The notes under the pieces are model-generated. The model ran no database searches. It had not been told where the DNA came from and worked only from the letters and a program-made list of their open reading frames with translations. A stretch of DNA of 64,000 bases from assembly GCA_905479105.1 (NCBI GenBank), contig CAJQLE010000005.1, positions 62,001-126,000 of the forward strand, written 5' to 3'. The stretch is from an uncultured Flavobacteriales bacterium. Its GTDB lineage: Bacteria; Bacteroidota; Bacteroidia; Flavobacteriales_G; Salibacteraceae. Shown here piece by piece: positions 1-64,000 of the stretch (positions are counted from its first letter, which is position 1; every line of letters starts with the position of its first letter). The position numbers were made by a program, and so were the translations under genes.

Positions 1-2
1 AG

Positions 3-404
3 TTCACTTTGATCGGTGTTTTGGCTGTGATGGTGGACCTAACATGCTACTACATATTACTGAACATATTCCCAGAAAACTGGACCTTTGGATTTCACAT
101 CGAAGACTTTGCTAAAGCGATTTCCTTTTTATGTGGAATGAGCGTAACCTATACGTTCAATAAGCTTTGGACCTGGAAGAGTAAAAATCGCTCAAATAAG
201 AGGGTTCTAAATTTCACAATCCTTTACTCGATTTCTCTATTTGTCAATGTTTTTAGCAACTCAATGATGCTTGATGTCTTACATAATGTTGAGTTATTTA
301 AAATATTGGATTTTAAGTATTTAATAGCATTTATTACCGCTACAGGAATCAGTGCATCGCTCAACTTTATCGGTCAAAAGTTCTGGGTTTTCAAAACTGC
401 TTGA
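3..404 (+). CDS. GtrA-like membrane protein, 5' end cut by window edge
   Basis: Small polytopic membrane protein of the GtrA/DPMS family, whose members are thought to help move lipid-linked sugars across the inner membrane for wall or O-antigen glycosylation. The reading frame is open to the first bases of the window, and residues before the first candidate start (a TTG at 9) continue the first hydrophobic helix, so the true start lies upstream. Four hydrophobic segments are visible, with the family-typical 'VDL..YY' near helix 1, a 'YTFNKLWTWK' loop after helix 2, and a 'NFIGQKFWVF' end. The ending matches GtrA proteins of about 130 residues. It converges on the next gene with only two bases between the stops. 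The family is fairly certain; the sugar and partner cannot be told. Confidence 0.8.
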   Translation, partial: FTLIGVLAVMVDLTCYYILLNIFPENWTFGFHIEDFAKAISFLCGMSVTYTFNKLWTWKSKNRSNKRVLNFTILYSISLFVNVFSNSMMLDVLHNVELFKILDFKYLIAFITATGISASLNFIGQKFWVFKTA

Positions 405-406
405 TC

Positions 407-1459
407 CTAGAATAACTTCAGTTGAGGCTTTTTCGTTTGATCGTACAATTCAAGGTTATAATCCAGTTTCCCAGGATTCCCAAAACACTTCTTTCGCGCC
501 ATTTTGAATGTCTGCTTAATTGCATCCGCTTCATTTCCACTTCCGCGCATTCTTCTACCAAACTCATTGTCTTTTAGAGACCCTTGATGTGTCGCTTTAA
601 TTTGATTCAACACCTTTTCTGCTTTATCAGGGTACACTTCTGTAATCCACGTTGAGAATATATCGGCTATTTGACCATTGAGTCGAACCATGGTAAAACC
701 TGCATCCCTTGCGCCAGCCTCTTTCGCTGCTTTGAGTAAATCAAACACCTCATGGCTATTCAACCCCGGAACTATGGGCGCCATCAGCACTGAAACTGGA
801 ATACCAGCATTTGAAAGTGCCTCAACCGTTTCTAAACGCTTTTTCGCTGAAGCTGTTCTTGGCTCCATCTTTTGCCGAAGATCTTCATCCAAAGTAGTGA
901 TCGAAACGACTATCTGAACCAACTGTTTCTGGGCGAGCTGCTTGAGCAAATCAATATCGCGTTGCACAAGTGCATTCTTGGTTATTATCCCTATGGGGTG
1001 CTGATGCTTAAGCATCACCTCTAGGCATGCCCTGGTGATTTTTAGCTTTCGCTCAATTGGCTGATAACAATCTGTATTGCCGGAAAGAACGATGGGCGAA
1101 GCTTTCCAGGACTTTTTCTGCAGTGTTTGATCAAGAAGTAACGGTGCATTCTTCTTTACCAATATTATGCGCTCAAAGTCAATTCCAGCGCTATAACCCC
1201 AATATTCATGGCTATTCCTAGCATAACAATACGTGCATCCATGCTCGCAGCCTTGGTATGGATTTAATGACCACTCCATGGGCACATCGGGACTCGTTAC
1301 TTTATTCACGATGCTCTTAGGATACACTTCAATCACCTTGGTTTTGGAAGCCACCTCTTCACCTTCAGCTACTAAATAGTTGAGGTATGAATCATCCACC
1401 TCGCTTGTATGCTGTGCAAATCGATTATTCGGGTTTGTTTGTGATCCTTGTCCTTTCAT
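407..1459 (-). CDS. PA0069/Rv2578c-type radical SAM protein (SplB-like)
   Basis: Radical SAM enzyme of the subgroup related to spore photoproduct lyase. The 4Fe-4S motif is the C-x3-C-x2-C at C71, C75 and C78 (CEHGCTYC), followed by the subgroup's 'YARNSHEYWGYSAGIDFE' region and a TIM-barrel core with 'SGNTDCYQP' and 'ITKNALVQRDIDLL'. Length 350 aa is normal for the family. Its ATG overlaps the stop of the polymerase gene by four bases (ATGA), so it is almost surely translationally coupled to the dinB-dnaE cassette. The substrate of this family is unknown to me; SplB itself repairs a thymine dimer, so a DNA-lesion role fits the context but is inference. No N-terminal SplB DNA-binding features can be confirmed by eye. 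Confidence 0.88.
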   Translation of the reverse strand: MKGQGSQTNPNNRFAQHTSEVDDSYLNYLVAEGEEVASKTKVIEVYPKSIVNKVTSPDVPMEWSLNPYQGCEHGCTYCYARNSHEYWGYSAGIDFERIILVKKNAPLLLDQTLQKKSWKASPIVLSGNTDCYQPIERKLKITRACLEVMLKHQHPIGIITKNALVQRDIDLLKQLAQKQLVQIVVSITTLDEDLRQKMEPRTASAKKRLETVEALSNAGIPVSVLMAPIVPGLNSHEVFDLLKAAKEAGARDAGFTMVRLNGQIADIFSTWITEVYPDKAEKVLNQIKATHQGSLKDNEFGRRMRGSGNEADAIKQTFKMARKKCFGNPGKLDYNLELYDQTKKPQLKLF

Positions 1460-4400
1460 TCGCTAGCTAACCTTTTATCCTTCTTCTCAAAATACCGTGC
1501 ATTCATATTGTCATTAACCGTTGAAATTTCAGCTTTTGCTGCGTCTCGATAATTCTTCCTTTCAGGCTTCTTTGTATTCTTCTCTTCGCTGTATCTCGGA
1601 TCTTCGATCATATCTTCCTTGTAGCACTCACTCACCTCAATGCAATGAAAGCCAAACTCCTCCATCACCTTACCAATGATGCGATAAACTCCTCTTCCAC
1701 GAAAAGGATATTTTGCCGCAACGGGAGGAAAATGAACGGTATCTAAGAAAAACCCTTTACGGTCTAAAAATGTTCCGAATTGCATGCGCTTACCATTTGC
1801 AGTTTTGGTGTCCTTAACCGTCACTAGATAACCATAAGCCACCACAGTTTGATCGATAAAGTCACTCATATCTGCAGATAATATCCCGCCCTTAGGTGAG
1901 CGTTTGAGGAGTAAAAACGGATCGCATAGCGGATAACCTAGCAACTCAATTTGATCATACGCCTCTTCCAACGGGGCCGTGTAAAATGCAGGAAACTCAA
2001 ACGGCTTTGATTTTTCTACAAACAACTTTGGCGCTACGGTGCGTTTTTTCACCTTACCAAGCGTCAGATGCGCTGCCCACATCAACTCCTTCTTGCTTTT
2101 TCCAGTAAAACGAAAAGCACCAGCCTTTATCAACGTGGTGAGTTGCTCAACACCAACAGGCACTAGTTCTACAAAATCAGCCAGCGACTCAAATGCACCA
2201 CTCTCTGTTCTTGCTTTACAAATCCATTCTACAGACTTCATTTCAAGTTCTTTTAAGCTCGACAAGCCTAAGTAAACCGTTTTACTATGTACCACAGCGC
2301 CAGACTCACTATGATTTACACAAGGCGCCTGAATATCACCTCCACACATGCGTGCTTCATGCACATAAAACTCGGGGCGATAGAAACCGCCCGAGTTATT
2401 CAATGTCGCCACCATGTATTCTAAGGGGTAATGCGCCTTCAAAAACAAACTTTGGTAACTCTCTACTGCATACGATGCTGAATGACCTTTAGCGAATGCG
2501 TAACCCGCAAAACTTTCCGTTTGTCGCCACACCTCCTCAACCATTTCCGCTGGGTGGCCTTTAGCTAATGCTTTTCTAAAGAAGGCTTCTTTGGCTTGTT
2601 CAAACTCTTCTCGGGATCGATACTTACCGCTCATGCCTCTTCTCAACACATCCGCCTCACCCAAAGTGAGTCCAGCAAAATAGTGAGCTACTTTGATCAC
2701 ATCCTCTTGATAGACCATCACACCAAACGTATCAGGCATAATATCCATCATAATGGGATGTGCCTTCTTACGCTCCTCAGGATCGCGGAAGCGTTTGATG
2801 TATTCACGCATCATTCCTGACTTTGCAACTCCAGGACGAATGATAGAACTGGCTGCTACCAAACCTAAGTAATCATCTACGCGAAGCTTAGACAGCAACA
2901 TTCGCATGGCAGGTGATTCTACATAAAAGCAACCCATAGCCTTGCCATTTCGCAGCATATCCTTCACCTTCTCATCCTGCTTAAACCGAGCTAAATCATG
3001 AATATCAATCGGTGAATCAGGGTTATTTCGATTCACATCAACTACTGTATCTTTAATCTTACCTAAGCCTCGCTGACTGAGTATGTCAAACTTATACAAG
3101 CCTACATCCTCTGCTACGACCATGTCAAACTGAGTTGTAGCATAGCCTTTAGGTGGCATGAATGTGGCCGTGTAATATTCAATCGGCTTCTCAGAAATCA
3201 GAATACCACCAGCGTGAATACTCAAGTGACTTGGGAAATCTTGAATCAAAGAGCCGTATTTCAATACCAACTGAGATAGCTTATCAAGGCGACTCATATC
3301 CAAGTGTCCTTTTGATAGTTTGTCAATCTCATGCTTGGGTAATCCAAACACCTTCCCGAGTTCACGCACTACTGCACGATATTGGAATGTGCTGTAGGTT
3401 GCCAGCAATGCTGAATTCGGGAATCGCTCAAAAATATATCGTGTAATATCACCGCGATCGGTCCATGAAAAATCGATATCAAAATCTGGTGGATTACGTC
3501 TATACAAGTTTATAAAACGCTCAAAGTATAAGTCTAAGTCAATCGGGTCAACATCTGTGATTCTCAATAAGTAAGCTATTATACTATTCGCACCACTTCC
3601 ACGTCCAACATAAAAATATCCTTTGCTTCGAGCGTAAGAAACAATGTCATGATTGATCAAGAAATAAGACATGAAATCTTTCTCGCGAATGATCTCCAAT
3701 TCCTTCTCAATCCGCGAGGTTATATTGTCATTAAGTTCAGGATATCTATAAGGCAGGTTCCCTTCACAAAGCTCCTGAATACGTTCATAATCACCTTGCT
3801 TACTTCCCGTGTAACTCGACTTATTCTTAGGAGGGACACTATCACCAAACTCAAACGAAACTTCACATTGCTCTAACAAGTCTTGAGTATTTTGTATTAT
3901 CTCAGGGAATTCTTGGTATTGACTAAGCAATTCAGCTTTCGAAACCAACACATGGCGCGGATCACCTTCTTCACTTTTAGGCAATTTACTCAGCAAGGTA
4001 TTATTATCAATTGCCCGTAACAGGCGGTGTGCGTTAAAATCACGCTGGCTTTGAAACGATACGGTAGGCATCATAACCAAACGATCAAGCTGGTGGCGCA
4101 AAGGCGAAAAACGCAGTCGTGACAGCTCATAAGGCTGAACACCAATAAAGGAGCGAGGCGCTAACTTCAAGGAACTAGTTTTCGATTTTGAAAATGGATA
4201 GATCATAATCACATCTTCCAACTCAGGCGCATCATCAGGAATGGGCTCTTTACTATGCAAATACTTCGTCAAGTAGCGATTGATGTTTTCAAACCCAAGG
4301 TTGCTTTGTGCTATAGCCACAAACTGCTGCTGTACGCCTTTCCTGAAATCTACACCAGGAATAACCTTGACACCGTGCTTCTGCCCTAGTCGCATACTGT

Positions 4401-4536
4401 CTAAACAGGCCGATGTATTGTTGATGTCCGTAATACAAACACTATCATAACCCCACTCAATCACCTGTTTGATAAGGTTTTCAGGCTTCCAAGTACCGAA
4501 TTTGAAGGAATAATATGTATGGGTGTTTAGGAGCAA
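1456..4536 (-). CDS. dnaE: DNA polymerase III alpha-type polymerase of a DinB-linked cassette
   Basis: C-family DNA polymerase of 1026 aa, shorter than a replicative DnaE (about 1150-1200) and close to DnaE2/ImuC size. Visible order: N-terminal PHP domain (HTYYSF, then ITDINNT), palm with GRGSGANS and catalytic aspartates D351, D353 and D355 in PPDFDIDF, fingers and HhH region (LVYQEDV-like 'MVYQEDVIKVA', FAGYAFAKGHSASYA), and a C-terminal OB fold (VVAYGYLVTVKD). Context with dinB suggests error-prone lesion bypass. The frame has no ATG before residue 48, which would delete the PHP start; the only sensible start is TTG at 4536, which lies inside the inverted repeat flanking the upstream four-helix gene. 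The native start was probably replaced when that element inserted. Confidence 0.9.
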   Translation of the reverse strand: MLLNTHTYYSFKFGTWKPENLIKQVIEWGYDSVCITDINNTSACLDSMRLGQKHGVKVIPGVDFRKGVQQQFVAIAQSNLGFENINRYLTKYLHSKEPIPDDAPELEDVIMIYPFSKSKTSSLKLAPRSFIGVQPYELSRLRFSPLRHQLDRLVMMPTVSFQSQRDFNAHRLLRAIDNNTLLSKLPKSEEGDPRHVLVSKAELLSQYQEFPEIIQNTQDLLEQCEVSFEFGDSVPPKNKSSYTGSKQGDYERIQELCEGNLPYRYPELNDNITSRIEKELEIIREKDFMSYFLINHDIVSYARSKGYFYVGRGSGANSIIAYLLRITDVDPIDLDLYFERFINLYRRNPPDFDIDFSWTDRGDITRYIFERFPNSALLATYSTFQYRAVVRELGKVFGLPKHEIDKLSKGHLDMSRLDKLSQLVLKYGSLIQDFPSHLSIHAGGILISEKPIEYYTATFMPPKGYATTQFDMVVAEDVGLYKFDILSQRGLGKIKDTVVDVNRNNPDSPIDIHDLARFKQDEKVKDMLRNGKAMGCFYVESPAMRMLLSKLRVDDYLGLVAASSIIRPGVAKSGMMREYIKRFRDPEERKKAHPIMMDIMPDTFGVMVYQEDVIKVAHYFAGLTLGEADVLRRGMSGKYRSREEFEQAKEAFFRKALAKGHPAEMVEEVWRQTESFAGYAFAKGHSASYAVESYQSLFLKAHYPLEYMVATLNNSGGFYRPEFYVHEARMCGGDIQAPCVNHSESGAVVHSKTVYLGLSSLKELEMKSVEWICKARTESGAFESLADFVELVPVGVEQLTTLIKAGAFRFTGKSKKELMWAAHLTLGKVKKRTVAPKLFVEKSKPFEFPAFYTAPLEEAYDQIELLGYPLCDPFLLLKRSPKGGILSADMSDFIDQTVVAYGYLVTVKDTKTANGKRMQFGTFLDRKGFFLDTVHFPPVAAKYPFRGRGVYRIIGKVMEEFGFHCIEVSECYKEDMIEDPRYSEEKNTKKPERKNYRDAAKAEISTVNDNMNARYFEKKDKRLASE

Positions 4537-4563
4537 GGTACAAGGAGCTAGTAACGAGGGATG
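4531..4563. repeat. Inner arm of inverted repeat flanking the four-helix-bundle gene
   Basis: The 22 bases at 4536-4557 match the reverse complement of 4952-4973 at 17 of 22 positions, with an invariant AGGAGC-n-AGTAAC core. The arm contains the stop codon of the four-helix gene (4548-4550) and the TTG start used by the polymerase gene (4534-4536). Such AGGAGC/AGTAAC-rich imperfect repeats suggest terminal sequences of a small mobile or formerly mobile unit. Confidence 0.7.
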
Positions 4564-4931
4564 AGTTGCAAGGAATTAGGGGTTCTTAATTTTTTAAGTA
4601 GTCCAAAAAGCATTTTCTGTTCCTCCTCAAGCTTTGACAAAACATCATTTATCCGAGCCGATTGATCTGGACATATATCGAGGATAATCAGAATCTGAGT
4701 TTCTACCTCAAACGCTGAGCCAAGAGCAATCTCTAAAAACCGAGCATAATCTTTCGTGCTTTGCCTGCTATTTCCTTCAGCTATGTTACTTGAGATCGAA
4801 ACTGCAGCTCTAGTTACTTGAGATGAAAAAACAAACTGAATTTCCTTATCCAATTGAGTCGCCAATTGAAATATATCTACAGCAATTTCCTTTCCTAATT
4901 GCCACACTTTTAACGTTTTAAAGTTCCTCAT
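4548..4931 (-). CDS. Four-helix bundle protein (S23 / 23S rRNA intervening-sequence family)
   Basis: 127-residue protein of the TIGR02436/S23 four-helix-bundle family. It begins with the usual 'FKTLKVWQLGKEIAVDIF' helix and has the diagnostic 'QVTRAAVSISSNIAEGNSR.S.KDYARFLEIALGSAFEVETQI' centre. Homologues are encoded in intervening sequences of some 23S rRNAs and as isolated genes, and are structurally related to Avd of diversity-generating retroelements. No rRNA or reverse transcriptase is near. The gene sits alone between dinB and dnaE, in the same direction, bounded by inverted repeats, so it reads as an inserted element rather than an original cassette member. Its function is unknown; nucleic-acid binding is plausible from the family. 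Confidence 0.9.
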   Translation of the reverse strand: MRNFKTLKVWQLGKEIAVDIFQLATQLDKEIQFVFSSQVTRAAVSISSNIAEGNSRQSTKDYARFLEIALGSAFEVETQILIILDICPDQSARINDVLSKLEEEQKMLFGLLKKLRTPNSLQLIPRY

Positions 4932-4950
4932 AATATAAAATTTAGTTTCA

Positions 4951-4986
4951 CTTGTTACTCGCTCCTAGCGCCTAGTTACTAGCTGC
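4951..4986. repeat. Outer arm of inverted repeat flanking the four-helix-bundle gene
   Basis: Partner of the arm at 4531-4563 in inverted orientation. It also holds a direct duplication, GTTACTCGCTCC at 4954-4965 and GTTACTAGCTGC at 4975-4986, matching at 10 of 12 positions. The dinB stop codon TAG (4979-4981) and a second in-frame TAA next to it fall inside this arm, so the repeat seems to define the dinB C-terminus. Confidence 0.7.
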
Positions 4987-6202
4987 GTCTATTCGCTAAC
5001 AGCATTGGCGCTTTTCCGTTGAAAGGGTTACTCCTGCTGATGGTGCGGGCACCGAGTCCTGAAGCGCGCATTACGGCACGATCGCCAAAACGCTCACGGA
5101 TCTTATCCATGGCTTGATAGAGGTTAATATACTCCTCGCTGTCTTCAAACAGGTTGATCTGATAACCACCACCCACTAAATGACTGAATCGAACTCCGAT
5201 CAAGCGAACCAAAAGCCTACGGTTATAGGCTCTCGCAAAAAGCTCCATCACCTTTTCAATCAAAATATGATCTGCTGAGGTATATGGAATGCGCGCCTGA
5301 AGTGTTTGGGTTTGAAAATCAGAATAACGAACCTTTACAGTAACACAGCCCGTTAGCTTCTTACCTCTACGCAACTGAAACGCTAAATTCTCAGCCATTG
5401 CCAGCATAATACCTTTAAGCTTAAGCACATCTGTGGTATCTCGATCAAACGTACGCTCAGTACTGATGCTCTTACGCTCGTTGTAAGCAATAACAGGGCT
5501 ATTATCTATGCCATTGGCCTTCTTCCAGATCATACCACCATTTTGCCCCAATACCTGCTGCATCATATCCTGAGGCATCTCCTGAATGGTTTTAATGCGC
5601 TGTATACCCAGATTGCGAAGCGTTTGATAAGTCTTCTCTCCTACCATTGGTATTTTACGCACTGAAAGTGGAGCCAAAAAAGGCTTTTCTTCACCTCGAG
5701 TAATCTGTAGTTGGTTGTTAGGCTTAGCCTCACCTGTGGCCACTTTAGAAACTGTTTTATTGATCGACAAACCAAAAGAATTAGGCAAACCTGTCTCTTT
5801 AATAATCCGTTGACGCAGTTCACTTGCTATTTTTCCACAGCCAAAGAATCGATCCATACCAGTGAGATCAGCATAAAACTCATCGATTGAAGTCTTTTCC
5901 AATAAAGGCAAACCCTCTTGCATGATTTCGGTAACCATGTCACTATACTTGGAATACGTACCGCTATTGCCCTTTATGACAATAGCTTCCGGACAAAGCT
6001 CTCGCGCCATACGCATAGGCATGGCAGAGTGAATACCAAAAGCACGCGCTTCATAACTGCATGATGCCACCACACCACGATCTGTTGTACCACCTATAAG
6101 CACAGGCCTTCCATCAAGCCTACTATCTAATAATCGCTCTACCGAGACAAAAAACGAATCAAGATCGAGGTGCAAAATATGTTTTGACTGACTACTTTCC
6201 AT
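4979..6202 (-). CDS. dinB: Y-family DNA polymerase IV (DinB)
   Basis: Translesion polymerase of 407 aa. The N-terminal palm has the metal-binding 'HLDLDSFFVSVERL' and the catalytic 'SIDEFYADLTG' motif; next come the HhH/thumb region ('VGEKTYQTLRNLGI') and the little-finger domain with 'STERTFDRDTTD'. It is slightly longer than E. coli DinB (351 aa). It heads the minus-strand cassette and has its own upstream palindrome at 6226-6244. A beta-clamp binding motif may be 'QINLFED' near residue 345. The protein ends inside a repeat arm, so the last residues could have been altered by insertion of the downstream element. In many bacteria such a dinB-dnaE pair forms a damage-inducible mutasome; this role is inferred here from context. 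Confidence 0.93.
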   Translation of the reverse strand: MESSQSKHILHLDLDSFFVSVERLLDSRLDGRPVLIGGTTDRGVVASCSYEARAFGIHSAMPMRMARELCPEAIVIKGNSGTYSKYSDMVTEIMQEGLPLLEKTSIDEFYADLTGMDRFFGCGKIASELRQRIIKETGLPNSFGLSINKTVSKVATGEAKPNNQLQITRGEEKPFLAPLSVRKIPMVGEKTYQTLRNLGIQRIKTIQEMPQDMMQQVLGQNGGMIWKKANGIDNSPVIAYNERKSISTERTFDRDTTDVLKLKGIMLAMAENLAFQLRRGKKLTGCVTVKVRYSDFQTQTLQARIPYTSADHILIEKVMELFARAYNRRLLVRLIGVRFSHLVGGGYQINLFEDSEEYINLYQAMDKIRERFGDRAVMRASGLGARTISRSNPFNGKAPMLLANRRS

Positions 6203-6225
6203 TTCTTAAAACCAAAAATTAACGC

Positions 6226-6244
6226 TTGCTAAAATATTTAGCAA
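6226..6244. promoter_or_regulatory. Perfect 8-bp inverted repeat upstream of dinB, candidate operator
   Basis: TTGCTAAAATATTTAGCAA is TTGCTAAA, a 3-base spacer, and TTTAGCAA: perfect 8-bp arms. It lies 24 bases before the dinB ATG. On the minus strand the TTG at its edge could act as the -33 box of a Bacteroidota promoter, with AATTTTTG about 21 bases downstream as the -7 box (consensus TAnnTTTG, one mismatch). A repressor bound here would cover the promoter. The regulator is not in the window. Confidence 0.5.
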
Positions 6245-6434
6245 AAAGGAGGATTGAGCGGTTTAATGCAAGTATTTTTTTCAACAAAGCTGAATAGTCC
6301 ATCATCACTCAAACTCAAGGCTTAAGATCAAGGCGGAATAGAAAAAAAACAGAACAATAAATGCGAGAATAATGTTACGATACACTAACTAGGGATAAAC
6401 CCTCTTTCATTCGAATCGTACTTTAGACGCCATA

Positions 6435-6851
6435 ATGATTATCAGTCGTTCGATATACAGACCAATATGCTTTCTTATACTCTCAGTGATGAGTATTGGC
6501 TTATCATATGCACATGGCCCGAGCTACACCCACCTTGCAACTTCAGCTCGAATTGCTGAAAACCCAGATCATAGCTGGACAGTAGAAGAAATTGCAAAAG
6601 GAAAATACGATGCCCAGTTCAACACCATCAATGAACCCATTCCCAATCTAAACTTCACTACTTCTAACTATTGGGTAAAGTTGAGGGTCACCAATGCTGA
6701 AAATGCTGTATCGGAATTCTACCTCGAAGTAGCGCGCCCATTAACCAATGTCATTAACCTGTATCGAGAAAGAGATGGGAAACCTGAGGCTCTCTATAAA
6801 GCCTTCAAAGAATTCCATTCTTCAACAGCAATGGACAAAAACTTTGCATGA
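6435..6851 (+). pseudogene. Truncated 7TMR-DISM extracellular domain fragment
   Basis: The reading frame starts with a signal peptide (hydrophobic stretch ending 'LSYAHG') and then follows the 7TMR-DISMED2 sensory domain found at the N-terminus of large membrane sensor kinases and cyclases: 'SWTVEEIAKGKYDAQF', 'NYWVKLRVTN', 'FYLEVARPLTNVINLYRERDGK'. The match stops at about residue 120 and the protein ends at 138, with no 7TM region or output domain. It is followed in another frame by an unrelated C-terminal domain (6852-7062). I read it as a deletion remnant; a short secreted protein cannot be excluded. Confidence 0.6.
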
Positions 6852-7062
6852 TAAATCAATCACTGAAAACTCAGATCAGCTTCATAAAGTTGGAGTAATG
6901 TTCACTATTGACAAGAACAACAAGATTGAAATCTTAAATCTTTCAGGAACGAATCGCGAAACCTATAAAGCAGTGAAGCCTCAACTCAATGATTTGGACA
7001 ATATATCTGAACTCACTCCCAACGAGGTTTATAGAATAGAGATATCATTTCAAGTAGTTTAA
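6852..7062 (+). pseudogene. Orphan C-terminal TonB-like tail, frame-shifted relative to 6435-6851
   Basis: This frame (open from before 6748) encodes 'KVGVMFTIDKNNKIEILNLSGTN' and ends 'NEVYRIEISFQVV'. That is the layout of the small TonB-C-like domain common at the end of short secreted Bacteroidota proteins. It has no signal peptide or start of its own in a sensible place. The simplest reading is that a deletion joined the front of a 7TMR-DISM gene to the back of a TonB-like gene, out of frame. Family call moderate; decay inferred. Confidence 0.45.
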
Positions 7063-7082
7063 GAATCTTTCAACCACCATCA

Positions 7083-7118
7083 AAAGGCAAGCGATTAATT
7101 ATTCGCTTGCCTTTTTTG
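7083..7118 (+). terminator. Rho-independent terminator before ybaB
   Basis: GGCAAGCGA at 7086-7094 pairs with TCGCTTGCC at 7103-7111, extended by AAA/TTT, and is followed by a T-run. It closes transcription of the 6435-7062 remnant and separates it from ybaB. Confidence 0.85.
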
Positions 7119-7196
7119 TTTTTAAAAAAGCTCCGGGGCATATTCACTAAAAATTGAACAGAAACTTGTTCATTTGTACCTACAAAAGTTCGGAAC

Positions 7197-7505
7197 ATGT
7201 TTGATATGATGAAGAAGCTGCAACAGGCTCAAGAAGAAATGAAGAAGATCAAGGCTCGATTGGATACAATTAGCGTTGAAGGTTATTCCCCAGAAGGAAA
7301 AATCAAAGTGAACATTACTGGTAACAGAAAAGTTGAAGGCATAATTTTTGTAGATGAAAGCATCCTGTCTGATAAAGATCAATTGGAAGATTATTTGGTA
7401 ATAGCCGTGAATGATGCCATCGAAAAGGCAGATAAAGTAAACGAAACAGAAATGAAGTCTGCAGCTGGCGCTATGATGCCAGGAATGGGTGGTTTATTTA
7501 AATGA
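7197..7505 (+). CDS. ybaB: YbaB/EbfC family nucleoid-associated protein
   Basis: Small DNA-binding protein of 102 aa that forms dimers and binds DNA with little sequence preference. The family pattern is clear: an N-terminal helix rich in M, Q, E and K (starting 'FDMMKKLQQAQEEMKKI'), then 'GKIKVNITGNRKVEGI' strands, then 'LEDYLVIAVNDAIEKADKV', and a 'MMPGMGGLF' tail. It normally sits downstream of dnaX with recR; here those neighbours are absent and instead two secreted NTF2-like proteins follow. The next gene starts within its stop (ATGA, 4-base overlap), so it is co-translated with a secreted protein, an unusual pairing. Confidence 0.93.
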   Translation: MFDMMKKLQQAQEEMKKIKARLDTISVEGYSPEGKIKVNITGNRKVEGIIFVDESILSDKDQLEDYLVIAVNDAIEKADKVNETEMKSAAGAMMPGMGGLFK

Positions 7506-8374
7506 GAGTAACAAAACGAAATATTGTTTTATCTGCTGGCTTTTTTTTGTTGGCAATACCTACCCTCAATGCACAAGAGAGTCTTTATCCTTACTTGCAT
7601 TTGATGGACGACTATTTTACGAGATCTTCCACTGAAAATAATTCCATTACTGAACTTTTCACTGCAGAGGCTACGATCAGATCCATAACATACAACCAAG
7701 ACGGAACGCAGAAGATCAATACATTTTCTGCTTCGTCTTATGAATCTGAATTGAATGCGCTGCGCGCTGATTATAAACTGTTCCAAGAACCAGTTGTTTT
7801 GCTTTCTCAAGGTTACGGGGCATTAGAAACTTTTTTCTGCAGTGTTCACACAGGGTTGATTCATAAAATTGACGGTGACACTATAAACCTGAGAAGCGCT
7901 CAATCTTTTCAATTGGTAAATAAAGATGGTTGGAAAATTCATCACCTAAGCATTCAAAATGAAAACCCCTGGTCACCCATAAGTGATAACCTCTGGCCAA
8001 AAGAGTTGACTGCATCAATAAGCAATGGAAAGAATATATCTGAATCCCAGGCGTCTGAACCTTTTGAAACATACGACCCAAACAAGGTATATAATGTGAG
8101 TGAAGTGGATGAAGCACCCGTTTATCCTGGACAAAAAAGTTTGTTGCAAGATTTAATGAAAAGTTTTGACGTGACCTTGCAAGAAGATGAATCACACTCC
8201 CCTTTCATTATAGAAATTGCAGAAGACGGCCTCGCTTCATTGAAATATGTCAATGATTTAAGCAGCTCTCAAATAGAGAATGCAAAATCCTTTGTCAACA
8301 GCATGCTGATTTGGTATCCTGCCTTAAAAGACAAAGCCAGTGTTCGATGTAAAATGGTTATGTATATCAAATGA
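7502..8374 (+). CDS. Secreted NTF2-like protein with C-terminal TonB-like domain
   Basis: 290 aa with a signal peptide ending 'TLNAQ'. Residues about 25-155 resemble an NTF2/SnoaL-like fold as used in DUF4440-type proteins ('LMDDYF', 'FFCSVHTGLI', 'DGWKIHHLSI'). The part from about 195 ('VYNVSEVDEAPVYPGQKSLLQDL') is the entry motif of the TonB-C-like domains of Bacteroidota, ending in 'VRCKMVMYIK'. No transmembrane anchor is present, so it is not a working TonB; it probably acts in the periplasm or outside. It overlaps ybaB and the next gene by four bases each, so the three form one operon. Function unknown. Confidence 0.7.
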   Translation: MRVTKRNIVLSAGFFLLAIPTLNAQESLYPYLHLMDDYFTRSSTENNSITELFTAEATIRSITYNQDGTQKINTFSASSYESELNALRADYKLFQEPVVLLSQGYGALETFFCSVHTGLIHKIDGDTINLRSAQSFQLVNKDGWKIHHLSIQNENPWSPISDNLWPKELTASISNGKNISESQASEPFETYDPNKVYNVSEVDEAPVYPGQKSLLQDLMKSFDVTLQEDESHSPFIIEIAEDGLASLKYVNDLSSSQIENAKSFVNSMLIWYPALKDKASVRCKMVMYIK

Positions 8375-8907
8375 AAAAACTATTTCACATATCACTATGC
8401 CTCATTTTCTCGGCAGCTTTGAACGCCCAAGAAGCGAGTTACGGCAGCCCGCAAGATGCAATAAATGGATTTTTTGAGGCCAGCTCCGCATCAGATGACT
8501 CTGTTCGGCAATCAATTTTTTCAAGCCTTTTTTTAGCTGATGGTCAAATCAATGCTATTATATTCAAGGAAGACCAAAGCGTCATCAATAAGCTGGGATC
8601 ATGGAAGAAGTTTTTAGGCGAATCAACCTCGTTTTATAATTCCTACGATCTCTCTTTTGATGAAGTTGAGCGATCTATTAATTACTACGAAGACATTGCC
8701 GCTGTGCACAGCTTAGCTTATCAAACCCTGACTGAGAAAATCAACCCTTCTGTAATTTACGAGCAGTTTTTATGGTACACTTTCGATCTGATATATGACG
8801 GTAACGGTTGGAAACTTACTTCTGTATCATGGATTAATGCCACTGATAATCAGCCTATAGATGATGCTTTGACTCAAGACACCATTTGGCATACATTGAA
8901 TAAATAA
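8371..8907 (+). CDS. Secreted NTF2-like protein
   Basis: 178 aa with signal peptide ('FSAALNAQ'). The mature part resembles a nuclear-transport-factor-2-like domain: 'DAINGFFEASSASDD', a central 'FDEVERSINYYEDIAAVHSLAYQTL' and a final 'YDLIYDGNGWKLTSVSW' strand pair (seen as FDLIYDGNGWKL). It appears to be a diverged sister of the N-terminal domain of the upstream gene, which it overlaps by four bases. No catalytic residues can be assigned. Function unknown; a paired ligand-binding or scaffold role with the upstream protein is a guess. Confidence 0.65.
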   Translation: MKKLFHISLCLIFSAALNAQEASYGSPQDAINGFFEASSASDDSVRQSIFSSLFLADGQINAIIFKEDQSVINKLGSWKKFLGESTSFYNSYDLSFDEVERSINYYEDIAAVHSLAYQTLTEKINPSVIYEQFLWYTFDLIYDGNGWKLTSVSWINATDNQPIDDALTQDTIWHTLNK

Positions 8908-8977
8908 CTTTTTCTTGAAGATTTACGTCTAGTTTAGCGTATATTTTTTACTAGCATTGTAAGGACACGCTAAATCT

Positions 8978-10213
8978 ATGACCATGAAAAAAACCTTACT
9001 CTATTTATTAGCAGGTGAGTTATTTGTCTTTTGTATTACTGCATGTAATATTGATGAATTAGCCTTCCGACCTACATATGCGATTCCTGTTGTAGAAGCG
9101 AGGATGACAATTGGAGAGATTCTAAATTCTCGTCCTTCAGAAGTTGAATCTACGTTTGAAAAAGCCTTTGGCACAGATAGTCTATTCAATTTTCAATTGG
9201 TGTACACAGACACTTTGGAGCCTTTAACCTTTGAAAGTTTCGCTGGAACTGGGAATTCTGTTCCAGCAAGAAGTTATCCCAATCTTTTTAAGTTGAGAAG
9301 TGTATTCTTAAGAATGACTGGAAATACCGAGAGTGGAGACTTTCGTTTTATCAATCCACGTGTTGACTTCGTATTTAATAATGAAATGAAAACCGAATTT
9401 CATCTTAGGTTAGATAGCACCTATACCAAGAATGTTAAAACTGGGGTCGAGTTTCCATTCGACATTAACGATACTGCTATCATTCAACCAGGAAGCTCAG
9501 CATCACCAGGGTTGGGGACACTCAGCGTTACAAATGAGAACACAAATGGTGCTTTGACGGATGTGTTTTCTCCTACGCCAAAATTCATGTTCTACAAACC
9601 TTTACTATCTGTTCCAGCCCAAGGAACTGCTGAGTCAGGTGAAAGGCTAAATATTTACGCCAAGGTTACATTGCCATTTACTGGATATGGTCAGGCAGTT
9701 AGAAATGACACAATACCTTATTCAATTGGCGAAGACGATGTGGATGAAATAGACGCTATTGATTTCATATATTTAAGAATGGCCTTTGAAAATGAACTTC
9801 CGCTAGAAGTGACTGTGAACGCATTCATAGTCGACACTATTTCTTGGGACACTTTAGCGCAAGTGCGGCTATATAACAGCCAAACGGGCATTGCATTAAA
9901 TGGAACTGCAGCTGTTGTTCCTGCGGCTACTCCGCTTCAAACAATTACTTCAACAACTACAACTACTCCCGCTTTCAATTCCTCAGATATGAGATTGTAT
10001 AAGGAGAATCCTACATCTGGACTTAGTGACATTGAAACCTTATTTAATGGAAATGCAATTCTGCTAAATATGAGTTTCAAAACCACTGGATACGACAACT
10101 CTGAAACAGTGTCAATCTATAGTTCACAAGCGTTGAAGTTCAACATGGGCATAAAAACACGTATTGACGCCTCCATCACTAGAGATTCGCTTACTAACCT
10201 AATTGGACTGTAA
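8978..10213 (+). CDS. Lipoprotein of unknown function upstream of the OmpA gene
   Basis: 411 aa. A short signal peptide ends in a lipobox-like 'CITAC', so it is probably anchored in the outer membrane. The mature part is rich in beta-strand-like sequence ('RFINPRVDFVFNNEM', 'FHLRLDSTY', 'PLEVTVNAFIVDTISWDTLAQVRLY') and has no motif I recognise. A second in-frame ATG six bases downstream (8984) gives the more usual 'MKKTLLY' start. It lies 20 bases before the DUF5723-OmpA gene and is likely in the same transcript, suggesting that the two act together at the outer membrane. Similar lipoprotein plus OmpA pairs are common in Bacteroidota, but I cannot name this family. Confidence 0.7.
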   Translation: MTMKKTLLYLLAGELFVFCITACNIDELAFRPTYAIPVVEARMTIGEILNSRPSEVESTFEKAFGTDSLFNFQLVYTDTLEPLTFESFAGTGNSVPARSYPNLFKLRSVFLRMTGNTESGDFRFINPRVDFVFNNEMKTEFHLRLDSTYTKNVKTGVEFPFDINDTAIIQPGSSASPGLGTLSVTNENTNGALTDVFSPTPKFMFYKPLLSVPAQGTAESGERLNIYAKVTLPFTGYGQAVRNDTIPYSIGEDDVDEIDAIDFIYLRMAFENELPLEVTVNAFIVDTISWDTLAQVRLYNSQTGIALNGTAAVVPAATPLQTITSTTTTTPAFNSSDMRLYKENPTSGLSDIETLFNGNAILLNMSFKTTGYDNSETVSIYSSQALKFNMGIKTRIDASITRDSLTNLIGL

Positions 10214-10233
10214 AACCACGAACCTAAATTATC

Positions 10234-12711
10234 ATGAGAAAATTAATCATCATAGCGTTAGTGGTATTTGCAGGATTCAAAGCCAATGCGCAACAAGACT
10301 TAACCTTATACAATGCACGCTATTTGCAGCAGGCAAGTTTCACCAATGCTTCTTTTACACCTGAATGCAATGTTACGGTAGGTGGTATTCTTTTTGGATC
10401 TACCTATGGAAGAATTGGCAGCAGCGGAATTACTAGAAGAAGCCTATCCAATTTCATTCAAGGACCAGAAGATGCCGTGAAATCATTGGATCGACTCAAA
10501 GATTTAAATTACCTAGAATTAGATGCAGGTCGTGATTTGATTCATTTTGGATTTCGCGTAAAAGACAAAAACTACTTTTCTCTTAACGCAAGTGTTCGAA
10601 CATTCAATTCCTTGACCTACACCAAAGACGCAGCTTCTTTATTGATTTTCGGAAATGGAGCATCCATTGATGACCCAGGGAATGAAAACATTCCACCAGA
10701 ATACCTTCTCTTAGGAAATCGTGCTGACCTAGATGGAACAGGCGTTGAGTCAACTACCTACGGAGAAATTGGTCTACAATACGCTCGAAAGTTTTTAGAG
10801 GATGACAAACTGAGCATTGGTATTCGACCAAAAGTGCTTTTTGGGATTGCAAATGTTCAAACAAAAGAATCCGCTATTGGAATAACTACTGATGCCAACA
10901 CTTTTGGAATTACTCTTGATGGGAATTATTTAATCAACAACTCGATTCCAATCGATCAAGAAGATTCAACATTCAGCTACCCAGGTTTTAGCAATTTAGG
11001 ATTCGGAGTGGATTTAGGAGCGAGCTTCAACTTTACTGAAAAGATGCAGGTGAGCGCATCGGTAAATAATTTAGGCTTCATCAATTGGAAGAATCAATCC
11101 ACCAACTACTCTGCTGACGGAGGAAGTTTCGAATTCCGCGGTGCACTCATTGATGGTTCAATCTTAGATGCGGCCACTTCTTTTGATTCCTTAGGAACCT
11201 CATTTGCGGATGACTTATTGGATAGTTTAAACAGCCAATTCGGAGCAGACACCACTGAGGATAACTACCGCACTAACCTACCCGCTCGTTACAACCTTGG
11301 TTTCAATTATCAATTGACCGATAGAGCTAATTTGGGTGTTTTGATGAATGCATACAACATTAAAAAGCAATTGAGGGCTGCATTCACGCTTTCCTATAAT
11401 TACAGAATCAGAAAAGCAATTGGTTTCCACGCCAATTATAGCATCAACAATAGAAGCTTTACTAACCTTGGACTTGGTTTTAGCTTCAATATCAAGTCAT
11501 ACCAGCTTTATGTAATGTCTGACAACATGCTGTTTTTCCTTCCAAACTCAACGAATATGCAATTTAGAGGTGGACTCAATTGGACATTTGGATGCAGTAA
11601 TGACAAGGATAAAGACGGTATCAAAGACAAGGACGATGATTGTCCTGAAACACCAGGAGAAGCTAAATTCAAAGGATGTCCTGATACGGACAAGGATGGC
11701 GTGATGGACAAAGAAGATAAGTGCCCTGAAACTCCTGGATCAGAAGAGTTTGAAGGATGCCCAGACCGTGATGGCGACAAAATTGCTGACATGAATGATG
11801 ATTGTCCTGATGCACCTGGGGTTCCAGAATTCAACGGCTGTCCTGACACAGACCAGGATGGTATTCAAGACTCAGAAGATGACTGTCCTACCGTAGCCGG
11901 AATTCCAGAATTTAACGGCTGTCCTGATACCGATAAAGATGGTATTCAAGATGCTGTTGACGACTGTCCAGAGCAACCTGGAATACCTGAGTTCAATGGC
12001 TGTCCTGATACTGATGCTGACGGAATAAAAGACAGCGAAGACGCTTGTCCTGAAAAGCCAGGAACTGCTCAATTCCAAGGATGCCCAGATACAGATGCTG
12101 ATGGACTTCCTGACAACAAGGATAATTGTCCAGAAGTTGCTGGTCCAATAGACAACAAAGGATGTCCATTTGGTGACCGTGATGGTGATGGTATTATTGA
12201 TAATGATGATAGTTGTCCTGACACTCCTGGTCCAGTTGAAAATGCAGGTTGCCCTTACAGTGACTTGGATGGTGATGGCGTTTATGATAAAGATGATCGT
12301 TGCCCTCAAACACCGGGTGTGTTTGAAAACCAAGGTTGTCCTGAAATCAAGCAAGAAGAGCAAGAAGTATTAAATACTGCCTTCAGCAACCTTGAATTTG
12401 AAACTGGAAAAGATGTCATCAAGGCCAGTTCATTCGAATCTCTTGACAAGCTTGCTGAGCTTCTTGTTAAGAAGACTGATTGGAAATTAGAAATCGCAGG
12501 TCATACAGATGACGTAGGAAGTGAAGCATCTAACCTTGCTCTTTCTGAAAAGAGATCGAAGTCTGTTAGCAAGTACTTAGAATCTAAAGGAGTGCCAATC
12601 ACTCAATTGATCGTAAAATGGTTTGGTGAGTCTAAACCGATAGCGGATAACACCACTGCCGAAGGAAGAGCTCAGAACAGACGTGTTGAGATGAACGTGA
12701 TCTTCGATTAG
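10234..12711 (+). CDS. Outer-membrane protein: DUF5723 barrel, nine TSP3 repeats, OmpA domain
   Basis: 825 aa in three parts. After a signal peptide ('FKANAQ'), residues about 20-450 form a DUF5723-like beta-barrel region ('DLTLYNARYLQQASFTNASF', many alternating aromatic strands such as 'LGFGVDLGASFNF'). Residues 454-705 are nine thrombospondin type-3 calcium-binding repeats of the form DxDxDGIxDxxDxCP. Residues about 712-825 are an OmpA C-terminal peptidoglycan-binding domain ('LEIAGHTDDVGS...NLALSEKRSKSVSKYL' and 'GRAQNRRVEM'). The design is a barrel in the outer membrane, a rigid calcium-stiffened stalk, and an anchor to the wall. A terminator follows the stop. Confidence 0.85.
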   Translation: MRKLIIIALVVFAGFKANAQQDLTLYNARYLQQASFTNASFTPECNVTVGGILFGSTYGRIGSSGITRRSLSNFIQGPEDAVKSLDRLKDLNYLELDAGRDLIHFGFRVKDKNYFSLNASVRTFNSLTYTKDAASLLIFGNGASIDDPGNENIPPEYLLLGNRADLDGTGVESTTYGEIGLQYARKFLEDDKLSIGIRPKVLFGIANVQTKESAIGITTDANTFGITLDGNYLINNSIPIDQEDSTFSYPGFSNLGFGVDLGASFNFTEKMQVSASVNNLGFINWKNQSTNYSADGGSFEFRGALIDGSILDAATSFDSLGTSFADDLLDSLNSQFGADTTEDNYRTNLPARYNLGFNYQLTDRANLGVLMNAYNIKKQLRAAFTLSYNYRIRKAIGFHANYSINNRSFTNLGLGFSFNIKSYQLYVMSDNMLFFLPNSTNMQFRGGLNWTFGCSNDKDKDGIKDKDDDCPETPGEAKFKGCPDTDKDGVMDKEDKCPETPGSEEFEGCPDRDGDKIADMNDDCPDAPGVPEFNGCPDTDQDGIQDSEDDCPTVAGIPEFNGCPDTDKDGIQDAVDDCPEQPGIPEFNGCPDTDADGIKDSEDACPEKPGTAQFQGCPDTDADGLPDNKDNCPEVAGPIDNKGCPFGDRDGDGIIDNDDSCPDTPGPVENAGCPYSDLDGDGVYDKDDRCPQTPGVFENQGCPEIKQEEQEVLNTAFSNLEFETGKDVIKASSFESLDKLAELLVKKTDWKLEIAGHTDDVGSEASNLALSEKRSKSVSKYLESKGVPITQLIVKWFGESKPIADNTTAEGRAQNRRVEMNVIFD
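11593..12342 (+). repeat. Tandem TSP3-coding repeats, nine units, about 81 bp each
   Basis: Nine in-frame units, each coding for about 27-29 residues built as DxDxDGIxDxxDxCPExPGxxxFxGCP. The first seven share the 'F.GCPDTD' join; the last two carry an extra GD/SD insert. Sequence similarity between units is high enough (for example units 4 and 5) that unequal crossing-over could change copy number. This is coding repeat, not CRISPR: there are no spacers. Confidence 0.85.
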
Positions 12712-12730
12712 ATCCAAAGAATTCAGTATA

Positions 12731-12758
12731 AGCCCTAGCAATTTTGCTAGGGCTTTTT
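12731..12758 (+). terminator. Rho-independent terminator after the OmpA gene
   Basis: AGCCCTAGCA pairs with TGCTAGGGCT around the short loop ATTT, followed by a run of T. It lies 20 bases after the OmpA stop and ends the lipoprotein-OmpA transcript. Confidence 0.9.
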
Positions 12759-12811
12759 TATTGCTGATCATTCCCTTTTTGTCTAACAACATAAAATCGC
12801 ATATTCGTCAC

Positions 12812-14239
12812 ATGGAGAAAAAGCAACCATCAGTAATCATTGCGCTTATCCCGTTGATCTTTCTAATCATCATTTTAGCTAGCAATGTGATGGTATTTGG
12901 AGATGATGCTTTATCCTTTTCAAACCAAATCGCGTTGCTCATTGCTGCTGGAGTGGCAGGTATTGTAGGACTTGTGCATGGAGCCAACCTTAGCGAACAA
13001 CTTGATGGAGTAATTGAAAACGTCAAACAAGCCCTACCTGCCATAATTGTACTTCTCTTAATTGGGTCTCTTGCCGGCAGTTGGTTACTCGGAGGCGTAG
13101 TTCCAGTCATGATTTATTATGGGTTGCAAATTTTAAACCCCGACTACTTTCTAGTCACAGCTTGCATCATCAGCGCTATTGTTTCCATAGCTACTGGAAG
13201 CAGTTGGGGCACTATTGCTACGGTAGGAATAGCGCTACTAGGCATAGGGAAAACAATGGACATCCATGAAGGATTGATAGCAGGCTCCATTATTTCAGGT
13301 GCCTATTTTGGAGATAAAATGTCGCCACTGAGTGATACTACCAACCTCGCCCCCGCTGTAGCTGGCACTGACCTTTTCTCTCATATTAAATATATGACGA
13401 TCACGACCATACCAAGTATTATTATTACACTCATCCTATTCTTAGTTATCGGGTTGTCCTCCGACAAAACGATGGATGTGGCATCTGCAAATAGTGTTTC
13501 TCAATTGCTTGAAGCCCAATTCAACCTTTCTCCTTTATTATTCCTTGTTCCTGGAGTGGTAATTGCACTGATCGTAAAAAAAGTGCCTGCTATACCTTCT
13601 CTGGCTATTGGGTCAATTATGGGAATCTTAGCCGGTTTTATCTTTCAGACTGAGATGATGGAATCGCTCTTTTCACAAGGACTTTTCTCCAGTAAATATG
13701 TTTTGGCCATGACTGCTCTAGGTGCTGATTTTAGTATTCCATCCAATGACCCCATTCTATCTGATCTTCTGACTACAGGAGGAATGAAGGGTATGATGGG
13801 TACAATTTGGCTGATTTTATGTGCTATGATCTTTGGCGGAATAATGGAAAAGTCCGGTTGCCTCAATGCTATTTCCACTGCTCTGTTGCATTTCGCATCC
13901 GGTAGAACGGGACTTATAGGAACAACTGCTGCTACATCTATCTTTATGAACTTCACAGCGAGTGATCAATACTTAGCCATAGTTGTTCCAGGAAGGATGT
14001 TTAAAAATGCTTATGAAAAACTCAACCTTCATCCGGTAAACCTTAGTAGAACTCTAGAAGATGCAGGAACTGTTACGTCTGTTCTTATACCGTGGAACAC
14101 ATGTGGTGCGGCACAAGCCGGAGTACTCGGAGTGGCGACAGCCGTATACTGGCCATTCTGTTTTTTCTGTCTTTTAAGTCCTATCGCCACGATTACTGTA
14201 GCTGCCTTGAACATTAGAATTAAAAAAGTTGAAGAGTAG
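12812..14239 (+). CDS. nhaC: Na+/H+ antiporter of the NhaC family
   Basis: Polytopic inner-membrane antiporter, 475 aa with this start, about a dozen hydrophobic segments. Family signatures include 'ATGSSWGTIATVGIAL', 'GSIISGAYFGDKMSPLSDTTNLAPA' and 'NFTASDQYLAIVVPGRMF'. It exchanges sodium for protons and would serve pH and salt homeostasis, as expected in a marine cell. I chose the ATG at 12812 ('MEKKQPSVI') rather than a TTG at 12761, because the latter directly abuts the terminator and adds a non-family extension. It is a single gene between two terminator-bounded units. Confidence 0.9.
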   Translation: MEKKQPSVIIALIPLIFLIIILASNVMVFGDDALSFSNQIALLIAAGVAGIVGLVHGANLSEQLDGVIENVKQALPAIIVLLLIGSLAGSWLLGGVVPVMIYYGLQILNPDYFLVTACIISAIVSIATGSSWGTIATVGIALLGIGKTMDIHEGLIAGSIISGAYFGDKMSPLSDTTNLAPAVAGTDLFSHIKYMTITTIPSIIITLILFLVIGLSSDKTMDVASANSVSQLLEAQFNLSPLLFLVPGVVIALIVKKVPAIPSLAIGSIMGILAGFIFQTEMMESLFSQGLFSSKYVLAMTALGADFSIPSNDPILSDLLTTGGMKGMMGTIWLILCAMIFGGIMEKSGCLNAISTALLHFASGRTGLIGTTAATSIFMNFTASDQYLAIVVPGRMFKNAYEKLNLHPVNLSRTLEDAGTVTSVLIPWNTCGAAQAGVLGVATAVYWPFCFFCLLSPIATITVAALNIRIKKVEE

Positions 14240-14312
14240 CACTCAACCTTAGAAGATTATTTTCGTCCTAGATTAAACTACAAAACAATATTTCAATCAA
14301 GAACTAACACCT

Positions 14313-16241
14313 ATGAAAAATTTTCTACGAAAGAATTTTGCTCTTTTAGCTATAATAGCTACTGGTATAGCTACAATAAGCAACTCAAGCGGCCCAGGAG
14401 GAGATAACACTGGCTCTCCCAATGACTCAGGCCAAAATGCCTGCACACAATCTGGATGTCATGGAGGAAACGCCTTAAACTCAGGAGGTGGATCGATATC
14501 ATCAAATCTTCCTGCTACCTACTATCCAGGTGACGCTATTAGTGTGACGATGACCTTGACACACCCTGGATCCAATACTTTTGGATTTCAAGGAGTGTTT
14601 TTGACCCCTACAAATACGCAGGCTGGAACTTTGACGTCTTCAGCGGGTATGACCTTGGGGACTGCTGGATCTGTTTCTCATATTAAACATAATACGCCTA
14701 GTGCTACTGGAATATGGACATTCACTTGGACAGCCCCAGCTACAGCGCAAACAGTTACATTTTTTTATGCTGGAAATGGAGCTAATGGAAATGGAAATAA
14801 TTCAGGTGACTTCATATACAACAGTTCAAGTGTGATCACAGGATTAAACTTAATTACAACAACAGAAACAATAACAGATGAAGGTTGCTTTGGGTCTTGT
14901 AATGGCAGTATTTCTCTTGCAGGAACCGCTGGTGGTGCGGGCGCACCTTTTTCTTATTTGTGGTCAAATGCCGCTACAACAGCTAATGTCAATAACCTTT
15001 GTGCAGATACGTATACAGTCACTATAACAGATAATGGTGGTAACGAAGAAGTAATATCGTATGTAGTTGGAGGATCTCCTGAGATCATCCTGCATCTAGT
15101 TGCTACTCCATCGTCATGCGCTACGGGCGATGGTCAAATAGAAACCAACCCAACAGGCGGCACACCTCCTTATACGTATCTATGGAATACCGGTGCAACA
15201 ACCAATATCATATTGAACGCGGCTTCTGGATCCTATTCAGTGACCATCACAGATGCTAATGGTTGCCAAGTTGATAGTTCAGATAATGTTGGTACGAATG
15301 GATCAGGGTTAGAAGGCGATTTTGTTCTTGTAAATGAGGGCTGCGATCAAGATAATGGATCATTAACCCTTAACATGACCGTAGGAAACGCACCTTTTAC
15401 TTATGCCTGGTCTAATGGAGGATCAGTAACAAACAGCATTACAGGAATTTCAGCAGGTACTTATTTCGTAACTGTGGTTGACGCTAATGGTTGCACGGAA
15501 GTATTTGGAAACATCGTCAATAACGTTTTTGCGTCAATTGATGAGCCTAATACCAATGTGACTGATGCAGCGTGTTTCGGAGAACTCAGTGGAAGCATTA
15601 ATGTGGATGTTCAAAGTGGTCAAGAACCCTTTTCATTTGCTTGGAGTGATGGATCAACTGGAAATCCCTTAACAAATGTTTCTGCAGGAGCATATACAGT
15701 AACCTTAACTGATAATAGCGGATGCACTGACGTGGCTACTTTCACTATTCTTCAACCAGACAGCATAGGTGTAACAATTACTAAAACTAATGCTGATGGA
15801 ACGAACTGTGATGGTACTATCTCTGTTTCAGCTTCAGGCGGTGCTGGTGGGTTTACATACGCATGGTCTCATGACGCAGCCTTAACCGCATCTGAAGCTC
15901 AGGACTTATGCATTGGAGCTTATTCAGTGACTACAACAGATGCGATTGGATGTGAAATAATTAGTGACATTACCATTTCTGATGTTACAGGAGTTTCTGA
16001 AATTGACAATGACTTTATCTCAATCTTCCCAAATCCTTCCGCAGGTGTTCTTTACCTTGCTGGAAATTGGAGAACTGTAAAGGCGATGCAGTTGATTGAC
16101 CTGAGTGGTCGCCCAGTGAAATCATGGACCAATCTCCAATCGAACGAATTATCATTAACAGAGATTGAAACTGGACGATACATTCTTGTGATTGAGTCTG
16201 GTTCTAACATTGAATACGAGAGTTTGATTTTAATGAGATAA
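14313..16241 (+). CDS. T9SS-exported choice-of-anchor V / SprB-repeat surface protein
   Basis: 642 aa. Signal peptide, then a Reelin-like 'choice-of-anchor V' domain (residues about 20-180) with 'QNACTQSGCHGG', 'YYPGDAISVTMTLTHPGSNTFGFQGVFL' and 'FYAGNGANGNGNNSGD'. Next are five SprB-type repeats (about 185-560), each ending in a 'G.YTVTITDNNGC'-like unit. The C-terminus (about 565-642) is a type A T9SS sorting domain ('ISIFPNPSAGVLYL', 'IETGRYILVIESG'). The protein should cross the outer membrane by T9SS and be attached to the surface. SprB repeats occur in gliding adhesins of Flavobacterium; adhesion is likely but unproven. The heme-type motif here has four residues between the cysteines, not two. 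Confidence 0.85.
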   Translation: MKNFLRKNFALLAIIATGIATISNSSGPGGDNTGSPNDSGQNACTQSGCHGGNALNSGGGSISSNLPATYYPGDAISVTMTLTHPGSNTFGFQGVFLTPTNTQAGTLTSSAGMTLGTAGSVSHIKHNTPSATGIWTFTWTAPATAQTVTFFYAGNGANGNGNNSGDFIYNSSSVITGLNLITTTETITDEGCFGSCNGSISLAGTAGGAGAPFSYLWSNAATTANVNNLCADTYTVTITDNGGNEEVISYVVGGSPEIILHLVATPSSCATGDGQIETNPTGGTPPYTYLWNTGATTNIILNAASGSYSVTITDANGCQVDSSDNVGTNGSGLEGDFVLVNEGCDQDNGSLTLNMTVGNAPFTYAWSNGGSVTNSITGISAGTYFVTVVDANGCTEVFGNIVNNVFASIDEPNTNVTDAACFGELSGSINVDVQSGQEPFSFAWSDGSTGNPLTNVSAGAYTVTLTDNSGCTDVATFTILQPDSIGVTITKTNADGTNCDGTISVSASGGAGGFTYAWSHDAALTASEAQDLCIGAYSVTTTDAIGCEIISDITISDVTGVSEIDNDFISIFPNPSAGVLYLAGNWRTVKAMQLIDLSGRPVKSWTNLQSNELSLTEIETGRYILVIESGSNIEYESLILMR

Positions 16242-16271
16242 ATATCTCATTTCATTGGTATTATCAACTAT

Positions 16272-16301
16272 AAATGCTTCCCTTTGAGGGGAGCATTTTT
16301 T
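16272..16301 (+). terminator. Rho-independent terminator after the SprB-repeat gene
   Basis: AAATGCTTCCC pairs with GGGGAGCATTT (one G-U pair) around the loop TTTGA, followed by T residues. It lies 30 bases after the stop and only five bases before the NDH-2 ATG, so a start placed further upstream at 16274 would be inside the stem and was not used. Confidence 0.85.
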
Positions 16302-16306
16302 ATTAT

Positions 16307-17602
16307 ATGTCGGCCCATCTACCCAATAGTCAATATCCTCGTATCGTCATTATCGGTGCTGGCTTCGCAGGTTTAAGACTCGCGAAAAAACTCTCGAATA
16401 AACCTTTTCAAGTTGTATTAATTGATAGAAACAACTTTCATCAATTTCAACCTCTTTTCTATCAGGTAGCTACTGCTGGACTTGCACCAAGTGCCATTTC
16501 TTTTCCTATCAGGAAAGTATTCCATAGCGCTAACAATGTCATCTTCAGACTCGCTTCTGTTGAATATATTGATACCAATAAGAAGACGATACAAACCAGT
16601 GTTGGAGAAATTGCTTTTGACAAGCTCGTTATAGCTGTAGGAGCTGACACAAACTACTTCAACAATTCACAGATAGAACAGCACGCTCTTCCTATGAAAT
16701 CTGTTCAGGAATCGCTTCAAATGAGGAATCGAATACTTGAATGCATGGAGGCTGCATTGATTAGTGAAAGTGAAGAAGATCGAGAAGCTTACATGACTAT
16801 TTTGGTAGTCGGAGGAGGACCAACAGGAACAGAGGTATCTGGCGCTCTATCAGAAATGAAACGCTATGTGCTTCCTAAAGACTATCCTGAACTAGACTTT
16901 TCAAAAATGGCTATTCACCTTCTGGAAGCTTCAGGAAAGTTACTCAATGGCATGAGCTCAAAATCTTCAGAGGCAGCAGAACGCTTTCTCAGTGATATGG
17001 GAGTAAAAGTGAACTCATCTGCTTTGGTTGAAAGTTTTGATGGTAAAACTGTCACCATGAAAGATGGTAAACAACTAAAGACACATACATTGATTTGGGC
17101 AGCCGGCATTAAGGGTAATCCGGTCAAAGGAATTCAGCCAGACAACATTTTACCAAATGGCCGAGTAAAAACCAATTTATTCAATGAAGTAATCGGTCAT
17201 CCTGATATTTATGCGATAGGTGATATTGCATTTATAGAAGATCCTTCACTTTAAAGAGGACATCCACAAGTGGCTCAAGTAGCCATTCAGCAAGCCGATA
17301 ATCTTGCTAATAATTTAATCCGATTGGAAAAAAATCAATCGATACACCCCTTTAGGTATAAAGACCTTGGATCGATGGCTACTATTGGAAGAAATAAGGC
17401 GGTCGTAGATTTACCTTTTTGGCACTTTCAAGGATTCTTTGCTTGGGCAGTATGGCTTTTTGTTCACCTAATGTCAATACTTGGTGTGAAAAACAGACTA
17501 TTCATCTTCCTTGAATGGATGTGGAACTACTTCACGTTCGATCAAAGTTTAAGATTGGTTATAAAACAAAAGACCAATAAAAATCGGGCTCCTGAATCTT
17601 AA
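16307..17602 (+). pseudogene. ndh: Type II NADH dehydrogenase, interrupted by an in-frame TAA
   Basis: NDH-2 moves electrons from NADH to quinone on the inner face of the membrane without pumping protons. The N-terminal part has the FAD-binding 'IVIIGAGFAGLRLA', the NADH-binding 'ILVVGGGPTGTEVSGAL', and the second FAD contact 'DIYAIGDIAF'. At codon 316 (17252-17254) a TAA interrupts the frame. The very next codons, same frame, continue the family sequence 'RGHPQVAQVAIQQA' and run to the expected membrane-binding C-terminus ('GFFAWAVWLFVHLMSILGVKNR', 'WNYFTFDQS') at 17602. Full length with the stop ignored is about 431 aa, normal for the family. The truncated product lacks the quinone and membrane part and should be inactive, unless the stop is a sequencing error. 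Confidence 0.85.
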
Positions 17603-17618
17603 ATTTTATGGTCAAAAT

Positions 17619-18185
17619 TTAGTGACTTTCTTCGACCTCTGTATTTTGTTCATCAGCTTTAGCCGACCCTGCCTCTACTTTGTAATCTTTTACAATAACA
17701 CCATCTGCCACAAACGTTAGACTTGTTTCCGGCTCGGTAATAGCCGCAATATCATCTTCTGAAAGACCCTCGTCTTCTGCAAAATGCTTGAGGTCATCAA
17801 CACTCGTAGTTTCCATATAGACGGTTCCTTCAATAACAGATTCCTTTCCGTTTATATCTTTTGGAACAAAAAAGCCATAATCTCTGAATGAAACGCGCAT
17901 GCTCTCTCCTTCGCCATAAGGCATTGTCATCCAACAACCTTTGACCTGACATACTTTCTCAATTGTACCTGTGAGTTTCACATTCATTGAATCTTGATCC
18001 CCAAGACTAGCTTGAATTGTTGATACATCTAATGCATTCCCATCGGAAATTTCTCTTCCAAAAAAGGCCAATTGAGGTTGAGCAGCCTCAACTACTTCCT
18101 TTTCAACGGTCTCCACTTTTTCGGCCGTGTTTTGACATGAAATTAAGGCGAAAATAAGGGCGGGAGCTAATAGTAACTTTTTCAT
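17619..18185 (-). CDS. DUF4920 lipoprotein
   Basis: 188 aa with a lipoprotein signal ('FALISCQN'). The central region fits DUF4920: 'FFGREISDGNALDVSTI', 'VKLTGTIEKVCQVKGCWMTM', 'VSFRDYGFFVPKDINGKESVIEGTVY'. The two conserved cysteines in 'VCQVKGCWM' suggest metal or redox chemistry, but the function of the family is not known to me. The tail from about 165 is acidic and low in complexity. It lies downstream of the branched-chain E1 gene with 27 bases between them and may be co-transcribed with it. Confidence 0.82.
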   Translation of the reverse strand: MKKLLLAPALIFALISCQNTAEKVETVEKEVVEAAQPQLAFFGREISDGNALDVSTIQASLGDQDSMNVKLTGTIEKVCQVKGCWMTMPYGEGESMRVSFRDYGFFVPKDINGKESVIEGTVYMETTSVDDLKHFAEDEGLSEDDIAAITEPETSLTFVADGVIVKDYKVEAGSAKADEQNTEVEESH

Positions 18186-18212
18186 TTATTGAGTTGATTT
18201 ATACGTTCAAAA

Positions 18213-20189
18213 TTAATAATCTAAGATGGTTTGAATAACCTCATCTAACTTATCATTCGCTAAATATTGTTTTTCTAATTCTGCAGCAAATGGAATTGGA
18301 GTGTCCAAACTTGCACAGCGCATAACGGGAGCGTCAAGAAGATGGAATAATTTCTCATTGATACGAGCGCTAATTTCACCTCCGATTCCTCCTGTCAAAG
18401 AGTCTTCATGCAAGATTATTACTTTTCCTGTGCGAGAAACGGAAGCCTCAATAGAGTCAAAATCTAAAGGTGCCAAACTTCGTAAGTCAACAATATCAAA
18501 AGAAATTGATGAAAATCTTTCTGCTGCCTGCTCAGCCCACTGAACCCCCAAGCCGTAGGTTATGATTGACACATCATTACCTTCTTTAACTTGTCGTGCC
18601 TTGCCAATTTCCACGGTATAATAGCCTTCGGGAACATTTCCTACTAAACTCCGATACAAATACTTATGCTCAAAAAACATAACAGGGTTTGGATCTTCGA
18701 ATGCCGCAAGCAATAAGCCTTTAGCATCTTCTGGGGTGGAAGGATAGACAATCTTAAGTCCGGGTGTATGGAAGAACCAAGCTTCCGTTGATTGCGAGTG
18801 AAAAGGCCCTGCACCTACTCCAGCTCCTGTTGGCATTCTTACGACTATATCTGCATTCTGTCCCCAACGCCAGTGAATCTTCGCTAGATTATTTACAATT
18901 TGATTGAAGCCACAGGTTACAAAATCTGAGAACTGCATTTCCACCATCGCTTTCTTGCCTGTGATACTCAATCCTAGTCCTGCTCCTAAAATAGCCGACT
19001 CGCATAACGGGGTATTTCGAACCCTGTCTTTGGAATATTTTTTTGAAAGCCCATCCGTTACTTTGAAAACACCTCCATAATCTGCAATATCTTGACCCAT
19101 TAATATTAAATCAGGATGCTTTTGCATTGCTTGAGCCATACCATCAGCTATGGCATCAACAAAGCGCATTTCTTTGACCTCTCCTGAAGGCTGCACAGTT
19201 TCTCTTGAATTGGAGGCAAACAGATCAGAAACTTCTTCTTCAACCTCTGTGGACATTTTACTGTATGACAATGCTCTTTCAAAGGATGCGGAAATATCCA
19301 CCTTCATTGCTTCCTTTCTAGTCTTTATTAATTCATCGGTGAGCAATCCAGAGTTTATTAAAAACTGTTCAAAATTGTCAATCGGATCAAATTCAGACCA
19401 TTTATCTTGGAGTCCCTCAGGATAATATTTAGTGCCACTTGCTTCTTCATGGCCTCGCATTCTGAATGTGATACATTCTAGTAATATTGGCCGTGGATTC
19501 TCTTTTATTGATTCCCTTAGCTCAGAAACTTTATGATAAACATCAAGAATGTTGTTTCCATCAACCTGCTCTGCTTGCATTCCATAACCGATGCCTTTGT
19601 CAATAAACTGTTCACAATTGAACTGTTCTGAACTTGGAGTGCTCAGTCCCCATTGATTATTCTCAACAACAAAAATCACCGGAAGCCCCCAAACAGCTGC
19701 CACATTGAGTGCCTCATGAAAATCACCTTCGCTGGCGCCTCCGTCTCCGGTAAAAACCAATGTGGATCTGCCTGACTTGTCCAGCAATTGAGAAAGGGCA
19801 ATACCATCCGCAATACCCAATTGAGGACCCAAGTGAGAAATCATACCCACAATCTTATGTTCCTTAGAACCAAAATGAAAAGAGCGATCTCTTCCCTTCG
19901 TAAAGCCTTCTGCCTTTCCCTGAAACTGAGCAAACAATCGCTCTAAGGGAATATTTCGGGTTGTAAATACTCCCAAGTTTCTATGCATGGTTAGTATGTA
20001 CTCTTCGTCATCCATAGCCAGAGCACATCCAACACTTATCGCTTCTTGACCAACACCTGAGAACCATTTTGAAATCTTCCCTTGACGCAAATAAATCAAC
20101 ATCTTCTCCTCTATCATTCGAGGGAGTACCAATCGATTGTAAATATCAATGAGCTCGTTATCTGCCAAAAGTCGTCTATCAAATTTCAT
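18213..20189 (-). CDS. Fused alpha/beta E1 of branched-chain 2-oxoacid dehydrogenase
   Basis: 658 aa, joining the two E1 chains in one polypeptide as is usual in Bacteroidota. Residues 1-330 are the alpha part, with the thiamine-diphosphate motif 'GDGGASEGDFHEALNVAAVWGLPVIFVVENNQ'; residues about 345-658 are the beta part ('MRFVDAIADGMAQAM', 'GADIGGVFKVT'-like 'DYGGVFKVTDGL', 'RMPTGAGVGAGPFHSQ', 'VIILHEDSLTGGIG'). The enzyme decarboxylates the oxoacids of valine, leucine and isoleucine and passes the acyl group to lipoyl-E2. This feeds branched-chain fatty acid synthesis and amino-acid breakdown. E2 and E3 are not in the window, but lipoyl synthase is (48270-49148). Confidence 0.9.
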   Translation of the reverse strand: MKFDRRLLADNELIDIYNRLVLPRMIEEKMLIYLRQGKISKWFSGVGQEAISVGCALAMDDEEYILTMHRNLGVFTTRNIPLERLFAQFQGKAEGFTKGRDRSFHFGSKEHKIVGMISHLGPQLGIADGIALSQLLDKSGRSTLVFTGDGGASEGDFHEALNVAAVWGLPVIFVVENNQWGLSTPSSEQFNCEQFIDKGIGYGMQAEQVDGNNILDVYHKVSELRESIKENPRPILLECITFRMRGHEEASGTKYYPEGLQDKWSEFDPIDNFEQFLINSGLLTDELIKTRKEAMKVDISASFERALSYSKMSTEVEEEVSDLFASNSRETVQPSGEVKEMRFVDAIADGMAQAMQKHPDLILMGQDIADYGGVFKVTDGLSKKYSKDRVRNTPLCESAILGAGLGLSITGKKAMVEMQFSDFVTCGFNQIVNNLAKIHWRWGQNADIVVRMPTGAGVGAGPFHSQSTEAWFFHTPGLKIVYPSTPEDAKGLLLAAFEDPNPVMFFEHKYLYRSLVGNVPEGYYTVEIGKARQVKEGNDVSIITYGLGVQWAEQAAERFSSISFDIVDLRSLAPLDFDSIEASVSRTGKVIILHEDSLTGGIGGEISARINEKLFHLLDAPVMRCASLDTPIPFAAELEKQYLANDKLDEVIQTILDY

Positions 20190-20323
20190 AGGTTGAAAAT
20201 CATAATCAAATTAAAGCTCCGTTCAGTCTTTCGTCTAAAATAATAGCTTGTTGGTCGTAAAAACAGAATTAATAAGACACTCTTATCAATACATTGTCGT
20301 CAATCTACAAACCTTAAATTTTT

Positions 20324-21022
20324 ATGAATATGAAAAACTTTTTCTTTCTACTTTCTTTTGCCCTTTTCACATTGACAATAAGCAGTTGTAATGACTGTAA
20401 AGATGTTGTTTGTGACAACGGTGGAATATGCGAAGATGGCAACTGTGATTGCCCAAATGGATTCTCAGGATTGAGTTGTGAAGTTGAAGACTTGTGCGTT
20501 ACTCAAAATGTATCCTGTCTTAATGATGGTGTATGTGTTGATGGTGAATGTGACTGTGAGGTTTACTTCCGAGGTGAGAGCTGCCAAACTTACTGTGTGA
20601 ATGGTGGGTTTAACGCTACGAACAACACATGTAACTGTTATCCTGGTTGGGAAGCAGACGGTTGTACCACAGAATCAAGACTTGACTGGATCGGAACTTA
20701 CTCGTTAACTTCAGATTGCAACCAAACCGGAAGTGTAGAGACTATCGCAGCCTTGGACCATCCTGAAGAAGACAGCGTTTCTATCGCTGTAAACTATGTG
20801 CGCATTACTGGTTTAACAACCATCGGTGATACGAAGGCATACGGTTTAATTGACGGCAATAGCCTCAGAATTCCCAAACAAAACGTTACAGCTGGAGGAA
20901 CTACCTACACGGTTGAATCAAAGCAACCAGCGATTCTTGGCGCCAATTCTTTTAATATTGTCATCATTAGAAAGTATCAAGGCAATCCAGTGGAATGCAC
21001 TTTGTCTTATGCAAAGCAATAA
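20324..21022 (+). CDS. EGF-like lipoprotein, copy 1
   Basis: 232 aa. Lipoprotein signal ('TLTISSCN'), then three tandem Cys-rich EGF-like modules in residues 22-115: 'CKDVVCDNGGICEDGNCDCPNG', 'CLNDGVCVDGECDCEVYFRGESC', 'CVNGGFNATNNTCNCYPGWEADGC'. A domain of about 110 residues follows, starting 'SRLDWIGTYSLTSDC' and ending 'CTLSYAKQ', which looks like a small beta-barrel sheet and is shared with the two other copies nearby. A start at 20330 (MKN) is equally possible. Its role is unknown; EGF modules suggest an extracytoplasmic interaction protein. A terminator follows. Confidence 0.75.
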   Translation: MNMKNFFFLLSFALFTLTISSCNDCKDVVCDNGGICEDGNCDCPNGFSGLSCEVEDLCVTQNVSCLNDGVCVDGECDCEVYFRGESCQTYCVNGGFNATNNTCNCYPGWEADGCTTESRLDWIGTYSLTSDCNQTGSVETIAALDHPEEDSVSIAVNYVRITGLTTIGDTKAYGLIDGNSLRIPKQNVTAGGTTYTVESKQPAILGANSFNIVIIRKYQGNPVECTLSYAKQ

Positions 21023-21041
21023 TTAACAACCTCATTTTTAG

Positions 21042-21077
21042 AAAAGGCCGCTTCAAAAATGAATTGGCCTTTTTTTT
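21042..21077 (+). terminator. Terminator after EGF-like copy 1
   Basis: AAAAGGCC pairs with GGCCTTTT, with an inner TTCA/TGAA pair, followed by a run of T. It ends the copy 1 transcript. Confidence 0.8.
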
Positions 21078-21202
21078 GATTAATAACCTTGAATGCATAG
21101 CTACAATTTCTATTTTCTTGCCCTAAAATTTACTTCCAGCATAGAAGTAATTGTTTTCAGGAAGAGAAATAGATTAAGTTTGACCCCTAATCAAAATCAA
21201 TT

Positions 21203-21775
21203 ATGAAAAAATTTAATTTACTTTTTGTTGCTCTTATCGGAGCTTCTGCGTTGACATTCACTTCTTGTACTGATGAGTGTAAAGATGTAGTGTGTGAAAA
21301 CGGTGGTACTTGTGATGAAGAAACAGGTGCTTGTGATTGTCCAGCTAACTTCTACGGTGAAAGTTGTGAGACTGAGTGTATCAATGGAACTTATGCTTCA
21401 GGTGCATGTACTTGTGATGCTGGTTACGAAGGCGATGCTTGCGTTGTTGTTTCTCGTGACAAATTTCTTTCTACATATTCTGTAAGCGAAGTTTGTGGTA
21501 GTGGTTCTGACTCATATACTTCTTCAGTGACAGCGTCTACTACAATGATTACAAACATTCTTATCGGCAATTTTTACAATGTTTATGCTAATCCAGTTGT
21601 TGCAACTGTTGATGGAAACGACATTACTATTGCTTCTCAAGATCCTGACAGCGATGGATTCTTGGTATCAGGTTCTGGTTCAATGAATGAAGCAGGAACA
21701 GTATTGAGCATCACATTTACATTGAGTGATGGAACAAACACTGAAACTTGCTCTGCAACTTACACAAAGCAGTAA
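21203..21775 (+). CDS. EGF-like lipoprotein, copy 2
   Basis: 190 aa. Lipoprotein signal ('TFTSCTD'), then two EGF-like modules ('CKDVVCENGGTCDEETGACDCPANFYGESC', 'CINGTYASGACTCDAGYEGDAC'). The shared C-terminal domain begins 'SRDKFLSTYSVSEVCGSG' and ends 'ETCSATYTKQ'. It has the same layout as copies 1 and 3, with one module fewer than copy 1. The gene has its own promoter space (about 180 bases) and a strong terminator, so it is transcribed alone. Function unknown. Confidence 0.75.
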   Translation: MKKFNLLFVALIGASALTFTSCTDECKDVVCENGGTCDEETGACDCPANFYGESCETECINGTYASGACTCDAGYEGDACVVVSRDKFLSTYSVSEVCGSGSDSYTSSVTASTTMITNILIGNFYNVYANPVVATVDGNDITIASQDPDSDGFLVSGSGSMNEAGTVLSITFTLSDGTNTETCSATYTKQ

Positions 21776-21792
21776 ATCAAAATAAACTTCAT

Positions 21793-21825
21793 AAAAAAAG
21801 GCCCGCAAATGCGGGCCTTTTTTTT
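21793..21825. terminator. Strong bidirectional terminator between convergent genes
   Basis: AAAAAGGCCCGC pairs perfectly with GCGGGCCTTTTT around AAAT, with A-runs on one side and T-runs on the other, so it can stop transcripts from both the EGF-like gene and the convergent lipoprotein gene. Confidence 0.93.
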
Positions 21826-21839
21826 AGGTAATATCCTGA

Positions 21840-22211
21840 TTACTTTCTACCCATCTTAGCTGACTTCTTATCAGCAGCAGCAGCGTCTTCTGTTCTGTCA
21901 CCAGACATTTTTGAAGCTTTCTTCTCAGCTGCAGCAGCATCTTCAGTTCTGTCTCCAGACATCTTTCCTGCTTTCTCTTCTGCAGCAGTCTTAACTTCTT
22001 CTACAACCTCTTCAACCTTAGTTTCAACTTCTTCCACTACCGTTTCAGTAGCTTGAGCTGCTTCTTGAGCTTCTTCTTGTGCATTTTCTACTGCTGCTTC
22101 AACTTGTGTAGCATCTTCTGTTCCTTCTTCATGTGACTCACCTCCACCACAAGCAGTTAAAACCGCTGCAGCAAACATGAACAACATTGCTGTTCTTGTA
22201 ACTTTTTTCAT
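21840..22211 (-). CDS. Ala/Glu-rich repeat lipoprotein
   Basis: 123 aa from the ATG at 22211; a longer start at 22238 adds a non-signal stretch. The signal ends in a lipobox ('AVLTACGGG'). The mature chain has no aromatic core. It is a long Glu/Ala/Val heptad-like helix ('VEEVETKVEEVVEEVKTAAEEK') followed by two copies of KMSGDRTEDAAAA(E/D)KK and a third partial KM ending in GRK. The DNA repeats at about 54 bases. It could be a helical periplasmic spacer or coiled coil. I know no family with certainty. The codon bias is strongly that of the host, suggesting high expression. Confidence 0.7.
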   Translation of the reverse strand: MKKVTRTAMLFMFAAAVLTACGGGESHEEGTEDATQVEAAVENAQEEAQEAAQATETVVEEVETKVEEVVEEVKTAAEEKAGKMSGDRTEDAAAAEKKASKMSGDRTEDAAAADKKSAKMGRK

Positions 22212-22366
22212 ATTAGATAGATTTTCAATTTGATGCAAAATAAATCAATATTCTAGACTTGTTGCATTTTGCTTACGTCTATTCGTCAAAATTCATGATA
22301 ATATCTCCCAAAATACCATTCATACGAGTCGAGAATAGCTTTTTCATATATTTACGCCTCAAATAA

Positions 22367-23029
22367 ATGAACCCAATGATTAGATCACTTCTACTACCTA
22401 TGGTTATTGCTTTACTCAGCTTTGGATCAATTTCTTGCGGAGATTGTGTTGGAGCATTCGGAAAAGAAAAAGTTGAATGCAACAATGGTGGAACATGCAA
22501 TGATGGCGAGTGCGACTGTCTTAAAGGTTATTCCGGAGTAAGCTGCGATAGCTTAGACCTATGTGAGCTGAACGATGTTATATGCGTCTTTGGCGATTGC
22601 CAAGATGGATTATGTGAATGTCAATCAGGATATGAGGGTAAGCTATGTGAAACAGAATCTAGGGTTAAATTCTTAGGTAAGTTTAGAGTTTCAACCGAAG
22701 CATGCGATCCTTTAGATACGATTGCTGGTAGAGAAATTGAAATTAAAAGAGACATTTTTGATGCAAGTAGAATAAGTATCTCTGACTTATTTGGCTATAA
22801 CAACTTCCCAATAAATGGCTTTTTCTCTAAGGTTGAGGCTTCTGTTACGCCTAATTCAAATTCATTCGTCATTTTTGGACAATCACCCGATGACAATAGC
22901 AAAACAATTAGTGGTTCAGGTGTTATAGACAACTCCGACACCAACAATATTCAAATTAACATTGATTATACCATCGTCAATGGAAACAAGCAATACACAT
23001 GTGCTTTAAATGGAAAGTTTATTGAATAA
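22367..23029 (+). CDS. EGF-like lipoprotein, copy 3
   Basis: 220 aa with lipoprotein signal ('FGSISCGD'). Two to three EGF-like modules ('CNNGGTCNDGECDCLKGYSGVSC', 'CVFGDCQDGLCECQSGYEGKLC') precede the shared C-terminal domain starting 'SRVKFLGKFRVSTEACDPLDTIAG' and ending 'YTCALNGKF'. It is the most diverged of the three copies. Its stop overlaps the ATG of the lipid kinase by one base, and a terminator-shaped hairpin lies just inside that downstream gene. Function unknown; the shared architecture suggests a small surface-lipoprotein family that expanded here. Confidence 0.73.
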   Translation: MNPMIRSLLLPMVIALLSFGSISCGDCVGAFGKEKVECNNGGTCNDGECDCLKGYSGVSCDSLDLCELNDVICVFGDCQDGLCECQSGYEGKLCETESRVKFLGKFRVSTEACDPLDTIAGREIEIKRDIFDASRISISDLFGYNNFPINGFFSKVEASVTPNSNSFVIFGQSPDDNSKTISGSGVIDNSDTNNIQINIDYTIVNGNKQYTCALNGKFIE

Positions 23030-23931
23030 TGAAATCTGATGAAGAAAATATAAAGGGCCCCATCGAGGGCCCTTTTTTATTCATTGTCAATCCAAACTCT
23101 GGAACAGGAAAGGTCAAATCTTTTTTCACGGCAATCAAAGAGGGCAAGTCCTTAAAAGAGTTTCAAGTAATTGAAAGCGTAAGCCGTGATCATTCGGTGG
23201 AATTGGCTCAAAATGCGGCTTCAAATGGTTATAAGGCCGTTATAGCCGTTGGAGGCGATGGCAGTGTTCATGAAATAGGAACACAACTGATTGATACTGA
23301 CGTGGCGCTTGGAATAATTCCTACAGGCTCAGGAAATGGCATATCTCGACATCTAGGAATTTCAAATTCAATTCCCAAAGCCATTGATCAGATCCTTAAA
23401 GGAAATACGAGAACATTCGATACGTTGCTCATCAATAACAACGCTGCTATTGGCTTTGCGGGAATTGGAATTGATGCTCATGTTGCGAAAATGTTCGAAA
23501 ACGCAACGGAGCGTGGATTTAGCAATTATGTGAAATTGAGCATCGATGCATTTACAAACTATAAGCCTTCTTTATTTAAAATAAAAGGGGAAGACTTTGA
23601 GGAAGAAGTAATGGCGTACACTATCGTTTGTGCCAATATCAATCAGTTTGGGAATAATGCATTCATTAACCCCAATGCCATTGACGATGATGGTGAGTTG
23701 GAATTAGTGTTGATTAAACAAATGGCCCCTGCGATGCTTATGCCCGTAGCCTCTCGCCTATTTTTAAAATCACTTCACAAAAGCAAATGGGTCAGTGTGT
23801 ACAAAGGCAAGCGATTCGAAATTGAAAATATTGGTGAAGCTCCCTTGCAAATAGATGGCGAAGCCATTGGAATTACCCAGAGTATTACTTTCGAAGTTCA
23901 GCCACATTCATTAACGGTTATAACCCCTTAA
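23029..23931 (+). CDS. Diacylglycerol/sphingosine kinase-like lipid kinase (YegS/BmrU family)
   Basis: 300 aa cytoplasmic lipid kinase. Motifs: 'FIVNPNSGTGK' near residue 19, 'AVGGDGSVHEIGTQL' (the GGDG nucleotide motif), 'GIIPTGSGNGISRHLGI', and 'DDGELELVLIKQM'; the C-terminal half is the beta-sandwich typical of DgkB/YegS. It probably phosphorylates diacylglycerol or a related lipid for recycling; the exact substrate cannot be told. It starts one base inside the upstream EGF-like gene. The first 17 codons contain a perfect terminator-like hairpin (23052-23078). No other plausible start exists before the P-loop-like motif. Confidence 0.88.
   Translation: MKSDEENIKGPIEGPFLFIVNPNSGTGKVKSFFTAIKEGKSLKEFQVIESVSRDHSVELAQNAASNGYKAVIAVGGDGSVHEIGTQLIDTDVALGIIPTGSGNGISRHLGISNSIPKAIDQILKGNTRTFDTLLINNNAAIGFAGIGIDAHVAKMFENATERGFSNYVKLSIDAFTNYKPSLFKIKGEDFEEEVMAYTIVCANINQFGNNAFINPNAIDDDGELELVLIKQMAPAMLMPVASRLFLKSLHKSKWVSVYKGKRFEIENIGEAPLQIDGEAIGITQSITFEVQPHSLTVITP
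23052..23078 (+). terminator. Terminator-shaped hairpin within the lipid kinase 5' coding region
   Basis: AAAGGGCCC (23052-23060) pairs perfectly with GGGCCCTTT (23067-23075) around CATCGA, and the T-run goes on to 23078. It lies 23 bases after the EGF-like stop, as a normal terminator would, yet it is in the coding frame of the kinase. Confidence 0.7.
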
Positions 23932-23933
23932 CG

Positions 23934-24275
23934 ATGTCGAAAAAGAATAAAAATAACGGAGGGTTTGTCTATTCTACCAGCCCAGGATTTTCCTTTGATG
24001 ACAATGATTCTGAAGAAGAAACACTTGAGCCTGGGGCTCAACTTCTTGAATTGCATAGAGAAACAAAAGGTCGAGGTGGGAAGGCAGTTGTGCTTGTCCG
24101 CAATTTTGTAGGAACGGATGATGATCTTTCTGACTTGGGTAAAAAACTAAAAGCTCATTGTGGAACGGGTGGTTCTGCAAAGGATGGTGAAATTATAATT
24201 CAAGGAGATCAACGAGATAAAGTAGATGCATTCTTGAAATCAAAGGGCTATAAAACAAAACGAGTTGGTGGCTAA
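23934..24275 (+). CDS. SUI1/eIF1-type translation initiation factor (YciH-like)
   Basis: 113 aa. The C-terminal 75 residues form the SUI1 fold: 'ETKGRGGKAVVLVRNFVGTDDDLSDLGKKLKAHCGTGGSAKDGEIIIQGDQRDKV..FLKSKGYKTKRVGG'-type order, with the conserved GTGGS.KDG.I.IQGD core. The first 35 residues are a basic and then acidic tail. In bacteria, YciH can influence start-site selection on the ribosome. The start is two bases after the kinase stop, so the two are in one operon. Confidence 0.92.
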   Translation: MSKKNKNNGGFVYSTSPGFSFDDNDSEEETLEPGAQLLELHRETKGRGGKAVVLVRNFVGTDDDLSDLGKKLKAHCGTGGSAKDGEIIIQGDQRDKVDAFLKSKGYKTKRVGG

Positions 24276-24400
24276 TCGGCTATTTTAAGGACCCAACCAC
24301 TATTAGGTCAGATCTTCTATTCTTTTGATGAACATAGTGTCGAGTCAGAAACATTGATTCGGAGATTCTCATCAGCCATGTTGCAATCTTCATTCGATCG

Positions 24401-25264
24401 CTAGTAGAATGCAACCTTATAAATGTTCATTCCACCATACCCCTTCAATCTGTTTGAAGACAGAAATACTGCAGAGCTATCGGGCAGCATCTTGAAATAG
24501 ATATCATTAGCTGGTGAATTGATTGGCTCATCCAATCTGTAGATAGTGCTATCGTCAGCACCCATTTTAAAATAATAGATGTCATAACCTCCATAGCCAC
24601 CAGCCCTATTACTGCTGAAAAACAACGTTTTGCCATCCGCAGAAATCTCTGGACTATCCTCATTATAGAGAGAATTTACGGCATTTGGAAGCGCCTCTGG
24701 TTTAGACCATTGACCATTATTATCGAGCTGAGTTTTGTAAAGATCAAAATGAAATTTATTCAACTTCTTATAAAGCACTTCCGCAGTAAAATACATTGTT
24801 TTACCATCAGCAGTCAATGAGGCGTGCCTGTGGTAATATTTAAAATTGATGCTTTTTGGATATTTTACTGGGACCGTAAATGCATTTCCTTCTTTGGTTG
24901 TAAACCATAAATCGTTGTCCTTGAAGAGAATTATTGTCTCCTCATTTTTTGATATATAAACTGGTGCTTCATGTTTATCGGTGTTCACGTTACTCACAAA
25001 TGTCTCCAATGGATGACCGTTTATCCCGTCCTGATTGAACCTACCCTCATTCAATCTTGCTAAATTGATATCTTCTCTAAATTGACCATCATCACCATCC
25101 AACTTTTTACCGGTAGAAGTATCTGATCGTGAAGTATAAAGCATGTATGTCCCATCATGGCTCATTACAGGATTGTATTCATTGAATTCAGAGTTTACCC
25201 CAGATCCAAGGTTGAACACCTCAAAATCATCGCTGAAATCACGCATAAAATCAGCAGACAACAC
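24401..25264 (-). CDS. PD40 beta-propeller protein; frame broken near its signal peptide
   Basis: 287 aa from a GTG at 25264. PD40/TolB-like propeller blades are clear: 'EYNPVMSHDGTYMLYTSRSD', 'RHASLTADGKTMYFTA', 'EDSPEISADGKTLFFSSNRAGGYGGYDIYYF', 'AVFLSSNRLKGYGGMNIYKV'. Such proteins are normally secreted. The frame itself has no signal peptide, but a good one lies directly upstream in another frame (25291-25380). Adding one base near 25285-25290 would join them. So either this gene was recently frameshifted, there is a sequencing error, or a -1 slip at GTGAAAC is used. Function of the intact protein unknown, probably extracytoplasmic binding. Confidence 0.75.
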   Translation of the reverse strand: MLSADFMRDFSDDFEVFNLGSGVNSEFNEYNPVMSHDGTYMLYTSRSDTSTGKKLDGDDGQFREDINLARLNEGRFNQDGINGHPLETFVSNVNTDKHEAPVYISKNEETIILFKDNDLWFTTKEGNAFTVPVKYPKSINFKYYHRHASLTADGKTMYFTAEVLYKKLNKFHFDLYKTQLDNNGQWSKPEALPNAVNSLYNEDSPEISADGKTLFFSSNRAGGYGGYDIYYFKMGADDSTIYRLDEPINSPANDIYFKMLPDSSAVFLSSNRLKGYGGMNIYKVAFY

Positions 25265-25290
25265 TGTGCCTTGAGGCGTTGAAGTTTCAC

Positions 25291-25380
25291 TTGAGTATAT
25301 CCCAGGTTTGAAAACATAAAAGCTGCCATGAGTGGAATTATGGCAAATTGAAAAAAACGGATATGGCTGTTGGCACTCAC
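25291..25380 (-). other. Orphan signal peptide belonging to the frameshifted PD40 gene
   Basis: From a GTG at 25380 the frame encodes a basic start (HIRFF), a hydrophobic core (FAIIPLMAAFMF) and a cleavage-like end (NLGYTQ). It then runs out of similarity and stops at 25195. It fits a Bacteroidota signal peptide placed exactly where the PD40 protein needs one. Confidence 0.55.
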
Positions 25381-25402
25381 TTTTACTTACTAATGTTCAT
25401 CA

Positions 25403-27067
25403 CTATTGTTGCGAAGGTTTAGATGATCGCATCAGGTAAAGAAGGCTAGCGAAGATAATTACGATTCCACAGCCAATAGCATTATACCATAGAAAGCCTA
25501 TATCTGTAGTGAAAAACATGCCTAAAACGACAGCTTCAGCAAGCAATGCAGCTATAAACACTTGAGCTCCTTTGGTATACTTCAGATAAAATGCGGCTAT
25601 GAAAATGCCCAATATGGTTCCGTAAAAGAGGGAGCCAAGGATGTTGACCAACTCAATTAAGTTATCCACCAACTGCGCTGCCAAAGCAAAAATGATGGCC
25701 ATAATTCCCCACCCCACGGTTAGCCATTGGCTGGTTCTAACGTCACCGTCTCTTTCTGTTTGATCACTGCGCAATCGTTTGACGAAATCATTCATCGTTG
25801 TCGAGCCAAGTGCATTCAGTTCTCCCGCAGTTGAAGACATGGCTGCGCTCAATATGACAGCCAACAGCAGACCAATAGCTCCATTCGGCAAGTTATCTAA
25901 GATCCAACGTATGAACACGTAGTCGGAGTCTTTCGTTTCAGCTGCAGGATCAACTTCTTTGGCTAAGGCTGCATATTCATCAGAAACAGCGGTTTGTTGA
26001 CTTTCTAAATCTTTCAGTGCTTGTTCATTGGCCATTATCCCCTGCTCCATCATCACGTGCTTCTCTTCTTGAATGCCATTGAACTTATAGACCAAGTCAT
26101 CTCCATCATCAGCTCGATCAGAATTGCTGACCAACTCGACTATGTTTTGATTGAAGTGAATTGGACGCTCAAAGTACTGGTAGAAGACAAACACCATCAC
26201 TCCCGTTAACAAGATGAAGAACTGCATCGGAATTTTAAGAATGGCGTTAAACATCAGTCCCATCCTACTCTCTCTCAAGCTTGAGCCTGAAATGTAGCGC
26301 TGCACTTGACTTTGGTCTGTTCCGAAATAACTCAAAGCCAAAAACAATCCTCCCGTTAATCCACTCCAAATGGTGTAGCGTTCGTTGAAGTCAAAGTCCC
26401 AGTTAATGATTTCCATTTTACGGTGCACTCCGGCCAGCTCAATCGCTTCGAGAAACGAAACATGAGGAGACAAGTAATCCAAGATCATGTAGAAGGTGTA
26501 AAACATGCCGCCCATGATTACAGCCATTTGCCATTTTTGGGTCAAGCTAACAGCCTTTGTACCGCCCGAAACGGTATAGATGATTACTAGAATACCGATC
26601 AGGATATTCATGGTGTTTAAATCCCAACCCAAAACTGTAGAAAGCACTATGGCAGGAGCATAAATGGTGATTCCAGCTGCTAATCCGCGTTGTACGAGAA
26701 ATAAAAATGCCGTAAATAAGCGCATTCGCAAATCAAATCGCTCCTCTAAGTATTCGTAAGCTGTGTAAACATTGAGTCTGTAGAATATCGGGATGATGGT
26801 AACAGAGAGTATCACCAAGGCCAAAGGCAAACCCAGATAAAACTGCAAAAATCCCATCCCGCTTTCAAAGGCTTGTCCTGGAGTAGACAAAAATGTAATC
26901 GCAGATGCTTGTGTTGCCATTACAGAAAGACCCACTGTTGCCCAATTGGCCTCTTGGCCACCGCGTAAATAAGAGTTTAGGTCAGCCTGTTTTCTGGTTT
27001 TCCAAGTCCCATAAATCACAATAAAGCCAAGCGTAAAGAGAAGTATTACCCAATCCAAACCGTTCAT
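25403..27067 (-). CDS. Sodium:solute symporter (SSS family)
   Basis: 554 aa from the ATG at 27067, about 13 hydrophobic segments. Family features: 'YLRGGQEANWATVGLSVMATQASAITFLSTPGQAF' near the N-terminus, 'GGTKAVSLTQKWQMAVIMGG', 'SYFGTDQSQVQRYISG', and 'AVILSAAMSSTAGELNALGSTTMNDFVKRL'. A large charged loop sits between segments 8 and 9 (about residues 330-385). The substrate is unknown; close relatives are sialic acid, sugar or nucleoside transporters. The ATG overlaps the stop of a 35-residue membrane peptide by four bases, and the PIG-L deacetylase is upstream, so it may import an amino sugar released by that enzyme. That last point is inference. Confidence 0.88.
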   Translation of the reverse strand: MNGLDWVILLFTLGFIVIYGTWKTRKQADLNSYLRGGQEANWATVGLSVMATQASAITFLSTPGQAFESGMGFLQFYLGLPLALVILSVTIIPIFYRLNVYTAYEYLEERFDLRMRLFTAFLFLVQRGLAAGITIYAPAIVLSTVLGWDLNTMNILIGILVIIYTVSGGTKAVSLTQKWQMAVIMGGMFYTFYMILDYLSPHVSFLEAIELAGVHRKMEIINWDFDFNERYTIWSGLTGGLFLALSYFGTDQSQVQRYISGSSLRESRMGLMFNAILKIPMQFFILLTGVMVFVFYQYFERPIHFNQNIVELVSNSDRADDGDDLVYKFNGIQEEKHVMMEQGIMANEQALKDLESQQTAVSDEYAALAKEVDPAAETKDSDYVFIRWILDNLPNGAIGLLLAVILSAAMSSTAGELNALGSTTMNDFVKRLRSDQTERDGDVRTSQWLTVGWGIMAIIFALAAQLVDNLIELVNILGSLFYGTILGIFIAAFYLKYTKGAQVFIAALLAEAVVLGMFFTTDIGFLWYNAIGCGIVIIFASLLYLMRSSKPSQQ

Positions 27068-27171
27068 AGAAAGTAGTTGCTGATTAGAGAATAGATGATT
27101 ATTTGGAGAATAAGAAACCCCAAGACAATGGTGTACACCAATTTCCAATTTTGCTTTTTCTCCTCTTCCAT
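27064..27171 (-). CDS. 35-residue single-span membrane protein between PIG-L and symporter
   Basis: A short gene easily missed. ATG at 27171 follows the PIG-L stop with no gap (TAAATG), and its TGA overlaps the symporter ATG by four bases (ATGA). The product has a charged start (MEEEKKQNWK), one hydrophobic helix of about 20 residues (VYTIVLGFLILQIIIYSLI) and a short end (SNYFL). The exact coupling to both neighbours is strong evidence that it is real. It may be an accessory subunit of the symporter, like other small helper peptides of transporters; this is inference. Confidence 0.75.
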   Translation of the reverse strand: MEEEKKQNWKLVYTIVLGFLILQIIIYSLISNYFL

Positions 27172-29643
27172 TTATGGTTGATATTCAATCAAGTTAGCAA
27201 ATAGCCTGTAAGCACCAGAAACTCCTGCGGGCAATTCTCTGAAAAATGAGATGCCCGTGTATTTGAAGCTTCCTTTGCCATATTTAGCTACTAAAAGACC
27301 ACCTTCTGCAGGATCTTCTCCTTTGTCATTCCAAGATATCAGAGGCTTATAGGCTTTATCCCACTCACTCGCAAAATACAGACCTCTCTCTTGCACCCAA
27401 CCGTTCCAATCTTCTGGACCGATGGCATTTGGCGTTGTTAAAACAGGATGCTTGGCATCCAAAATTTTCACTTCAGAATATTCGTCTGTCACTCTACTTC
27501 TTCCTAAATCAAGCTTGAATGGACCGATTTGATCAACTTTCAATCCGTAGGTTGTGTTATACTGAACAATCACGTTACCACCACCCATCGCATAAGCATT
27601 AAGCATATCCATGTTTGAAGCCAAATCTTGATTCACATTAAATGCGCGTATACCGACTACGATTGCCTTGAACTCTGCAAGATCAGTGAGCGTTAATCCA
27701 CCCAAATCTCTAGATTCCACATCGTATCCCATCTGAATCAATGCTTCATCAACCTCATCACCTGAACCATCAACATACAGCACTTTGGCATTGGGTGTTA
27801 CTTTCAAATCTAATGGCACCAATTTAACGCTAGCCTTTGTGTGGATTGTGTTTTCGGGTATGTGATCGTATGCAATCACGCTTGAAGACTGACTGATCAT
27901 TTTACCCTCAACATTCATTGAAAACTCCACAGCACCTTCAATTGCACTCTCTGAAGGAGAAAGCGTTAACGAGAAAACCTTGCGTTGGCCATTCTTGAGG
28001 TCAAAGTTTTCTAATGATTGATCCAGTGACCAGCCTTCCGGTAACTTGACATTCAATCCGACATTCTCCAAATCTTTATGTGCTAAAACTTCAACATCAA
28101 TAGAAGACTGAGCGCCTTTTGGAACAACTAAGGCTTTCGCTTTAGGATTGATTGAAGCCGCATTCACAAAAAGCATAGGTTGGGTAATCCCTCCTATGGA
28201 TCTATCATTCCATTTGCGGTGCATAGTAGATTGTCCTTTCACAAACTGGTTATCAACCTTAATGAGGTATTCGATAATCTCATCGCTTTTAAAAGGCAAT
28301 CCGATTTCATTCTTTTTATCAATTCCATACAACCAGCCATCGTGATCGTTCGCTAACCAAAACGGATTTGATGATTCATTTGATGCTTTAAATGAATCAA
28401 TCCAAGTAACTGATTCATTTGACTTTAAAGTAACAGATGTATCAATGACTGAATGCTTAAATTCGACCGTTTGATCTGTAGCAGAACTGTTAAAAACATC
28501 CACTGTAACTTCATATTCTGAACCCACAACAACCCCTTCTTGCCCCGCTGAAACTTCAACACGAATTCCGCTCAAATCCGATTTCAGATTATTGATGCGT
28601 TGAATCACTATGTACATGTCTTGCGCTTCGGCCCACATGTTTCTTTGCGCCATCATCGGATAAAAATTCTTCTTTAGGTTTTCGAAGTTGGCATTGCGAT
28701 CGGTGAAATTGAATTCACTTACCACTTTTGCCAATGCGGCTGCATGGCCTGGTGATTGTTTCCAAATGCCTTGAACATCTTCAAAAGGAGTATCGGTCCA
28801 TTCGCCTTTCACTAGAGATAAATACTCTAATTGGCTTCCTCTAGCTCTCATAGTACCGAATGCTTGACAGCGATGCTTGCTTCTGGCCAGTGATGCTATT
28901 TCATTCATGCTATATCCAAGCAAGTCATTGTAACCCCCCACATCAACGCGGAGCATATTTCTTTCTTTCAATCCTGCATCATCCAAATCATCCAATGACT
29001 TGTCCCACCAAGAAGATGTATTGTGATATAAATACTCTGGTTGCCACGGTTGAAGAGCAGTCAGCTGCTCAGGAAATGCAGAAGGATCAGCCGCTAGATC
29101 AAATGCTTCTTCAGCCAATATAGCGGAAGCCTCATGATGACCATGCCCTGCCCTGCTTGTTGGAGGGAAACGTGTAATGATCATATGAGGTCTGAACTTT
29201 CGGATCACATACACCACGTCATGCAGCACTTCTTCTTTGCCCCAAAACTCAAAACTTTCTTCAGCGCTTTTTGAATATCCAAAGTCAATGGCCCGAGTAA
29301 AAAACTGCTCACCTCCATCTATTTTCCGTGCCTCTAAAAGCTCGTATGACCGGATTAATCCTAGCCCATCTCCTTTTTCATCACCGATCAGATTTTGACC
29401 ACCTTGTCCCCGAGTGAGCGATAAATAAGCTGTTTCGATGTGCTGATCATTCTCTAGCCAAGAGATCAATCGCGTATTCTCATCATCCGGATGTGCCGCC
29501 AAATAAAGTACGCGCACTCCTTTTTGAAGTTCTTGTATATCCTTATAAATGTCAACTGTGCTCTTGAGCTCATAGTCTTGGGCACTCGCATTAAATGCCA
29601 TTGACAATAGCAGCCCGTAAATCAATCCTTTCTTCATTCTCAT
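27172..29643 (-). CDS. Secreted PIG-L family deacetylase, multidomain
   Basis: About 823 aa from the ATG at 29643; a TTG at 29667 would add eight non-signal residues. Signal peptide ('LLSMAFNASAQ'), then a PIG-L/LmbE zinc deacetylase domain in residues about 45-270 with 'LYLAAHPDDENTRLISWL' and 'RAGHGHHEASAILAEEAF'. The rest, to 823, holds beta-sandwich regions ('VEVSAGQEGVVVGSEYEVTVDVFN', 'NVGLNVKLPEGW') and a C-terminal glutamine-amidotransferase-like fold ('IVVGIRAFNVNQDL', 'GGGNVIVQYN'). The enzyme should remove N-acetyl groups from amino sugars outside the cytoplasm. It leads an operon with the small membrane peptide and the symporter. Confidence 0.87.
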   Translation of the reverse strand: MRMKKGLIYGLLLSMAFNASAQDYELKSTVDIYKDIQELQKGVRVLYLAAHPDDENTRLISWLENDQHIETAYLSLTRGQGGQNLIGDEKGDGLGLIRSYELLEARKIDGGEQFFTRAIDFGYSKSAEESFEFWGKEEVLHDVVYVIRKFRPHMIITRFPPTSRAGHGHHEASAILAEEAFDLAADPSAFPEQLTALQPWQPEYLYHNTSSWWDKSLDDLDDAGLKERNMLRVDVGGYNDLLGYSMNEIASLARSKHRCQAFGTMRARGSQLEYLSLVKGEWTDTPFEDVQGIWKQSPGHAAALAKVVSEFNFTDRNANFENLKKNFYPMMAQRNMWAEAQDMYIVIQRINNLKSDLSGIRVEVSAGQEGVVVGSEYEVTVDVFNSSATDQTVEFKHSVIDTSVTLKSNESVTWIDSFKASNESSNPFWLANDHDGWLYGIDKKNEIGLPFKSDEIIEYLIKVDNQFVKGQSTMHRKWNDRSIGGITQPMLFVNAASINPKAKALVVPKGAQSSIDVEVLAHKDLENVGLNVKLPEGWSLDQSLENFDLKNGQRKVFSLTLSPSESAIEGAVEFSMNVEGKMISQSSSVIAYDHIPENTIHTKASVKLVPLDLKVTPNAKVLYVDGSGDEVDEALIQMGYDVESRDLGGLTLTDLAEFKAIVVGIRAFNVNQDLASNMDMLNAYAMGGGNVIVQYNTTYGLKVDQIGPFKLDLGRSRVTDEYSEVKILDAKHPVLTTPNAIGPEDWNGWVQERGLYFASEWDKAYKPLISWNDKGEDPAEGGLLVAKYGKGSFKYTGISFFRELPAGVSGAYRLFANLIEYQP

Positions 29644-29707
29644 TAAAACTTCATTTTCGCACCTCAAAGAAACAATTTCGTTCTACTTTGACGTTTCTTT
29701 TTAGCAC

Positions 29708-31042
29708 ATGAATCTTTTTCCAACGACATATATCCTATTTAGTTCATTTCTTCTATTGCTTAGTACTGCCAAAGCACAGGAGAAATTTTCTAGTGATATT
29801 CTTGGAAACCCAAATAAATTCAGCACATTTTTTGAAGAAACACTACCCATTACTGAAGTTGAGATTTACCAATACAACAACGCTGCTCAAAGTATTTTAC
29901 TTGAAAACGGATACGCCAAGTATCAATTTGAAAACAACAACGACTGGCCTCCTCAAGGCCTCAATGTAGTGCCAACGGAAGTAACGGTGATTTTCACGCA
30001 GTATCCCAAGCACAAAAGCTTTTGGCTCACTGACTATCATTGGCTACTTGCTAAACGATTAGAAGAATTGTTCAGTTTAGATTCAGCATTGAACGACACT
30101 TCTATTGTTTACAACATTGTGATGCAAACCGATTGTGAGAATGAGTTTGAAGCCATGCAGCTGTTTCATGGCATTGAGGTGAAGTATCAGGTCATAGTGG
30201 AGGAAGAAGTGATTCTGGAGGAAGAAATTGAATCAGTAACCAAGGCTAAAACTTCCGGCTCAAGCACTCAATCTAAAAAGGTCAAGCGCTTTATGGCGCG
30301 GCAGAAATACTACACCGACTCCACCGTCTATACTGTATTAGATCGGCATCCTGAGTGGCAAAACACGGTGATGGTAATTGACTGGACCGGCAGCATGTAC
30401 GGCTACGGAGCCGAGTCTGTGCTGTGGCAAGCGATGAACGAATCAAAAAGTGGAATAGAGAAAATCGCCTTGTTTAATGATGGCGACAAGAAGAAAAACC
30501 GCAAGAAAGAATTGGGAAGAACGGGCGGTATTTACATTGAGAAAACTACACCTATCAGCAAAACAATTAAACTCTTCAACAGGGTTAAAAACAAAGGCAC
30601 TGGAGGCGACAGTCCTGAAAACGATGTTGAAGCCATTGCCACCACGCTGGCAGCGTCTCCTCAATCTGAAAGCGTGATATTGATTGCTGACAATCAAAGC
30701 TGTGTCAGAGATTTTGCACTCATTAATTGCATTGACAAACCTGTGCACGTGGTGCTTTGTGGCACGCACAAAGGCATTAATGCACAGTATTTAAATATTG
30801 CTTGGCGCACAGGTGGAAGCATCCATACCAAGGAATGGGATCTGGATAATATTCAGGAGTTAGTAGCTCAACAAAACATCGTCATAGAAGGCATCAGGTA
30901 CATCCGAACCATAGACAATTTATTGCTTCCTGAAGATCGATTTGCTAACAGATTTGGATATTGTGACCGCTATTACAAAGCACCAAGAAGAAAACAGAAA
31001 TCTAAAAAAAGGAAGGAACCTCAATGCTACTTCACCGAATAA
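29708..31042 (+). CDS. Secreted von Willebrand factor A-like protein of unknown role
   Basis: 444 aa, signal peptide ('LLLSTAKAQ'). Residues about 215-390 look like a VWA domain: 'NTVMVIDWTGSMYGYG' resembles the MIDAS loop DxSxS but with D-W-T-G-S, 'GTGGDSPENDVEAIATTL' supplies the second MIDAS threonine and the third aspartate, and 'SVILIADNQSCVRDF' is the next strand. The N-terminal 200 residues have no match I recognise ('EVTVIFTQYPKHKSFW'). The C-terminus is basic ('RRKQKSKKRK'). It probably binds a divalent metal and a protein partner. It stands alone; the next gene follows by 12 bases and may be read through. Confidence 0.65.
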   Translation: MNLFPTTYILFSSFLLLLSTAKAQEKFSSDILGNPNKFSTFFEETLPITEVEIYQYNNAAQSILLENGYAKYQFENNNDWPPQGLNVVPTEVTVIFTQYPKHKSFWLTDYHWLLAKRLEELFSLDSALNDTSIVYNIVMQTDCENEFEAMQLFHGIEVKYQVIVEEEVILEEEIESVTKAKTSGSSTQSKKVKRFMARQKYYTDSTVYTVLDRHPEWQNTVMVIDWTGSMYGYGAESVLWQAMNESKSGIEKIALFNDGDKKKNRKKELGRTGGIYIEKTTPISKTIKLFNRVKNKGTGGDSPENDVEAIATTLAASPQSESVILIADNQSCVRDFALINCIDKPVHVVLCGTHKGINAQYLNIAWRTGGSIHTKEWDLDNIQELVAQQNIVIEGIRYIRTIDNLLLPEDRFANRFGYCDRYYKAPRRKQKSKKRKEPQCYFTE

Positions 31043-31054
31043 TTCTTTTATAAA

Positions 31055-31477
31055 ATGAACGCACTTACACCGTTTCATCTGGCTATTCCAGTCAATGATT
31101 TAGACCAAACAAGATCATTCTACCGTGAAACACTCAACTGTGAGGAAGGGCGAAGCAGCGATCATTGGGTAGATTTTAACTTCTTTGGACATCAATTGGT
31201 GTTGCACATGTCTGATCAAGCAAAGGCTGTAGTTGCTTCAAATCCCGTGGACGGACACGATGTGCCTGTGCCGCATTTTGGAGTGGTGCTTGAATGGGGC
31301 ATTTGGACTTCTTTGGCAGAACGGCTCAAGGGGCAAGGAATTCAATTCGTGATTGAACCTTACATCCGATTCAAAGGACAAATGGGTGAGCAAGCTACCA
31401 TGTTCTTTTATGATCCTTCTGGAAACGCCCTTGAATTCAAGGCATTCAAAGACAGCAGCCAGATTTTTGCGAAATAG
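31055..31477 (+). CDS. VOC (glyoxalase/dioxygenase superfamily) protein
   Basis: 140 aa with two beta-alpha-beta-beta-beta repeats: '[28 protein letters not shown]' starts the first and '[28 protein letters not shown]' the second, and it ends '[17 protein letters not shown]'. The metal ligands expected in the fold are H at the start of each repeat and E in 'LEFK', all present. Homologues are often annotated as glyoxalase-related dioxygenases. The reaction is unknown. It overlaps nothing and converges on yebC with two bases between stops. Confidence 0.85.
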
Positions 31478-31479
31478 GT

Positions 31480-32190
31480 TTATGCGATGTTGGTGAACAC
31501 AGCCTGCACATCATCGTCTTCTTCCAATTTATCCAACATTTTTTCAATCTCTTCTAACTGATCATCGCTGAATTCGACTGGTGATGTTGGAATACGCTGC
31601 AAGTTGGCTTTATCGATTTCAATTCCTTTTGCATCAAAGGCATCATTCATCGAACCAAAATTGGTGTAATCAGCATAGGCGTATATCGTGCCTTCGTTCT
31701 CGATAATTTCTTCCAGGCCAGCGTCAATCAATTCAAACTCCAGTTCTTCCACATCCAATCCTTCTGGTTTTTCAAATTGAAAAACGGCCTTTCTGTTGAA
31801 CATAAATTCAAGTGAGCTTGTAGGAACCAATGCACCACCTTGCTTGGTAAAGTAATGCTTTACGTTGGCAATGGTTCGCGTAGTATTGTCAGAAGCACAC
31901 TCTACAAACACCAATACACCGTGTGGGCCTTTGCCTTCATAGTTGATCTCTGTATAGTCTGCTGCATCTTTTCCTTCAGCACGCTTAATGGCTGATTCAA
32001 TATTGTCCTTCGGCATATTCTGAGCCTTGGCGTTTTGAATGGCTGAGCGCAACGAAGCATTCATATCTGGATCACCTCCACCCTCTTTGGCGGCCATTGT
32101 AATGGCCTTAGCCAACTTTGGAAATATGCGAGACATCTTGTCCCATCTTTTTTCTTTGGCTGCTCTCCGATACTCAAACGCTCTTCCCAT
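31480..32190 (-). CDS. yebC: YebC/PmpR family protein
   Basis: 236 aa with the standard family start '[68 protein letters not shown]' and '[33 protein letters not shown]'. YebC proteins have been described as DNA-binding regulators and, more recently, as factors that help ribosomes through difficult proline stretches. The end is acidic ('[18 protein letters not shown]'). It is monocistronic and divergent from the next lipoprotein gene, with about 100 AT-rich bases between. Confidence 0.95.
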
Positions 32191-32288
32191 GATGATTCAA
32201 ATTAGAGAGCGAAAATAACCACTTGATTTTTTTCATAATGAATAATAATTGATAATATATCTCCGTTACCCCGAAAAATCAAAAACAC

Positions 32289-32729
32289 ATGAAACCGCAC
32301 ACCGCAATTCTTTTCGCCATCGGCATCATCTTCCTTTCTTCTTGCAAAAAATTAGATGAAGAAGTCCAGGGTTATTTCTTCATACAAAACGCAGACAATG
32401 AACAATATACACTCTACATCAACGACAAGGAAGTTGGGATTCTGGAGGAGAGCCCTGTTATTCCGCTGATTTGCTTTGACTCTACCTTGGTTCAAACAAC
32501 GCTTTTCACCATCGAGAACAAAAAGAACAACTTCGTATTAGAAAATGCCAACGGTGAAAAAGTAGCATCTGGAAAATTTACAATTAAAGAGAATAGCTTT
32601 TCATCCAGTTCTGAGGCCAACTTTGGCGCCACTTACGTGAACCATAGCCGCGAACAAAACTCCATCATCATGGGCTTCAATGTTGATGAGCCCGTATCTG
32701 AATACACCAATCAGTGTGTGTTAGAATAA
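32289..32729 (+). CDS. Small lipoprotein of unknown function
   Basis: 146 aa. Signal and lipobox ('IIFLSSCKK') are clear. The mature part has a short PEGA-like beta pattern ('GYFFIQNADNEQYTLYINDKEVGIL') and a following 'FVLENANGEKVASGKFTIKENSF'. No family is recognised. It is followed by a long structured hairpin before the methyltransferase gene. Confidence 0.6.
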   Translation: MKPHTAILFAIGIIFLSSCKKLDEEVQGYFFIQNADNEQYTLYINDKEVGILEESPVIPLICFDSTLVQTTLFTIENKKNNFVLENANGEKVASGKFTIKENSFSSSSEANFGATYVNHSREQNSIIMGFNVDEPVSEYTNQCVLE

Positions 32730-32746
32730 ACCTTGAGATGCATCGC

Positions 32747-32795
32747 TTCTTAGTGCCGGTGTGGGCTTTAAGCCTATACTTGCACTAAGAATTTT
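32747..32795 (+). terminator. Two-tier hairpin with T tail between lipoprotein and methyltransferase genes
   Basis: TTCTTAGTGC (32747-32756) pairs perfectly with GCACTAAGAA (32782-32791), with an inner GGGCTT/AAGCCT stem, followed by TTTT. The likely role is terminator of the lipoprotein gene. It ends seven bases before the TTG start of the downstream gene, so it also could influence that start. Confidence 0.6.
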
Positions 32796-32801
32796 ACCGC
32801 A

Positions 32802-33947
32802 TTGAAAATCGTAGCAAAAACCCTTTTTGGCCTTGAGTCTGTTTTATCTGAAGAACTCAAATCGTTAGGCGCAAAAAACATCGTTCCACTGAACCGAGCC
32901 GTGCAATTTGAAGGAGACCAAGAACTCCTTTATCGATGTAACCTAGCATCTCGCTTGGCACTTCGCTTCCTCGTTCCAATCACCAATTTTCAGGCACACA
33001 ACGATCGGCATTTGTATTCCTTAGCCGGAAAAGTAAACTGGGAGAAATACCTCACGCTGGAGCAAACATTTGTCATAGACAGCACAACCAACAGCACACG
33101 TTTTAGGCATTCTCAATACGTAGCTCAAAAAGTAAAGGATGCCATTGTAGATCAATTCAAAGAAAAAACAGGCAAACGCCCTTCCGTGAGTGTGGCCAAT
33201 CCTGATGTGCGCATCAACCTGCACATCTCTGAAAACGATGTAGATATTTCCTTAGACAGTTCGGGCGAAAGCTTGGAAAAGCGTGGTTACCGCACCGAAA
33301 GCAACGAAGCTCCGATGAGCGAAGTGTTGGCCGCAGCCATGGTGAAATTCAGTGAATGGGATTTGAAAGAACCATTGCTAGACGCTATGACCGGATCGGG
33401 AACAATAGCCGTTGAAGCCGCGTTGATTGCTACTAACACTGCCCCAGGATTGCACCGTCCGTTTGCCTTTCAAAATTGGGCCGATTATGACAAAGGCTTA
33501 TTTGACCGATTACAATTTGAATTGAGAAGCGCCATCAAACCCATTGATGTAAAGATTTTGGCCCGAGACATTGACGAATCCACCATTTCTGTAGCCAAGC
33601 GCAATGCAGTGAGAGCGGGAGTGATTGACGATATTGCTTTTGAGTGCTTGGACTTTACAGCATCAGACCCATTTGCAGAATCTGCCTTGATTTTAATGAA
33701 CCCACCTTATGGCGAACGTTTGGAGGAGCCAGAAGAGATGATTGAATTGTACCACGAGATTGGCTTTCGACTGAAGCACAATTATGCCAACCATACGGTG
33801 TGGGTGATAAGCTCAAACTTACCTGCTATGAAACGACTTGGTTTGAAGCCCGATGTGCGCATCAAGGTTTACAATGGGTCATTGGAATGCCGCTTGAATA
33901 AGTACTCGTTGTTTAAGGGTAAAAGGATTGACCAGATGAAAGAGTAA
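32802..33947 (+). CDS. THUMP-domain class I rRNA methyltransferase (RlmL N-terminal type)
   Basis: 381 aa. N-terminal THUMP-like RNA-binding region (residues 1-160: 'KTLFGLESVLSEELKSLGAKNI', 'RFRHSQYVAQKVKDAIVDQF') and a Rossmann methyltransferase with 'LLDAMTGSGTIAVEAALIA' and the N6/N2-methylase 'LILMNPPYGERL'. It corresponds to the m2G2445 half of RlmL/YcbY, which modifies 23S rRNA. The start is TTG at 32802; this matches the family start, and no ATG precedes the THUMP motif. Confidence 0.9.
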   Translation: MKIVAKTLFGLESVLSEELKSLGAKNIVPLNRAVQFEGDQELLYRCNLASRLALRFLVPITNFQAHNDRHLYSLAGKVNWEKYLTLEQTFVIDSTTNSTRFRHSQYVAQKVKDAIVDQFKEKTGKRPSVSVANPDVRINLHISENDVDISLDSSGESLEKRGYRTESNEAPMSEVLAAAMVKFSEWDLKEPLLDAMTGSGTIAVEAALIATNTAPGLHRPFAFQNWADYDKGLFDRLQFELRSAIKPIDVKILARDIDESTISVAKRNAVRAGVIDDIAFECLDFTASDPFAESALILMNPPYGERLEEPEEMIELYHEIGFRLKHNYANHTVWVISSNLPAMKRLGLKPDVRIKVYNGSLECRLNKYSLFKGKRIDQMKE

Positions 33948-34009
33948 GCTAAAGCTTCAGTACCTTCCACTTTTCCACTATAATTATTCCTTTGAACGCA
34001 CACTTATAA

Positions 34010-34132
34010 ATGGAAGCTAAAATTGACCGAAAACTCGTGGCCATAATGTTCACCCACATTGTGGGATATACGGCACTCATGCAAACTAATGAGAAAAGAG
34101 CATCAATTTATAGCTATACTATCGCTTGCTAA
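34010..34132 (+). pseudogene. N-terminal remnant of a class III adenylate/guanylate cyclase
   Basis: A 40-codon frame starting ATG at 34010 encodes 'RKLVAIMFTHIVGYTALMQTNEKRAS', the typical opening of Bacteroidota adenylate/guanylate cyclase domains (usually 'IMFTDIVGYTALM'). The metal-binding aspartate is changed to histidine, and similarity ends after about 30 residues. The tail overlaps the 3' end of the GH78 gene on the other strand, suggesting that the rest of the cyclase was lost when the glycosidase cluster arrived or by a deletion. Confidence 0.65.
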
Positions 34133-36881
34133 AGTCTGAGGTGAAACTATAACTACCTGAGCCGACCTTAATCTCCGTTGTATGTAAATCATGGCTACTT
34201 ATCTGGAATTCATCCGATGAAGAGAAAGGCTGTCCACTTTCATTAATACTGCTCACATTATTGGTAGGGATATAAATCTTCGCAACAGTATTAGGAGGAA
34301 TACTCACATCGAGACTAAACACACCTTCATTCAGCTTCCATGATGACGTTATGGAGCCTCTTATAGACTTGTAAGTCGCTTCTGCTTGAGTAAGTCCACC
34401 ACCTGGCATGGGATTAATAAAAATCTGCTTATAACCAGGACCATCAGACTGTATACCAGCAATGGTTGAGTACATCCACTCTCCTACTGCACCATAGGCA
34501 TAATGATTGAGTGAATTGGTTTCGTCTTCATGAAAACCTTTTTCATTAGAATATCCATCCCATCGTTCCCATATAGTAGTAGCTCCATTTTCTACATGAT
34601 GTCCCCAAGAAGGAAAATCTGTTTTCAATAAAAGTTTGTAAGCCAAGTCTACATGACCATTTTCAGCAAGGGTCGGCAGCAATAAGTGAGTACCAAGAAT
34701 TCCTGTACTAAACGCAGTATCTCGTTTTGCGATATCATTAATGAGATGACCTACTAAAATAGGACGTGCAGAATCGGGAACTAAATCAAACGCCAATGCC
34801 ATCAAATAACCCGTTTGTGTACGCCCTTGAACATGACCACTATCATTCACAAGTCGTTCACTGAACGATTCCCGAATTTTATCTGATAAGGTATTGTACT
34901 TCTTTACATCAAGGTCACGTCCGAGCTCCGTAGCCATTTTTGCCATAAGTTCGGCACTTCTCTTGAAGTAAGCTGTTGATATGACTTCTTTAGGGGTTTC
35001 ACTATTTACATTTTGCCAATCACCGAATGTGATTACCGAGCTAAGATTATTCTCACTGTTATCCTCTAAAAACTGCAACCATCTTGTCATACCATGATAA
35101 TATTTCGCTATGATAATGGTATCGTTATAAATTTCATAAAAGAGCCAAGGGCAAATCACACCAGCGTCTCCCCATGCGGTGCCATAACGAACACCCATAT
35201 TTGGTGCAACGCTCGTAAAGCGTCCATCATCTTTCTGCGCATCTGAAACGTCAACGAGCCACTTCTTATAAAAAGAGGCTACGTCCATGTTGTAGCTGGC
35301 CGTTCGCATAAAGACTTGGGCATCTCCCATCCAACCTGCACGCTCATCGCGCTGAGGACAATCCGTTGGTACATCAAAATAATTGGATCGTTGACTCCAA
35401 AAGATATTTTTATAAATCTTATTGATTAGCTCACTTGAACTAGAGAAACTTCCGGTTCGTTCAAGGTTTGAATGCACCACAATGCCTGTAATATCGTCTT
35501 CGCTTAAAGGCCTTGAAAAGCCGCTGATTTCAACGTATTGAAAACCGTGGTAGGTAAACCTTGGCTCCCATACTTCCACTCCATCGCCCTTTGAAACGTA
35601 TGTGTCCGAAGCTCTCGCCCCACGCAGGTTTCGCGTATATAAACTACTATCAGCTTCCAGCTTTTCAGCAAAGCGTAAAGTGATTGTGTCACCTCTTTTT
35701 TCATTGATGCTAATATTCGCCCAGCCTGCAAAATTCTGCCCCATATCTGCCACATAAACTCCAGGACGCGTTTCAAAAACGGCAATGGGTTTGATCTCCT
35801 CAATCTTCTGGACTGTTTTGCTAGGATAAGCTTCTAGCGGAGCAGTGATGGAATCACTCTCTACCACATCAGACCACTGACTGTCGTCAAATCCAATGTT
35901 TCTCCAGCCTATGGGTTCTAATCGAGCATCGTAGGTTTCTCCAGCTTGCATATCTGCTTCTCTAAGCGCTCCAAAAGCCGCTTTCCAGCTTCCATCAGTG
36001 ATCAAGACGATTGGTTCATTGCCTTCCCTCTGTATTTCCAGTTGTGCCTTCAATCGGAGGTGCTTTCCATAATAATGCTGACCTCGATCAGCAATATTTC
36101 CTGCGTACCATCCATCTGCAAGAATAACAGCAATGGTGTTTTCACCTTGTCTCAGTAGACTACTAATGTCATATGCATTATAGTATATGCGCTTATTATA
36201 ATCTGTCCATCCGGGTGTGAAATAGTCTTTACCTACACGCTCTCCATTGATATGTAACTCATAAATACCCAAAGCAGTGATATAGACTTTGGCACTTTCT
36301 ATGTTTTCATTAAGCTTAAACTCCTTTCTCAAATATGGACATGGCAATGGGCGGTATTCTGTTTTTCGCGTTATGCCGTTTCCCCATGGCTGTGGTCCGA
36401 ATGCAATGGTGTCATACAATGCGGCATCGTAACCAATCCATTTTGCTTGCCAATCAGTAGAATCCAGCAATCCCATAGACCATTGTGCAACAGAGCTCCA
36501 ATCGGAAGATACATTGTTTTGATCCCAGACTCTCACCTTCCAGAAGCAAGATACGCGCGAAGTAAGTTCACCTCCACGGTAAGAAAGGTTTACGGTTTCA
36601 TCACTGGTCACCTTACCAGAATTCCAAAGGTCACCAAGGTCTTTTGCAAGAAGCTCGGCCGTGCTTGCTACCAAAACTTGATAGGCGGTTTGCGCTCTAT
36701 TCCTCCCACTCGCCTCCAACTCCCAACCTAGGCGAGGAGCTGCTTCATTAATTGCAATTGGATCTTCGAGGTATTCGCATCTTAGGTTTGTTGGATGAAG
36801 GTCTGAAACGGGCGATTCGCATCTAGAAAACACCACGGCTATGAAGATCAATAGCGCTAAAACTGGAAATCTAAATCTCAT
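34119..36881 (-). CDS. GH78 alpha-L-rhamnosidase
   Basis: 920 aa exo-glycosidase that removes terminal alpha-L-rhamnose. Signal peptide with a cysteine at its end ('VVFSRCESP'), possibly lipid anchored. Order of parts: fibronectin-like N-domain ('PRLGWELEASGRNRAQTAYQVLV'), a rhamnosidase N-domain ('KVYITALGIYELHINGERVG', 'YYNAYDISSLLRQGENTIAV'), the (alpha/alpha)6 barrel with catalytic 'DCPQRDERAGWMGDAQVFMRTASYN', 'TAWGDAGVICPWLFYEIYND' and 'TTIWERWDGYS', and a C-terminal beta sandwich. It is the last gene of the minus-strand carbohydrate cluster; its ATG overlaps the previous stop by four bases. Confidence 0.93.
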   Translation of the reverse strand: MRFRFPVLALLIFIAVVFSRCESPVSDLHPTNLRCEYLEDPIAINEAAPRLGWELEASGRNRAQTAYQVLVASTAELLAKDLGDLWNSGKVTSDETVNLSYRGGELTSRVSCFWKVRVWDQNNVSSDWSSVAQWSMGLLDSTDWQAKWIGYDAALYDTIAFGPQPWGNGITRKTEYRPLPCPYLRKEFKLNENIESAKVYITALGIYELHINGERVGKDYFTPGWTDYNKRIYYNAYDISSLLRQGENTIAVILADGWYAGNIADRGQHYYGKHLRLKAQLEIQREGNEPIVLITDGSWKAAFGALREADMQAGETYDARLEPIGWRNIGFDDSQWSDVVESDSITAPLEAYPSKTVQKIEEIKPIAVFETRPGVYVADMGQNFAGWANISINEKRGDTITLRFAEKLEADSSLYTRNLRGARASDTYVSKGDGVEVWEPRFTYHGFQYVEISGFSRPLSEDDITGIVVHSNLERTGSFSSSSELINKIYKNIFWSQRSNYFDVPTDCPQRDERAGWMGDAQVFMRTASYNMDVASFYKKWLVDVSDAQKDDGRFTSVAPNMGVRYGTAWGDAGVICPWLFYEIYNDTIIIAKYYHGMTRWLQFLEDNSENNLSSVITFGDWQNVNSETPKEVISTAYFKRSAELMAKMATELGRDLDVKKYNTLSDKIRESFSERLVNDSGHVQGRTQTGYLMALAFDLVPDSARPILVGHLINDIAKRDTAFSTGILGTHLLLPTLAENGHVDLAYKLLLKTDFPSWGHHVENGATTIWERWDGYSNEKGFHEDETNSLNHYAYGAVGEWMYSTIAGIQSDGPGYKQIFINPMPGGGLTQAEATYKSIRGSITSSWKLNEGVFSLDVSIPPNTVAKIYIPTNNVSSINESGQPFSSSDEFQISSHDLHTTEIKVGSGSYSFTSDFSKR

Positions 36882-37369
36882 CCTTTAGCCGATTTAAATT
36901 CACCATTTAATAGCAAGTGATATGTTTTACCAGTTATCAGGCCAATAGATACTGCATCAATCTCAATCATCCAATTTCCCGATTTCATCTTCTTTCCGTG
37001 AATCACTCCAGAATGAATGGGTTGAATTCTGCGGTCTTGGCATCGGCAACGCTGAGCATACAAACCTTGATGACTGAATATTTCTTCATCTTTCAGTTCG
37101 AATTCCTCCACTCCATTCTCTACCTGAAATGCCATGACCGATTCTGCTACAGAGTAGTTTCCAGGCTCGCCACCATTATCTGTAAGCCATTGAAAAACAA
37201 TAAACTCACCTGCTTTCACTGCATAAGATTGATACCGAAGCGAATCATGCTGAATTTGGCTGTTCTCAAAAAAAACGAAAGACTTTTCCTCTGCATGATC
37301 TTGTCCAACAACTTGCATTATTGCACCGATACCCATCATCATCAACAGTATTTTTTTTGAGGTCAGCAC
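36878..37369 (-). CDS. Secreted protein of unknown function in the GH28-GH78 operon
   Basis: 163 aa. Signal peptide ending 'MQVVGQ'. The mature part is beta-rich ('KSFVFFENSQI', 'EFIVFQWLTDNG', 'NWMIEIDAVSI'), with two cysteines in 'QRCRCQ'. No family is recognised. It is locked into the operon: it starts one base before the end of the GH28 gene region and overlaps GH78 by four bases. A role in handling the same glycan is inferred from this alone. Confidence 0.65.
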   Translation of the reverse strand: MLTSKKILLMMMGIGAIMQVVGQDHAEEKSFVFFENSQIQHDSLRYQSYAVKAGEFIVFQWLTDNGGEPGNYSVAESVMAFQVENGVEEFELKDEEIFSHQGLYAQRCRCQDRRIQPIHSGVIHGKKMKSGNWMIEIDAVSIGLITGKTYHLLLNGEFKSAKG

Positions 37370-38971
37370 TCACCGAATCAATTGAATGGATTGTTTTTCA
37401 ATAACCTCTGAATTTACGCTCAACCGCTTTTGATCATTACGCAGCTGTTGGATATTAATTAAGGTAATATCCTTGCTTTCTGGTCCATTCACTGCTACCA
37501 CTGTTTTTGTAGACGGATCAGATACAAAGTTTTCAATGCTGACGTTGCTGGTGTTTGAAAGGACTATAGCAGGTATGTCAGAATCAATAAGTCCTTGACG
37601 GCCAAGGAAATTCTCTACTACCACTTCTGAGCAGCGGGAAATGTAGAGTGCACTTCCCCACTTCTCCTCTGTATTTTCTTCATCCCAAGTCACTTTGCAA
37701 TTCTTGAGTATTAAGCCATTCACACTTGAGGCATAAATCGCATGATCGGCCCGCTTATCAGGATAATCTTCCTGGTACATTTCTATGTTGACGTTGATTA
37801 ATTGAATATTCTCAATCCGCATACCTTCCGTGCTTTCGATTCTACTTGTCCCCATTCCATTAGCAGAAATGTTTTCAAATACAATGTCTTTGATGTATCC
37901 TGCTTTTGACTTTTCAGGATACTTTTTAGTCAAATAAATCCAAATCGGATCGCCATTGCCCCACCAGTTAAAATGCCTGCGTTTACATTCGATACTAATG
38001 TTCGAAAACGTTACATTCTCTACTGTTCCGCCATCGCGTACCACAATGCTGAGGCCACGGTTAGAGTTTAGCACCTTGCAGTTTTCGAAGCGGATGTTTC
38101 TAAAGTCTCCAAAAGATTCCGTTCCTAGTTTTAAGGCAGTGGATGAAGAAGACAGCACACAATTTGAAACGCGGATGTTCTCGCAAGGTTCGTCATAGCG
38201 CGTTTTTAGCACGATAGCATCATCTCCGGTAGTGATCTTACAGTTTTTGATGGTCACATCACGGCAGGAGTTCATGTCAATCCCATCTGCATTCACCCCT
38301 TTTTCGAGGCTCGAATAAATGGACATGTTCTGAATTAAAATCCGTTGACAGCGAATCATGTGCAGTGTCCAGAAGGAGGATTCTACAAGAGAAACGCCTT
38401 CCATGGTGATGTCTTGGCAGTTGTAGAAAATAAACATGGCTACATCAGGTGGAACCACATAATACTGTTTCATCTCCACTCCTGCGTTACGGGCATTTTC
38501 TGTTATGTCTTCAATGAAATAATCCACCTTTCGCAAGTCTTCATAAACTCTTCGTGCATTTCCGTTTATTTCGCCCAGACCTTTTACTCCGATGTTTTTT
38601 GCACCATTGGCATAGATGAAGACCGGCCGAGTAGCATCTTGAAGTGGCGCGCGATAATCATCAATATTTCTGCTTGCATAGAGTGTAGCTTCCGCCTCAA
38701 GGTGAAGCACTACGTTGTCCTTTAGAATAATGGTTCCGCTGATATAACTTCCAGCAGGAAAGAATACCGTTCCACCACCTTGGCGATAACAACTATCTAT
38801 GGCTGCTTGAATAGAATTTGTAGAGATAGAATGTGTATCAGGCAAGGCTCCAAAATCCTGTACATTGTAAACTCTATCATTTATTTGAGCAACACTACTG
38901 GCTGAAAAAGAAATAATAAATATCGCCAATAGCACGTGAATTAAACAAGAAGATAAACGCTGATTCACCAT
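37370..38971 (-). CDS. GH28-family polygalacturonase-like beta-helix protein
   Basis: 533 aa, signal peptide ('SASSVAQ'). The start of the helix is the usual 'YNVQDFGALPDT...NSIQAAIDSCYRQGGGTVFFPAGSYISGTIIL'. Catalytic region: 'NADGIDMNS' (N227 to D229, replacing the NTD motif), 'TTGDDAIVLK' (D250, D251). The following GHG motif of classical polygalacturonases is absent; instead there is 'SSSSTALKLGTESFG', as in a subset of bacterial GH28-like enzymes. It should act on galacturonic-acid-containing pectic chains, perhaps rhamnogalacturonan given its GH78 neighbour. Its ATG overlaps the stop of the CBM9-like gene by one base. Confidence 0.82.
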   Translation of the reverse strand: MVNQRLSSCLIHVLLAIFIISFSASSVAQINDRVYNVQDFGALPDTHSISTNSIQAAIDSCYRQGGGTVFFPAGSYISGTIILKDNVVLHLEAEATLYASRNIDDYRAPLQDATRPVFIYANGAKNIGVKGLGEINGNARRVYEDLRKVDYFIEDITENARNAGVEMKQYYVVPPDVAMFIFYNCQDITMEGVSLVESSFWTLHMIRCQRILIQNMSIYSSLEKGVNADGIDMNSCRDVTIKNCKITTGDDAIVLKTRYDEPCENIRVSNCVLSSSSTALKLGTESFGDFRNIRFENCKVLNSNRGLSIVVRDGGTVENVTFSNISIECKRRHFNWWGNGDPIWIYLTKKYPEKSKAGYIKDIVFENISANGMGTSRIESTEGMRIENIQLINVNIEMYQEDYPDKRADHAIYASSVNGLILKNCKVTWDEENTEEKWGSALYISRCSEVVVENFLGRQGLIDSDIPAIVLSNTSNVSIENFVSDPSTKTVVAVNGPESKDITLINIQQLRNDQKRLSVNSEVIEKQSIQLIR

Positions 38972-39807
38972 TATTCAATACTCTTTGGTCCCACCAATTT
39001 AACCTCTCCCCAAGTAGAGTCATCATCTCCTTTGCCATAGATTAAAAGATGACCTCCATATTCGCCTCCATCAGGATCGCAATGAACAATCATCATGCTG
39101 TAAATTTCTCCAACTTTCGGAGTCGTCATTGCAGCATCGTCCTTCATGAACGTAGCCTGCATGTCTACTCTGGCTTCTAAGATATAGTCAGCCTCGTTCT
39201 TTTTCCATGGGTTCATTTTAATCGAATACTCTACCGCATTAAGTGGCAATGGTTCTTCAATATAAGTTTGTGAAGTATTACCATGGCGCCACCAGGCGCC
39301 ATAGTCGGGTTTTAATGTATCTATCACAAAACAAAAGGCATGATCTCCGAATCCAAATTTCTCGGGTATTGAATCTCTTGGAGCTTCAAAAAATAATGCA
39401 ATAGCGTCTTTGTAATACCATCGCTTTGACTCATGATTTGATTCTGAAACATCATGCACATTATCCTGAACTTCTGCGCCAAAATAGAGGTAACCCTGAT
39501 CCCAGGCAATATAATAGCGGGCCGACAAATCAAGTGAATTGGTATCTTCCAGAGAATCAATATTAAGACGATTGCGTTTTGGTTCGAACCAAGCACTTTC
39601 CTTCACTCGATTTAGATCCCAAATTCCATCATGAAAGGCCAAGTTCTTCCATTCTGAGAGGTCTCCGTCCAGCTGTGGTGCCTTCTCCAGGTATGGAATA
39701 TTGCGAGCAGATAGATCTTGCGCTGAGAGGTTGAAAATGAATCCGCAGAAAAAGAGGATCATAAACATTGAACACAACTGATGAAAACGAAGCAAAGTCA
39801 AGGACAT
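38971..39807 (-). CDS. Secreted CBM9-like carbohydrate-binding protein
   Basis: 278 aa from the ATG at 39807; a longer frame to 39876 adds a non-signal stretch. Signal peptide ('GFIFNLSAQ'), then a carbohydrate-binding family 9-like domain: 'APQLDGDLSEWKNL', 'SARYYIAWDQGYLYFGAEVQDN', 'YKDAIALFFEAPRD', 'YILEARVDM', 'MMIVHCDPDGGEYG'. It has no catalytic domain. As first gene of the cluster it could be a surface or periplasmic glycan-binding protein that takes the place of SusD-type binding. Confidence 0.8.
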   Translation of the reverse strand: MSLTLLRFHQLCSMFMILFFCGFIFNLSAQDLSARNIPYLEKAPQLDGDLSEWKNLAFHDGIWDLNRVKESAWFEPKRNRLNIDSLEDTNSLDLSARYYIAWDQGYLYFGAEVQDNVHDVSESNHESKRWYYKDAIALFFEAPRDSIPEKFGFGDHAFCFVIDTLKPDYGAWWRHGNTSQTYIEEPLPLNAVEYSIKMNPWKKNEADYILEARVDMQATFMKDDAAMTTPKVGEIYSMMIVHCDPDGGEYGGHLLIYGKGDDDSTWGEVKLVGPKSIE

Positions 39808-39836
39808 TTGGTTTCTTTGATGATCGAAGTTAAACA

Positions 39837-40892
39837 ATGCGACTGACCAAAATGCAAAGCCGGCATATCCAGACATCTTTCAACGCAGTTTCAGATATCT
39901 TGAGCATATTGCCAAGGGTTTTGATCGTTCTTAACCTAACTCTAATCGCGAGTTGCAAAGAGCCAAGCAATGACTGTGGCTCGGAAAATGGAAACTGGCG
40001 AGCACTTCAAAGTAATGTTCAAAATTCCAAAGATTCGCATCCTCATTCGTTGATCAAAGGAGCCTTGCTCGGCAGCACTTTTAAATCTTTCGAAGAGCTT
40101 AAAACAGTCGTTCAGATTGAATACAATGATGAAATCCCGATGGTTCGAGTAAGCCACGAAAGTGATGGTATAAAAGTTTGTAGCAAACTAAAACCAGGGG
40201 TTAATGAAGGTGACTTCCGAAAAGCTAGGGATGGAGATCTTTTTGACAAACTTTCTTTAGCGATACGCTCGCCTTTTGCAGCATGGAATCAAGATGATTT
40301 GGTTCGAGTATTTATCCTAGCGAGAAGAAAGCCGAATATTTTTGGAGAGAGCGATGTTGCTTTCTTCAACATCGCTGAAGCCACTATATGTAACATGGAT
40401 GCCAGCAATTATGGCACAGCTTCCATTCGTGATCTTTCTGAAAAAGGTTACATCAACACCATCAACCATATAACAGCCCAAGCCATTATTACCACATGCT
40501 TCTCAGAGGAAATGGCCGATTACATAGCAGACGTGCATGAGCGGTTTTATCATCCTGAATTGATTAGAGGAGACTTCACACCGGATCAAGTCAATGACCT
40601 AGACGAGGGACCATTAGACAACTACATCGACATGATTAATAATGAATGGGGCCAAGAGCTGGGCAAAGCATTGAAATCTAAACACGACATCAATTCAAGC
40701 ACTGTTTGGACGCCAAGTCTTCTTGCAGCATACCTCAATAGCACGCAAGATTACTACAGCTATGCTTTTAATGTTGACTTTGAACCCTTCAGCGAAAAGG
40801 ACTCAATAGTGGTCAATTATGCCCGTAAAATGGCGCATGTTATGGAAGATGTTTCAGAGATAAAAGGGCAGCTTGGATCTGTAAAGAAGTAG
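39837..40892 (+). CDS. Lipoprotein of unknown function
   Basis: 351 aa. An unusual 25-residue basic lead-in precedes a signal and lipobox ('LTLIASCKE'), so the start may instead be at a later codon. The body ('FNIAEATICNMDASNYGTASIRDLSEKGYINTINHITAQAIITTCFSEEMADYIADVHERFYHPELIRGDF') looks alpha-helical; no family is recognised. It is divergent from the glycosidase cluster with only 29 bases between the two starts, so the two promoters overlap into coding DNA or one start is misplaced. Confidence 0.6.
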   Translation: MRLTKMQSRHIQTSFNAVSDILSILPRVLIVLNLTLIASCKEPSNDCGSENGNWRALQSNVQNSKDSHPHSLIKGALLGSTFKSFEELKTVVQIEYNDEIPMVRVSHESDGIKVCSKLKPGVNEGDFRKARDGDLFDKLSLAIRSPFAAWNQDDLVRVFILARRKPNIFGESDVAFFNIAEATICNMDASNYGTASIRDLSEKGYINTINHITAQAIITTCFSEEMADYIADVHERFYHPELIRGDFTPDQVNDLDEGPLDNYIDMINNEWGQELGKALKSKHDINSSTVWTPSLLAAYLNSTQDYYSYAFNVDFEPFSEKDSIVVNYARKMAHVMEDVSEIKGQLGSVKK

Positions 40893-40974
40893 GTTTTGCA
40901 CTAATTTACACTGGTTAAATCTTGGTTGACAACCCTCAGTCTACTTTTAAGGAAACAAGTAAAAAACAGACATT

Positions 40975-41889
40975 ATGAAAAACAATAGCATTCAAATCCT
41001 GGCTTTATTCCTAGTATCCTCTTTCATTTCTTGTTCACAGAACAGCGCAACCGCAGAAATCCAAGAAGAAGCATTAAAAGTGGAAAAAACACAAGTAAAA
41101 AAGAGTCAGCCACACCAATATGGAGGTTGGTTTTGTCCTGATAATTTGAATGGATTTCCCGCAGTGGATATAAGCAACTGGAAATCTGTTCCAGTGGTGA
41201 ATGGAAGATTAGCTACCCGAGAAGAAACTCAAAATGGCACATCTCTCATATTTGTTGATCTTGAACAATATCCAGAGGCAAAACCTTTGGACATTGAAAT
41301 GCCCAAATTGGCTCGCTTTTATAATGCGCATTCCAAAAAAGAAGAACTGGTAATTGTAATACAAGCGATTAATGTATCCAATGATTCTGTGGTGGGGTTC
41401 AGATACTTGAACGGAGGCAATGGCAGTGCCAACTTTTCCGCGGTAAGAATTTTATCCGATGAAGAGATTGAATCGATTTCATCATCACGCTTTGTATCCT
41501 TCAACCTCAATATTAACGCGACTCAAACTGAAATTTGGAAAGTCCTTACTCAGCCAGAATACGCCTTCATTCTTCAGCCTATTTTTGATGAGGGAAATAC
41601 GCTAGGGGTCAAATGGGTAGCATCCACCAAAGTCAATTACAAGTACGTCAATGGAGGTGAAATCACTTCAGAGTTCGCAGAAAGTCTATTCGGCAATCAA
41701 TACATTCAGATTGATTACAAAGCAGAAGACAAGAATTACGTGGAGAAATTTTTGCTCTTAGAAGATGAAGAAACGAATATCACCGAACTAAAAATAGCGT
41801 GCGGGCCTTACAAGGATGATTTTAATCAACAAAAAGAAATATTAGAAAAGTGGGCTCAAAAAGTAAAAGAATTGAGTGAAGCTGGGTAA
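40975..41889 (+). CDS. Lipoprotein with C-terminal START/SRPBCC-like domain
   Basis: 304 aa. Lipobox 'SSFISCSQ'. Residues about 40-165 form an unrecognised domain ('GGWFCPDNLNGFPAVDISNWKSVPVVNGRLATREET', 'FVDLEQYPEAKPLDIEMPKLARF'). Residues about 180-300 follow the pattern of an SRPBCC/START-like fold ('SFNLNINATQTEIWKVLTQPEYAFILQPIF', 'IDYKAEDKNYVEKFLLLEDEETNITELKIACGP', final amphipathic helix). Such folds bind hydrophobic ligands. Function unknown; the two-domain combination is not one I know. Confidence 0.65.
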   Translation: MKNNSIQILALFLVSSFISCSQNSATAEIQEEALKVEKTQVKKSQPHQYGGWFCPDNLNGFPAVDISNWKSVPVVNGRLATREETQNGTSLIFVDLEQYPEAKPLDIEMPKLARFYNAHSKKEELVIVIQAINVSNDSVVGFRYLNGGNGSANFSAVRILSDEEIESISSSRFVSFNLNINATQTEIWKVLTQPEYAFILQPIFDEGNTLGVKWVASTKVNYKYVNGGEITSEFAESLFGNQYIQIDYKAEDKNYVEKFLLLEDEETNITELKIACGPYKDDFNQQKEILEKWAQKVKELSEAG

Positions 41890-42096
41890 AAGGCAACAAA
41901 GAATAAACAACCTTGATTGATCCGTGCCTTGAGTCTTATTTCTGCACTAGTTGAAAAAGGTATTCTCCATTTCAATTGAACATTTATATTTAATCTTTTG
42001 GTTGAGAGAACCAACAATGTGATAGCTAAGAATTTTAATTATCACGGATTAAAAATCGAACTTTTCTGAGCAAGAGCAGTTTCAGAAATTGATATT

Positions 42097-43017
42097 ATGG
42101 TGATGAGATACTTATTTAATGAAATAGAAAATTGCAATATGTGTGGACATGAAGTCAACACGCATAAAGTTCTTGGGAAAAGGTTGAATAAATCTCAGGG
42201 ATTGAATCCAAAAGGTAAAGTTGGTATAACCACCTCAATATGTAAGTGCACAAATTGTGATTTAATCTATTCAAATCCACAACCAATTCCATTTGATATT
42301 GAAGATCATTATGGAGTTCCTCCTGAAGAATATTGGAAAGACTCCTATTTTGAATTGAATGATAATTACTTCAAAGGAGAAATATCCAGGCTGAAACAAT
42401 TGATTGACTTTAAATCAGGAATGAAATCTTTGGATATTGGAGCAGGCTTAGGTAAACAAATGATAGCGTTAGAAAAAGCTGGATTTGATGTATACGGATT
42501 TGAGCCGTCAAAACCATTTTATGAACTAGCAATTTCAAAAATGAAAATCTCTCCTGTAAAATTGAGACTGGGAATGATAGAAAAAATTGACTATGAAGAA
42601 AATAGCTTTGATTTTATATCCTTTGGAGCCGTTCTCGAACACCTATATGATCCTTCTGAATCGATTAAGAAAGCTTTAAAATGGGTTAAACCAAATGGAC
42701 TAATCCATATTGAAGTGCCATCTTCAAAATGGCTTACCAATAAAATCATTAATCTTTTTTACGCACTTCGATTTTCTGACTATGTCGGAAATATTAGTCC
42801 TATGCACGAGCCTTATCATCTGTATGAGTTTGGGTTGGACTCATTTAAACGAAACTCCAAAATTCATGACTATACCATTGCACACCATGAATTCTATGTT
42901 TGTGAAACGTATCTTCCAAAAATAATGGATGTAATAATCAAGCCTTATATGCAAAGGACTAATCAAGGAATGCAATTATGCGTTTGGCTAAGAAAAAATC
43001 CGCCTAACAAGCCTTAA
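42097..43017 (+). CDS. Zinc-ribbon class I SAM methyltransferase
   Basis: 306 aa. N-terminal zinc-ribbon-like cysteines (C12/C15 in 'NCNMCG', and 'CKCTNCDLIYSNPQP'), then a Methyltransf_23-type Rossmann domain with 'LDIGAGLGKQMIALEKAGFDVYGFEPS' and 'FDFISFGAVLEHLYDP', and 'GLIHIEVPSS'. These enzymes often methylate sugars or polyketide-like precursors, in surface polysaccharide synthesis. The gene is clearly richer in A and T than its neighbours and stands alone, so it may have been acquired recently. Substrate unknown. Confidence 0.82.
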   Translation: MVMRYLFNEIENCNMCGHEVNTHKVLGKRLNKSQGLNPKGKVGITTSICKCTNCDLIYSNPQPIPFDIEDHYGVPPEEYWKDSYFELNDNYFKGEISRLKQLIDFKSGMKSLDIGAGLGKQMIALEKAGFDVYGFEPSKPFYELAISKMKISPVKLRLGMIEKIDYEENSFDFISFGAVLEHLYDPSESIKKALKWVKPNGLIHIEVPSSKWLTNKIINLFYALRFSDYVGNISPMHEPYHLYEFGLDSFKRNSKIHDYTIAHHEFYVCETYLPKIMDVIIKPYMQRTNQGMQLCVWLRKNPPNKP

Positions 43018-43212
43018 GTTGGGCTAAAATCACTGCTGTTTTTTTACTCTCAGATTATAATAATTTGCTCTTTTAGCTCTTAATAATAGCGTAATCGAAT
43101 ATGGCGTTACTGAGCAGGTTGACATTACTTCAACACGCTTAAAAATATAGTTTTCAACACTTGATTTTCAGACCATTGACTGATCTAATTTTATTTAAAT
43201 TAAAAATGTCAA

Positions 43213-43806
43213 ATGATCCATCCAAATACTGAGTTGCAATTCATCAATGATGAAATCGGTTATGGCGTAGTCGCCAAAAAATTCATTCCAAAAGGAACAG
43301 TCACTTGGGTACTCGACAAATTTGATCGGTCATTCACGCCAAGAGAATTCGAAGAAATGGATGAACCCTATAAGAACATCTTGGATATTTATGCTTTCCG
43401 CAATAACATCGGTAACTATGTATTGTGCTGGGATAATGCACGATTTGTAAATCACAGTTTCAATTCAAATTGTTTGACCACCGCATACGATTTTGAAATC
43501 GCAGTGAGAGATATACAAGCAGGAGAGCAGCTTACAGACGATTACGGATACTTAAACATTAGCGTGCCTTTTAGAGCCATTCCAGAAGGAACAAGGAGGA
43601 AAATAGTATATCCGGATGATACGCTACGTTACCATAAAATTTGGGATAAAAAGTTGACCAATGCTTTCAAATCCATTACCAGTCATGAGCAGCCATTGAG
43701 CCCTCTGATTTCCTCAGGTATGTGGGAAAATATTCAGCTTATTTGCAAAGGAGAACGAGCCATGGATTCGATTCTATCAACATACTTCAACTCGACAAGC
43801 TCCTAA
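43213..43806 (+). CDS. SET-domain protein lysine methyltransferase
   Basis: 197 aa. The SET fold is visible: 'GYGVVAKKFIPKGTVTWVLD' (SET-N), 'YVLCWDNARFVNHSFNSNCLTT' containing the pseudoknot motif NHSxxxN, and 'FEIAVRDIQAGEQLTDDYGYL' with the catalytic-type DYGY. No pre-SET or post-SET cysteines are evident. Bacterial SET proteins can methylate lysines on ribosomal or chromatin-like proteins. No target is known here; Lys-rich THX-H1 and HU are encoded about 8 kb away. Stop overlaps pepT stop by four bases (convergent). Confidence 0.85.
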   Translation: MIHPNTELQFINDEIGYGVVAKKFIPKGTVTWVLDKFDRSFTPREFEEMDEPYKNILDIYAFRNNIGNYVLCWDNARFVNHSFNSNCLTTAYDFEIAVRDIQAGEQLTDDYGYLNISVPFRAIPEGTRRKIVYPDDTLRYHKIWDKKLTNAFKSITSHEQPLSPLISSGMWENIQLICKGERAMDSILSTYFNSTSS

Positions 43807-45044
43807 CCTCTTTCTTCCCAAATGCAAGCAAGGTTGACCAATGTTTCAACGGCCTTTTCCATGTCTTGAACACTGGCCCATTCCATCTTGCTGTGAAACG
43901 AGTGTTCACCAGCAAATATGTTGGGACAAGGCAATCCCATAAACGAAAGCTTCGAGCCATCAGTTCCTCCGCGTATACTCCCGGTAATTGGAGTAAGCCC
44001 TGATCTTTTTATAGCTTCAATGGCGTATTCTGAAACTTGAGGACATTCCTTAATCACATTCTTCATGTTTCGGTATTGCTCTGAAACTTCAAACTCAAAT
44101 GAAGAGTTTGGATAGTCCTTCATTACTTCTTCTAGAACGCCTTTTAATCGACTTTCATAATCACTCAAATCGCTATCAACAAAGGATCGAATAATCATTG
44201 TGATCTCGGCATTCTCAATTCCTCCAGTCATTTCGTATGGATGCACAAAGCCTTCTCGACCTTCGGTTGTTTCAGGAGACCAAGCGTCTTTGGGTAAACG
44301 GTCAACAAATGAACAAGCTGCTTTCAAAGCACTTTCCAATTTTCCTTTTGCAAATCCTGGATGGAAGTTCACGCCATGAATACTAATCTTCAACATATGT
44401 GCGCTAAATGTTTCATCTTCAAACGAACCAAGCGCCTCACCGTCAACAGTATATCCAAAATCGGCTCCTAATTTTTCAATGTTTACCGCGTCCGCTCCTC
44501 TTCCAATTTCTTCATCAGGTGTGAATAATATTCGAATGGCGCCATGTTTCACCTCAGGGTGATTCAAAAAATAATGTGCTGTATCCATTATTGCAGCTAC
44601 TCCAGCCTTGTTATCAGCTCCAAGCAAGGTTGTTCCATCTGCAGTGACAATATCGTTGCCAAGCTTCTTAGCGAGCTCAGGATGAGCCACTGGATCAATT
44701 ATTATACTCTTATCAGCAGGCAATGTCAAAACACTGCCGTCATAGTTTTTATGAATAATTGGATTTACATTCTTTCCACTACTCTCTGGTGATGTATCAA
44801 CATGCGAGCAAAAGCAAATTACAGGAATAGATTTTTCTGTATTGGCCGGAATGGTAGCATAGACATATCCTAGCTCATCCATCTCAGCATCCTTCACTCC
44901 TAACTCTTTCAATTCTTGAACTAGAATTCTACTTAAATTCTTCTGCTTTTCAGTGGACGGAATTGAATCGCTGTGAGGATCCGATTGAGTATCAATCTTT
45001 ACATATCGAAGAAACCGATCAAGAACAGTGTAGCTATAATGCAT
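43803..45044 (-). CDS. pepT: Peptidase T (tripeptide aminopeptidase)
   Basis: 413 aa M20B zinc peptidase that removes the N-terminal residue from tripeptides in the cytoplasm. Motifs: 'ICFCSHVDTSPESSGKNV' (first metal ligand), 'TTLLGADNKAGVAAIMD' (bridging Asp), 'LFTPDEEIGRGAD' (catalytic Glu), 'YTVDGEALG', and 'GGTDGSKLSFMGLPCPNIFAGEHSFHSKMEW' near the end. The length matches E. coli PepT (408 aa). No signal peptide. Monocistronic. Confidence 0.94.
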   Translation of the reverse strand: MHYSYTVLDRFLRYVKIDTQSDPHSDSIPSTEKQKNLSRILVQELKELGVKDAEMDELGYVYATIPANTEKSIPVICFCSHVDTSPESSGKNVNPIIHKNYDGSVLTLPADKSIIIDPVAHPELAKKLGNDIVTADGTTLLGADNKAGVAAIMDTAHYFLNHPEVKHGAIRILFTPDEEIGRGADAVNIEKLGADFGYTVDGEALGSFEDETFSAHMLKISIHGVNFHPGFAKGKLESALKAACSFVDRLPKDAWSPETTEGREGFVHPYEMTGGIENAEITMIIRSFVDSDLSDYESRLKGVLEEVMKDYPNSSFEFEVSEQYRNMKNVIKECPQVSEYAIEAIKRSGLTPITGSIRGGTDGSKLSFMGLPCPNIFAGEHSFHSKMEWASVQDMEKAVETLVNLACIWEERG

Positions 45045-45111
45045 GAATAATTCGTTTCCTCAAAGATGCAGATTGAAAATAAAGTAGAACTTTAGATCTT
45101 CAATCAATATT

Positions 45112-45984
45112 ATGATCAACTACAACCCTAAAGACTGGTTCGGACTCATTTTCAAATTTCATAAAAGCGATACATTCAGGCAGCTATTTTGGGTCATCCT
45201 ATCTGTATCGATTTACAGTCTTGTGATTGTATATATTGAATTGGATGTGATGCAAATGAACTTCACATCAACGGTCATGCATTCGCTGCTTGGCTTCATC
45301 ATTTCACTCTTACTGGTATTTAGAACCAATACCGCTTATGACAGATGGTGGGAAGGAAGGAAGCAATGGGGTGCTTTGGTAAATGTATCGCGGAATTTCA
45401 GTCTCAAAGTATTATCGTCAATTCCTGATGAGAAAGTTAGGAATCAACTTTTAAAATGGACAAGACTTTATCCATTTGTACTAAAAGAGCATTTAAGAAA
45501 TGCACAATACGACCTTCTAGATGAAGAAACAATTAGTCTTTTCCCAAAGGACTCTATTAACGCAGATCACGTTCCTAATTCTATTGCACTTAAGATGCAA
45601 ATACTAGTTGAGGACTCCACTAAAGAAAACTTCAATAGTTCAAACAAACTGGCTTTATTAGAAGATTTAAATCGATTCACCGACATATGTGGTGCCTGCG
45701 AAAGAATCAAGAAAACTCCCATTCCTTATACCTATAACATCTTTATAAAGAAGTTCATTTTTGTGTATACCATTACAATGCCGATTGGGTTTGCAGGAGC
45801 ATTCGAATATTGGACTATCCTGATAACAGGATTCACCTTTTACATCTTAGCCAGTCTGGAATTGATCGCAGAATCCATTGAAGATCCCTTTGGATTGGAT
45901 TCAGATGATCTTCCAACGGATGATATGGCAGTAAACATTGCCAAAAACATTAAGGAACTTGAAAAGTTAAAGTCTATTGAATAA
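45112..45984 (+). CDS. Bestrophin-family ion channel
   Basis: 290 aa membrane protein of the bestrophin/YneE family. Features: 'NPKDWFGLIFKFHKSDTFRQLFWVIL', first two membrane helices, 'LLGFIISLLLVFRTNTAYDRWWEGRKQWGALVNVSRNF' (the family signature), a cytoplasmic region, then 'IPYTYNIFIKKFIFVYTITMPIGFAG' and 'DPFGLDSDDLPTDDMAVNIAKNI'. Bacterial homologues form pentameric channels selective for cations or anions. The stop region overlaps the end of the convergent haloperoxidase gene by 11 bases. Confidence 0.92.
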   Translation: MINYNPKDWFGLIFKFHKSDTFRQLFWVILSVSIYSLVIVYIELDVMQMNFTSTVMHSLLGFIISLLLVFRTNTAYDRWWEGRKQWGALVNVSRNFSLKVLSSIPDEKVRNQLLKWTRLYPFVLKEHLRNAQYDLLDEETISLFPKDSINADHVPNSIALKMQILVEDSTKENFNSSNKLALLEDLNRFTDICGACERIKKTPIPYTYNIFIKKFIFVYTITMPIGFAGAFEYWTILITGFTFYILASLELIAESIEDPFGLDSDDLPTDDMAVNIAKNIKELEKLKSIE

Positions 45985-48205
45985 TCAAGCGATGACTTGA
46001 TTTCGACTCTTTACCAATCACCGTTAAGAAGTAAACTCCTTTTGATTGATTAGAAAGGTTTACATCAAATACTGATGACTTACAGTCATTGGAGATGGCC
46101 TGATTAAAAACCATTCTTCCGAAAGTATCATAGACAAAGAATTCAACTTCTTGACCACAGGCATTGTCAAGCGTAACATTAAAGCGCCCATCTGCACTCG
46201 GGTTTGGATAGGCTTTAATGCCTGAAGAAATTAATTGAGCACTCTCATTAACACCAGTAATCGTATCATCTTTACCTAGGAAAAGCGCTTCGGCATAATT
46301 GAATGCTTCAATACCGATAATCCTTCCCATCTTTCTCCCAGGAATATCATCAGCAGGAGGGTGAATTCCGCCCCAAATGCGAGACAAGCTGCATTGGTCA
46401 GAAGCGTCATAATACTTTGCCCATTCCAACACAATAGTGTCACTTGGTCCTTTTTCAAATACCAAAAAATCATTTTTTGGAGCTACAAAACGACCTACTC
46501 CACCTGGAAAATATTCATCTCCCGTAAGCATAGTCATAATTTCTGCTGCTGCTCTTGAGTATGTTGAATGTCCCGACACAAATCCCGGGAAAGGAGGCGT
46601 AACAAAAGATGGTCGCTGGTATGGCCACCAATCGCGCGCTAAAATCCAACCAACATGGGCGATATCTGTTTCAGCATTCGAAATGAAATTATGTCCTCTC
46701 CATGCTTTCACTTTTATTTTTCCAACAAACTGATTGCCACCTCCTGCTAAGGAATCACCAATAGCAATTTGCTCAATATAACCTGGTATTAATTCAATTC
46801 CTGCAGGATGATAATTCGGCAAATTAGGATCCGAGGATTGTCCGAGTTTCGCCATATACCGCAAAGCTGATATAGGCCTGATATAATCATAGTAACCTTT
46901 TACACCCCAAGAAGCAATTGCTGCATCATGCATGGCTCCACCTAATGTCAAATAAGCCTTAACTTGATATTCCAAATGATCCAATTCCTCTCCTTCTCCT
47001 TTATAATGGAAATTGAATTCTGGATAATCCATTACCGCATTAAGAAGGGTAAACCAATGGCCTGGAGGCGTTTCACTATCAGGCCCATCCGCCCAAAACT
47101 CAGCCAAAACTCGAGCATAGTCACCACGTTTTTTCATTTGAGGTGGATATGGAAGTCCAGTGGATGGATTCACATCATAACCTAGACTGACATCTCCTCC
47201 GTTGTCAAAATCATAAAATGATGGGAATTCAGAAAAAGAATCAGGATACATCTCAAAAGGAATATTGCCAATATTGTTCGGTGAAATATCCCACACGGTA
47301 GTATCTGAAGGATCCATATGACTACTCCACGCTGATACCAACTCAAACGTCCATTTATACAAATCAGAATCCCCCGCTCCATTCACCGTATCTAAATAAG
47401 GAGGGTGACCAGGGTTGTGAAAAACCCACCAATCTTCCGAATCTCTTTGAAGGATTTCAAGATCATCTTCAGTAAAGGAGAAAGCATCAACAGAACCCCA
47501 TTCAGGACTCAAGCATTCAGGTATACCACCTAAAAACAAGTTTCCACTCTGATCAACGAAGGTGTCAAACTTCAATGGCTGCCACCTATTCGGATCAATT
47601 AAATCAGGATTTCCCGGAGCTCCGAGATCCAAAGCAGGATTTACTGGTTCGTAAAAGCGATTTGTATAATCATTGATTTCATTGGCACCATCTTGCTGAC
47701 CATAATTGATCATGTAAGCAGCTATGTAATTTCCTAATGCAGCAGGATCACCAGACGCATAATTCCAAGATGTTTTGTTTTGGTCAAAGCCGAGGTCTGC
47801 AAACAATGAATCCATTAAAAACAGACTGTGACTAGCACCTGGAGAGTGCTCAAAACGATGTGTTAGTAGCCTATATGCTGCATAACTTACTGCCTCTTCT
47901 CTGAACTTCTTTAATAAAAGTGGATCCAATGGTGCTTCTACTCCATTAAATGGAACAGGGAAGCCATTCATTTCTTTGCCCAAAAATAAGGTGCTAGCAG
48001 CAGTATCGTAGGCTGCCCAAACATCATACATAACAATGGATGTATGGAATAAATTCCTTGCATGAACAGTAGGTCTCGCAAAATCATTACGAATCGCCTC
48101 TAATAAAACTTCATTCCATTCGCGGGCGATTGAATTTTGGGATTTTACGTCTAATGCCCCTATGCACAGTGCGAAAAAAAGAATTGAGAATAGAAAGCTT
48201 CTCAT
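45974..48205 (-). CDS. T9SS-exported vanadium-dependent haloperoxidase-like enzyme
   Basis: 743 aa. Signal peptide ('CIGALDVKSQ'), an all-helical PAP2/haloperoxidase domain (about residues 30-645), and a type A T9SS sorting domain at the end ('IKAYPNPSADGRFNVTLD', 'SKGVYFLTVIG'). Vanadate-site motifs are present: 'KGYYDYIRP', 'RPSFVTPPFPGFVSGHSTYSRA', and 'SRIWGGIHPPADD'. Such enzymes oxidise halides with hydrogen peroxide, or act as phosphatases on the same scaffold; which applies cannot be read here. Location is the cell surface or medium. Bromide and iodide oxidation would fit a marine cell, as inference. Confidence 0.9.
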   Translation of the reverse strand: MRSFLFSILFFALCIGALDVKSQNSIAREWNEVLLEAIRNDFARPTVHARNLFHTSIVMYDVWAAYDTAASTLFLGKEMNGFPVPFNGVEAPLDPLLLKKFREEAVSYAAYRLLTHRFEHSPGASHSLFLMDSLFADLGFDQNKTSWNYASGDPAALGNYIAAYMINYGQQDGANEINDYTNRFYEPVNPALDLGAPGNPDLIDPNRWQPLKFDTFVDQSGNLFLGGIPECLSPEWGSVDAFSFTEDDLEILQRDSEDWWVFHNPGHPPYLDTVNGAGDSDLYKWTFELVSAWSSHMDPSDTTVWDISPNNIGNIPFEMYPDSFSEFPSFYDFDNGGDVSLGYDVNPSTGLPYPPQMKKRGDYARVLAEFWADGPDSETPPGHWFTLLNAVMDYPEFNFHYKGEGEELDHLEYQVKAYLTLGGAMHDAAIASWGVKGYYDYIRPISALRYMAKLGQSSDPNLPNYHPAGIELIPGYIEQIAIGDSLAGGGNQFVGKIKVKAWRGHNFISNAETDIAHVGWILARDWWPYQRPSFVTPPFPGFVSGHSTYSRAAAEIMTMLTGDEYFPGGVGRFVAPKNDFLVFEKGPSDTIVLEWAKYYDASDQCSLSRIWGGIHPPADDIPGRKMGRIIGIEAFNYAEALFLGKDDTITGVNESAQLISSGIKAYPNPSADGRFNVTLDNACGQEVEFFVYDTFGRMVFNQAISNDCKSSVFDVNLSNQSKGVYFLTVIGKESKSSHRLIIQ

Positions 48206-48269
48206 AATAATTATAAATAGAAAATATGACTAATTCAAGTCGAATGTATGAAATTCCTCGATGAGTAGT

Positions 48270-49148
48270 TTAAATATGTCGCTCAGCGTGATAACTACTT
48301 CTCACCAACGGTCCACTTTCTACATGATCAATTCCTATAGACTCTCCATATTCTTTGTATTCTGCAAAAACTTCTGGTTTAACCCAATCCTTGACAGGCA
48401 AGTGTTTCTTTGATGGTTGCAAGTATTGACCAATGGTAACAACCGAAACACCTTGAGCATGTAAATCTCTTAATGTTTGGAATACTTCTTCTTTCTCTTC
48501 TCCAAGACCAACCATTATTCCGCTCTTTGTTCTATTGATTCCGCCTTCTTTAAGGCGTTTAAGAACTTCCATGCTTCGCCAATATTTGGCCTGAATTCTA
48601 ACATTCTTAGTAATCCTCTCAACAGTCTCTATATTATGAGAAACCACCTCCGGTTTAACCTCCAATATAGGATCAAGATTCTTCCACTCACCCTTAAAAT
48701 CGGGAATTAGGGTTTCAATGGTAACATCAGGGTTCTTCTTACGAATCATCTCAATTGTTTTCTTCCAATGATTAGCGCCTCCGTCAGGTAAGTCATCTCT
48801 ATCAACAGAGGTGATTACTGCATGCTTCAGTCCCATCACTCGAATACTATCAGCGACCTTTGCTGGCTCAAAAATATCAACCTCCTCGCCAGCACCTGTA
48901 GCAACATTGCAAAATTGACAAGATCGAGTACATGTATTTCCGAGTATCATGAAAGTGGCTGTTCCTGCACTCCAGCATTCACTTTGGTTAGGACATTTAC
49001 CACTTGAGCAAATGGTATGGAGGTTTCTATCTTCCACCACTTCTTTTACGCGCAAATATTCCTTGCCTCCAGGAATCTTAACTTTTAACCAATCTGGTTT
49101 TTTGATCCTTACTTCTTGGTCTTCTTTGTTCTTTAATAAATTCGCCAT
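48270..49148 (-). CDS. lipA: Lipoyl synthase
   Basis: 292 aa radical SAM enzyme that inserts two sulfurs into octanoyl chains on E2 and H proteins. Both iron-sulfur motifs are present: the auxiliary-cluster 'CSSGKCPNQSECW' and the SAM-cluster 'NTCTRSCQFCNV' (C-x3-C-x2-C), plus the terminal 'GPLVRSSYHAE' serine region. 'SVDRDDLPDGGANHW' and 'LIPDFKGEW' are also diagnostic. It supplies the cofactor needed by branched-chain dehydrogenase and other E2 enzymes. Nine bases separate it from rocD upstream, suggesting one transcript. Confidence 0.97.
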   Translation of the reverse strand: MANLLKNKEDQEVRIKKPDWLKVKIPGGKEYLRVKEVVEDRNLHTICSSGKCPNQSECWSAGTATFMILGNTCTRSCQFCNVATGAGEEVDIFEPAKVADSIRVMGLKHAVITSVDRDDLPDGGANHWKKTIEMIRKKNPDVTIETLIPDFKGEWKNLDPILEVKPEVVSHNIETVERITKNVRIQAKYWRSMEVLKRLKEGGINRTKSGIMVGLGEEKEEVFQTLRDLHAQGVSVVTIGQYLQPSKKHLPVKDWVKPEVFAEYKEYGESIGIDHVESGPLVRSSYHAERHI

Positions 49149-49157
49149 TGAGCAATC

Positions 49158-50438
49158 TTATTTTTTTTCGAATTCAGCGATTGTGCTTTTAATAATAGCA
49201 ACGCATTCCATCAATTGTTCTTCAGTCATCACAAGTGGTGGCGCAAAACGAATAATATTTCCATGTGTTGGTTTAGCTAGTAGGCCTTTTTCCATGAGTC
49301 TTACGCAAATATCCCATGCAGTAGAACTATCCTCTGTATCGTTAATCAATACTGCATTTAGCAATCCTCTTCCACGCACAAGCTTTACAATGTTGAGTTC
49401 ACTAGCCAGTGCCGTCATTTCTGAGCGGAATATATCACCCAATCTACGAGCATTCTGAGCTAATTTCTCATCTTTCACAACTTCCAATGCTGCCACAGCA
49501 ACAGCCGCTGCAATTGGATTACCTCCAAATGTGCTTCCATGTTGACCCGGCTTGATAACATTCATTATTTCATCATTCGCCAAAACAGCTGAAACAGGGT
49601 ACGCTCCACCACTCAAAGCCTTACCAAGAATTAGAATGTCAGGATGAGTATATGTTGCTGCTTGACGCTCGCAGTGACCTTCGCAAGAGCATTTACCACA
49701 AACGGCTAGTAATGATCCCGTTCGAGCAATACCTGTTTGAATCTCATCAGCTATAAATAGAACATTGTTCTCAGCGCAGATTGCTTTTGCCTTCATTATA
49801 TAATCGACATCAGGAGTATTTACTCCAGCCTCTCCTTGAATGGGCTCTACCAAAAAAGCAACTACATTATCTTCTTTGACTGACTTAGCCAAAGCTTCAA
49901 GATCGTTGTATGCAATACTTTCAAATCCTGGAGTATAAGGTCCAAAGTTCTTTCGAGCATCGTGATCATTTGAAAACGACACTATAGTAGTGGTGCGACC
50001 ATGGAAATTATCATTGGCTACAATGATTTTAGCCTTATCCGGTTCTATTCCCATTTTTTCATAGCCATACTTTCTAGCAAGCTTTATAGCCGTCTCTACT
50101 GCCTCTGCACCAGAGTTCATTGGAAGAACCTTGTCAAAAGAGAAATATTCCGTTACAAACTTTTCATACTCTCCAAGTCTCGAGTTAAAAAAAGCGCGAC
50201 TTGTAAGTGTTAAGCGTTTAGCTTGCTCGACCATAGCATCAATTATTCTAGGGTGACAATGTCCTTGATTAACTGCGGAGTATGCTGATAAAAAATCGAA
50301 ATACCTTTTTCCTTCTATATCCCAAACATAAACGCCTTCGCCTCTATCAAGAACAACTGGAAGAGGGTGATAATTATGTGCTCCATATTTATTCTCTAAA
50401 GCGATCGCCTCGTCTGTCGTAAGTTGAACTAATTCCAT
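49158..50438 (-). CDS. rocD: Ornithine-oxo-acid transaminase with a Cys-rich insert
   Basis: 426 aa class III PLP aminotransferase that converts ornithine and 2-oxoglutarate to glutamate semialdehyde and glutamate, for arginine and proline metabolism. Signatures: 'KYGAHNYHPLPVVLDRGEGVYVWDIEGKRYFDFLSAYSAVNQGHCHP', 'NSGAEAVETAIKLARKYGY', 'FIADEIQTGIARTG' and the lysine in 'ILGKALSGG'. Between them lies an insertion with four cysteines, 'VCGKCSCEGHCERQ', absent in well-known RocD proteins but which I have seen in some Bacteroidota sequences. It looks like a metal-binding loop near the active site. lipA follows after nine bases. Confidence 0.93.
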   Translation of the reverse strand: MELVQLTTDEAIALENKYGAHNYHPLPVVLDRGEGVYVWDIEGKRYFDFLSAYSAVNQGHCHPRIIDAMVEQAKRLTLTSRAFFNSRLGEYEKFVTEYFSFDKVLPMNSGAEAVETAIKLARKYGYEKMGIEPDKAKIIVANDNFHGRTTTIVSFSNDHDARKNFGPYTPGFESIAYNDLEALAKSVKEDNVVAFLVEPIQGEAGVNTPDVDYIMKAKAICAENNVLFIADEIQTGIARTGSLLAVCGKCSCEGHCERQAATYTHPDILILGKALSGGAYPVSAVLANDEIMNVIKPGQHGSTFGGNPIAAAVAVAALEVVKDEKLAQNARRLGDIFRSEMTALASELNIVKLVRGRGLLNAVLINDTEDSSTAWDICVRLMEKGLLAKPTHGNIIRFAPPLVMTEEQLMECVAIIKSTIAEFEKK

Positions 50439-50534
50439 GTAACAAAAGTTTGAAAATTGATCTCAAAGATATAGGTTGTATTTTGGTCATCGCACTCTTA
50501 AAGTCATTATATATATAAGTTTAAAATAGAAGCC

Positions 50535-50945
50535 ATGAAGTGGAAAAGTCATTTAATTACTACTGTTATGTTATGTTCATTTTTCAGCCTTCAAGCACAG
50601 TGGGTTAAGAACCTAAATGAGTTTACCACTCAAGAGAGCTTCGATAATATTAAAGTAATCCAACTTGATGATTCAGATGACGCATCAAGCTTTGTTATTT
50701 GGGTAAAGGAACATGTAAGAGAACACTATCATGAAGAACACACAGAAGTAGTTTATGTAATGGAAGGTTTCGGCATAATGACATTGGGGGACAAATCAAA
50801 CCCCATTGAAAAAGGCGATTATATTTTCATTCCAAAGGGTACTTCCCATTCTGTTAGAGTGACAAATAACCAAACTTTAAAAGTGATAAGCATTCAGTCA
50901 CCTCACTTTGATGGCACAGACAGACACTTCACAAAGCCCGATTAG
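50535..50945 (+). CDS. Secreted single-domain cupin protein
   Basis: 136 aa with signal peptide ('FFSLQAQW'). One cupin barrel in residues about 50-125: 'HVREHYHEEHTEVVYVMEGFGIMTLGDK' carries the first motif (HxHxxxxE-like, with H and E ligands), and 'EKGDYIFIPKGTSHSVRV' the second. A divalent metal is likely. The ligand or reaction is unknown. It is monocistronic and sits upstream of HU with a 177-base gap that has a hairpin and a promoter. Confidence 0.82.
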   Translation: MKWKSHLITTVMLCSFFSLQAQWVKNLNEFTTQESFDNIKVIQLDDSDDASSFVIWVKEHVREHYHEEHTEVVYVMEGFGIMTLGDKSNPIEKGDYIFIPKGTSHSVRVTNNQTLKVISIQSPHFDGTDRHFTKPD

Positions 50946-51016
50946 TGTGGATTTTGAAGATTATGACTGTTCAAATCTTTGAAAAACCCCTAAATACCCC
51001 CTCACTTATTAACAAA

Positions 51017-51044
51017 GAGGTGCTTTTATCAACAAAAGCACCTC
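51017..51044. promoter_or_regulatory. Perfect 11-bp inverted repeat upstream of the HU promoter
   Basis: GAGGTGCTTTT (51017-51027) and AAAAGCACCTC (51034-51044) around ATCAAC. No T-run follows on either strand, so it is a poor terminator of the usual type. It ends seven bases before the predicted -33 box of the HU promoter. It may be a transcript-end hairpin of the cupin gene or an operator. Confidence 0.5.
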
Positions 51045-51050
51045 AAACAC

Positions 51051-51081
51051 TTGCAGTCTGCGCGGTTGAGACACATATTTG
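51051..51081 (+). promoter_or_regulatory. Predicted Bacteroidota-type promoter for HU
   Basis: TTG at 51051 and CATATTTG at 51074-51081 are 20 bases apart, matching the Bacteroidota consensus TTG-N(about 19)-TAnnTTTG with one mismatch. It would start transcription about 30 bases before the HU ATG. Confidence 0.4.
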
Positions 51082-51122
51082 TTCTCGTTGAAACAAAATG
51101 TTTAACCTAAAAACTATTTAAA

Positions 51123-51395
51123 ATGAATAAAGCTGAATTGATTGACGCTATGGCTAACGGAGCCGGAATTTCTAAAGCTGATGCTAAAAAAGCATTAGAT
51201 GCATTTATCGACACTACAACTGGCGCACTTAAGAAAGGTGACAGAGTTGCTCTTGTTGGATTTGGTTCTTTCTCTGTATCTAACCGTTCTGCTCGTACAG
51301 GTCGTAACCCGCAAACTGGTAAAGAAATTAAGATCGCTGCTAAGAACGTTGTTAAGTTCAAAGCAGGAGCTGACCTAGGTGGAGCTGTAAACTAA
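51123..51395 (+). CDS. hup: HU-family DNA-binding protein
   Basis: 90 aa, complete HU fold: '[40 protein letters not shown]', then '[30 protein letters not shown]' with the DNA-intercalating Arg-Asn-Pro arm, and '[11 protein letters not shown]'. It bends and compacts DNA as a homo- or heterodimer. Codon use points to high expression. A terminator follows, and the THX-H1 gene is next, so two basic chromatin- or ribosome-related genes are adjacent. Confidence 0.96.
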
Positions 51396-51411
51396 GATTC
51401 ACTGAAGAAAT

Positions 51412-51443
51412 AAAAAAGCCTCTCCGAATGGAGGGGTTTTTTT
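51412..51443 (+). terminator. Rho-independent terminator after HU
   Basis: AAAAAGCCTCTCC pairs with GGAGGGGTTTTT (with G-U pairs) around GAAT, then more T. It separates hup from the THX-H1 gene. Confidence 0.85.
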
Positions 51444-51498
51444 ATGCCTTAACCTCATCGATGGATTCCTATATTTGCCCCAAATCAATTCGACTAAC

Positions 51499-51819
51499 AT
51501 GGGAAAAGGAGATATTAAAACAGCGAAAGGAAAACGAATTGCCGGCAGTTACGGAAACAAGAGAAAGCGCAAGAAAGCAAAGCCAGCATTAGTAGCTACA
51601 AAGAAAACCGTAGCGAAAAAAGCAGCCACCAAAAAACCAGCAGCACCAGCAGCGGCAAAGAAAACGACAACTAAAGCTACTGCCACTAAAGCGGCAAGTT
51701 CAACTACAGTAAAGAAAACAGCAACTAAAGCTACTGCCACTAAAGCAGCAGAAAAGAAGGCCCCAGCAAAGAAAGCTCCTGCAAAGAAGCCTGCCGCTAA
51801 GAAAACAGAAGACAAATAG
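51499..51819 (+). CDS. Ribosomal protein THX with a histone-H1-like Lys/Ala tail
   Basis: 106 aa from the ATG at 51499. The first 28 residues (MGKGDIKTAKGKRIAGSYG) match the 30S protein THX, which is normally a free 25-45 residue peptide that fits in the head of the small subunit. The remaining 78 residues are a repeat-rich tail of Lys, Ala, Thr and Pro (KKPAAPAAAKK, 'TKATATKAA' twice, 'KKAPAKKAPAKKPAAKK') as in histone H1-like bacterial proteins. The DNA of the tail is repetitive. A frame at 51475 would add eight residues without family match and was not chosen. The tail may bind rRNA or DNA; this is inference. Confidence 0.85.
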   Translation: MGKGDIKTAKGKRIAGSYGNKRKRKKAKPALVATKKTVAKKAATKKPAAPAAAKKTTTKATATKAASSTTVKKTATKATATKAAEKKAPAKKAPAKKPAAKKTEDK

Positions 51820-51833
51820 AGTTTTATATACTC

Positions 51834-52466
51834 TTAAGGAAAGAGCCTTTTGAATTTCCAACGATTTTCAAAGGGCTCATATTTTATTCGGTCGTGTAAC
51901 CTGCTGGCCCTACCCTGCCAAAATTCAATTAAACTTGGCTGAATAATGTAGCCTCCCCAAAATTCAGGTCGAGGTACATCTTTGTTTTCAAACTTTTGAG
52001 TAACCTCTTGGAACCTCTTCTCCAATTGATCTCGAGAAGTCATTTCATCACTTTGATCGCTCGCCCAAGCTCCTATTTGACTTTCACGAGGACGTGATTT
52101 GAAATAAGCATCACTCTCAGCTTCGGGTAACTTTATAACTGTTCCTTCGACTCTAACTTGACGCTCCACCCAAGGCCAAAAGAAGTTAACCGCAGCATTC
52201 GGATTTTCTTTTAATTCACTTGCCTTTTTACTCGAATAATTCGAATAAAAAATAACTCCACGTTCATCGAGTTTTCTAATTAACACAACCCTGCTTGATG
52301 GCTTTCCTTCAGCACTGACTGTTGTGAGAGTCATGGCGTTTGCATCCTGAGTCTCCTTAAGGGCCTCATTCAACCAATTCTCCAGCATTTCAATGGGGTT
52401 TTCCAAACAATCTGACTCTTCTAAAACATGCTTAACATAGTCTTTTCTAACCGCTTCATAACTCAT
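51834..52466 (-). CDS. pdxH: Pyridoxamine 5'-phosphate oxidase
   Basis: 210 aa FMN enzyme that makes pyridoxal 5'-phosphate. Features: 'DANAMTLTTVSAEGKPSSRVVLIRKLDERGVIFYSNYSSKKASEL' (FMN site), 'FFWPWVERQVRVEGTV', 'ESDAYFKSRPRESQIGAWASDQS' and the final 'EFWQGRASRLHDRI.Y'. It ends 'WKFKRLFP', as usual for the family. It serves the PLP enzymes such as RocD in the cell. Divergent from yqgE with a short AT-rich gap. Confidence 0.96.
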   Translation of the reverse strand: MSYEAVRKDYVKHVLEESDCLENPIEMLENWLNEALKETQDANAMTLTTVSAEGKPSSRVVLIRKLDERGVIFYSNYSSKKASELKENPNAAVNFFWPWVERQVRVEGTVIKLPEAESDAYFKSRPRESQIGAWASDQSDEMTSRDQLEKRFQEVTQKFENKDVPRPEFWGGYIIQPSLIEFWQGRASRLHDRIKYEPFENRWKFKRLFP

Positions 52467-52588
52467 TCTATAAGTATTTAGACAAAGGTATAAAAGGACT
52501 TTTGGGTATAAGTGAATAAGATTTGATCATTAATTCAACAAGCCCTTGTTTTATAGTAGCGCGTCTTCTATTTTGCAGTCATATTAAT

Positions 52589-53203
52589 ATGTTCAAACCA
52601 GACAACATAGAGAATGAGTTTTTCCTTAAGCTAGGCTTTAGCTTTTCGCCTGACCTGCTTGCAAAAGGTAAAATTTTGATTTCAGAGCCTTTCTTGGGTG
52701 ATCCTAATTTTAGCAGATCTGTAATCCTGCTGTTGGAATACTCTTCAGAGAATGGTGCAGTTGGGTTTGTATTAAATAAACCCACTGACCTTTTCATGTC
52801 AGATATGATTGATGATTACCCAAAAGATTCGTTTAGGTTTCATTATGGTGGGCCTGTTAAACCTGAAAGTGTTTTCTTTTTACACTCCATTGGTGAAAAG
52901 ATTGAAAACGCTCAAAACATAATGGATGGATTGTGGTGGGGTGGCGATTTCGATGAAATAACAAGTCTCATTAGATCGGGTTCAGTAGCTCCTAGCGATG
53001 TTAAATTCTTTGGTGGCTATTCTGGCTGGACAGCAAATCAACTCGAAGAAGAACTCTCAGAAAGAAGTTGGATCTTAAGCTCTCTCAATGCCGAAAGGAT
53101 TATGAAAGAAGACTTGGATGAGCTTTGGCGAGAAAGCCTCAAATCCTTAGGGAAAAAATTCTCTATTATGGCTGACTTCCCCGAGGATCCCGCGTTGAAT
53201 TAA
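52589..53203 (+). CDS. YqgE/AlgH family protein
   Basis: 204 aa from the ATG at 52589. The family start is 'KGKILISEPFLGDPNFSRSVILLLEYSSENGAVGFVLNKPTD' and the end 'DVKFFGGYSGWTANQLEEELSERSWIL'. The function of the family is not established. An upstream start at 52523 would add 22 residues not found in the family. The last 38 bases overlap the convergent aminotransferase gene. Confidence 0.93.
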   Translation: MFKPDNIENEFFLKLGFSFSPDLLAKGKILISEPFLGDPNFSRSVILLLEYSSENGAVGFVLNKPTDLFMSDMIDDYPKDSFRFHYGGPVKPESVFFLHSIGEKIENAQNIMDGLWWGGDFDEITSLIRSGSVAPSDVKFFGGYSGWTANQLEEELSERSWILSSLNAERIMKEDLDELWRESLKSLGKKFSIMADFPEDPALN

Positions 53204-54002
53204 GCAAAAGCTGATTTAATTTCGTTTTTAAACCCTCAACTTTATCGGAACCCACCGTCTTAGTTCCATTTTTGACAAGTTGAGTAATTCCAGAAATACT
53301 ATTGGTAGAAAACAGCGCTTCAGAATTTTGAATATCTGCTAAACTCATCGAATCTTCAATACACAAATTATTTTGAAGCAACACATTCCTGATGACACCA
53401 TTGAGACATCCTGAACTAAGATTTGGAGTGATAAATTGGCCATCTGTTAGAGCGAAAACATTACCACTAATAGTCTCACATATCTCGTCCTTATTATTCA
53501 ATAGAACTAGATCATCAACATTTCGCTCTTCAGCCTCTAGAGCAGCCAGTACTTGATAGTGTTTGCCAATCAACTTAAAATTACCTGCAACATCTGATGG
53601 TATTTTCAATTTACCGATATCGAAATTTTTCATTGGTAAACCACTGAATTGAATTTCATCTAATGATTCAAGCTGAAGAAAAATATCACATTCATTTACT
53701 TCGGGTCTATATTTTCCTGCACCGCTGCGAATGAATGACAGTCTTGCTCTTTGAAAGGTGCCGCTTTCATTACCAGCGACCGAAGTAAGTGCTTGATAAA
53801 GGTCATTAAACGAGCCGTTTAGAGTGATTTTTAAATAGCTTAATGTGCCTGAAATTCTGACGAGCCTTTCCCTCCAGAACGTTGGTCTTCCATTCAGAAT
53901 GAGCATAGTTTCAAAAAATCCATCTCCATAAAGGAACCCTCTATTATTGGCTATGATCCCATTAATTGGTACGAACCTATTCTCTATGAACTCATAGACC
54001 AT
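53166..54002 (-). CDS. Class IV PLP aminotransferase (PabC or D-amino-acid transaminase type)
   Basis: 278 aa. Fold-type IV features: 'NRGFLYGDGFFETMLILNGRPTFWRERLVRIS' at the start, the PLP lysine in 'FKLIGKHYQVLAALEAEERNVDDLVLLN', the 'ICETISGNVFAL' motif with Glu, and 'LFSTNSISGITQL'. Members include 4-amino-4-deoxychorismate lyase (folate), D-amino-acid transaminase and branched-chain transaminase; short length and 'CETISGNVF' lean to PabC. Its 3' end overlaps yqgE by 38 bases. Next to rhomboid, which ends six bases upstream of its start. Confidence 0.85.
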   Translation of the reverse strand: MVYEFIENRFVPINGIIANNRGFLYGDGFFETMLILNGRPTFWRERLVRISGTLSYLKITLNGSFNDLYQALTSVAGNESGTFQRARLSFIRSGAGKYRPEVNECDIFLQLESLDEIQFSGLPMKNFDIGKLKIPSDVAGNFKLIGKHYQVLAALEAEERNVDDLVLLNNKDEICETISGNVFALTDGQFITPNLSSGCLNGVIRNVLLQNNLCIEDSMSLADIQNSEALFSTNSISGITQLVKNGTKTVGSDKVEGLKTKLNQLLLNSTRDPRGSQP

Positions 54003-54007
54003 AACTG

Positions 54008-54604
54008 CTAAAAGAATCTGAATAAGAGCTCAGGTGCTAAAATGAAGGTGAAAATCAGTCCAAAAACGGCTCCAAAATAGTGTGCAGAATGAGCAACATG
54101 GCTTTTACTATTCTTGTCAAGGTAGAATTCGAGCGCTAAGTACAAAAGTCCGAAAATCCATGCAGGAATCTGAAACGGAATTAAAAACAAACCGAGTGGC
54201 GCCATAGGTTCCATAAGGATAAAAGCATAAACTATGGCACTTACTGCTCCAGACGCTCCAACTGCATGGTAGTGATAGTTCTGCCTGTTTCTCACGTACC
54301 CTGGAATAGTGCTGAAGAGAATCCCACCTAAATAGAGCAAACAGAAATAAAGGATCCATTTTGGTCCAAAAAGCATTTCGTAGTATGACTCAACGAGCTT
54401 TCCAAACTGGTAAAAAACAAACATATTAACCACTAAATGGCCCCAGTCAGCATGAACAAAAGCATGTGTAATGAATCGGTAAAACTGATTATTCCTATCT
54501 ACCATAAAAGGCTGAAAATCAATTTTATAAAAGAGTTCTCGGTTATTCAGTGCAGAAGCGCTTACAATTCCTGTGGCAATCAATATTATCAAGGTAATGC
54601 TCAT
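54008..54604 (-). CDS. Rhomboid-family intramembrane serine protease
   Basis: 198 aa, six hydrophobic segments. 'RFITHAFVHADWGHLVVNMFVFYQFG' has the H-x-x-x-N region of helix 2; 'HAVGASGAVSAIVYAF' carries the GxSG catalytic serine; 'AHSAHYFGAVFGLIF' has the catalytic histidine. It cleaves membrane helices of unknown targets. It lies between nnr and the aminotransferase with gaps of three and five bases, so the three are one transcript. Confidence 0.92.
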   Translation of the reverse strand: MSITLIILIATGIVSASALNNRELFYKIDFQPFMVDRNNQFYRFITHAFVHADWGHLVVNMFVFYQFGKLVESYYEMLFGPKWILYFCLLYLGGILFSTIPGYVRNRQNYHYHAVGASGAVSAIVYAFILMEPMAPLGLFLIPFQIPAWIFGLLYLALEFYLDKNSKSHVAHSAHYFGAVFGLIFTFILAPELLFRFF

Positions 54605-54607
54605 GCT

Positions 54608-56119
54608 CTAAAACTTAAATGCCTTCATGGTAGCTTTTCCAAGATTAGCAATAATATCAGATGCAATCATGGATGATTGACCTTGTGATTGAGCCGAATA
54701 ATCACCAGCTAAGCCATGAACGTAAACACCAGAAATCGCAGCCACTAATGGATCCTGAATGTACGCTGAAAAGCCCGTAATAATTCCAGTTAAGACGTCA
54801 CCGCTGCCTGCGGTGGCCATTCCTGGGTTTCCAGTTGAATTAAAAAACACTCTACCATCTGCACTAGCAATAGCAGTATTTGCACCTTTTAGCACAATGA
54901 TCACTTTAAACTTAACGGCTACGTCTCTTAGTAATTTAACCCTCTCAAAGCTATTCTTAGACGATCCAAACAATCGCTCAAACTCACGGACATGAGGTGT
55001 CAAAATTGTATTCGGTGGCAGTGACTTCAAGTAATCCTTGTTTTCAGATAGAATGTTTAATGCATCCGCATCAAGCACTAAATTGACTTTTACTTTAGAA
55101 AGCAAGTCGCGAAGCATTCTCTTAGTCTTCTTGCCAACTCCAATTCCTGGTCCTATTCCAACTGCAGTGTATCCTTCTAGAGAAGGAACTTCACCTAGAA
55201 ACTGATCATAATCATCCACAACACACATTGCCTCAGGAACTGATGTCTGCATGATAGAATATCCCAAATGAGGCACAAATGCGGTCAGTCTGCCCACTCC
55301 ACCTCTAAGACATGCCTTTGAAGCCAAAACAGCAGCTCCGATCTTGCCATAGCTTCCTGCCATAATAATTGCATGGCCATAATGTCCTTTATGATCAAAC
55401 TTATTTCGTTCAAACATTGAGCGATACTCATCTACTGCATCAACAAAATGCAAAGTCGTCTCTTCTGCACTCAGAAAACCGGAGTCTAGACCAATATCAA
55501 GGACTTTCCATTCGCCAAGAAACTCTTGATTCTCTGGAATGAAGAATGCCATTTTAGGCGACTGAAAGGATAAGGTGTATGACGCAAGAATAACCGCAGC
55601 CGACTCATTGGTAAATTGGTCTGAAAACAAACCAGAAGGCATATCTATCGACACAACTTCTGCAATACTCGCATTAATTTGCCTTATGCATAACTCTGCT
55701 AATCCATCAACTTTTCGGTTTAAACCCGAACCAAACAAACCATCAATTAGTATTGTGTCGCTGCTAATAGAAGGGAATTGTTTTTCTTCCAATATATAAG
55801 TCACCTCATGCCCCAAGTCAGTCAATCTATCCAAGTTGATTTGCAAATCTTCTGAAAAGCGCTCTGAAAAGCGAACTACATAGCTTTTAACGGAATACCC
55901 TCTTTCAGAGAGTTTTCGAGCCATTACAAGTGCATCTCCTCCATTATTACCTATGCCGGCAATGACTATAACGGGCCTATCAGTGCTGTAAACATTAGTA
56001 AACCAATCTACACACTTCCCAGCAGCCCTCTCCATTAAATCTACGGAAGGGATAGACTCTTTCTGTATCGTCAGTCGATCTGCCTCGCGAATTTGTTTAG
56101 AAGAAAATATTTTAAGCAT
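54608..56119 (-). CDS. nnr: Bifunctional NAD(P)H-hydrate epimerase / ADP-dependent dehydratase
   Basis: 503 aa repair enzyme for hydrated NADH and NADPH. The N-terminal epimerase domain (about 1-210) has 'MERAAGKCVDWF', 'VIAGIGNNGGDALVMARKL' and 'VSIDMPSGL'. The C-terminal ribokinase-like dehydratase domain (about 230-503) has 'GKIGAAVLASKACLRGGVGRLT', 'VLDADALNIL', 'ILTPHVREFERLFG', and 'STGNPGMATAGSGDVLTGIITGF'. Full length and both active sites are intact. Last gene but first translated of the nnr-rhomboid-aminotransferase transcript. Confidence 0.95.
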   Translation of the reverse strand: MLKIFSSKQIREADRLTIQKESIPSVDLMERAAGKCVDWFTNVYSTDRPVIVIAGIGNNGGDALVMARKLSERGYSVKSYVVRFSERFSEDLQINLDRLTDLGHEVTYILEEKQFPSISSDTILIDGLFGSGLNRKVDGLAELCIRQINASIAEVVSIDMPSGLFSDQFTNESAAVILASYTLSFQSPKMAFFIPENQEFLGEWKVLDIGLDSGFLSAEETTLHFVDAVDEYRSMFERNKFDHKGHYGHAIIMAGSYGKIGAAVLASKACLRGGVGRLTAFVPHLGYSIMQTSVPEAMCVVDDYDQFLGEVPSLEGYTAVGIGPGIGVGKKTKRMLRDLLSKVKVNLVLDADALNILSENKDYLKSLPPNTILTPHVREFERLFGSSKNSFERVKLLRDVAVKFKVIIVLKGANTAIASADGRVFFNSTGNPGMATAGSGDVLTGIITGFSAYIQDPLVAAISGVYVHGLAGDYSAQSQGQSSMIASDIIANLGKATMKAFKF

Positions 56120-56167
56120 TCAGGATAATTATTGCTTCAAGGTATAAGAAAATCAGAAAACGAAGTG

Positions 56168-56410
56168 CTAAGGTCGATTATCAAAAAATTGAAAATGTTC
56201 GATAATATCCAATCCATAAGCCAAAAGCCTGTCATAATTAAATAAAACAGGATAAATAAACACCTTTTCAGGTGGACTATCACCCTCACTATCCACATTA
56301 ATAATGAGACATTCTATTGACTTTCTATTCAAAAAGTCAATTACATTATCGCATTGCACACAATGATTAGAAACGTAAAGAATGTATCTCTTGCTGCTGG
56401 ATAAAGGCAT
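56168..56410 (-). CDS. Small glutaredoxin-like protein with CxxC
   Basis: 80 aa. 'YILYVSNHCVQCDNVIDFLNRKSIECLIINV' is a thioredoxin-fold first half with the active-site C-x-x-C (C16, C19), and 'VFIYPVLFNYDRLLAYGLDIIEHF' resembles the cis-proline region and the last helix. It is shorter than typical glutaredoxins and the match is weak. It may reduce disulfides or pass metal. It lies between the TPR-PD40 gene and nnr in the same direction. Confidence 0.6.
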   Translation of the reverse strand: MPLSSSKRYILYVSNHCVQCDNVIDFLNRKSIECLIINVDSEGDSPPEKVFIYPVLFNYDRLLAYGLDIIEHFQFFDNRP

Positions 56411-56431
56411 GAAACTAATCGAGATCTTGCC

Positions 56432-58024
56432 TTACTTAGCTTGAAGTTTCAGGTCTCTAACAATCTCCGGCTGAAACGAACTTTTACCCAAAATTTTCAC
56501 TTCAAAAGAAACCGGTTCAAAACCCGGAGAATCAACGAAGACTTCAAATTCGCCTGGAGGCAGAATAATTACATATCTCAGAGAGTTAGGATTTGGAGTG
56601 TAAATCCCAAATAATTCACCGTTGTTTAGGAAAGTGACAGTTATTTCAGCAGACAACACATCAAATTGACTTTCTAAGCTGGTAATCTCTCCACGTAAAA
56701 CACTATACTCACTTTCAACTTCATTGATCGTTACACGATAAATATCATAATCTCCATAACCATCCTCTCTTAAGGCAGACATATAGCCATAACGCCCTGA
56801 GCGAGAAATACGAAAGTTCATATCATCATCAACAGAGTTTATTGGATATCCAAGGTTTCGTGGATTCACAAATCTCAAAGAATCAATGTTCCATTTCGAT
56901 TTAAAAATATCATATCCACCCATTGAGAAGTGACCTTTAGAACTGAAATAGAGAAACTCCCCGTCAGGAGATAAATTTGGAAAGTCTTCGTCACGTTCTG
57001 AATTAACGTCTGGTCCAGCATTAAAAGGCACTCCCCATTTGCCGTTCGGCAACTTATTAATTATCCAAATATCCGTTCCACCATATCCATCAGGCCTATC
57101 ACTAACGAAATAGACAGAGTTACCATCAAGCGAATATGACGCTGCTATTTTCCTGAATTTACTATTAACCTTCTGGTCGAGAGGTTTCATATTATCAAGA
57201 ATTCCGTCATGGAAATCAGCAGACAAAATATCTCCACTAATCCCTTCTTGTCCCTTCATCAGCAGAATTTGATCGCCTTCACCAGACATACCGACAATCA
57301 CCTCACTTTCAGCAGGATCATTTGTCGCACCAGGCATTGGCACTCCATCTTGATACTCACCATCTTTTACTTCTGAAAAGTAAATATTTGATGCATAAGT
57401 GCCGTTTGGCATAAGAACACTGCCATCATCGCGCTTGGATGTGTAAGCAATAAATCGCTCATCTATAGTGACAAATGGGAAGTAATCAGGATATGCACTA
57501 TTGAGGTGACCACCTAAGTTTTCGAACGTACAATCCTTAGGAAACTTCATTAGTTCATAAGCGTTCTCACAATATTCAATTTCAATCTGAGCTTCTTCTA
57601 CAGAAAACTCAGATCCCATGTCGTGAAACTCAATGAACTTGTTGAACATATCAATGGCCCTATCAAATTGATGATCAACTTGATAAGCTTTACCCATTAA
57701 ATAATAAACAGTCGAAGCTTCTTCATCGTAAAAAACAACTTTCTCGAAGAATGGAATCGCCTTTATCTGTTCAAAGTCAGAATTCAAATAGCAAAGTCCT
57801 GTATTGAAGTTATACTTCAAATCTTCTGGTTCTTCTTCCAACAAGATTAGATACTCGCCTAATGCTGACTTATAATTCTCATCAAAAAAGTATTGATCCG
57901 CCTTGTTCTCATCTCCTGTAGGAGCAGATTTCTCGGTAGCACTTGAATTAGACTCATCCTGAGCCCAAACTAATGGCGCAGTTAACAAACTCAATATGAG
58001 TATTAAAAAGAGGTTTTTCATCAT
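56432..58024 (-). CDS. TPR and PD40 beta-propeller periplasmic protein
   Basis: 530 aa from the ATG at 58024. Signal peptide ('APLVWAQ'). N-terminal tetratricopeptide-like helices ('ADQYFFDENYKSALGEYLILLEEEPEDLKYNFNTGLCYLN', 'STVYYLMGKAYQVDHQFDRAIDMFNKFIE'), then PD40 blades ('FPFVTIDERFIAYTSKRDDG', 'AASYSLDGNSVYFVSDRPDGYGGTDIWI', 'DFPNLSPDGEFLYFSSKGHFSMGGYDIF'). This layout is seen in OmpA-linked proteins of Bacteroidota such as PorE-like T9SS parts, but here no OmpA domain is present; the end is a beta-sandwich carboxypeptidase-like fold. A second start at 58021 is equivalent. Role unknown, probably a cell-envelope scaffold. Confidence 0.75.
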   Translation of the reverse strand: MMKNLFLILILSLLTAPLVWAQDESNSSATEKSAPTGDENKADQYFFDENYKSALGEYLILLEEEPEDLKYNFNTGLCYLNSDFEQIKAIPFFEKVVFYDEEASTVYYLMGKAYQVDHQFDRAIDMFNKFIEFHDMGSEFSVEEAQIEIEYCENAYELMKFPKDCTFENLGGHLNSAYPDYFPFVTIDERFIAYTSKRDDGSVLMPNGTYASNIYFSEVKDGEYQDGVPMPGATNDPAESEVIVGMSGEGDQILLMKGQEGISGDILSADFHDGILDNMKPLDQKVNSKFRKIAASYSLDGNSVYFVSDRPDGYGGTDIWIINKLPNGKWGVPFNAGPDVNSERDEDFPNLSPDGEFLYFSSKGHFSMGGYDIFKSKWNIDSLRFVNPRNLGYPINSVDDDMNFRISRSGRYGYMSALREDGYGDYDIYRVTINEVESEYSVLRGEITSLESQFDVLSAEITVTFLNNGELFGIYTPNPNSLRYVIILPPGEFEVFVDSPGFEPVSFEVKILGKSSFQPEIVRDLKLQAK

Positions 58025-58075
58025 AGATCTTTGGAATGCCAAATTTAACAATGCGCTGCAAAGGTGCAGTGTTTT

Positions 58076-58513
58076 TTATGAACTATGATCTGCTATAATG
58101 AACCAATGGCCATTTATCTTACGCCAAATCAATGTAAACCGCCCATTCAATGTGTCTGCAATTCTAACCAAACGCCACTCCCCAACCGCAAATGCAGATT
58201 CAGATGAAATAAGTTGAACGTCCAAATCATTAAATGAAAGTTCACCCATCGCCTGTTTGTCAGGATATGATTCTTTATACCGAACTAACGTTTCTTGCCA
58301 ACCTCTGTTTATTCCTTTACCTCCAGTAAAGATTAAATCTTCATTATCCCAATAACCCTGCATATACCCCTCGAGATCACCTTTATTCCATGAATCAACT
58401 TGATCTTCTAAGACACCGTGTATTTCTTTCACATCCTTTTCTTGGTAACTGCAAGCGTTAAAACCCCACCCAACAAAAAGAAGAATAATGATATTATATG
58501 GACGCATTTTCAT
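58076..58513 (-). CDS. NTF2-like (YybH/DUF4440-type) lipoprotein
   Basis: 145 aa. Lipobox 'GWGFNACSY'. The mature domain is a SnoaL-like NTF2 fold: 'EIHGVLEDQVDSWNKGDLEGYMQGYWDNEDLIFTGGKGINRGWQETLVRYKESYPDK', 'GELSFNDLDVQLISSESAFAVGEWRLVR', 'GRFTLIWRKINGHWFIIADHS'. Members bind small molecules or serve as scaffold; no known reaction here. The start overlaps the end of the DUF2452 gene by 20 bases. Confidence 0.82.
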   Translation of the reverse strand: MKMRPYNIIILLFVGWGFNACSYQEKDVKEIHGVLEDQVDSWNKGDLEGYMQGYWDNEDLIFTGGKGINRGWQETLVRYKESYPDKQAMGELSFNDLDVQLISSESAFAVGEWRLVRIADTLNGRFTLIWRKINGHWFIIADHSS

Positions 58514-58943
58514 CTAGAATATGCCATGTATGATCACCCAGCAATTTTATTGCACTGAGATACTCCCAATTTGGTTTCTTGGAACCCCATTCTTTATTTG
58601 AAAGCATGGACACTTGATATGCCCCATCCTCTTTGCTGTATAAGTAATATGTATTACCAATAATAGGCTGAAACGAAATTTTGGATTCGTAGATTTTCTC
58701 AGAAAGGCATTTTCTGTGCTCAATGGATTCCACCTGCTTTGCCAGCAGCGTTATTTGTTCCTTGATTTGTAATAACTGCAAGTCCGTCTGCTCATACATC
58801 GCAGACAGTGAACGGCCTTTAATTTTTCCTTTATCCTCAGGTTTAATAATTGCACTTCCAACATGATGTGCATATTCGATTAAACCAGGTGATTCTGTGA
58901 TTTTATCAGGATCAATGGGATTGACAAACTCTTTTTTTTCCAT
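58494..58943 (-). CDS. DUF2452 family protein
   Basis: 149 aa from the ATG at 58943. The sequence fits DUF2452: 'NPIDPDKITESPGLIEYAHHVGSAIIKPEDKGKIKGRSLSAMYEQTDLQLLQIKEQI' and 'YYLYSKEDGAYQVSMLSNKEWG'. Function of the family is unknown. No signal peptide; cytoplasmic. It overlaps the downstream NTF2-like lipoprotein gene by 20 bases, so both are read from one transcript. Confidence 0.82.
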   Translation of the reverse strand: MEKKEFVNPIDPDKITESPGLIEYAHHVGSAIIKPEDKGKIKGRSLSAMYEQTDLQLLQIKEQITLLAKQVESIEHRKCLSEKIYESKISFQPIIGNTYYLYSKEDGAYQVSMLSNKEWGSKKPNWEYLSAIKLLGDHTWHILDENASI

Positions 58944-58978
58944 GTTATTCAAAGAAACAAAAGCTTTGCTTTTTATGT

Positions 58979-61900
58979 TTAACGAACGAGAGAAAATGTG
59001 CCACTGGTTTCCTTTTCTTCACCATCAGAAGTCTCATAGCGCAAGACATATACATAAGTGGTATTAGGAGCGTACTTATTACTATTTGGCATAAGACCAT
59101 TCCAAGATGCGTCAAAATCAGTGCTAGAGAACATTAATTCTCCCCATCGATTAAAGACCTCGAGCTCAAATGATCGTCCTTCGTTAAACCCTTTGATGAA
59201 CCAAACATCGTTTATTCCATCTCCATTTGGAGTGAAACTATTAGGAATATACAATGTAGTAACAGGGTCAACAATCAATCTCCATGAACGGTCTTTGGTG
59301 TTTTCTCTAGGATCAGACCAACTCGGACTGAACGCTGTATCAGGGCAATTGAAAGTATTCCATGCTACTTGGTATACAGGATACTTTCCAGAATTAATAT
59401 AGAAATGGCTTGGCGCAAAATCATCAGAGGTAAAACCATCTCCAAAATCCCAGAACCATCGGACCGCATTTGATGAAGAATTCAAAAACTCCACCATTGG
59501 ATTAAATTTATCTACTTCTCGCTCCTTCATTCTAAAAGATGCAATTGGTCTCGGCAATACTGAGATACGCGTTTCATGCTCTAAAAACGCATCACATCCT
59601 TTTTCACTAACAACGCGGAGAGCTATGCGATGAAATGTGGGAATCACTGTATCATTATCTATTGAAATTCTAGGAGAGGCTTCATTTGAAACAAGCGACT
59701 CGTCCAAATACCATTCATAGAATAAAGTGCCGTTATTGACAGAAGAAAGATTCTCAGTGAACACATTCAATGGAGCGCAACCGTCTATAGGATCGAGTGT
59801 AAAATCAATTAATGGTGTTTCTGGAATCTGAATTTCCTTGAAAACCTCATCTTGGCACCCTTTGTTAGAAGTAGCCGTAAGGGTTACCATATAATTTCCT
59901 GTACTTAAAAACACTTCTCTTGGATGTTCTTGAAATGAAACATTGCCATTCCCAAATTCCCAAAACGTTGTTTCTATAGTTCCATTCACTACCCGAGAGG
60001 AGTTTTTAAAAATTGAACTATCTCCTGTGCAACTTGGTTCGAATGTGAAATTCGCATTCGGTAGAGGAAAGATAGAAGCTGTGTTTGTGGAGAAAGTAGT
60101 ACATCCATAATTACTCCATGTTGTCAAACGGACATTTATATTATCTGGAGACGATGTTGGATAAACCGGATTCTGAGTACTCATGGTATCTGAAGAGTTA
60201 AACACCCATTCCCACTCCACTATTTGATCACCTCCTGGAGTAACTTGTGTAATAGACGATTGATCATTAAAAGGAAGGACGTCCCCTTCACAAACATTAT
60301 TTAACCATCCGAATGCAGTGGTTGGTGATGGATAAACACGTACGTATTTTTGAACTGAATCTTCACAGCCAAAGTTAGACTCCACACTGAAGGTTACCTT
60401 GTACTCACCAGGTTGAGTATAATTATGCTGCACATTAGCCAATAAAGAAGAGCTGCCATCTCCAAACTCCCAATTAAAGCCGCTTAGATTGCCACTTTGA
60501 TTAAAAGATGTTCCTGTAAAGCTGGTTAATTCATTATCGCATGACGTATCTGCCAAGAAATTAGCCACTGGAAGAAAATATACTTGTATCGTTTTCAAAA
60601 TAGAATCCACACAACCACTATCCGAAGTAACTATCAATTTAACCGCAGGAGTGCCAGGAGAAAGAAATTCGTATGATGGTCCGGGGAAGACTCCGCTAGC
60701 AGATGAATAATTCTCAATCGTTCCATCTCCGTAATTCCAAGACCAATCGCCTATTCCGCCCTGAGCAATTGAGGTACTGTCTAAAAACTGTGTTTGATCA
60801 TTGAAACAAACACCATCAGCAAAGAAATTGGCATCAGGAATTGGATGAACCGAAATGTTTTTCAATATAGAATCTCTGCACCCGTCTTGATCATAAACTT
60901 TTAATTCTATCGGATAAGTGCCGTAAGCATTGAAAATATGCCAAGCCGTATCGGAAGTATAATCCGTCACTCCGTCTGCGTTAACGTCCCATTCAAATGA
61001 AACCAATGGAGATAACGCTTGGGTGGATGTACTATAAAGCATTACAGCATCTCCTTCACAAGCATTATCAAAACTAAAATCGACAATTGGAGGATCTAAA
61101 ACTACCACTTGAGACTCAACAGTATCTATGCAACCTGCGTTTGTTTCGATAATTAATTCTACCGTATAAGTGCCTGATTGAGTATAGACATAACTCGGAT
61201 CTTGAACTGTGTCAGTTCCAACTCCATCACCCATATCCCATGCCCATGACTCCACGATCCCCATTGGCAAATATGAGCTGTCAGTTAAATTAACCGCATC
61301 ACCTAAGCACCCTAAACTTGAAGTAAATGCTGCTTGCGGTGGTGTATGGATATAAATACTTTTAGTACTGGTATCAGTGCATCCATTAATATCAGTCGCT
61401 ATTAGACTGACTAAAAATGTATCTGCAGTATTGTAAATATGAGTTGGATTCGTGTCATTAGATATTGTTCCATCCCCTAAATCCCAATAGAAACTTACCA
61501 AATTACTAAAGGCATTTGCACCTGCACAGCCACTTGTATCAATAAAGTAGAACTCTGCCGTATCACCCAAACATACATCCTCATTCTCAATCTGATAGTC
61601 TACATATAATTCATAATTGAAATTAAGATAGCGTGCTTGAGCTTGAGAATAATTATAAAATCCAAACAAACCAGGTTCAAAACATCCCGATTCGTCAAAA
61701 ATCGTGTCATTATCAATTATTATTACAGCTCGCGTAGGAGTATAGAGCAATTCGAAATTGTAATAAACATTAGGAACCCAGCCGTTTATAGCACTATAAT
61801 CGGTTTGTAAGACATTAAAAGCAGGACTGGTCGTATGCACCCAAAAACTAGGGAAAACACTTGCATTATTGTATGTAAAGTTTCCATCAACGTGATTCAG

Positions 61901-62314
61901 AGAGAAGCCTTCTTGCGCAATCCAACCGAGATAATTCTGAGTATTCTTCTTCCAATCAAACAAATAATATTCATGGGTCATTGAACTGTTTGCAGCAGGC
62001 CCCCAAGAAAACGCATTGGTTTCCTGAAACCCAAAAACGAATCCCACATAATCATCATCAGCGAAATCCTCCACCCTAAAAGTCCCTGTTACCTTGACAT
62101 TTATCAATGTATCAGGACCTACGAACATGGTTGGGAAATTCAGATTAACACCTGATAATAATTCAGTGTTTGCTGCTTGAACGGTCCATACACTATTGAA
62201 TGCTCCCGTTGCAGACCAAGTATTAAAATTTACAGATTGCACGCACTGAGCCGCCAAGAACAATGCTTGGGCTGTAAATGCAAAAAGTAGGGTTATGTTT
62301 CTTATTATATTCAA
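58979..62314 (-). CDS. T9SS type B exported adhesin with TSP-C-like lectin and nine PKD domains
   Basis: 1111 aa. Signal peptide ('LFLAAQC'), then a thrombospondin C-terminal / L-type-lectin-like domain (about 25-245: 'DDDYVGFVFGFQETNAFSWG', 'YYLFDWKKNTQ', 'PGLFGFYNYSQAQARYLNF'). Nine PKD-like repeats follow (about 255-1010), each with a 'WDFGDG' or related core. The end is a gliding-motility-associated CHU_C type B sorting domain ('YIPNSFTPNGDGINDVWFIKGF', 'VFNRWGELMFSS'). It should be secreted through T9SS and likely acts as an extended surface adhesin or glycan binder. Confidence 0.88.
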   Translation of the reverse strand: MNIIRNITLLFAFTAQALFLAAQCVQSVNFNTWSATGAFNSVWTVQAANTELLSGVNLNFPTMFVGPDTLINVKVTGTFRVEDFADDDYVGFVFGFQETNAFSWGPAANSSMTHEYYLFDWKKNTQNYLGWIAQEGFSLNHVDGNFTYNNASVFPSFWVHTTSPAFNVLQTDYSAINGWVPNVYYNFELLYTPTRAVIIIDNDTIFDESGCFEPGLFGFYNYSQAQARYLNFNYELYVDYQIENEDVCLGDTAEFYFIDTSGCAGANAFSNLVSFYWDLGDGTISNDTNPTHIYNTADTFLVSLIATDINGCTDTSTKSIYIHTPPQAAFTSSLGCLGDAVNLTDSSYLPMGIVESWAWDMGDGVGTDTVQDPSYVYTQSGTYTVELIIETNAGCIDTVESQVVVLDPPIVDFSFDNACEGDAVMLYSTSTQALSPLVSFEWDVNADGVTDYTSDTAWHIFNAYGTYPIELKVYDQDGCRDSILKNISVHPIPDANFFADGVCFNDQTQFLDSTSIAQGGIGDWSWNYGDGTIENYSSASGVFPGPSYEFLSPGTPAVKLIVTSDSGCVDSILKTIQVYFLPVANFLADTSCDNELTSFTGTSFNQSGNLSGFNWEFGDGSSSLLANVQHNYTQPGEYKVTFSVESNFGCEDSVQKYVRVYPSPTTAFGWLNNVCEGDVLPFNDQSSITQVTPGGDQIVEWEWVFNSSDTMSTQNPVYPTSSPDNINVRLTTWSNYGCTTFSTNTASIFPLPNANFTFEPSCTGDSSIFKNSSRVVNGTIETTFWEFGNGNVSFQEHPREVFLSTGNYMVTLTATSNKGCQDEVFKEIQIPETPLIDFTLDPIDGCAPLNVFTENLSSVNNGTLFYEWYLDESLVSNEASPRISIDNDTVIPTFHRIALRVVSEKGCDAFLEHETRISVLPRPIASFRMKEREVDKFNPMVEFLNSSSNAVRWFWDFGDGFTSDDFAPSHFYINSGKYPVYQVAWNTFNCPDTAFSPSWSDPRENTKDRSWRLIVDPVTTLYIPNSFTPNGDGINDVWFIKGFNEGRSFELEVFNRWGELMFSSTDFDASWNGLMPNSNKYAPNTTYVYVLRYETSDGEEKETSGTFSLVR

Positions 62315-62408
62315 GATAAATGCTCAAAGCGAATATACGTTTCAATCATTTTAAAAACGTATTCCAAATCAATTGGTTGGCTCATAACACGTTTTGGTCG
62401 AAGAATAA

Positions 62409-63830
62409 TTACAATCCATACTTATCAATCAAATAAACTAAAGCGGCAATAGAAGCTGTTCCTAGTTCCAATTCTCGTTTATTGACTGTATCAAAAGTGT
62501 CATTAGCGCTATGATGGTGGTCGAAATATCTTTGACTATCCGGCACAAAGCCAATTAACAAATTATTTTCTGTTTTAAGAAGACCTATATCAGCCCCTGT
62601 TCCGCCTTCTTCGATCTGGTGTATACCATACTTATCCAAAATAGACTCCCAGCTCATCATTTTTTCAAGTTGAGACGTATTTCCATCCACATGAAATCCT
62701 CGCGGTGTAAACCCCCCTCTGTCAGATTCAATTGCTGCTATATGTTCTTCAGTGGACGTCTCAGCATAATCCTTGTAAGCTTTTGCTCCTCTTAATCCAT
62801 TTTCTTCATTCATAAAAAACACTACTCTAACTGTGTTCTTTGGCTTATAATTAAGCTTTTGAAGTAATTCAAGAACACCTAATGACTGCATTACGCCAGC
62901 TCCATCATCGTGAGCGCCATCTCCCACGTCCCAGCTATCCAAATGCCCTCCAACTAAAATCACTCTCTCTGGGTTTTCAGATCCTTGAATCTCACCGATA
63001 ACATTGAATGACTCTTTGTCCTCGAGTGTTTCACACATTAAGCGCATCATCACATTTACTTCGTCTCCTTCTTCGAGAAGCTTAGATAATTTCTCCGCAT
63101 CACGAGTACTGATTGCCGCGGCTGGTATTTTGGTGATGCCATCGTCATACTTCATGCTTCCAGTGTGCGGGAAATCGTCTATTCTTAAATTTAGTGATCT
63201 GACCAAAACACCAATAGCTCCATATTTTGCCGCTTCAACAGCTCCACCCCATCGATGCATAACACAGTGTCCATAACTATGAAAAGTGTAAAGATTCTCT
63301 TTATTCATCTCTTCGTTAAAAAAGACGATTTTACCTCTCACACCTTCCTCTCCAAGCGTTTTTAGATCATCCCACGTTTCAACCTCAACAATAGGAGCAT
63401 AGATGCCTTCATCAACCGTAGCAATTGAACCACCCAAGGCCAAAATATTCAGTACATTTTTTTCGCCATTTGCAGATTTATAGAAGGCAAGTTCTTTTTC
63501 ACCGCGTTTCCAAACGGGAACCATCAAAGGCTGCTTTTTAGGATTTAGGCCGAGGGAATCCATCAAGTCAAACGAATAATTCACAGCTTGCTCAGCCTGA
63601 GTAGAGCCACTCAATCTGGGTCCAATGGTTTTACACATTTTGCCTAACCAGTCGTAGCTACTTCCTTCCGTCAGAGAAAGACGAAACAGTTCTGCTATTT
63701 GCAGACTATCTTCATCAAACTGTTGGCTGACGGGAACATCTGACAGATCAGAGCTACTTTGAGCGGAAAGAAATAGTGTAAAAAGCGACATTCCTAAAAT
63801 AAGGAATGAATAAGATGCAATAGACTTCAT
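62409..63830 (-). CDS. Secreted M28 family metallopeptidase with PA domain
   Basis: 473 aa. Signal peptide ('LFTLFLSAQ'). Residues about 110-255 include a protease-associated insert ('VRGKIVFFNEEM', 'GAIGVLVRSLN'). The zinc peptidase core has 'VILVGGHLDSWDVGDGAHDDGAGVMQSLG' (metal ligands H and D), 'VFFMNEENGLRGAKAY' (catalytic Glu pair) and 'HHHSANDTFDTVNKREL' (last ligand H). It resembles carboxypeptidase Q. It should digest peptides in the periplasm or outside. No T9SS tail is present. Confidence 0.92.
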   Translation of the reverse strand: MKSIASYSFLILGMSLFTLFLSAQSSSDLSDVPVSQQFDEDSLQIAELFRLSLTEGSSYDWLGKMCKTIGPRLSGSTQAEQAVNYSFDLMDSLGLNPKKQPLMVPVWKRGEKELAFYKSANGEKNVLNILALGGSIATVDEGIYAPIVEVETWDDLKTLGEEGVRGKIVFFNEEMNKENLYTFHSYGHCVMHRWGGAVEAAKYGAIGVLVRSLNLRIDDFPHTGSMKYDDGITKIPAAAISTRDAEKLSKLLEEGDEVNVMMRLMCETLEDKESFNVIGEIQGSENPERVILVGGHLDSWDVGDGAHDDGAGVMQSLGVLELLQKLNYKPKNTVRVVFFMNEENGLRGAKAYKDYAETSTEEHIAAIESDRGGFTPRGFHVDGNTSQLEKMMSWESILDKYGIHQIEEGGTGADIGLLKTENNLLIGFVPDSQRYFDHHHSANDTFDTVNKRELELGTASIAALVYLIDKYGL

Positions 63831-63866
63831 GCATCAAATGTATTCAGCAATCTCCTATACCAAGAT

Positions 63867-64000
63867 TTATTGCTTTACAATTCTATGCTGAGCTAATTTA
63901 CCTTCCGAGGAAATCACAAGGCTGTATATACCTGAATCTAATTCATCCATGGCAAGATTAATGGCCATAGAATTTGGAGTCAATATGCGAACTAGAGCCC
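63867..64000 (-). CDS. C-terminal end of a T9SS type A cargo protein, cut by window edge
   Basis: The minus-strand frame from the window edge to a TAA at 63867-63869 encodes 'RILTPNSMAINLAMDELDSGIYSLVISSEGKLAQHRIVKQ'. The 'L.SGIYSLVI' plus final basic strand is the end of a type A sorting domain. Nothing of the functional part is in the window, so the protein cannot be named. Confidence 0.7.
   Translation of the reverse strand, partial: ALVRILTPNSMAINLAMDELDSGIYSLVISSEGKLAQHRIVKQ

Follow-up and report, generated by a model that had tools for sequence, protein, structure and literature searches.

The segment at 51499-51819 on the forward strand of the window (the whole 64,000-nt stretch of DNA that was analysed) is one open reading frame of 106 residues, starting with an ATG at 51499 and closing with a stop codon at 51817..51819 (+). 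Residues 1-26 (MGKGDIKTAKGKRIAGSYGNKRKRKK; 51499..51576, +) form the core of THX, which is among the smallest ribosomal proteins. Residues 27-106 (51577..51816, +) form a Lys/Ala/Thr/Pro tail with KKxxx pentads and a net charge of +21. The upstream neighbour is an HU gene (51123..51395, +), the 90-aa product of which has no tail, and between HU and THX there is a terminator-like hairpin (51419-51434) with a T-run (51419..51443, +). Downstream, pdxH (51834..52466, -) is convergent with THX. Upstream alignment located TATATTTG at 51470..51477 (+), which fits the Bacteroidota -7 element TAHHTTTG, described as the promoter element of Flavobacterium (PMC6847099). Nine of 10 aligned order members have a TAnnTTTG ahead of THX, L021 being the one without it. 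There is an A at both -3 and -6 of the THX ATG, positions that are favourable according to PMC6847099. Together with the promoter-like element, these bases point to ATG 51499 as the start, with a leader of probably about 17 bases. A start at the upstream TTG (51475) was ruled out, as that codon lies inside the promoter-like element. No sigma-70 site was found upstream of THX, in a scan that does not cover the Bacteroidota promoter type.

The identification of the protein as THX, made in the initial annotation, was borne out by the ribo_THX model TIGR04560, which scored 38 bits on residues 1-26 against a cut-off of 26. The score of the Pfam Thx model on the same core was 19.4, below its cut-off of 29.7, and counts against the assignment. 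A phmmer search with the core matched mitochondrial and chloroplast S31/bTHX chains as well as a 27-residue bacterial (Thermus-type) Thx. Among 20 aligned THX sequences M1, G2, G4, D5, G11, K12, G19 and R22 are invariant and K3 is nearly so. The THX residues reported to contact h41-h43 of 16S rRNA are K3, D5, R9, R10 and W14 (PMC11711686). Measured against the contacts given there, the window protein has K3, D5 and a basic K10, with A and I at positions 9 and 14, which are variable among the 20 aligned members. The bacterial THX chains in the PDB, of 24-27 aa, share the 26-residue core with the window protein and differ from it by the 80-residue C-terminal tail. The organelle bTHX chains of 94-101 aa (PDB) are built differently: their core starts only at residue 45-55, and roughly 20-23 residues follow the matched stretch. 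A search of the genome gave a single THX match, and the idea that a second THX serves the ribosome, leaving the window protein free for another job, was dropped for want of a second match. The window THX is probably built into ribosomes, in the 30S head.

As had been proposed, a genuine tail follows the core in frame. One objection would have been a translation start lying only within the tail; from codon 1 onward the THX frame contains no further ATG, GTG, TTG or CTG, so that there is no start inside the tail at any of the usual codons. Its length, first put at about 78 residues, is 80 if the core is taken as 26. It consists to 89% of K, A, T and P, with 24 basic and three acidic residues. 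The duplication of TKATATKAA was confirmed at the DNA level, with copies at 51670..51696 and 51724..51750 (both +) that agree in 26 of 27 bases. Tandem Repeats Finder gave the same 27-base period in the tail DNA, with 62% matches, and a repeat-family search (default seed, minimum length 15) found no family at the tail. This duplication, with its one difference, indicates that repeat duplication is one route by which tails of this kind lengthen. Copying from another gene of the genome was rejected as the source, since the 80-residue tail, searched against the genome, matched nothing but its own locus at E up to 0.01, low-complexity matches possibly being suppressed in such a search.

The lysines are spaced regularly. 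There are 16 K-K pairs at a distance of five residues in the window tail, compared with 6.6 expected, and none of 2000 shuffles reached 16. The same was seen across 32 tails of the order, where 338 pairs at distance 5 were counted against 163 in shuffles (z = 20), and where distances 2 and 3 are avoided. The motif KK[SPTA]3KK is found at four sites in the window tail, and the slightly broader KK[APTSV]3KK is present in 28 of 32 tails of the order vs four of 72 outside it. AlphaFold2, run with an 18-sequence alignment, placed no helix or strand element, and block pLDDT was 54-70 over residues 31-106. Low confidence without predicted elements is what a disordered chain would give, and the tail is probably disordered inside the cell.

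The description of the tail as histone-H1-like was sound as far as composition and spacing are concerned, but is unsupported as a fusion to a histone-like domain. Pfam HC2 scored 17 bits against a cut-off of 40, the Burkholderia H1-like model hist_H1_lk_Burk scored 18.9 against 80, Pfam Hc1 gave no listing for the protein, and none of the histone models of Pfam and NCBIfam reached its cut-off on it. With scores under the curated cut-offs, a separate histone domain was rejected. The resemblance to HC2 nevertheless goes beyond composition, as the real tail is matched at E 0.0097 whereas none of nine shuffled tails is matched at E up to 10.

THX was found in 33 of 42 genomes of the order, and one sequence (L024), cut by a contig end, was left out of the statistics. 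The 32 complete proteins have a median length of 89 aa (38-130), and at least 60 residues are present in 28 of them. A sample of the phylum gave a THX match in 74 of 392 genomes, the window's own included; the first pass here was coarser, yielding three candidates in the window's own genome vs 28 in the genome search, and misses are therefore likely. Outside the order this sample yielded 72 parsed THX, with a median length of 41 aa and a range of 31-145; nine of them have at least 60 residues. L089 and L096, in which the start pattern was not recognised, were left out of the sample, and L108 and L109, from one genome, were both kept among the 72. These two copies lie at the two ends of a single contig, the L109 tail is partly frame-changed, and they probably represent an assembly overlap. 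The statement that THX is normally a short peptide is thus correct for most of the phylum sample, but length is unstable, long proteins are usual in the order, and the window protein, at 106 aa, is not a short peptide. Even among the 12 members of the same genus tail length varies between 12 and 101 residues. Two of these tails, of 12 (L014) and 20 residues (L012), show that a long arm is dispensable.

Named genome contigs were also scanned. The best 80 of 187 relatives were taken, a choice biased to the query, of which 78 are complete (the cut loci L201 and L208 were left out of the survey). Six of the 80 encode the THX of an order locus (L133, L136, L139, L156, L159 and L175), and a small number of the named or phylum loci duplicate one another. 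Among these best 80 of 187, 34 have titles that place them in Xanthomonadaceae or other Pseudomonadota; their THX are 51-68 aa long (median 60) and 30 of the 34 carry a KKxxxKK pentad. Examples of Xanthomonadaceae-titled records with KKxxx-tailed THX are L138, L151, L171 and L178. The other 44 of the best 80 of 187, which include the six order genes, have at least 60 aa in 33 and the pentad in 30. Tailed THX is neither unique to the window nor confined to its order.

The longest frames beginning with a THX core, 131-452 aa, are in metagenome-assembled genomes (MAGs) titled Bacteroidales, Bacteroidetes and Paludibacter, outside the order. In one Paludibacter MAG (L160:1501-2856) the core is in frame with about 420 more residues. 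On this frame Pfam gives Thx alone, just below the cut-off, and PADLOC gives nothing; one stretch of the extension resembles what we take to be a PD-(D/E)XK nuclease motif. A Bacteroidales MAG (L205:1501-2256) encodes a 252-residue THX, also with Thx as its one Pfam match, in which an extended Lys/Glu/Ala tail is present along with some 70 C-terminal residues that include hydrophobic ones. Two records titled Glaciecola (L130, Gammaproteobacteria) and Sphingomonadales (L153) contain THX genes that look to us Bacteroidota-like, and may be mislabelled or cases of transfer.

Constraint on the tail was assessed with the near relatives L013 and L015. Aligned basic residues of the window tail are still basic at 19/20 and 18/21 positions, respectively. 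In 120 alignments each with shuffled tails the mean fractions kept basic were 0.56 and 0.58, and the observed values were reached by none of the 120 in both. Neutral residues of the tail are identical at 24/44 and 22/44 positions, against a shuffled mean of 0.39, values reached by 0 and 7 of 120. A three-way alignment gave basic residues kept at 19/20, 19/20 and 21/22, with neutral residues identical at 23/44, 13/44 and 25/42. The tail is not a chance sequence: among near relatives the positions of the lysines are kept while neutral residues are swapped. Synonymous differences in the tail number 35 at 49.7 sites (pS 0.70), similar to pdxH (0.72) and a cupin gene (0.64). The dN of the tail is 0.23 and its dN/dS about 0.11, a figure that is only rough because dS is near saturation; tail dS could not be computed for the two pairs involving L015. 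There is less synonymous change in HU and in the THX core than in the tail, presumably because of codon bias.

The genome has 10 sites of the pentad KK[SPTA]3KK and eight of a backwards control pattern, so the number of pentads is not special and only their placement is telling. All 10 sites are in frame in open reading frames: four in THX, two in bL21, two in bS1, one in an ATPase with two ABC domains (which we name ABC-F-type) and one in a DUF5606 protein. In bL21, recognised by Pfam L21 and adjoined by an ORF read as bL27, both pentads are in a C-terminal tail; in bS1, where five S1 stretches were matched, both are in an N-terminal tail. The DUF5606/DUF6852 protein (L112:1036-1620) has a Lys-rich tail of its own (KAKPKKAPSKKKSDTPKAKAAPKRS). 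The initial annotation had presented the tailed THX as a fusion. A one-off histone fusion is not upheld, with long tails usual in the order, tails also present in Pseudomonadota, and like arrays on bL21 and bS1.

The bL21 tails were followed further. Of 35 genomes searched, 34 matched and 30 loci were fetched; L230, in which the pattern is absent, was left out. With the end of the fold set by hand, bL21 extends 12-110 residues past the L21 fold in all 29 loci read, the window's own included. Tail lengths of bL21 and THX show no clear correlation (rho 0.32, p 0.14, n = 23). Coordinated growth of the two tails is thus not clearly indicated. In eight of 12 same-genus bL21 the tail has a net charge of -2 to 0 or a folded end segment. 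Eight of the 12 (L211, L212, L213, L216, L217, L219, L220 and L221) end in a folded-looking sequence, DLSSMTVAELKDMAK...KKAELIEAL; Rho_N was over the cut-off on this segment in the two that were scanned, and the bL21 of the window's genome is without it.

We consider it somewhat better than an even chance that the THX tail is a disordered polycationic arm which leaves the 30S head and holds RNA electrostatically, in a lineage that tends to put tails on its ribosomal proteins, bL21 and bS1 among them. The 26-residue core would thread into the 16S rRNA of the 30S head, like other THX, and the 80-residue tail would remain disordered and leave the core as a flexible polycation. The evenly spaced lysine pairs could then contact, irrespective of sequence, the phosphates of rRNA and of other RNA close by (mRNA, adjacent ribosomes). 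Such binding may aid 30S assembly or stability, and may raise the local affinity for RNA. Selection would maintain the charge and its spacing, rather than exact sequence or length. That RNA is the partner is suggested by the ribosomal setting and by the parallel tails of bL21 and bS1. DNA and polyphosphate might also be bound, given the KPAA tails of AlgP and PhaF (PMC9239181) and a resemblance to HC2 beyond that of shuffled tails. Since spacing is kept and length is not, a non-specific electrostatic arm fits better than a docking device, and a range of 12 to 101 residues within one genus speaks against a device built for exact docking or for hibernation. Weighing against the RNA-holding arm are the dispensability of a long tail in L014 and L012, a number of pentad sites little different from that of the control pattern, the unclear relation between bL21 and THX tail lengths, the bL21 tails of the genus that are neutral to slightly acidic or fold-ended, and the reported DNA binding of KPAA-type tails (PMC9239181).

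Other readings of the tail have to be weighed against an RNA-holding arm. It may be a tolerated by-product, in which an unstructured C-terminus lengthens and shortens by repeat slippage and stays basic only through the damage that acidic or hydrophobic residues would do to the ribosome. The variable length of the tail within the genus, the nearly identical 27-base duplication and the equally variable tails of bL21 (12-110) would all be expected if this were so. However, conservation of the lysine positions and of their five-residue spacing far exceeds that in shuffled tails, and 28 of 32 THX of the order hold at least 60 residues. Avoidance of harmful residues also leaves the period of five unexplained, though duplication of a five-residue unit could give part of it, and on the whole we regard a by-product as rather unlikely.

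The tail might instead bind DNA and anchor ribosomes, or unattached THX, to the nucleoid, by analogy with PhaF and AlgP, the KPAA tails of which have been proposed to tie granules to it (PMC9239181). The HC2-like spacing speaks for this, although the HC2 score is far under its cut-off, and so does the position of HU, which precedes THX on the same strand, at a distance of no more than 700 bases, at 23 of 33 order loci. HU is similarly placed at four of 30 phylum loci and, among the best 80 of 187 named loci, at four, all of them copies of order loci. HU adjoins short- and long-tailed THX alike (the short ones being of 38 and 46 aa), which weakens adjacency as a sign of a nucleoid role. The nucleoid protein Hc1 is nearly absent from the order, being found in one of 42 genomes vs 247 of 392 for the phylum, and the window's genome gave no Hc1 match at E up to 0.001. 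The sole order genome with an Hc1 match (G004) has no THX match. That long tails arose from the loss of Hc1 was unsupported outside the order, where long tails were found in six of 43 Hc1-positive and two of 28 Hc1-negative genomes (p 0.47). As eight of the 10 pentad sites are moreover on ribosomal proteins, tethering to the nucleoid appears unlikely. A wider scheme, in which pentad-tailed THX, bL21 and bS1 make the ribosome of this Hc1-poor order a polyvalent organiser resembling chromatin, able to gather ribosomes into clusters or anchor them on nucleoid DNA or polyphosphate, strikes us as decidedly speculative and improbable. A device for stress, with the tails clustering or parking ribosomes in stationary phase or binding polyphosphate in starvation, seems the least probable. 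Three ribosomal proteins with polycationic arms could link particles to one another, and the KPAA-tailed AlgP is reported to localise to polyphosphate granules (PMC9239181).

As a single gene the window THX is fairly ordinary for its order. A lineage with a constrained, lysine-paired tail on THX, together with tails on bL21 and bS1, is a bacterial parallel to the H1-like ribosomal tails of insects, and a simple system for asking what such tails do. It is also a caution that 'histone-like' sequence in a bacterium may indicate ribosomes instead of the nucleoid. In the open papers that were searched for THX, bTHX and lysine-rich or H1-like ribosomal extensions no title or opening of an abstract dealt with THX tails, and a paper on the Flavobacterium ribosome (PMC9976891) makes no mention of THX.

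Several known proteins resemble the window protein in part. Chlamydial HC2 and the Burkholderia H1-like proteins are stand-alone nucleoid proteins with weak profile similarity to the window tail, far below the curated cut-offs; for HC2, none of the nine shuffled tails shows it. In mycobacterial HupB, KKAPAKK-type repeats form a tail on HU, whereas the HU that adjoins the window THX is without one. The tails of AlgP and PhaF of Pseudomonas, reported to bind DNA (PMC9239181), are likewise disordered bacterial Lys/Ala/Pro repeats that have been likened to H1, but they are built of KPAA tetrads rather than KKxxx pentads and belong to non-ribosomal proteins, the AlgP tail following a predicted helical domain. 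Mosquito RPS6 has the nearest described counterpart, an H1-like extension that is reported to be retained in protein from ribosomal subunits, and fly L22 and L23a have similar tails (PMC548281). In these accounts the resemblance to H1 is judged to be convergent, and the tails evolve faster than the core (PMC548281, PMC11764897). The RPS6, L22 and L23a tails differ from that of the window THX in being on other, eukaryotic proteins and also glutamate-rich, and those of L22 and L23a are N-terminal. All have a Lys/Ala-rich tail on a ribosomal protein, and the window THX, like mosquito RPS6, is a ribosomal core with an in-frame, low-complexity, Lys/Ala-rich terminal tail.
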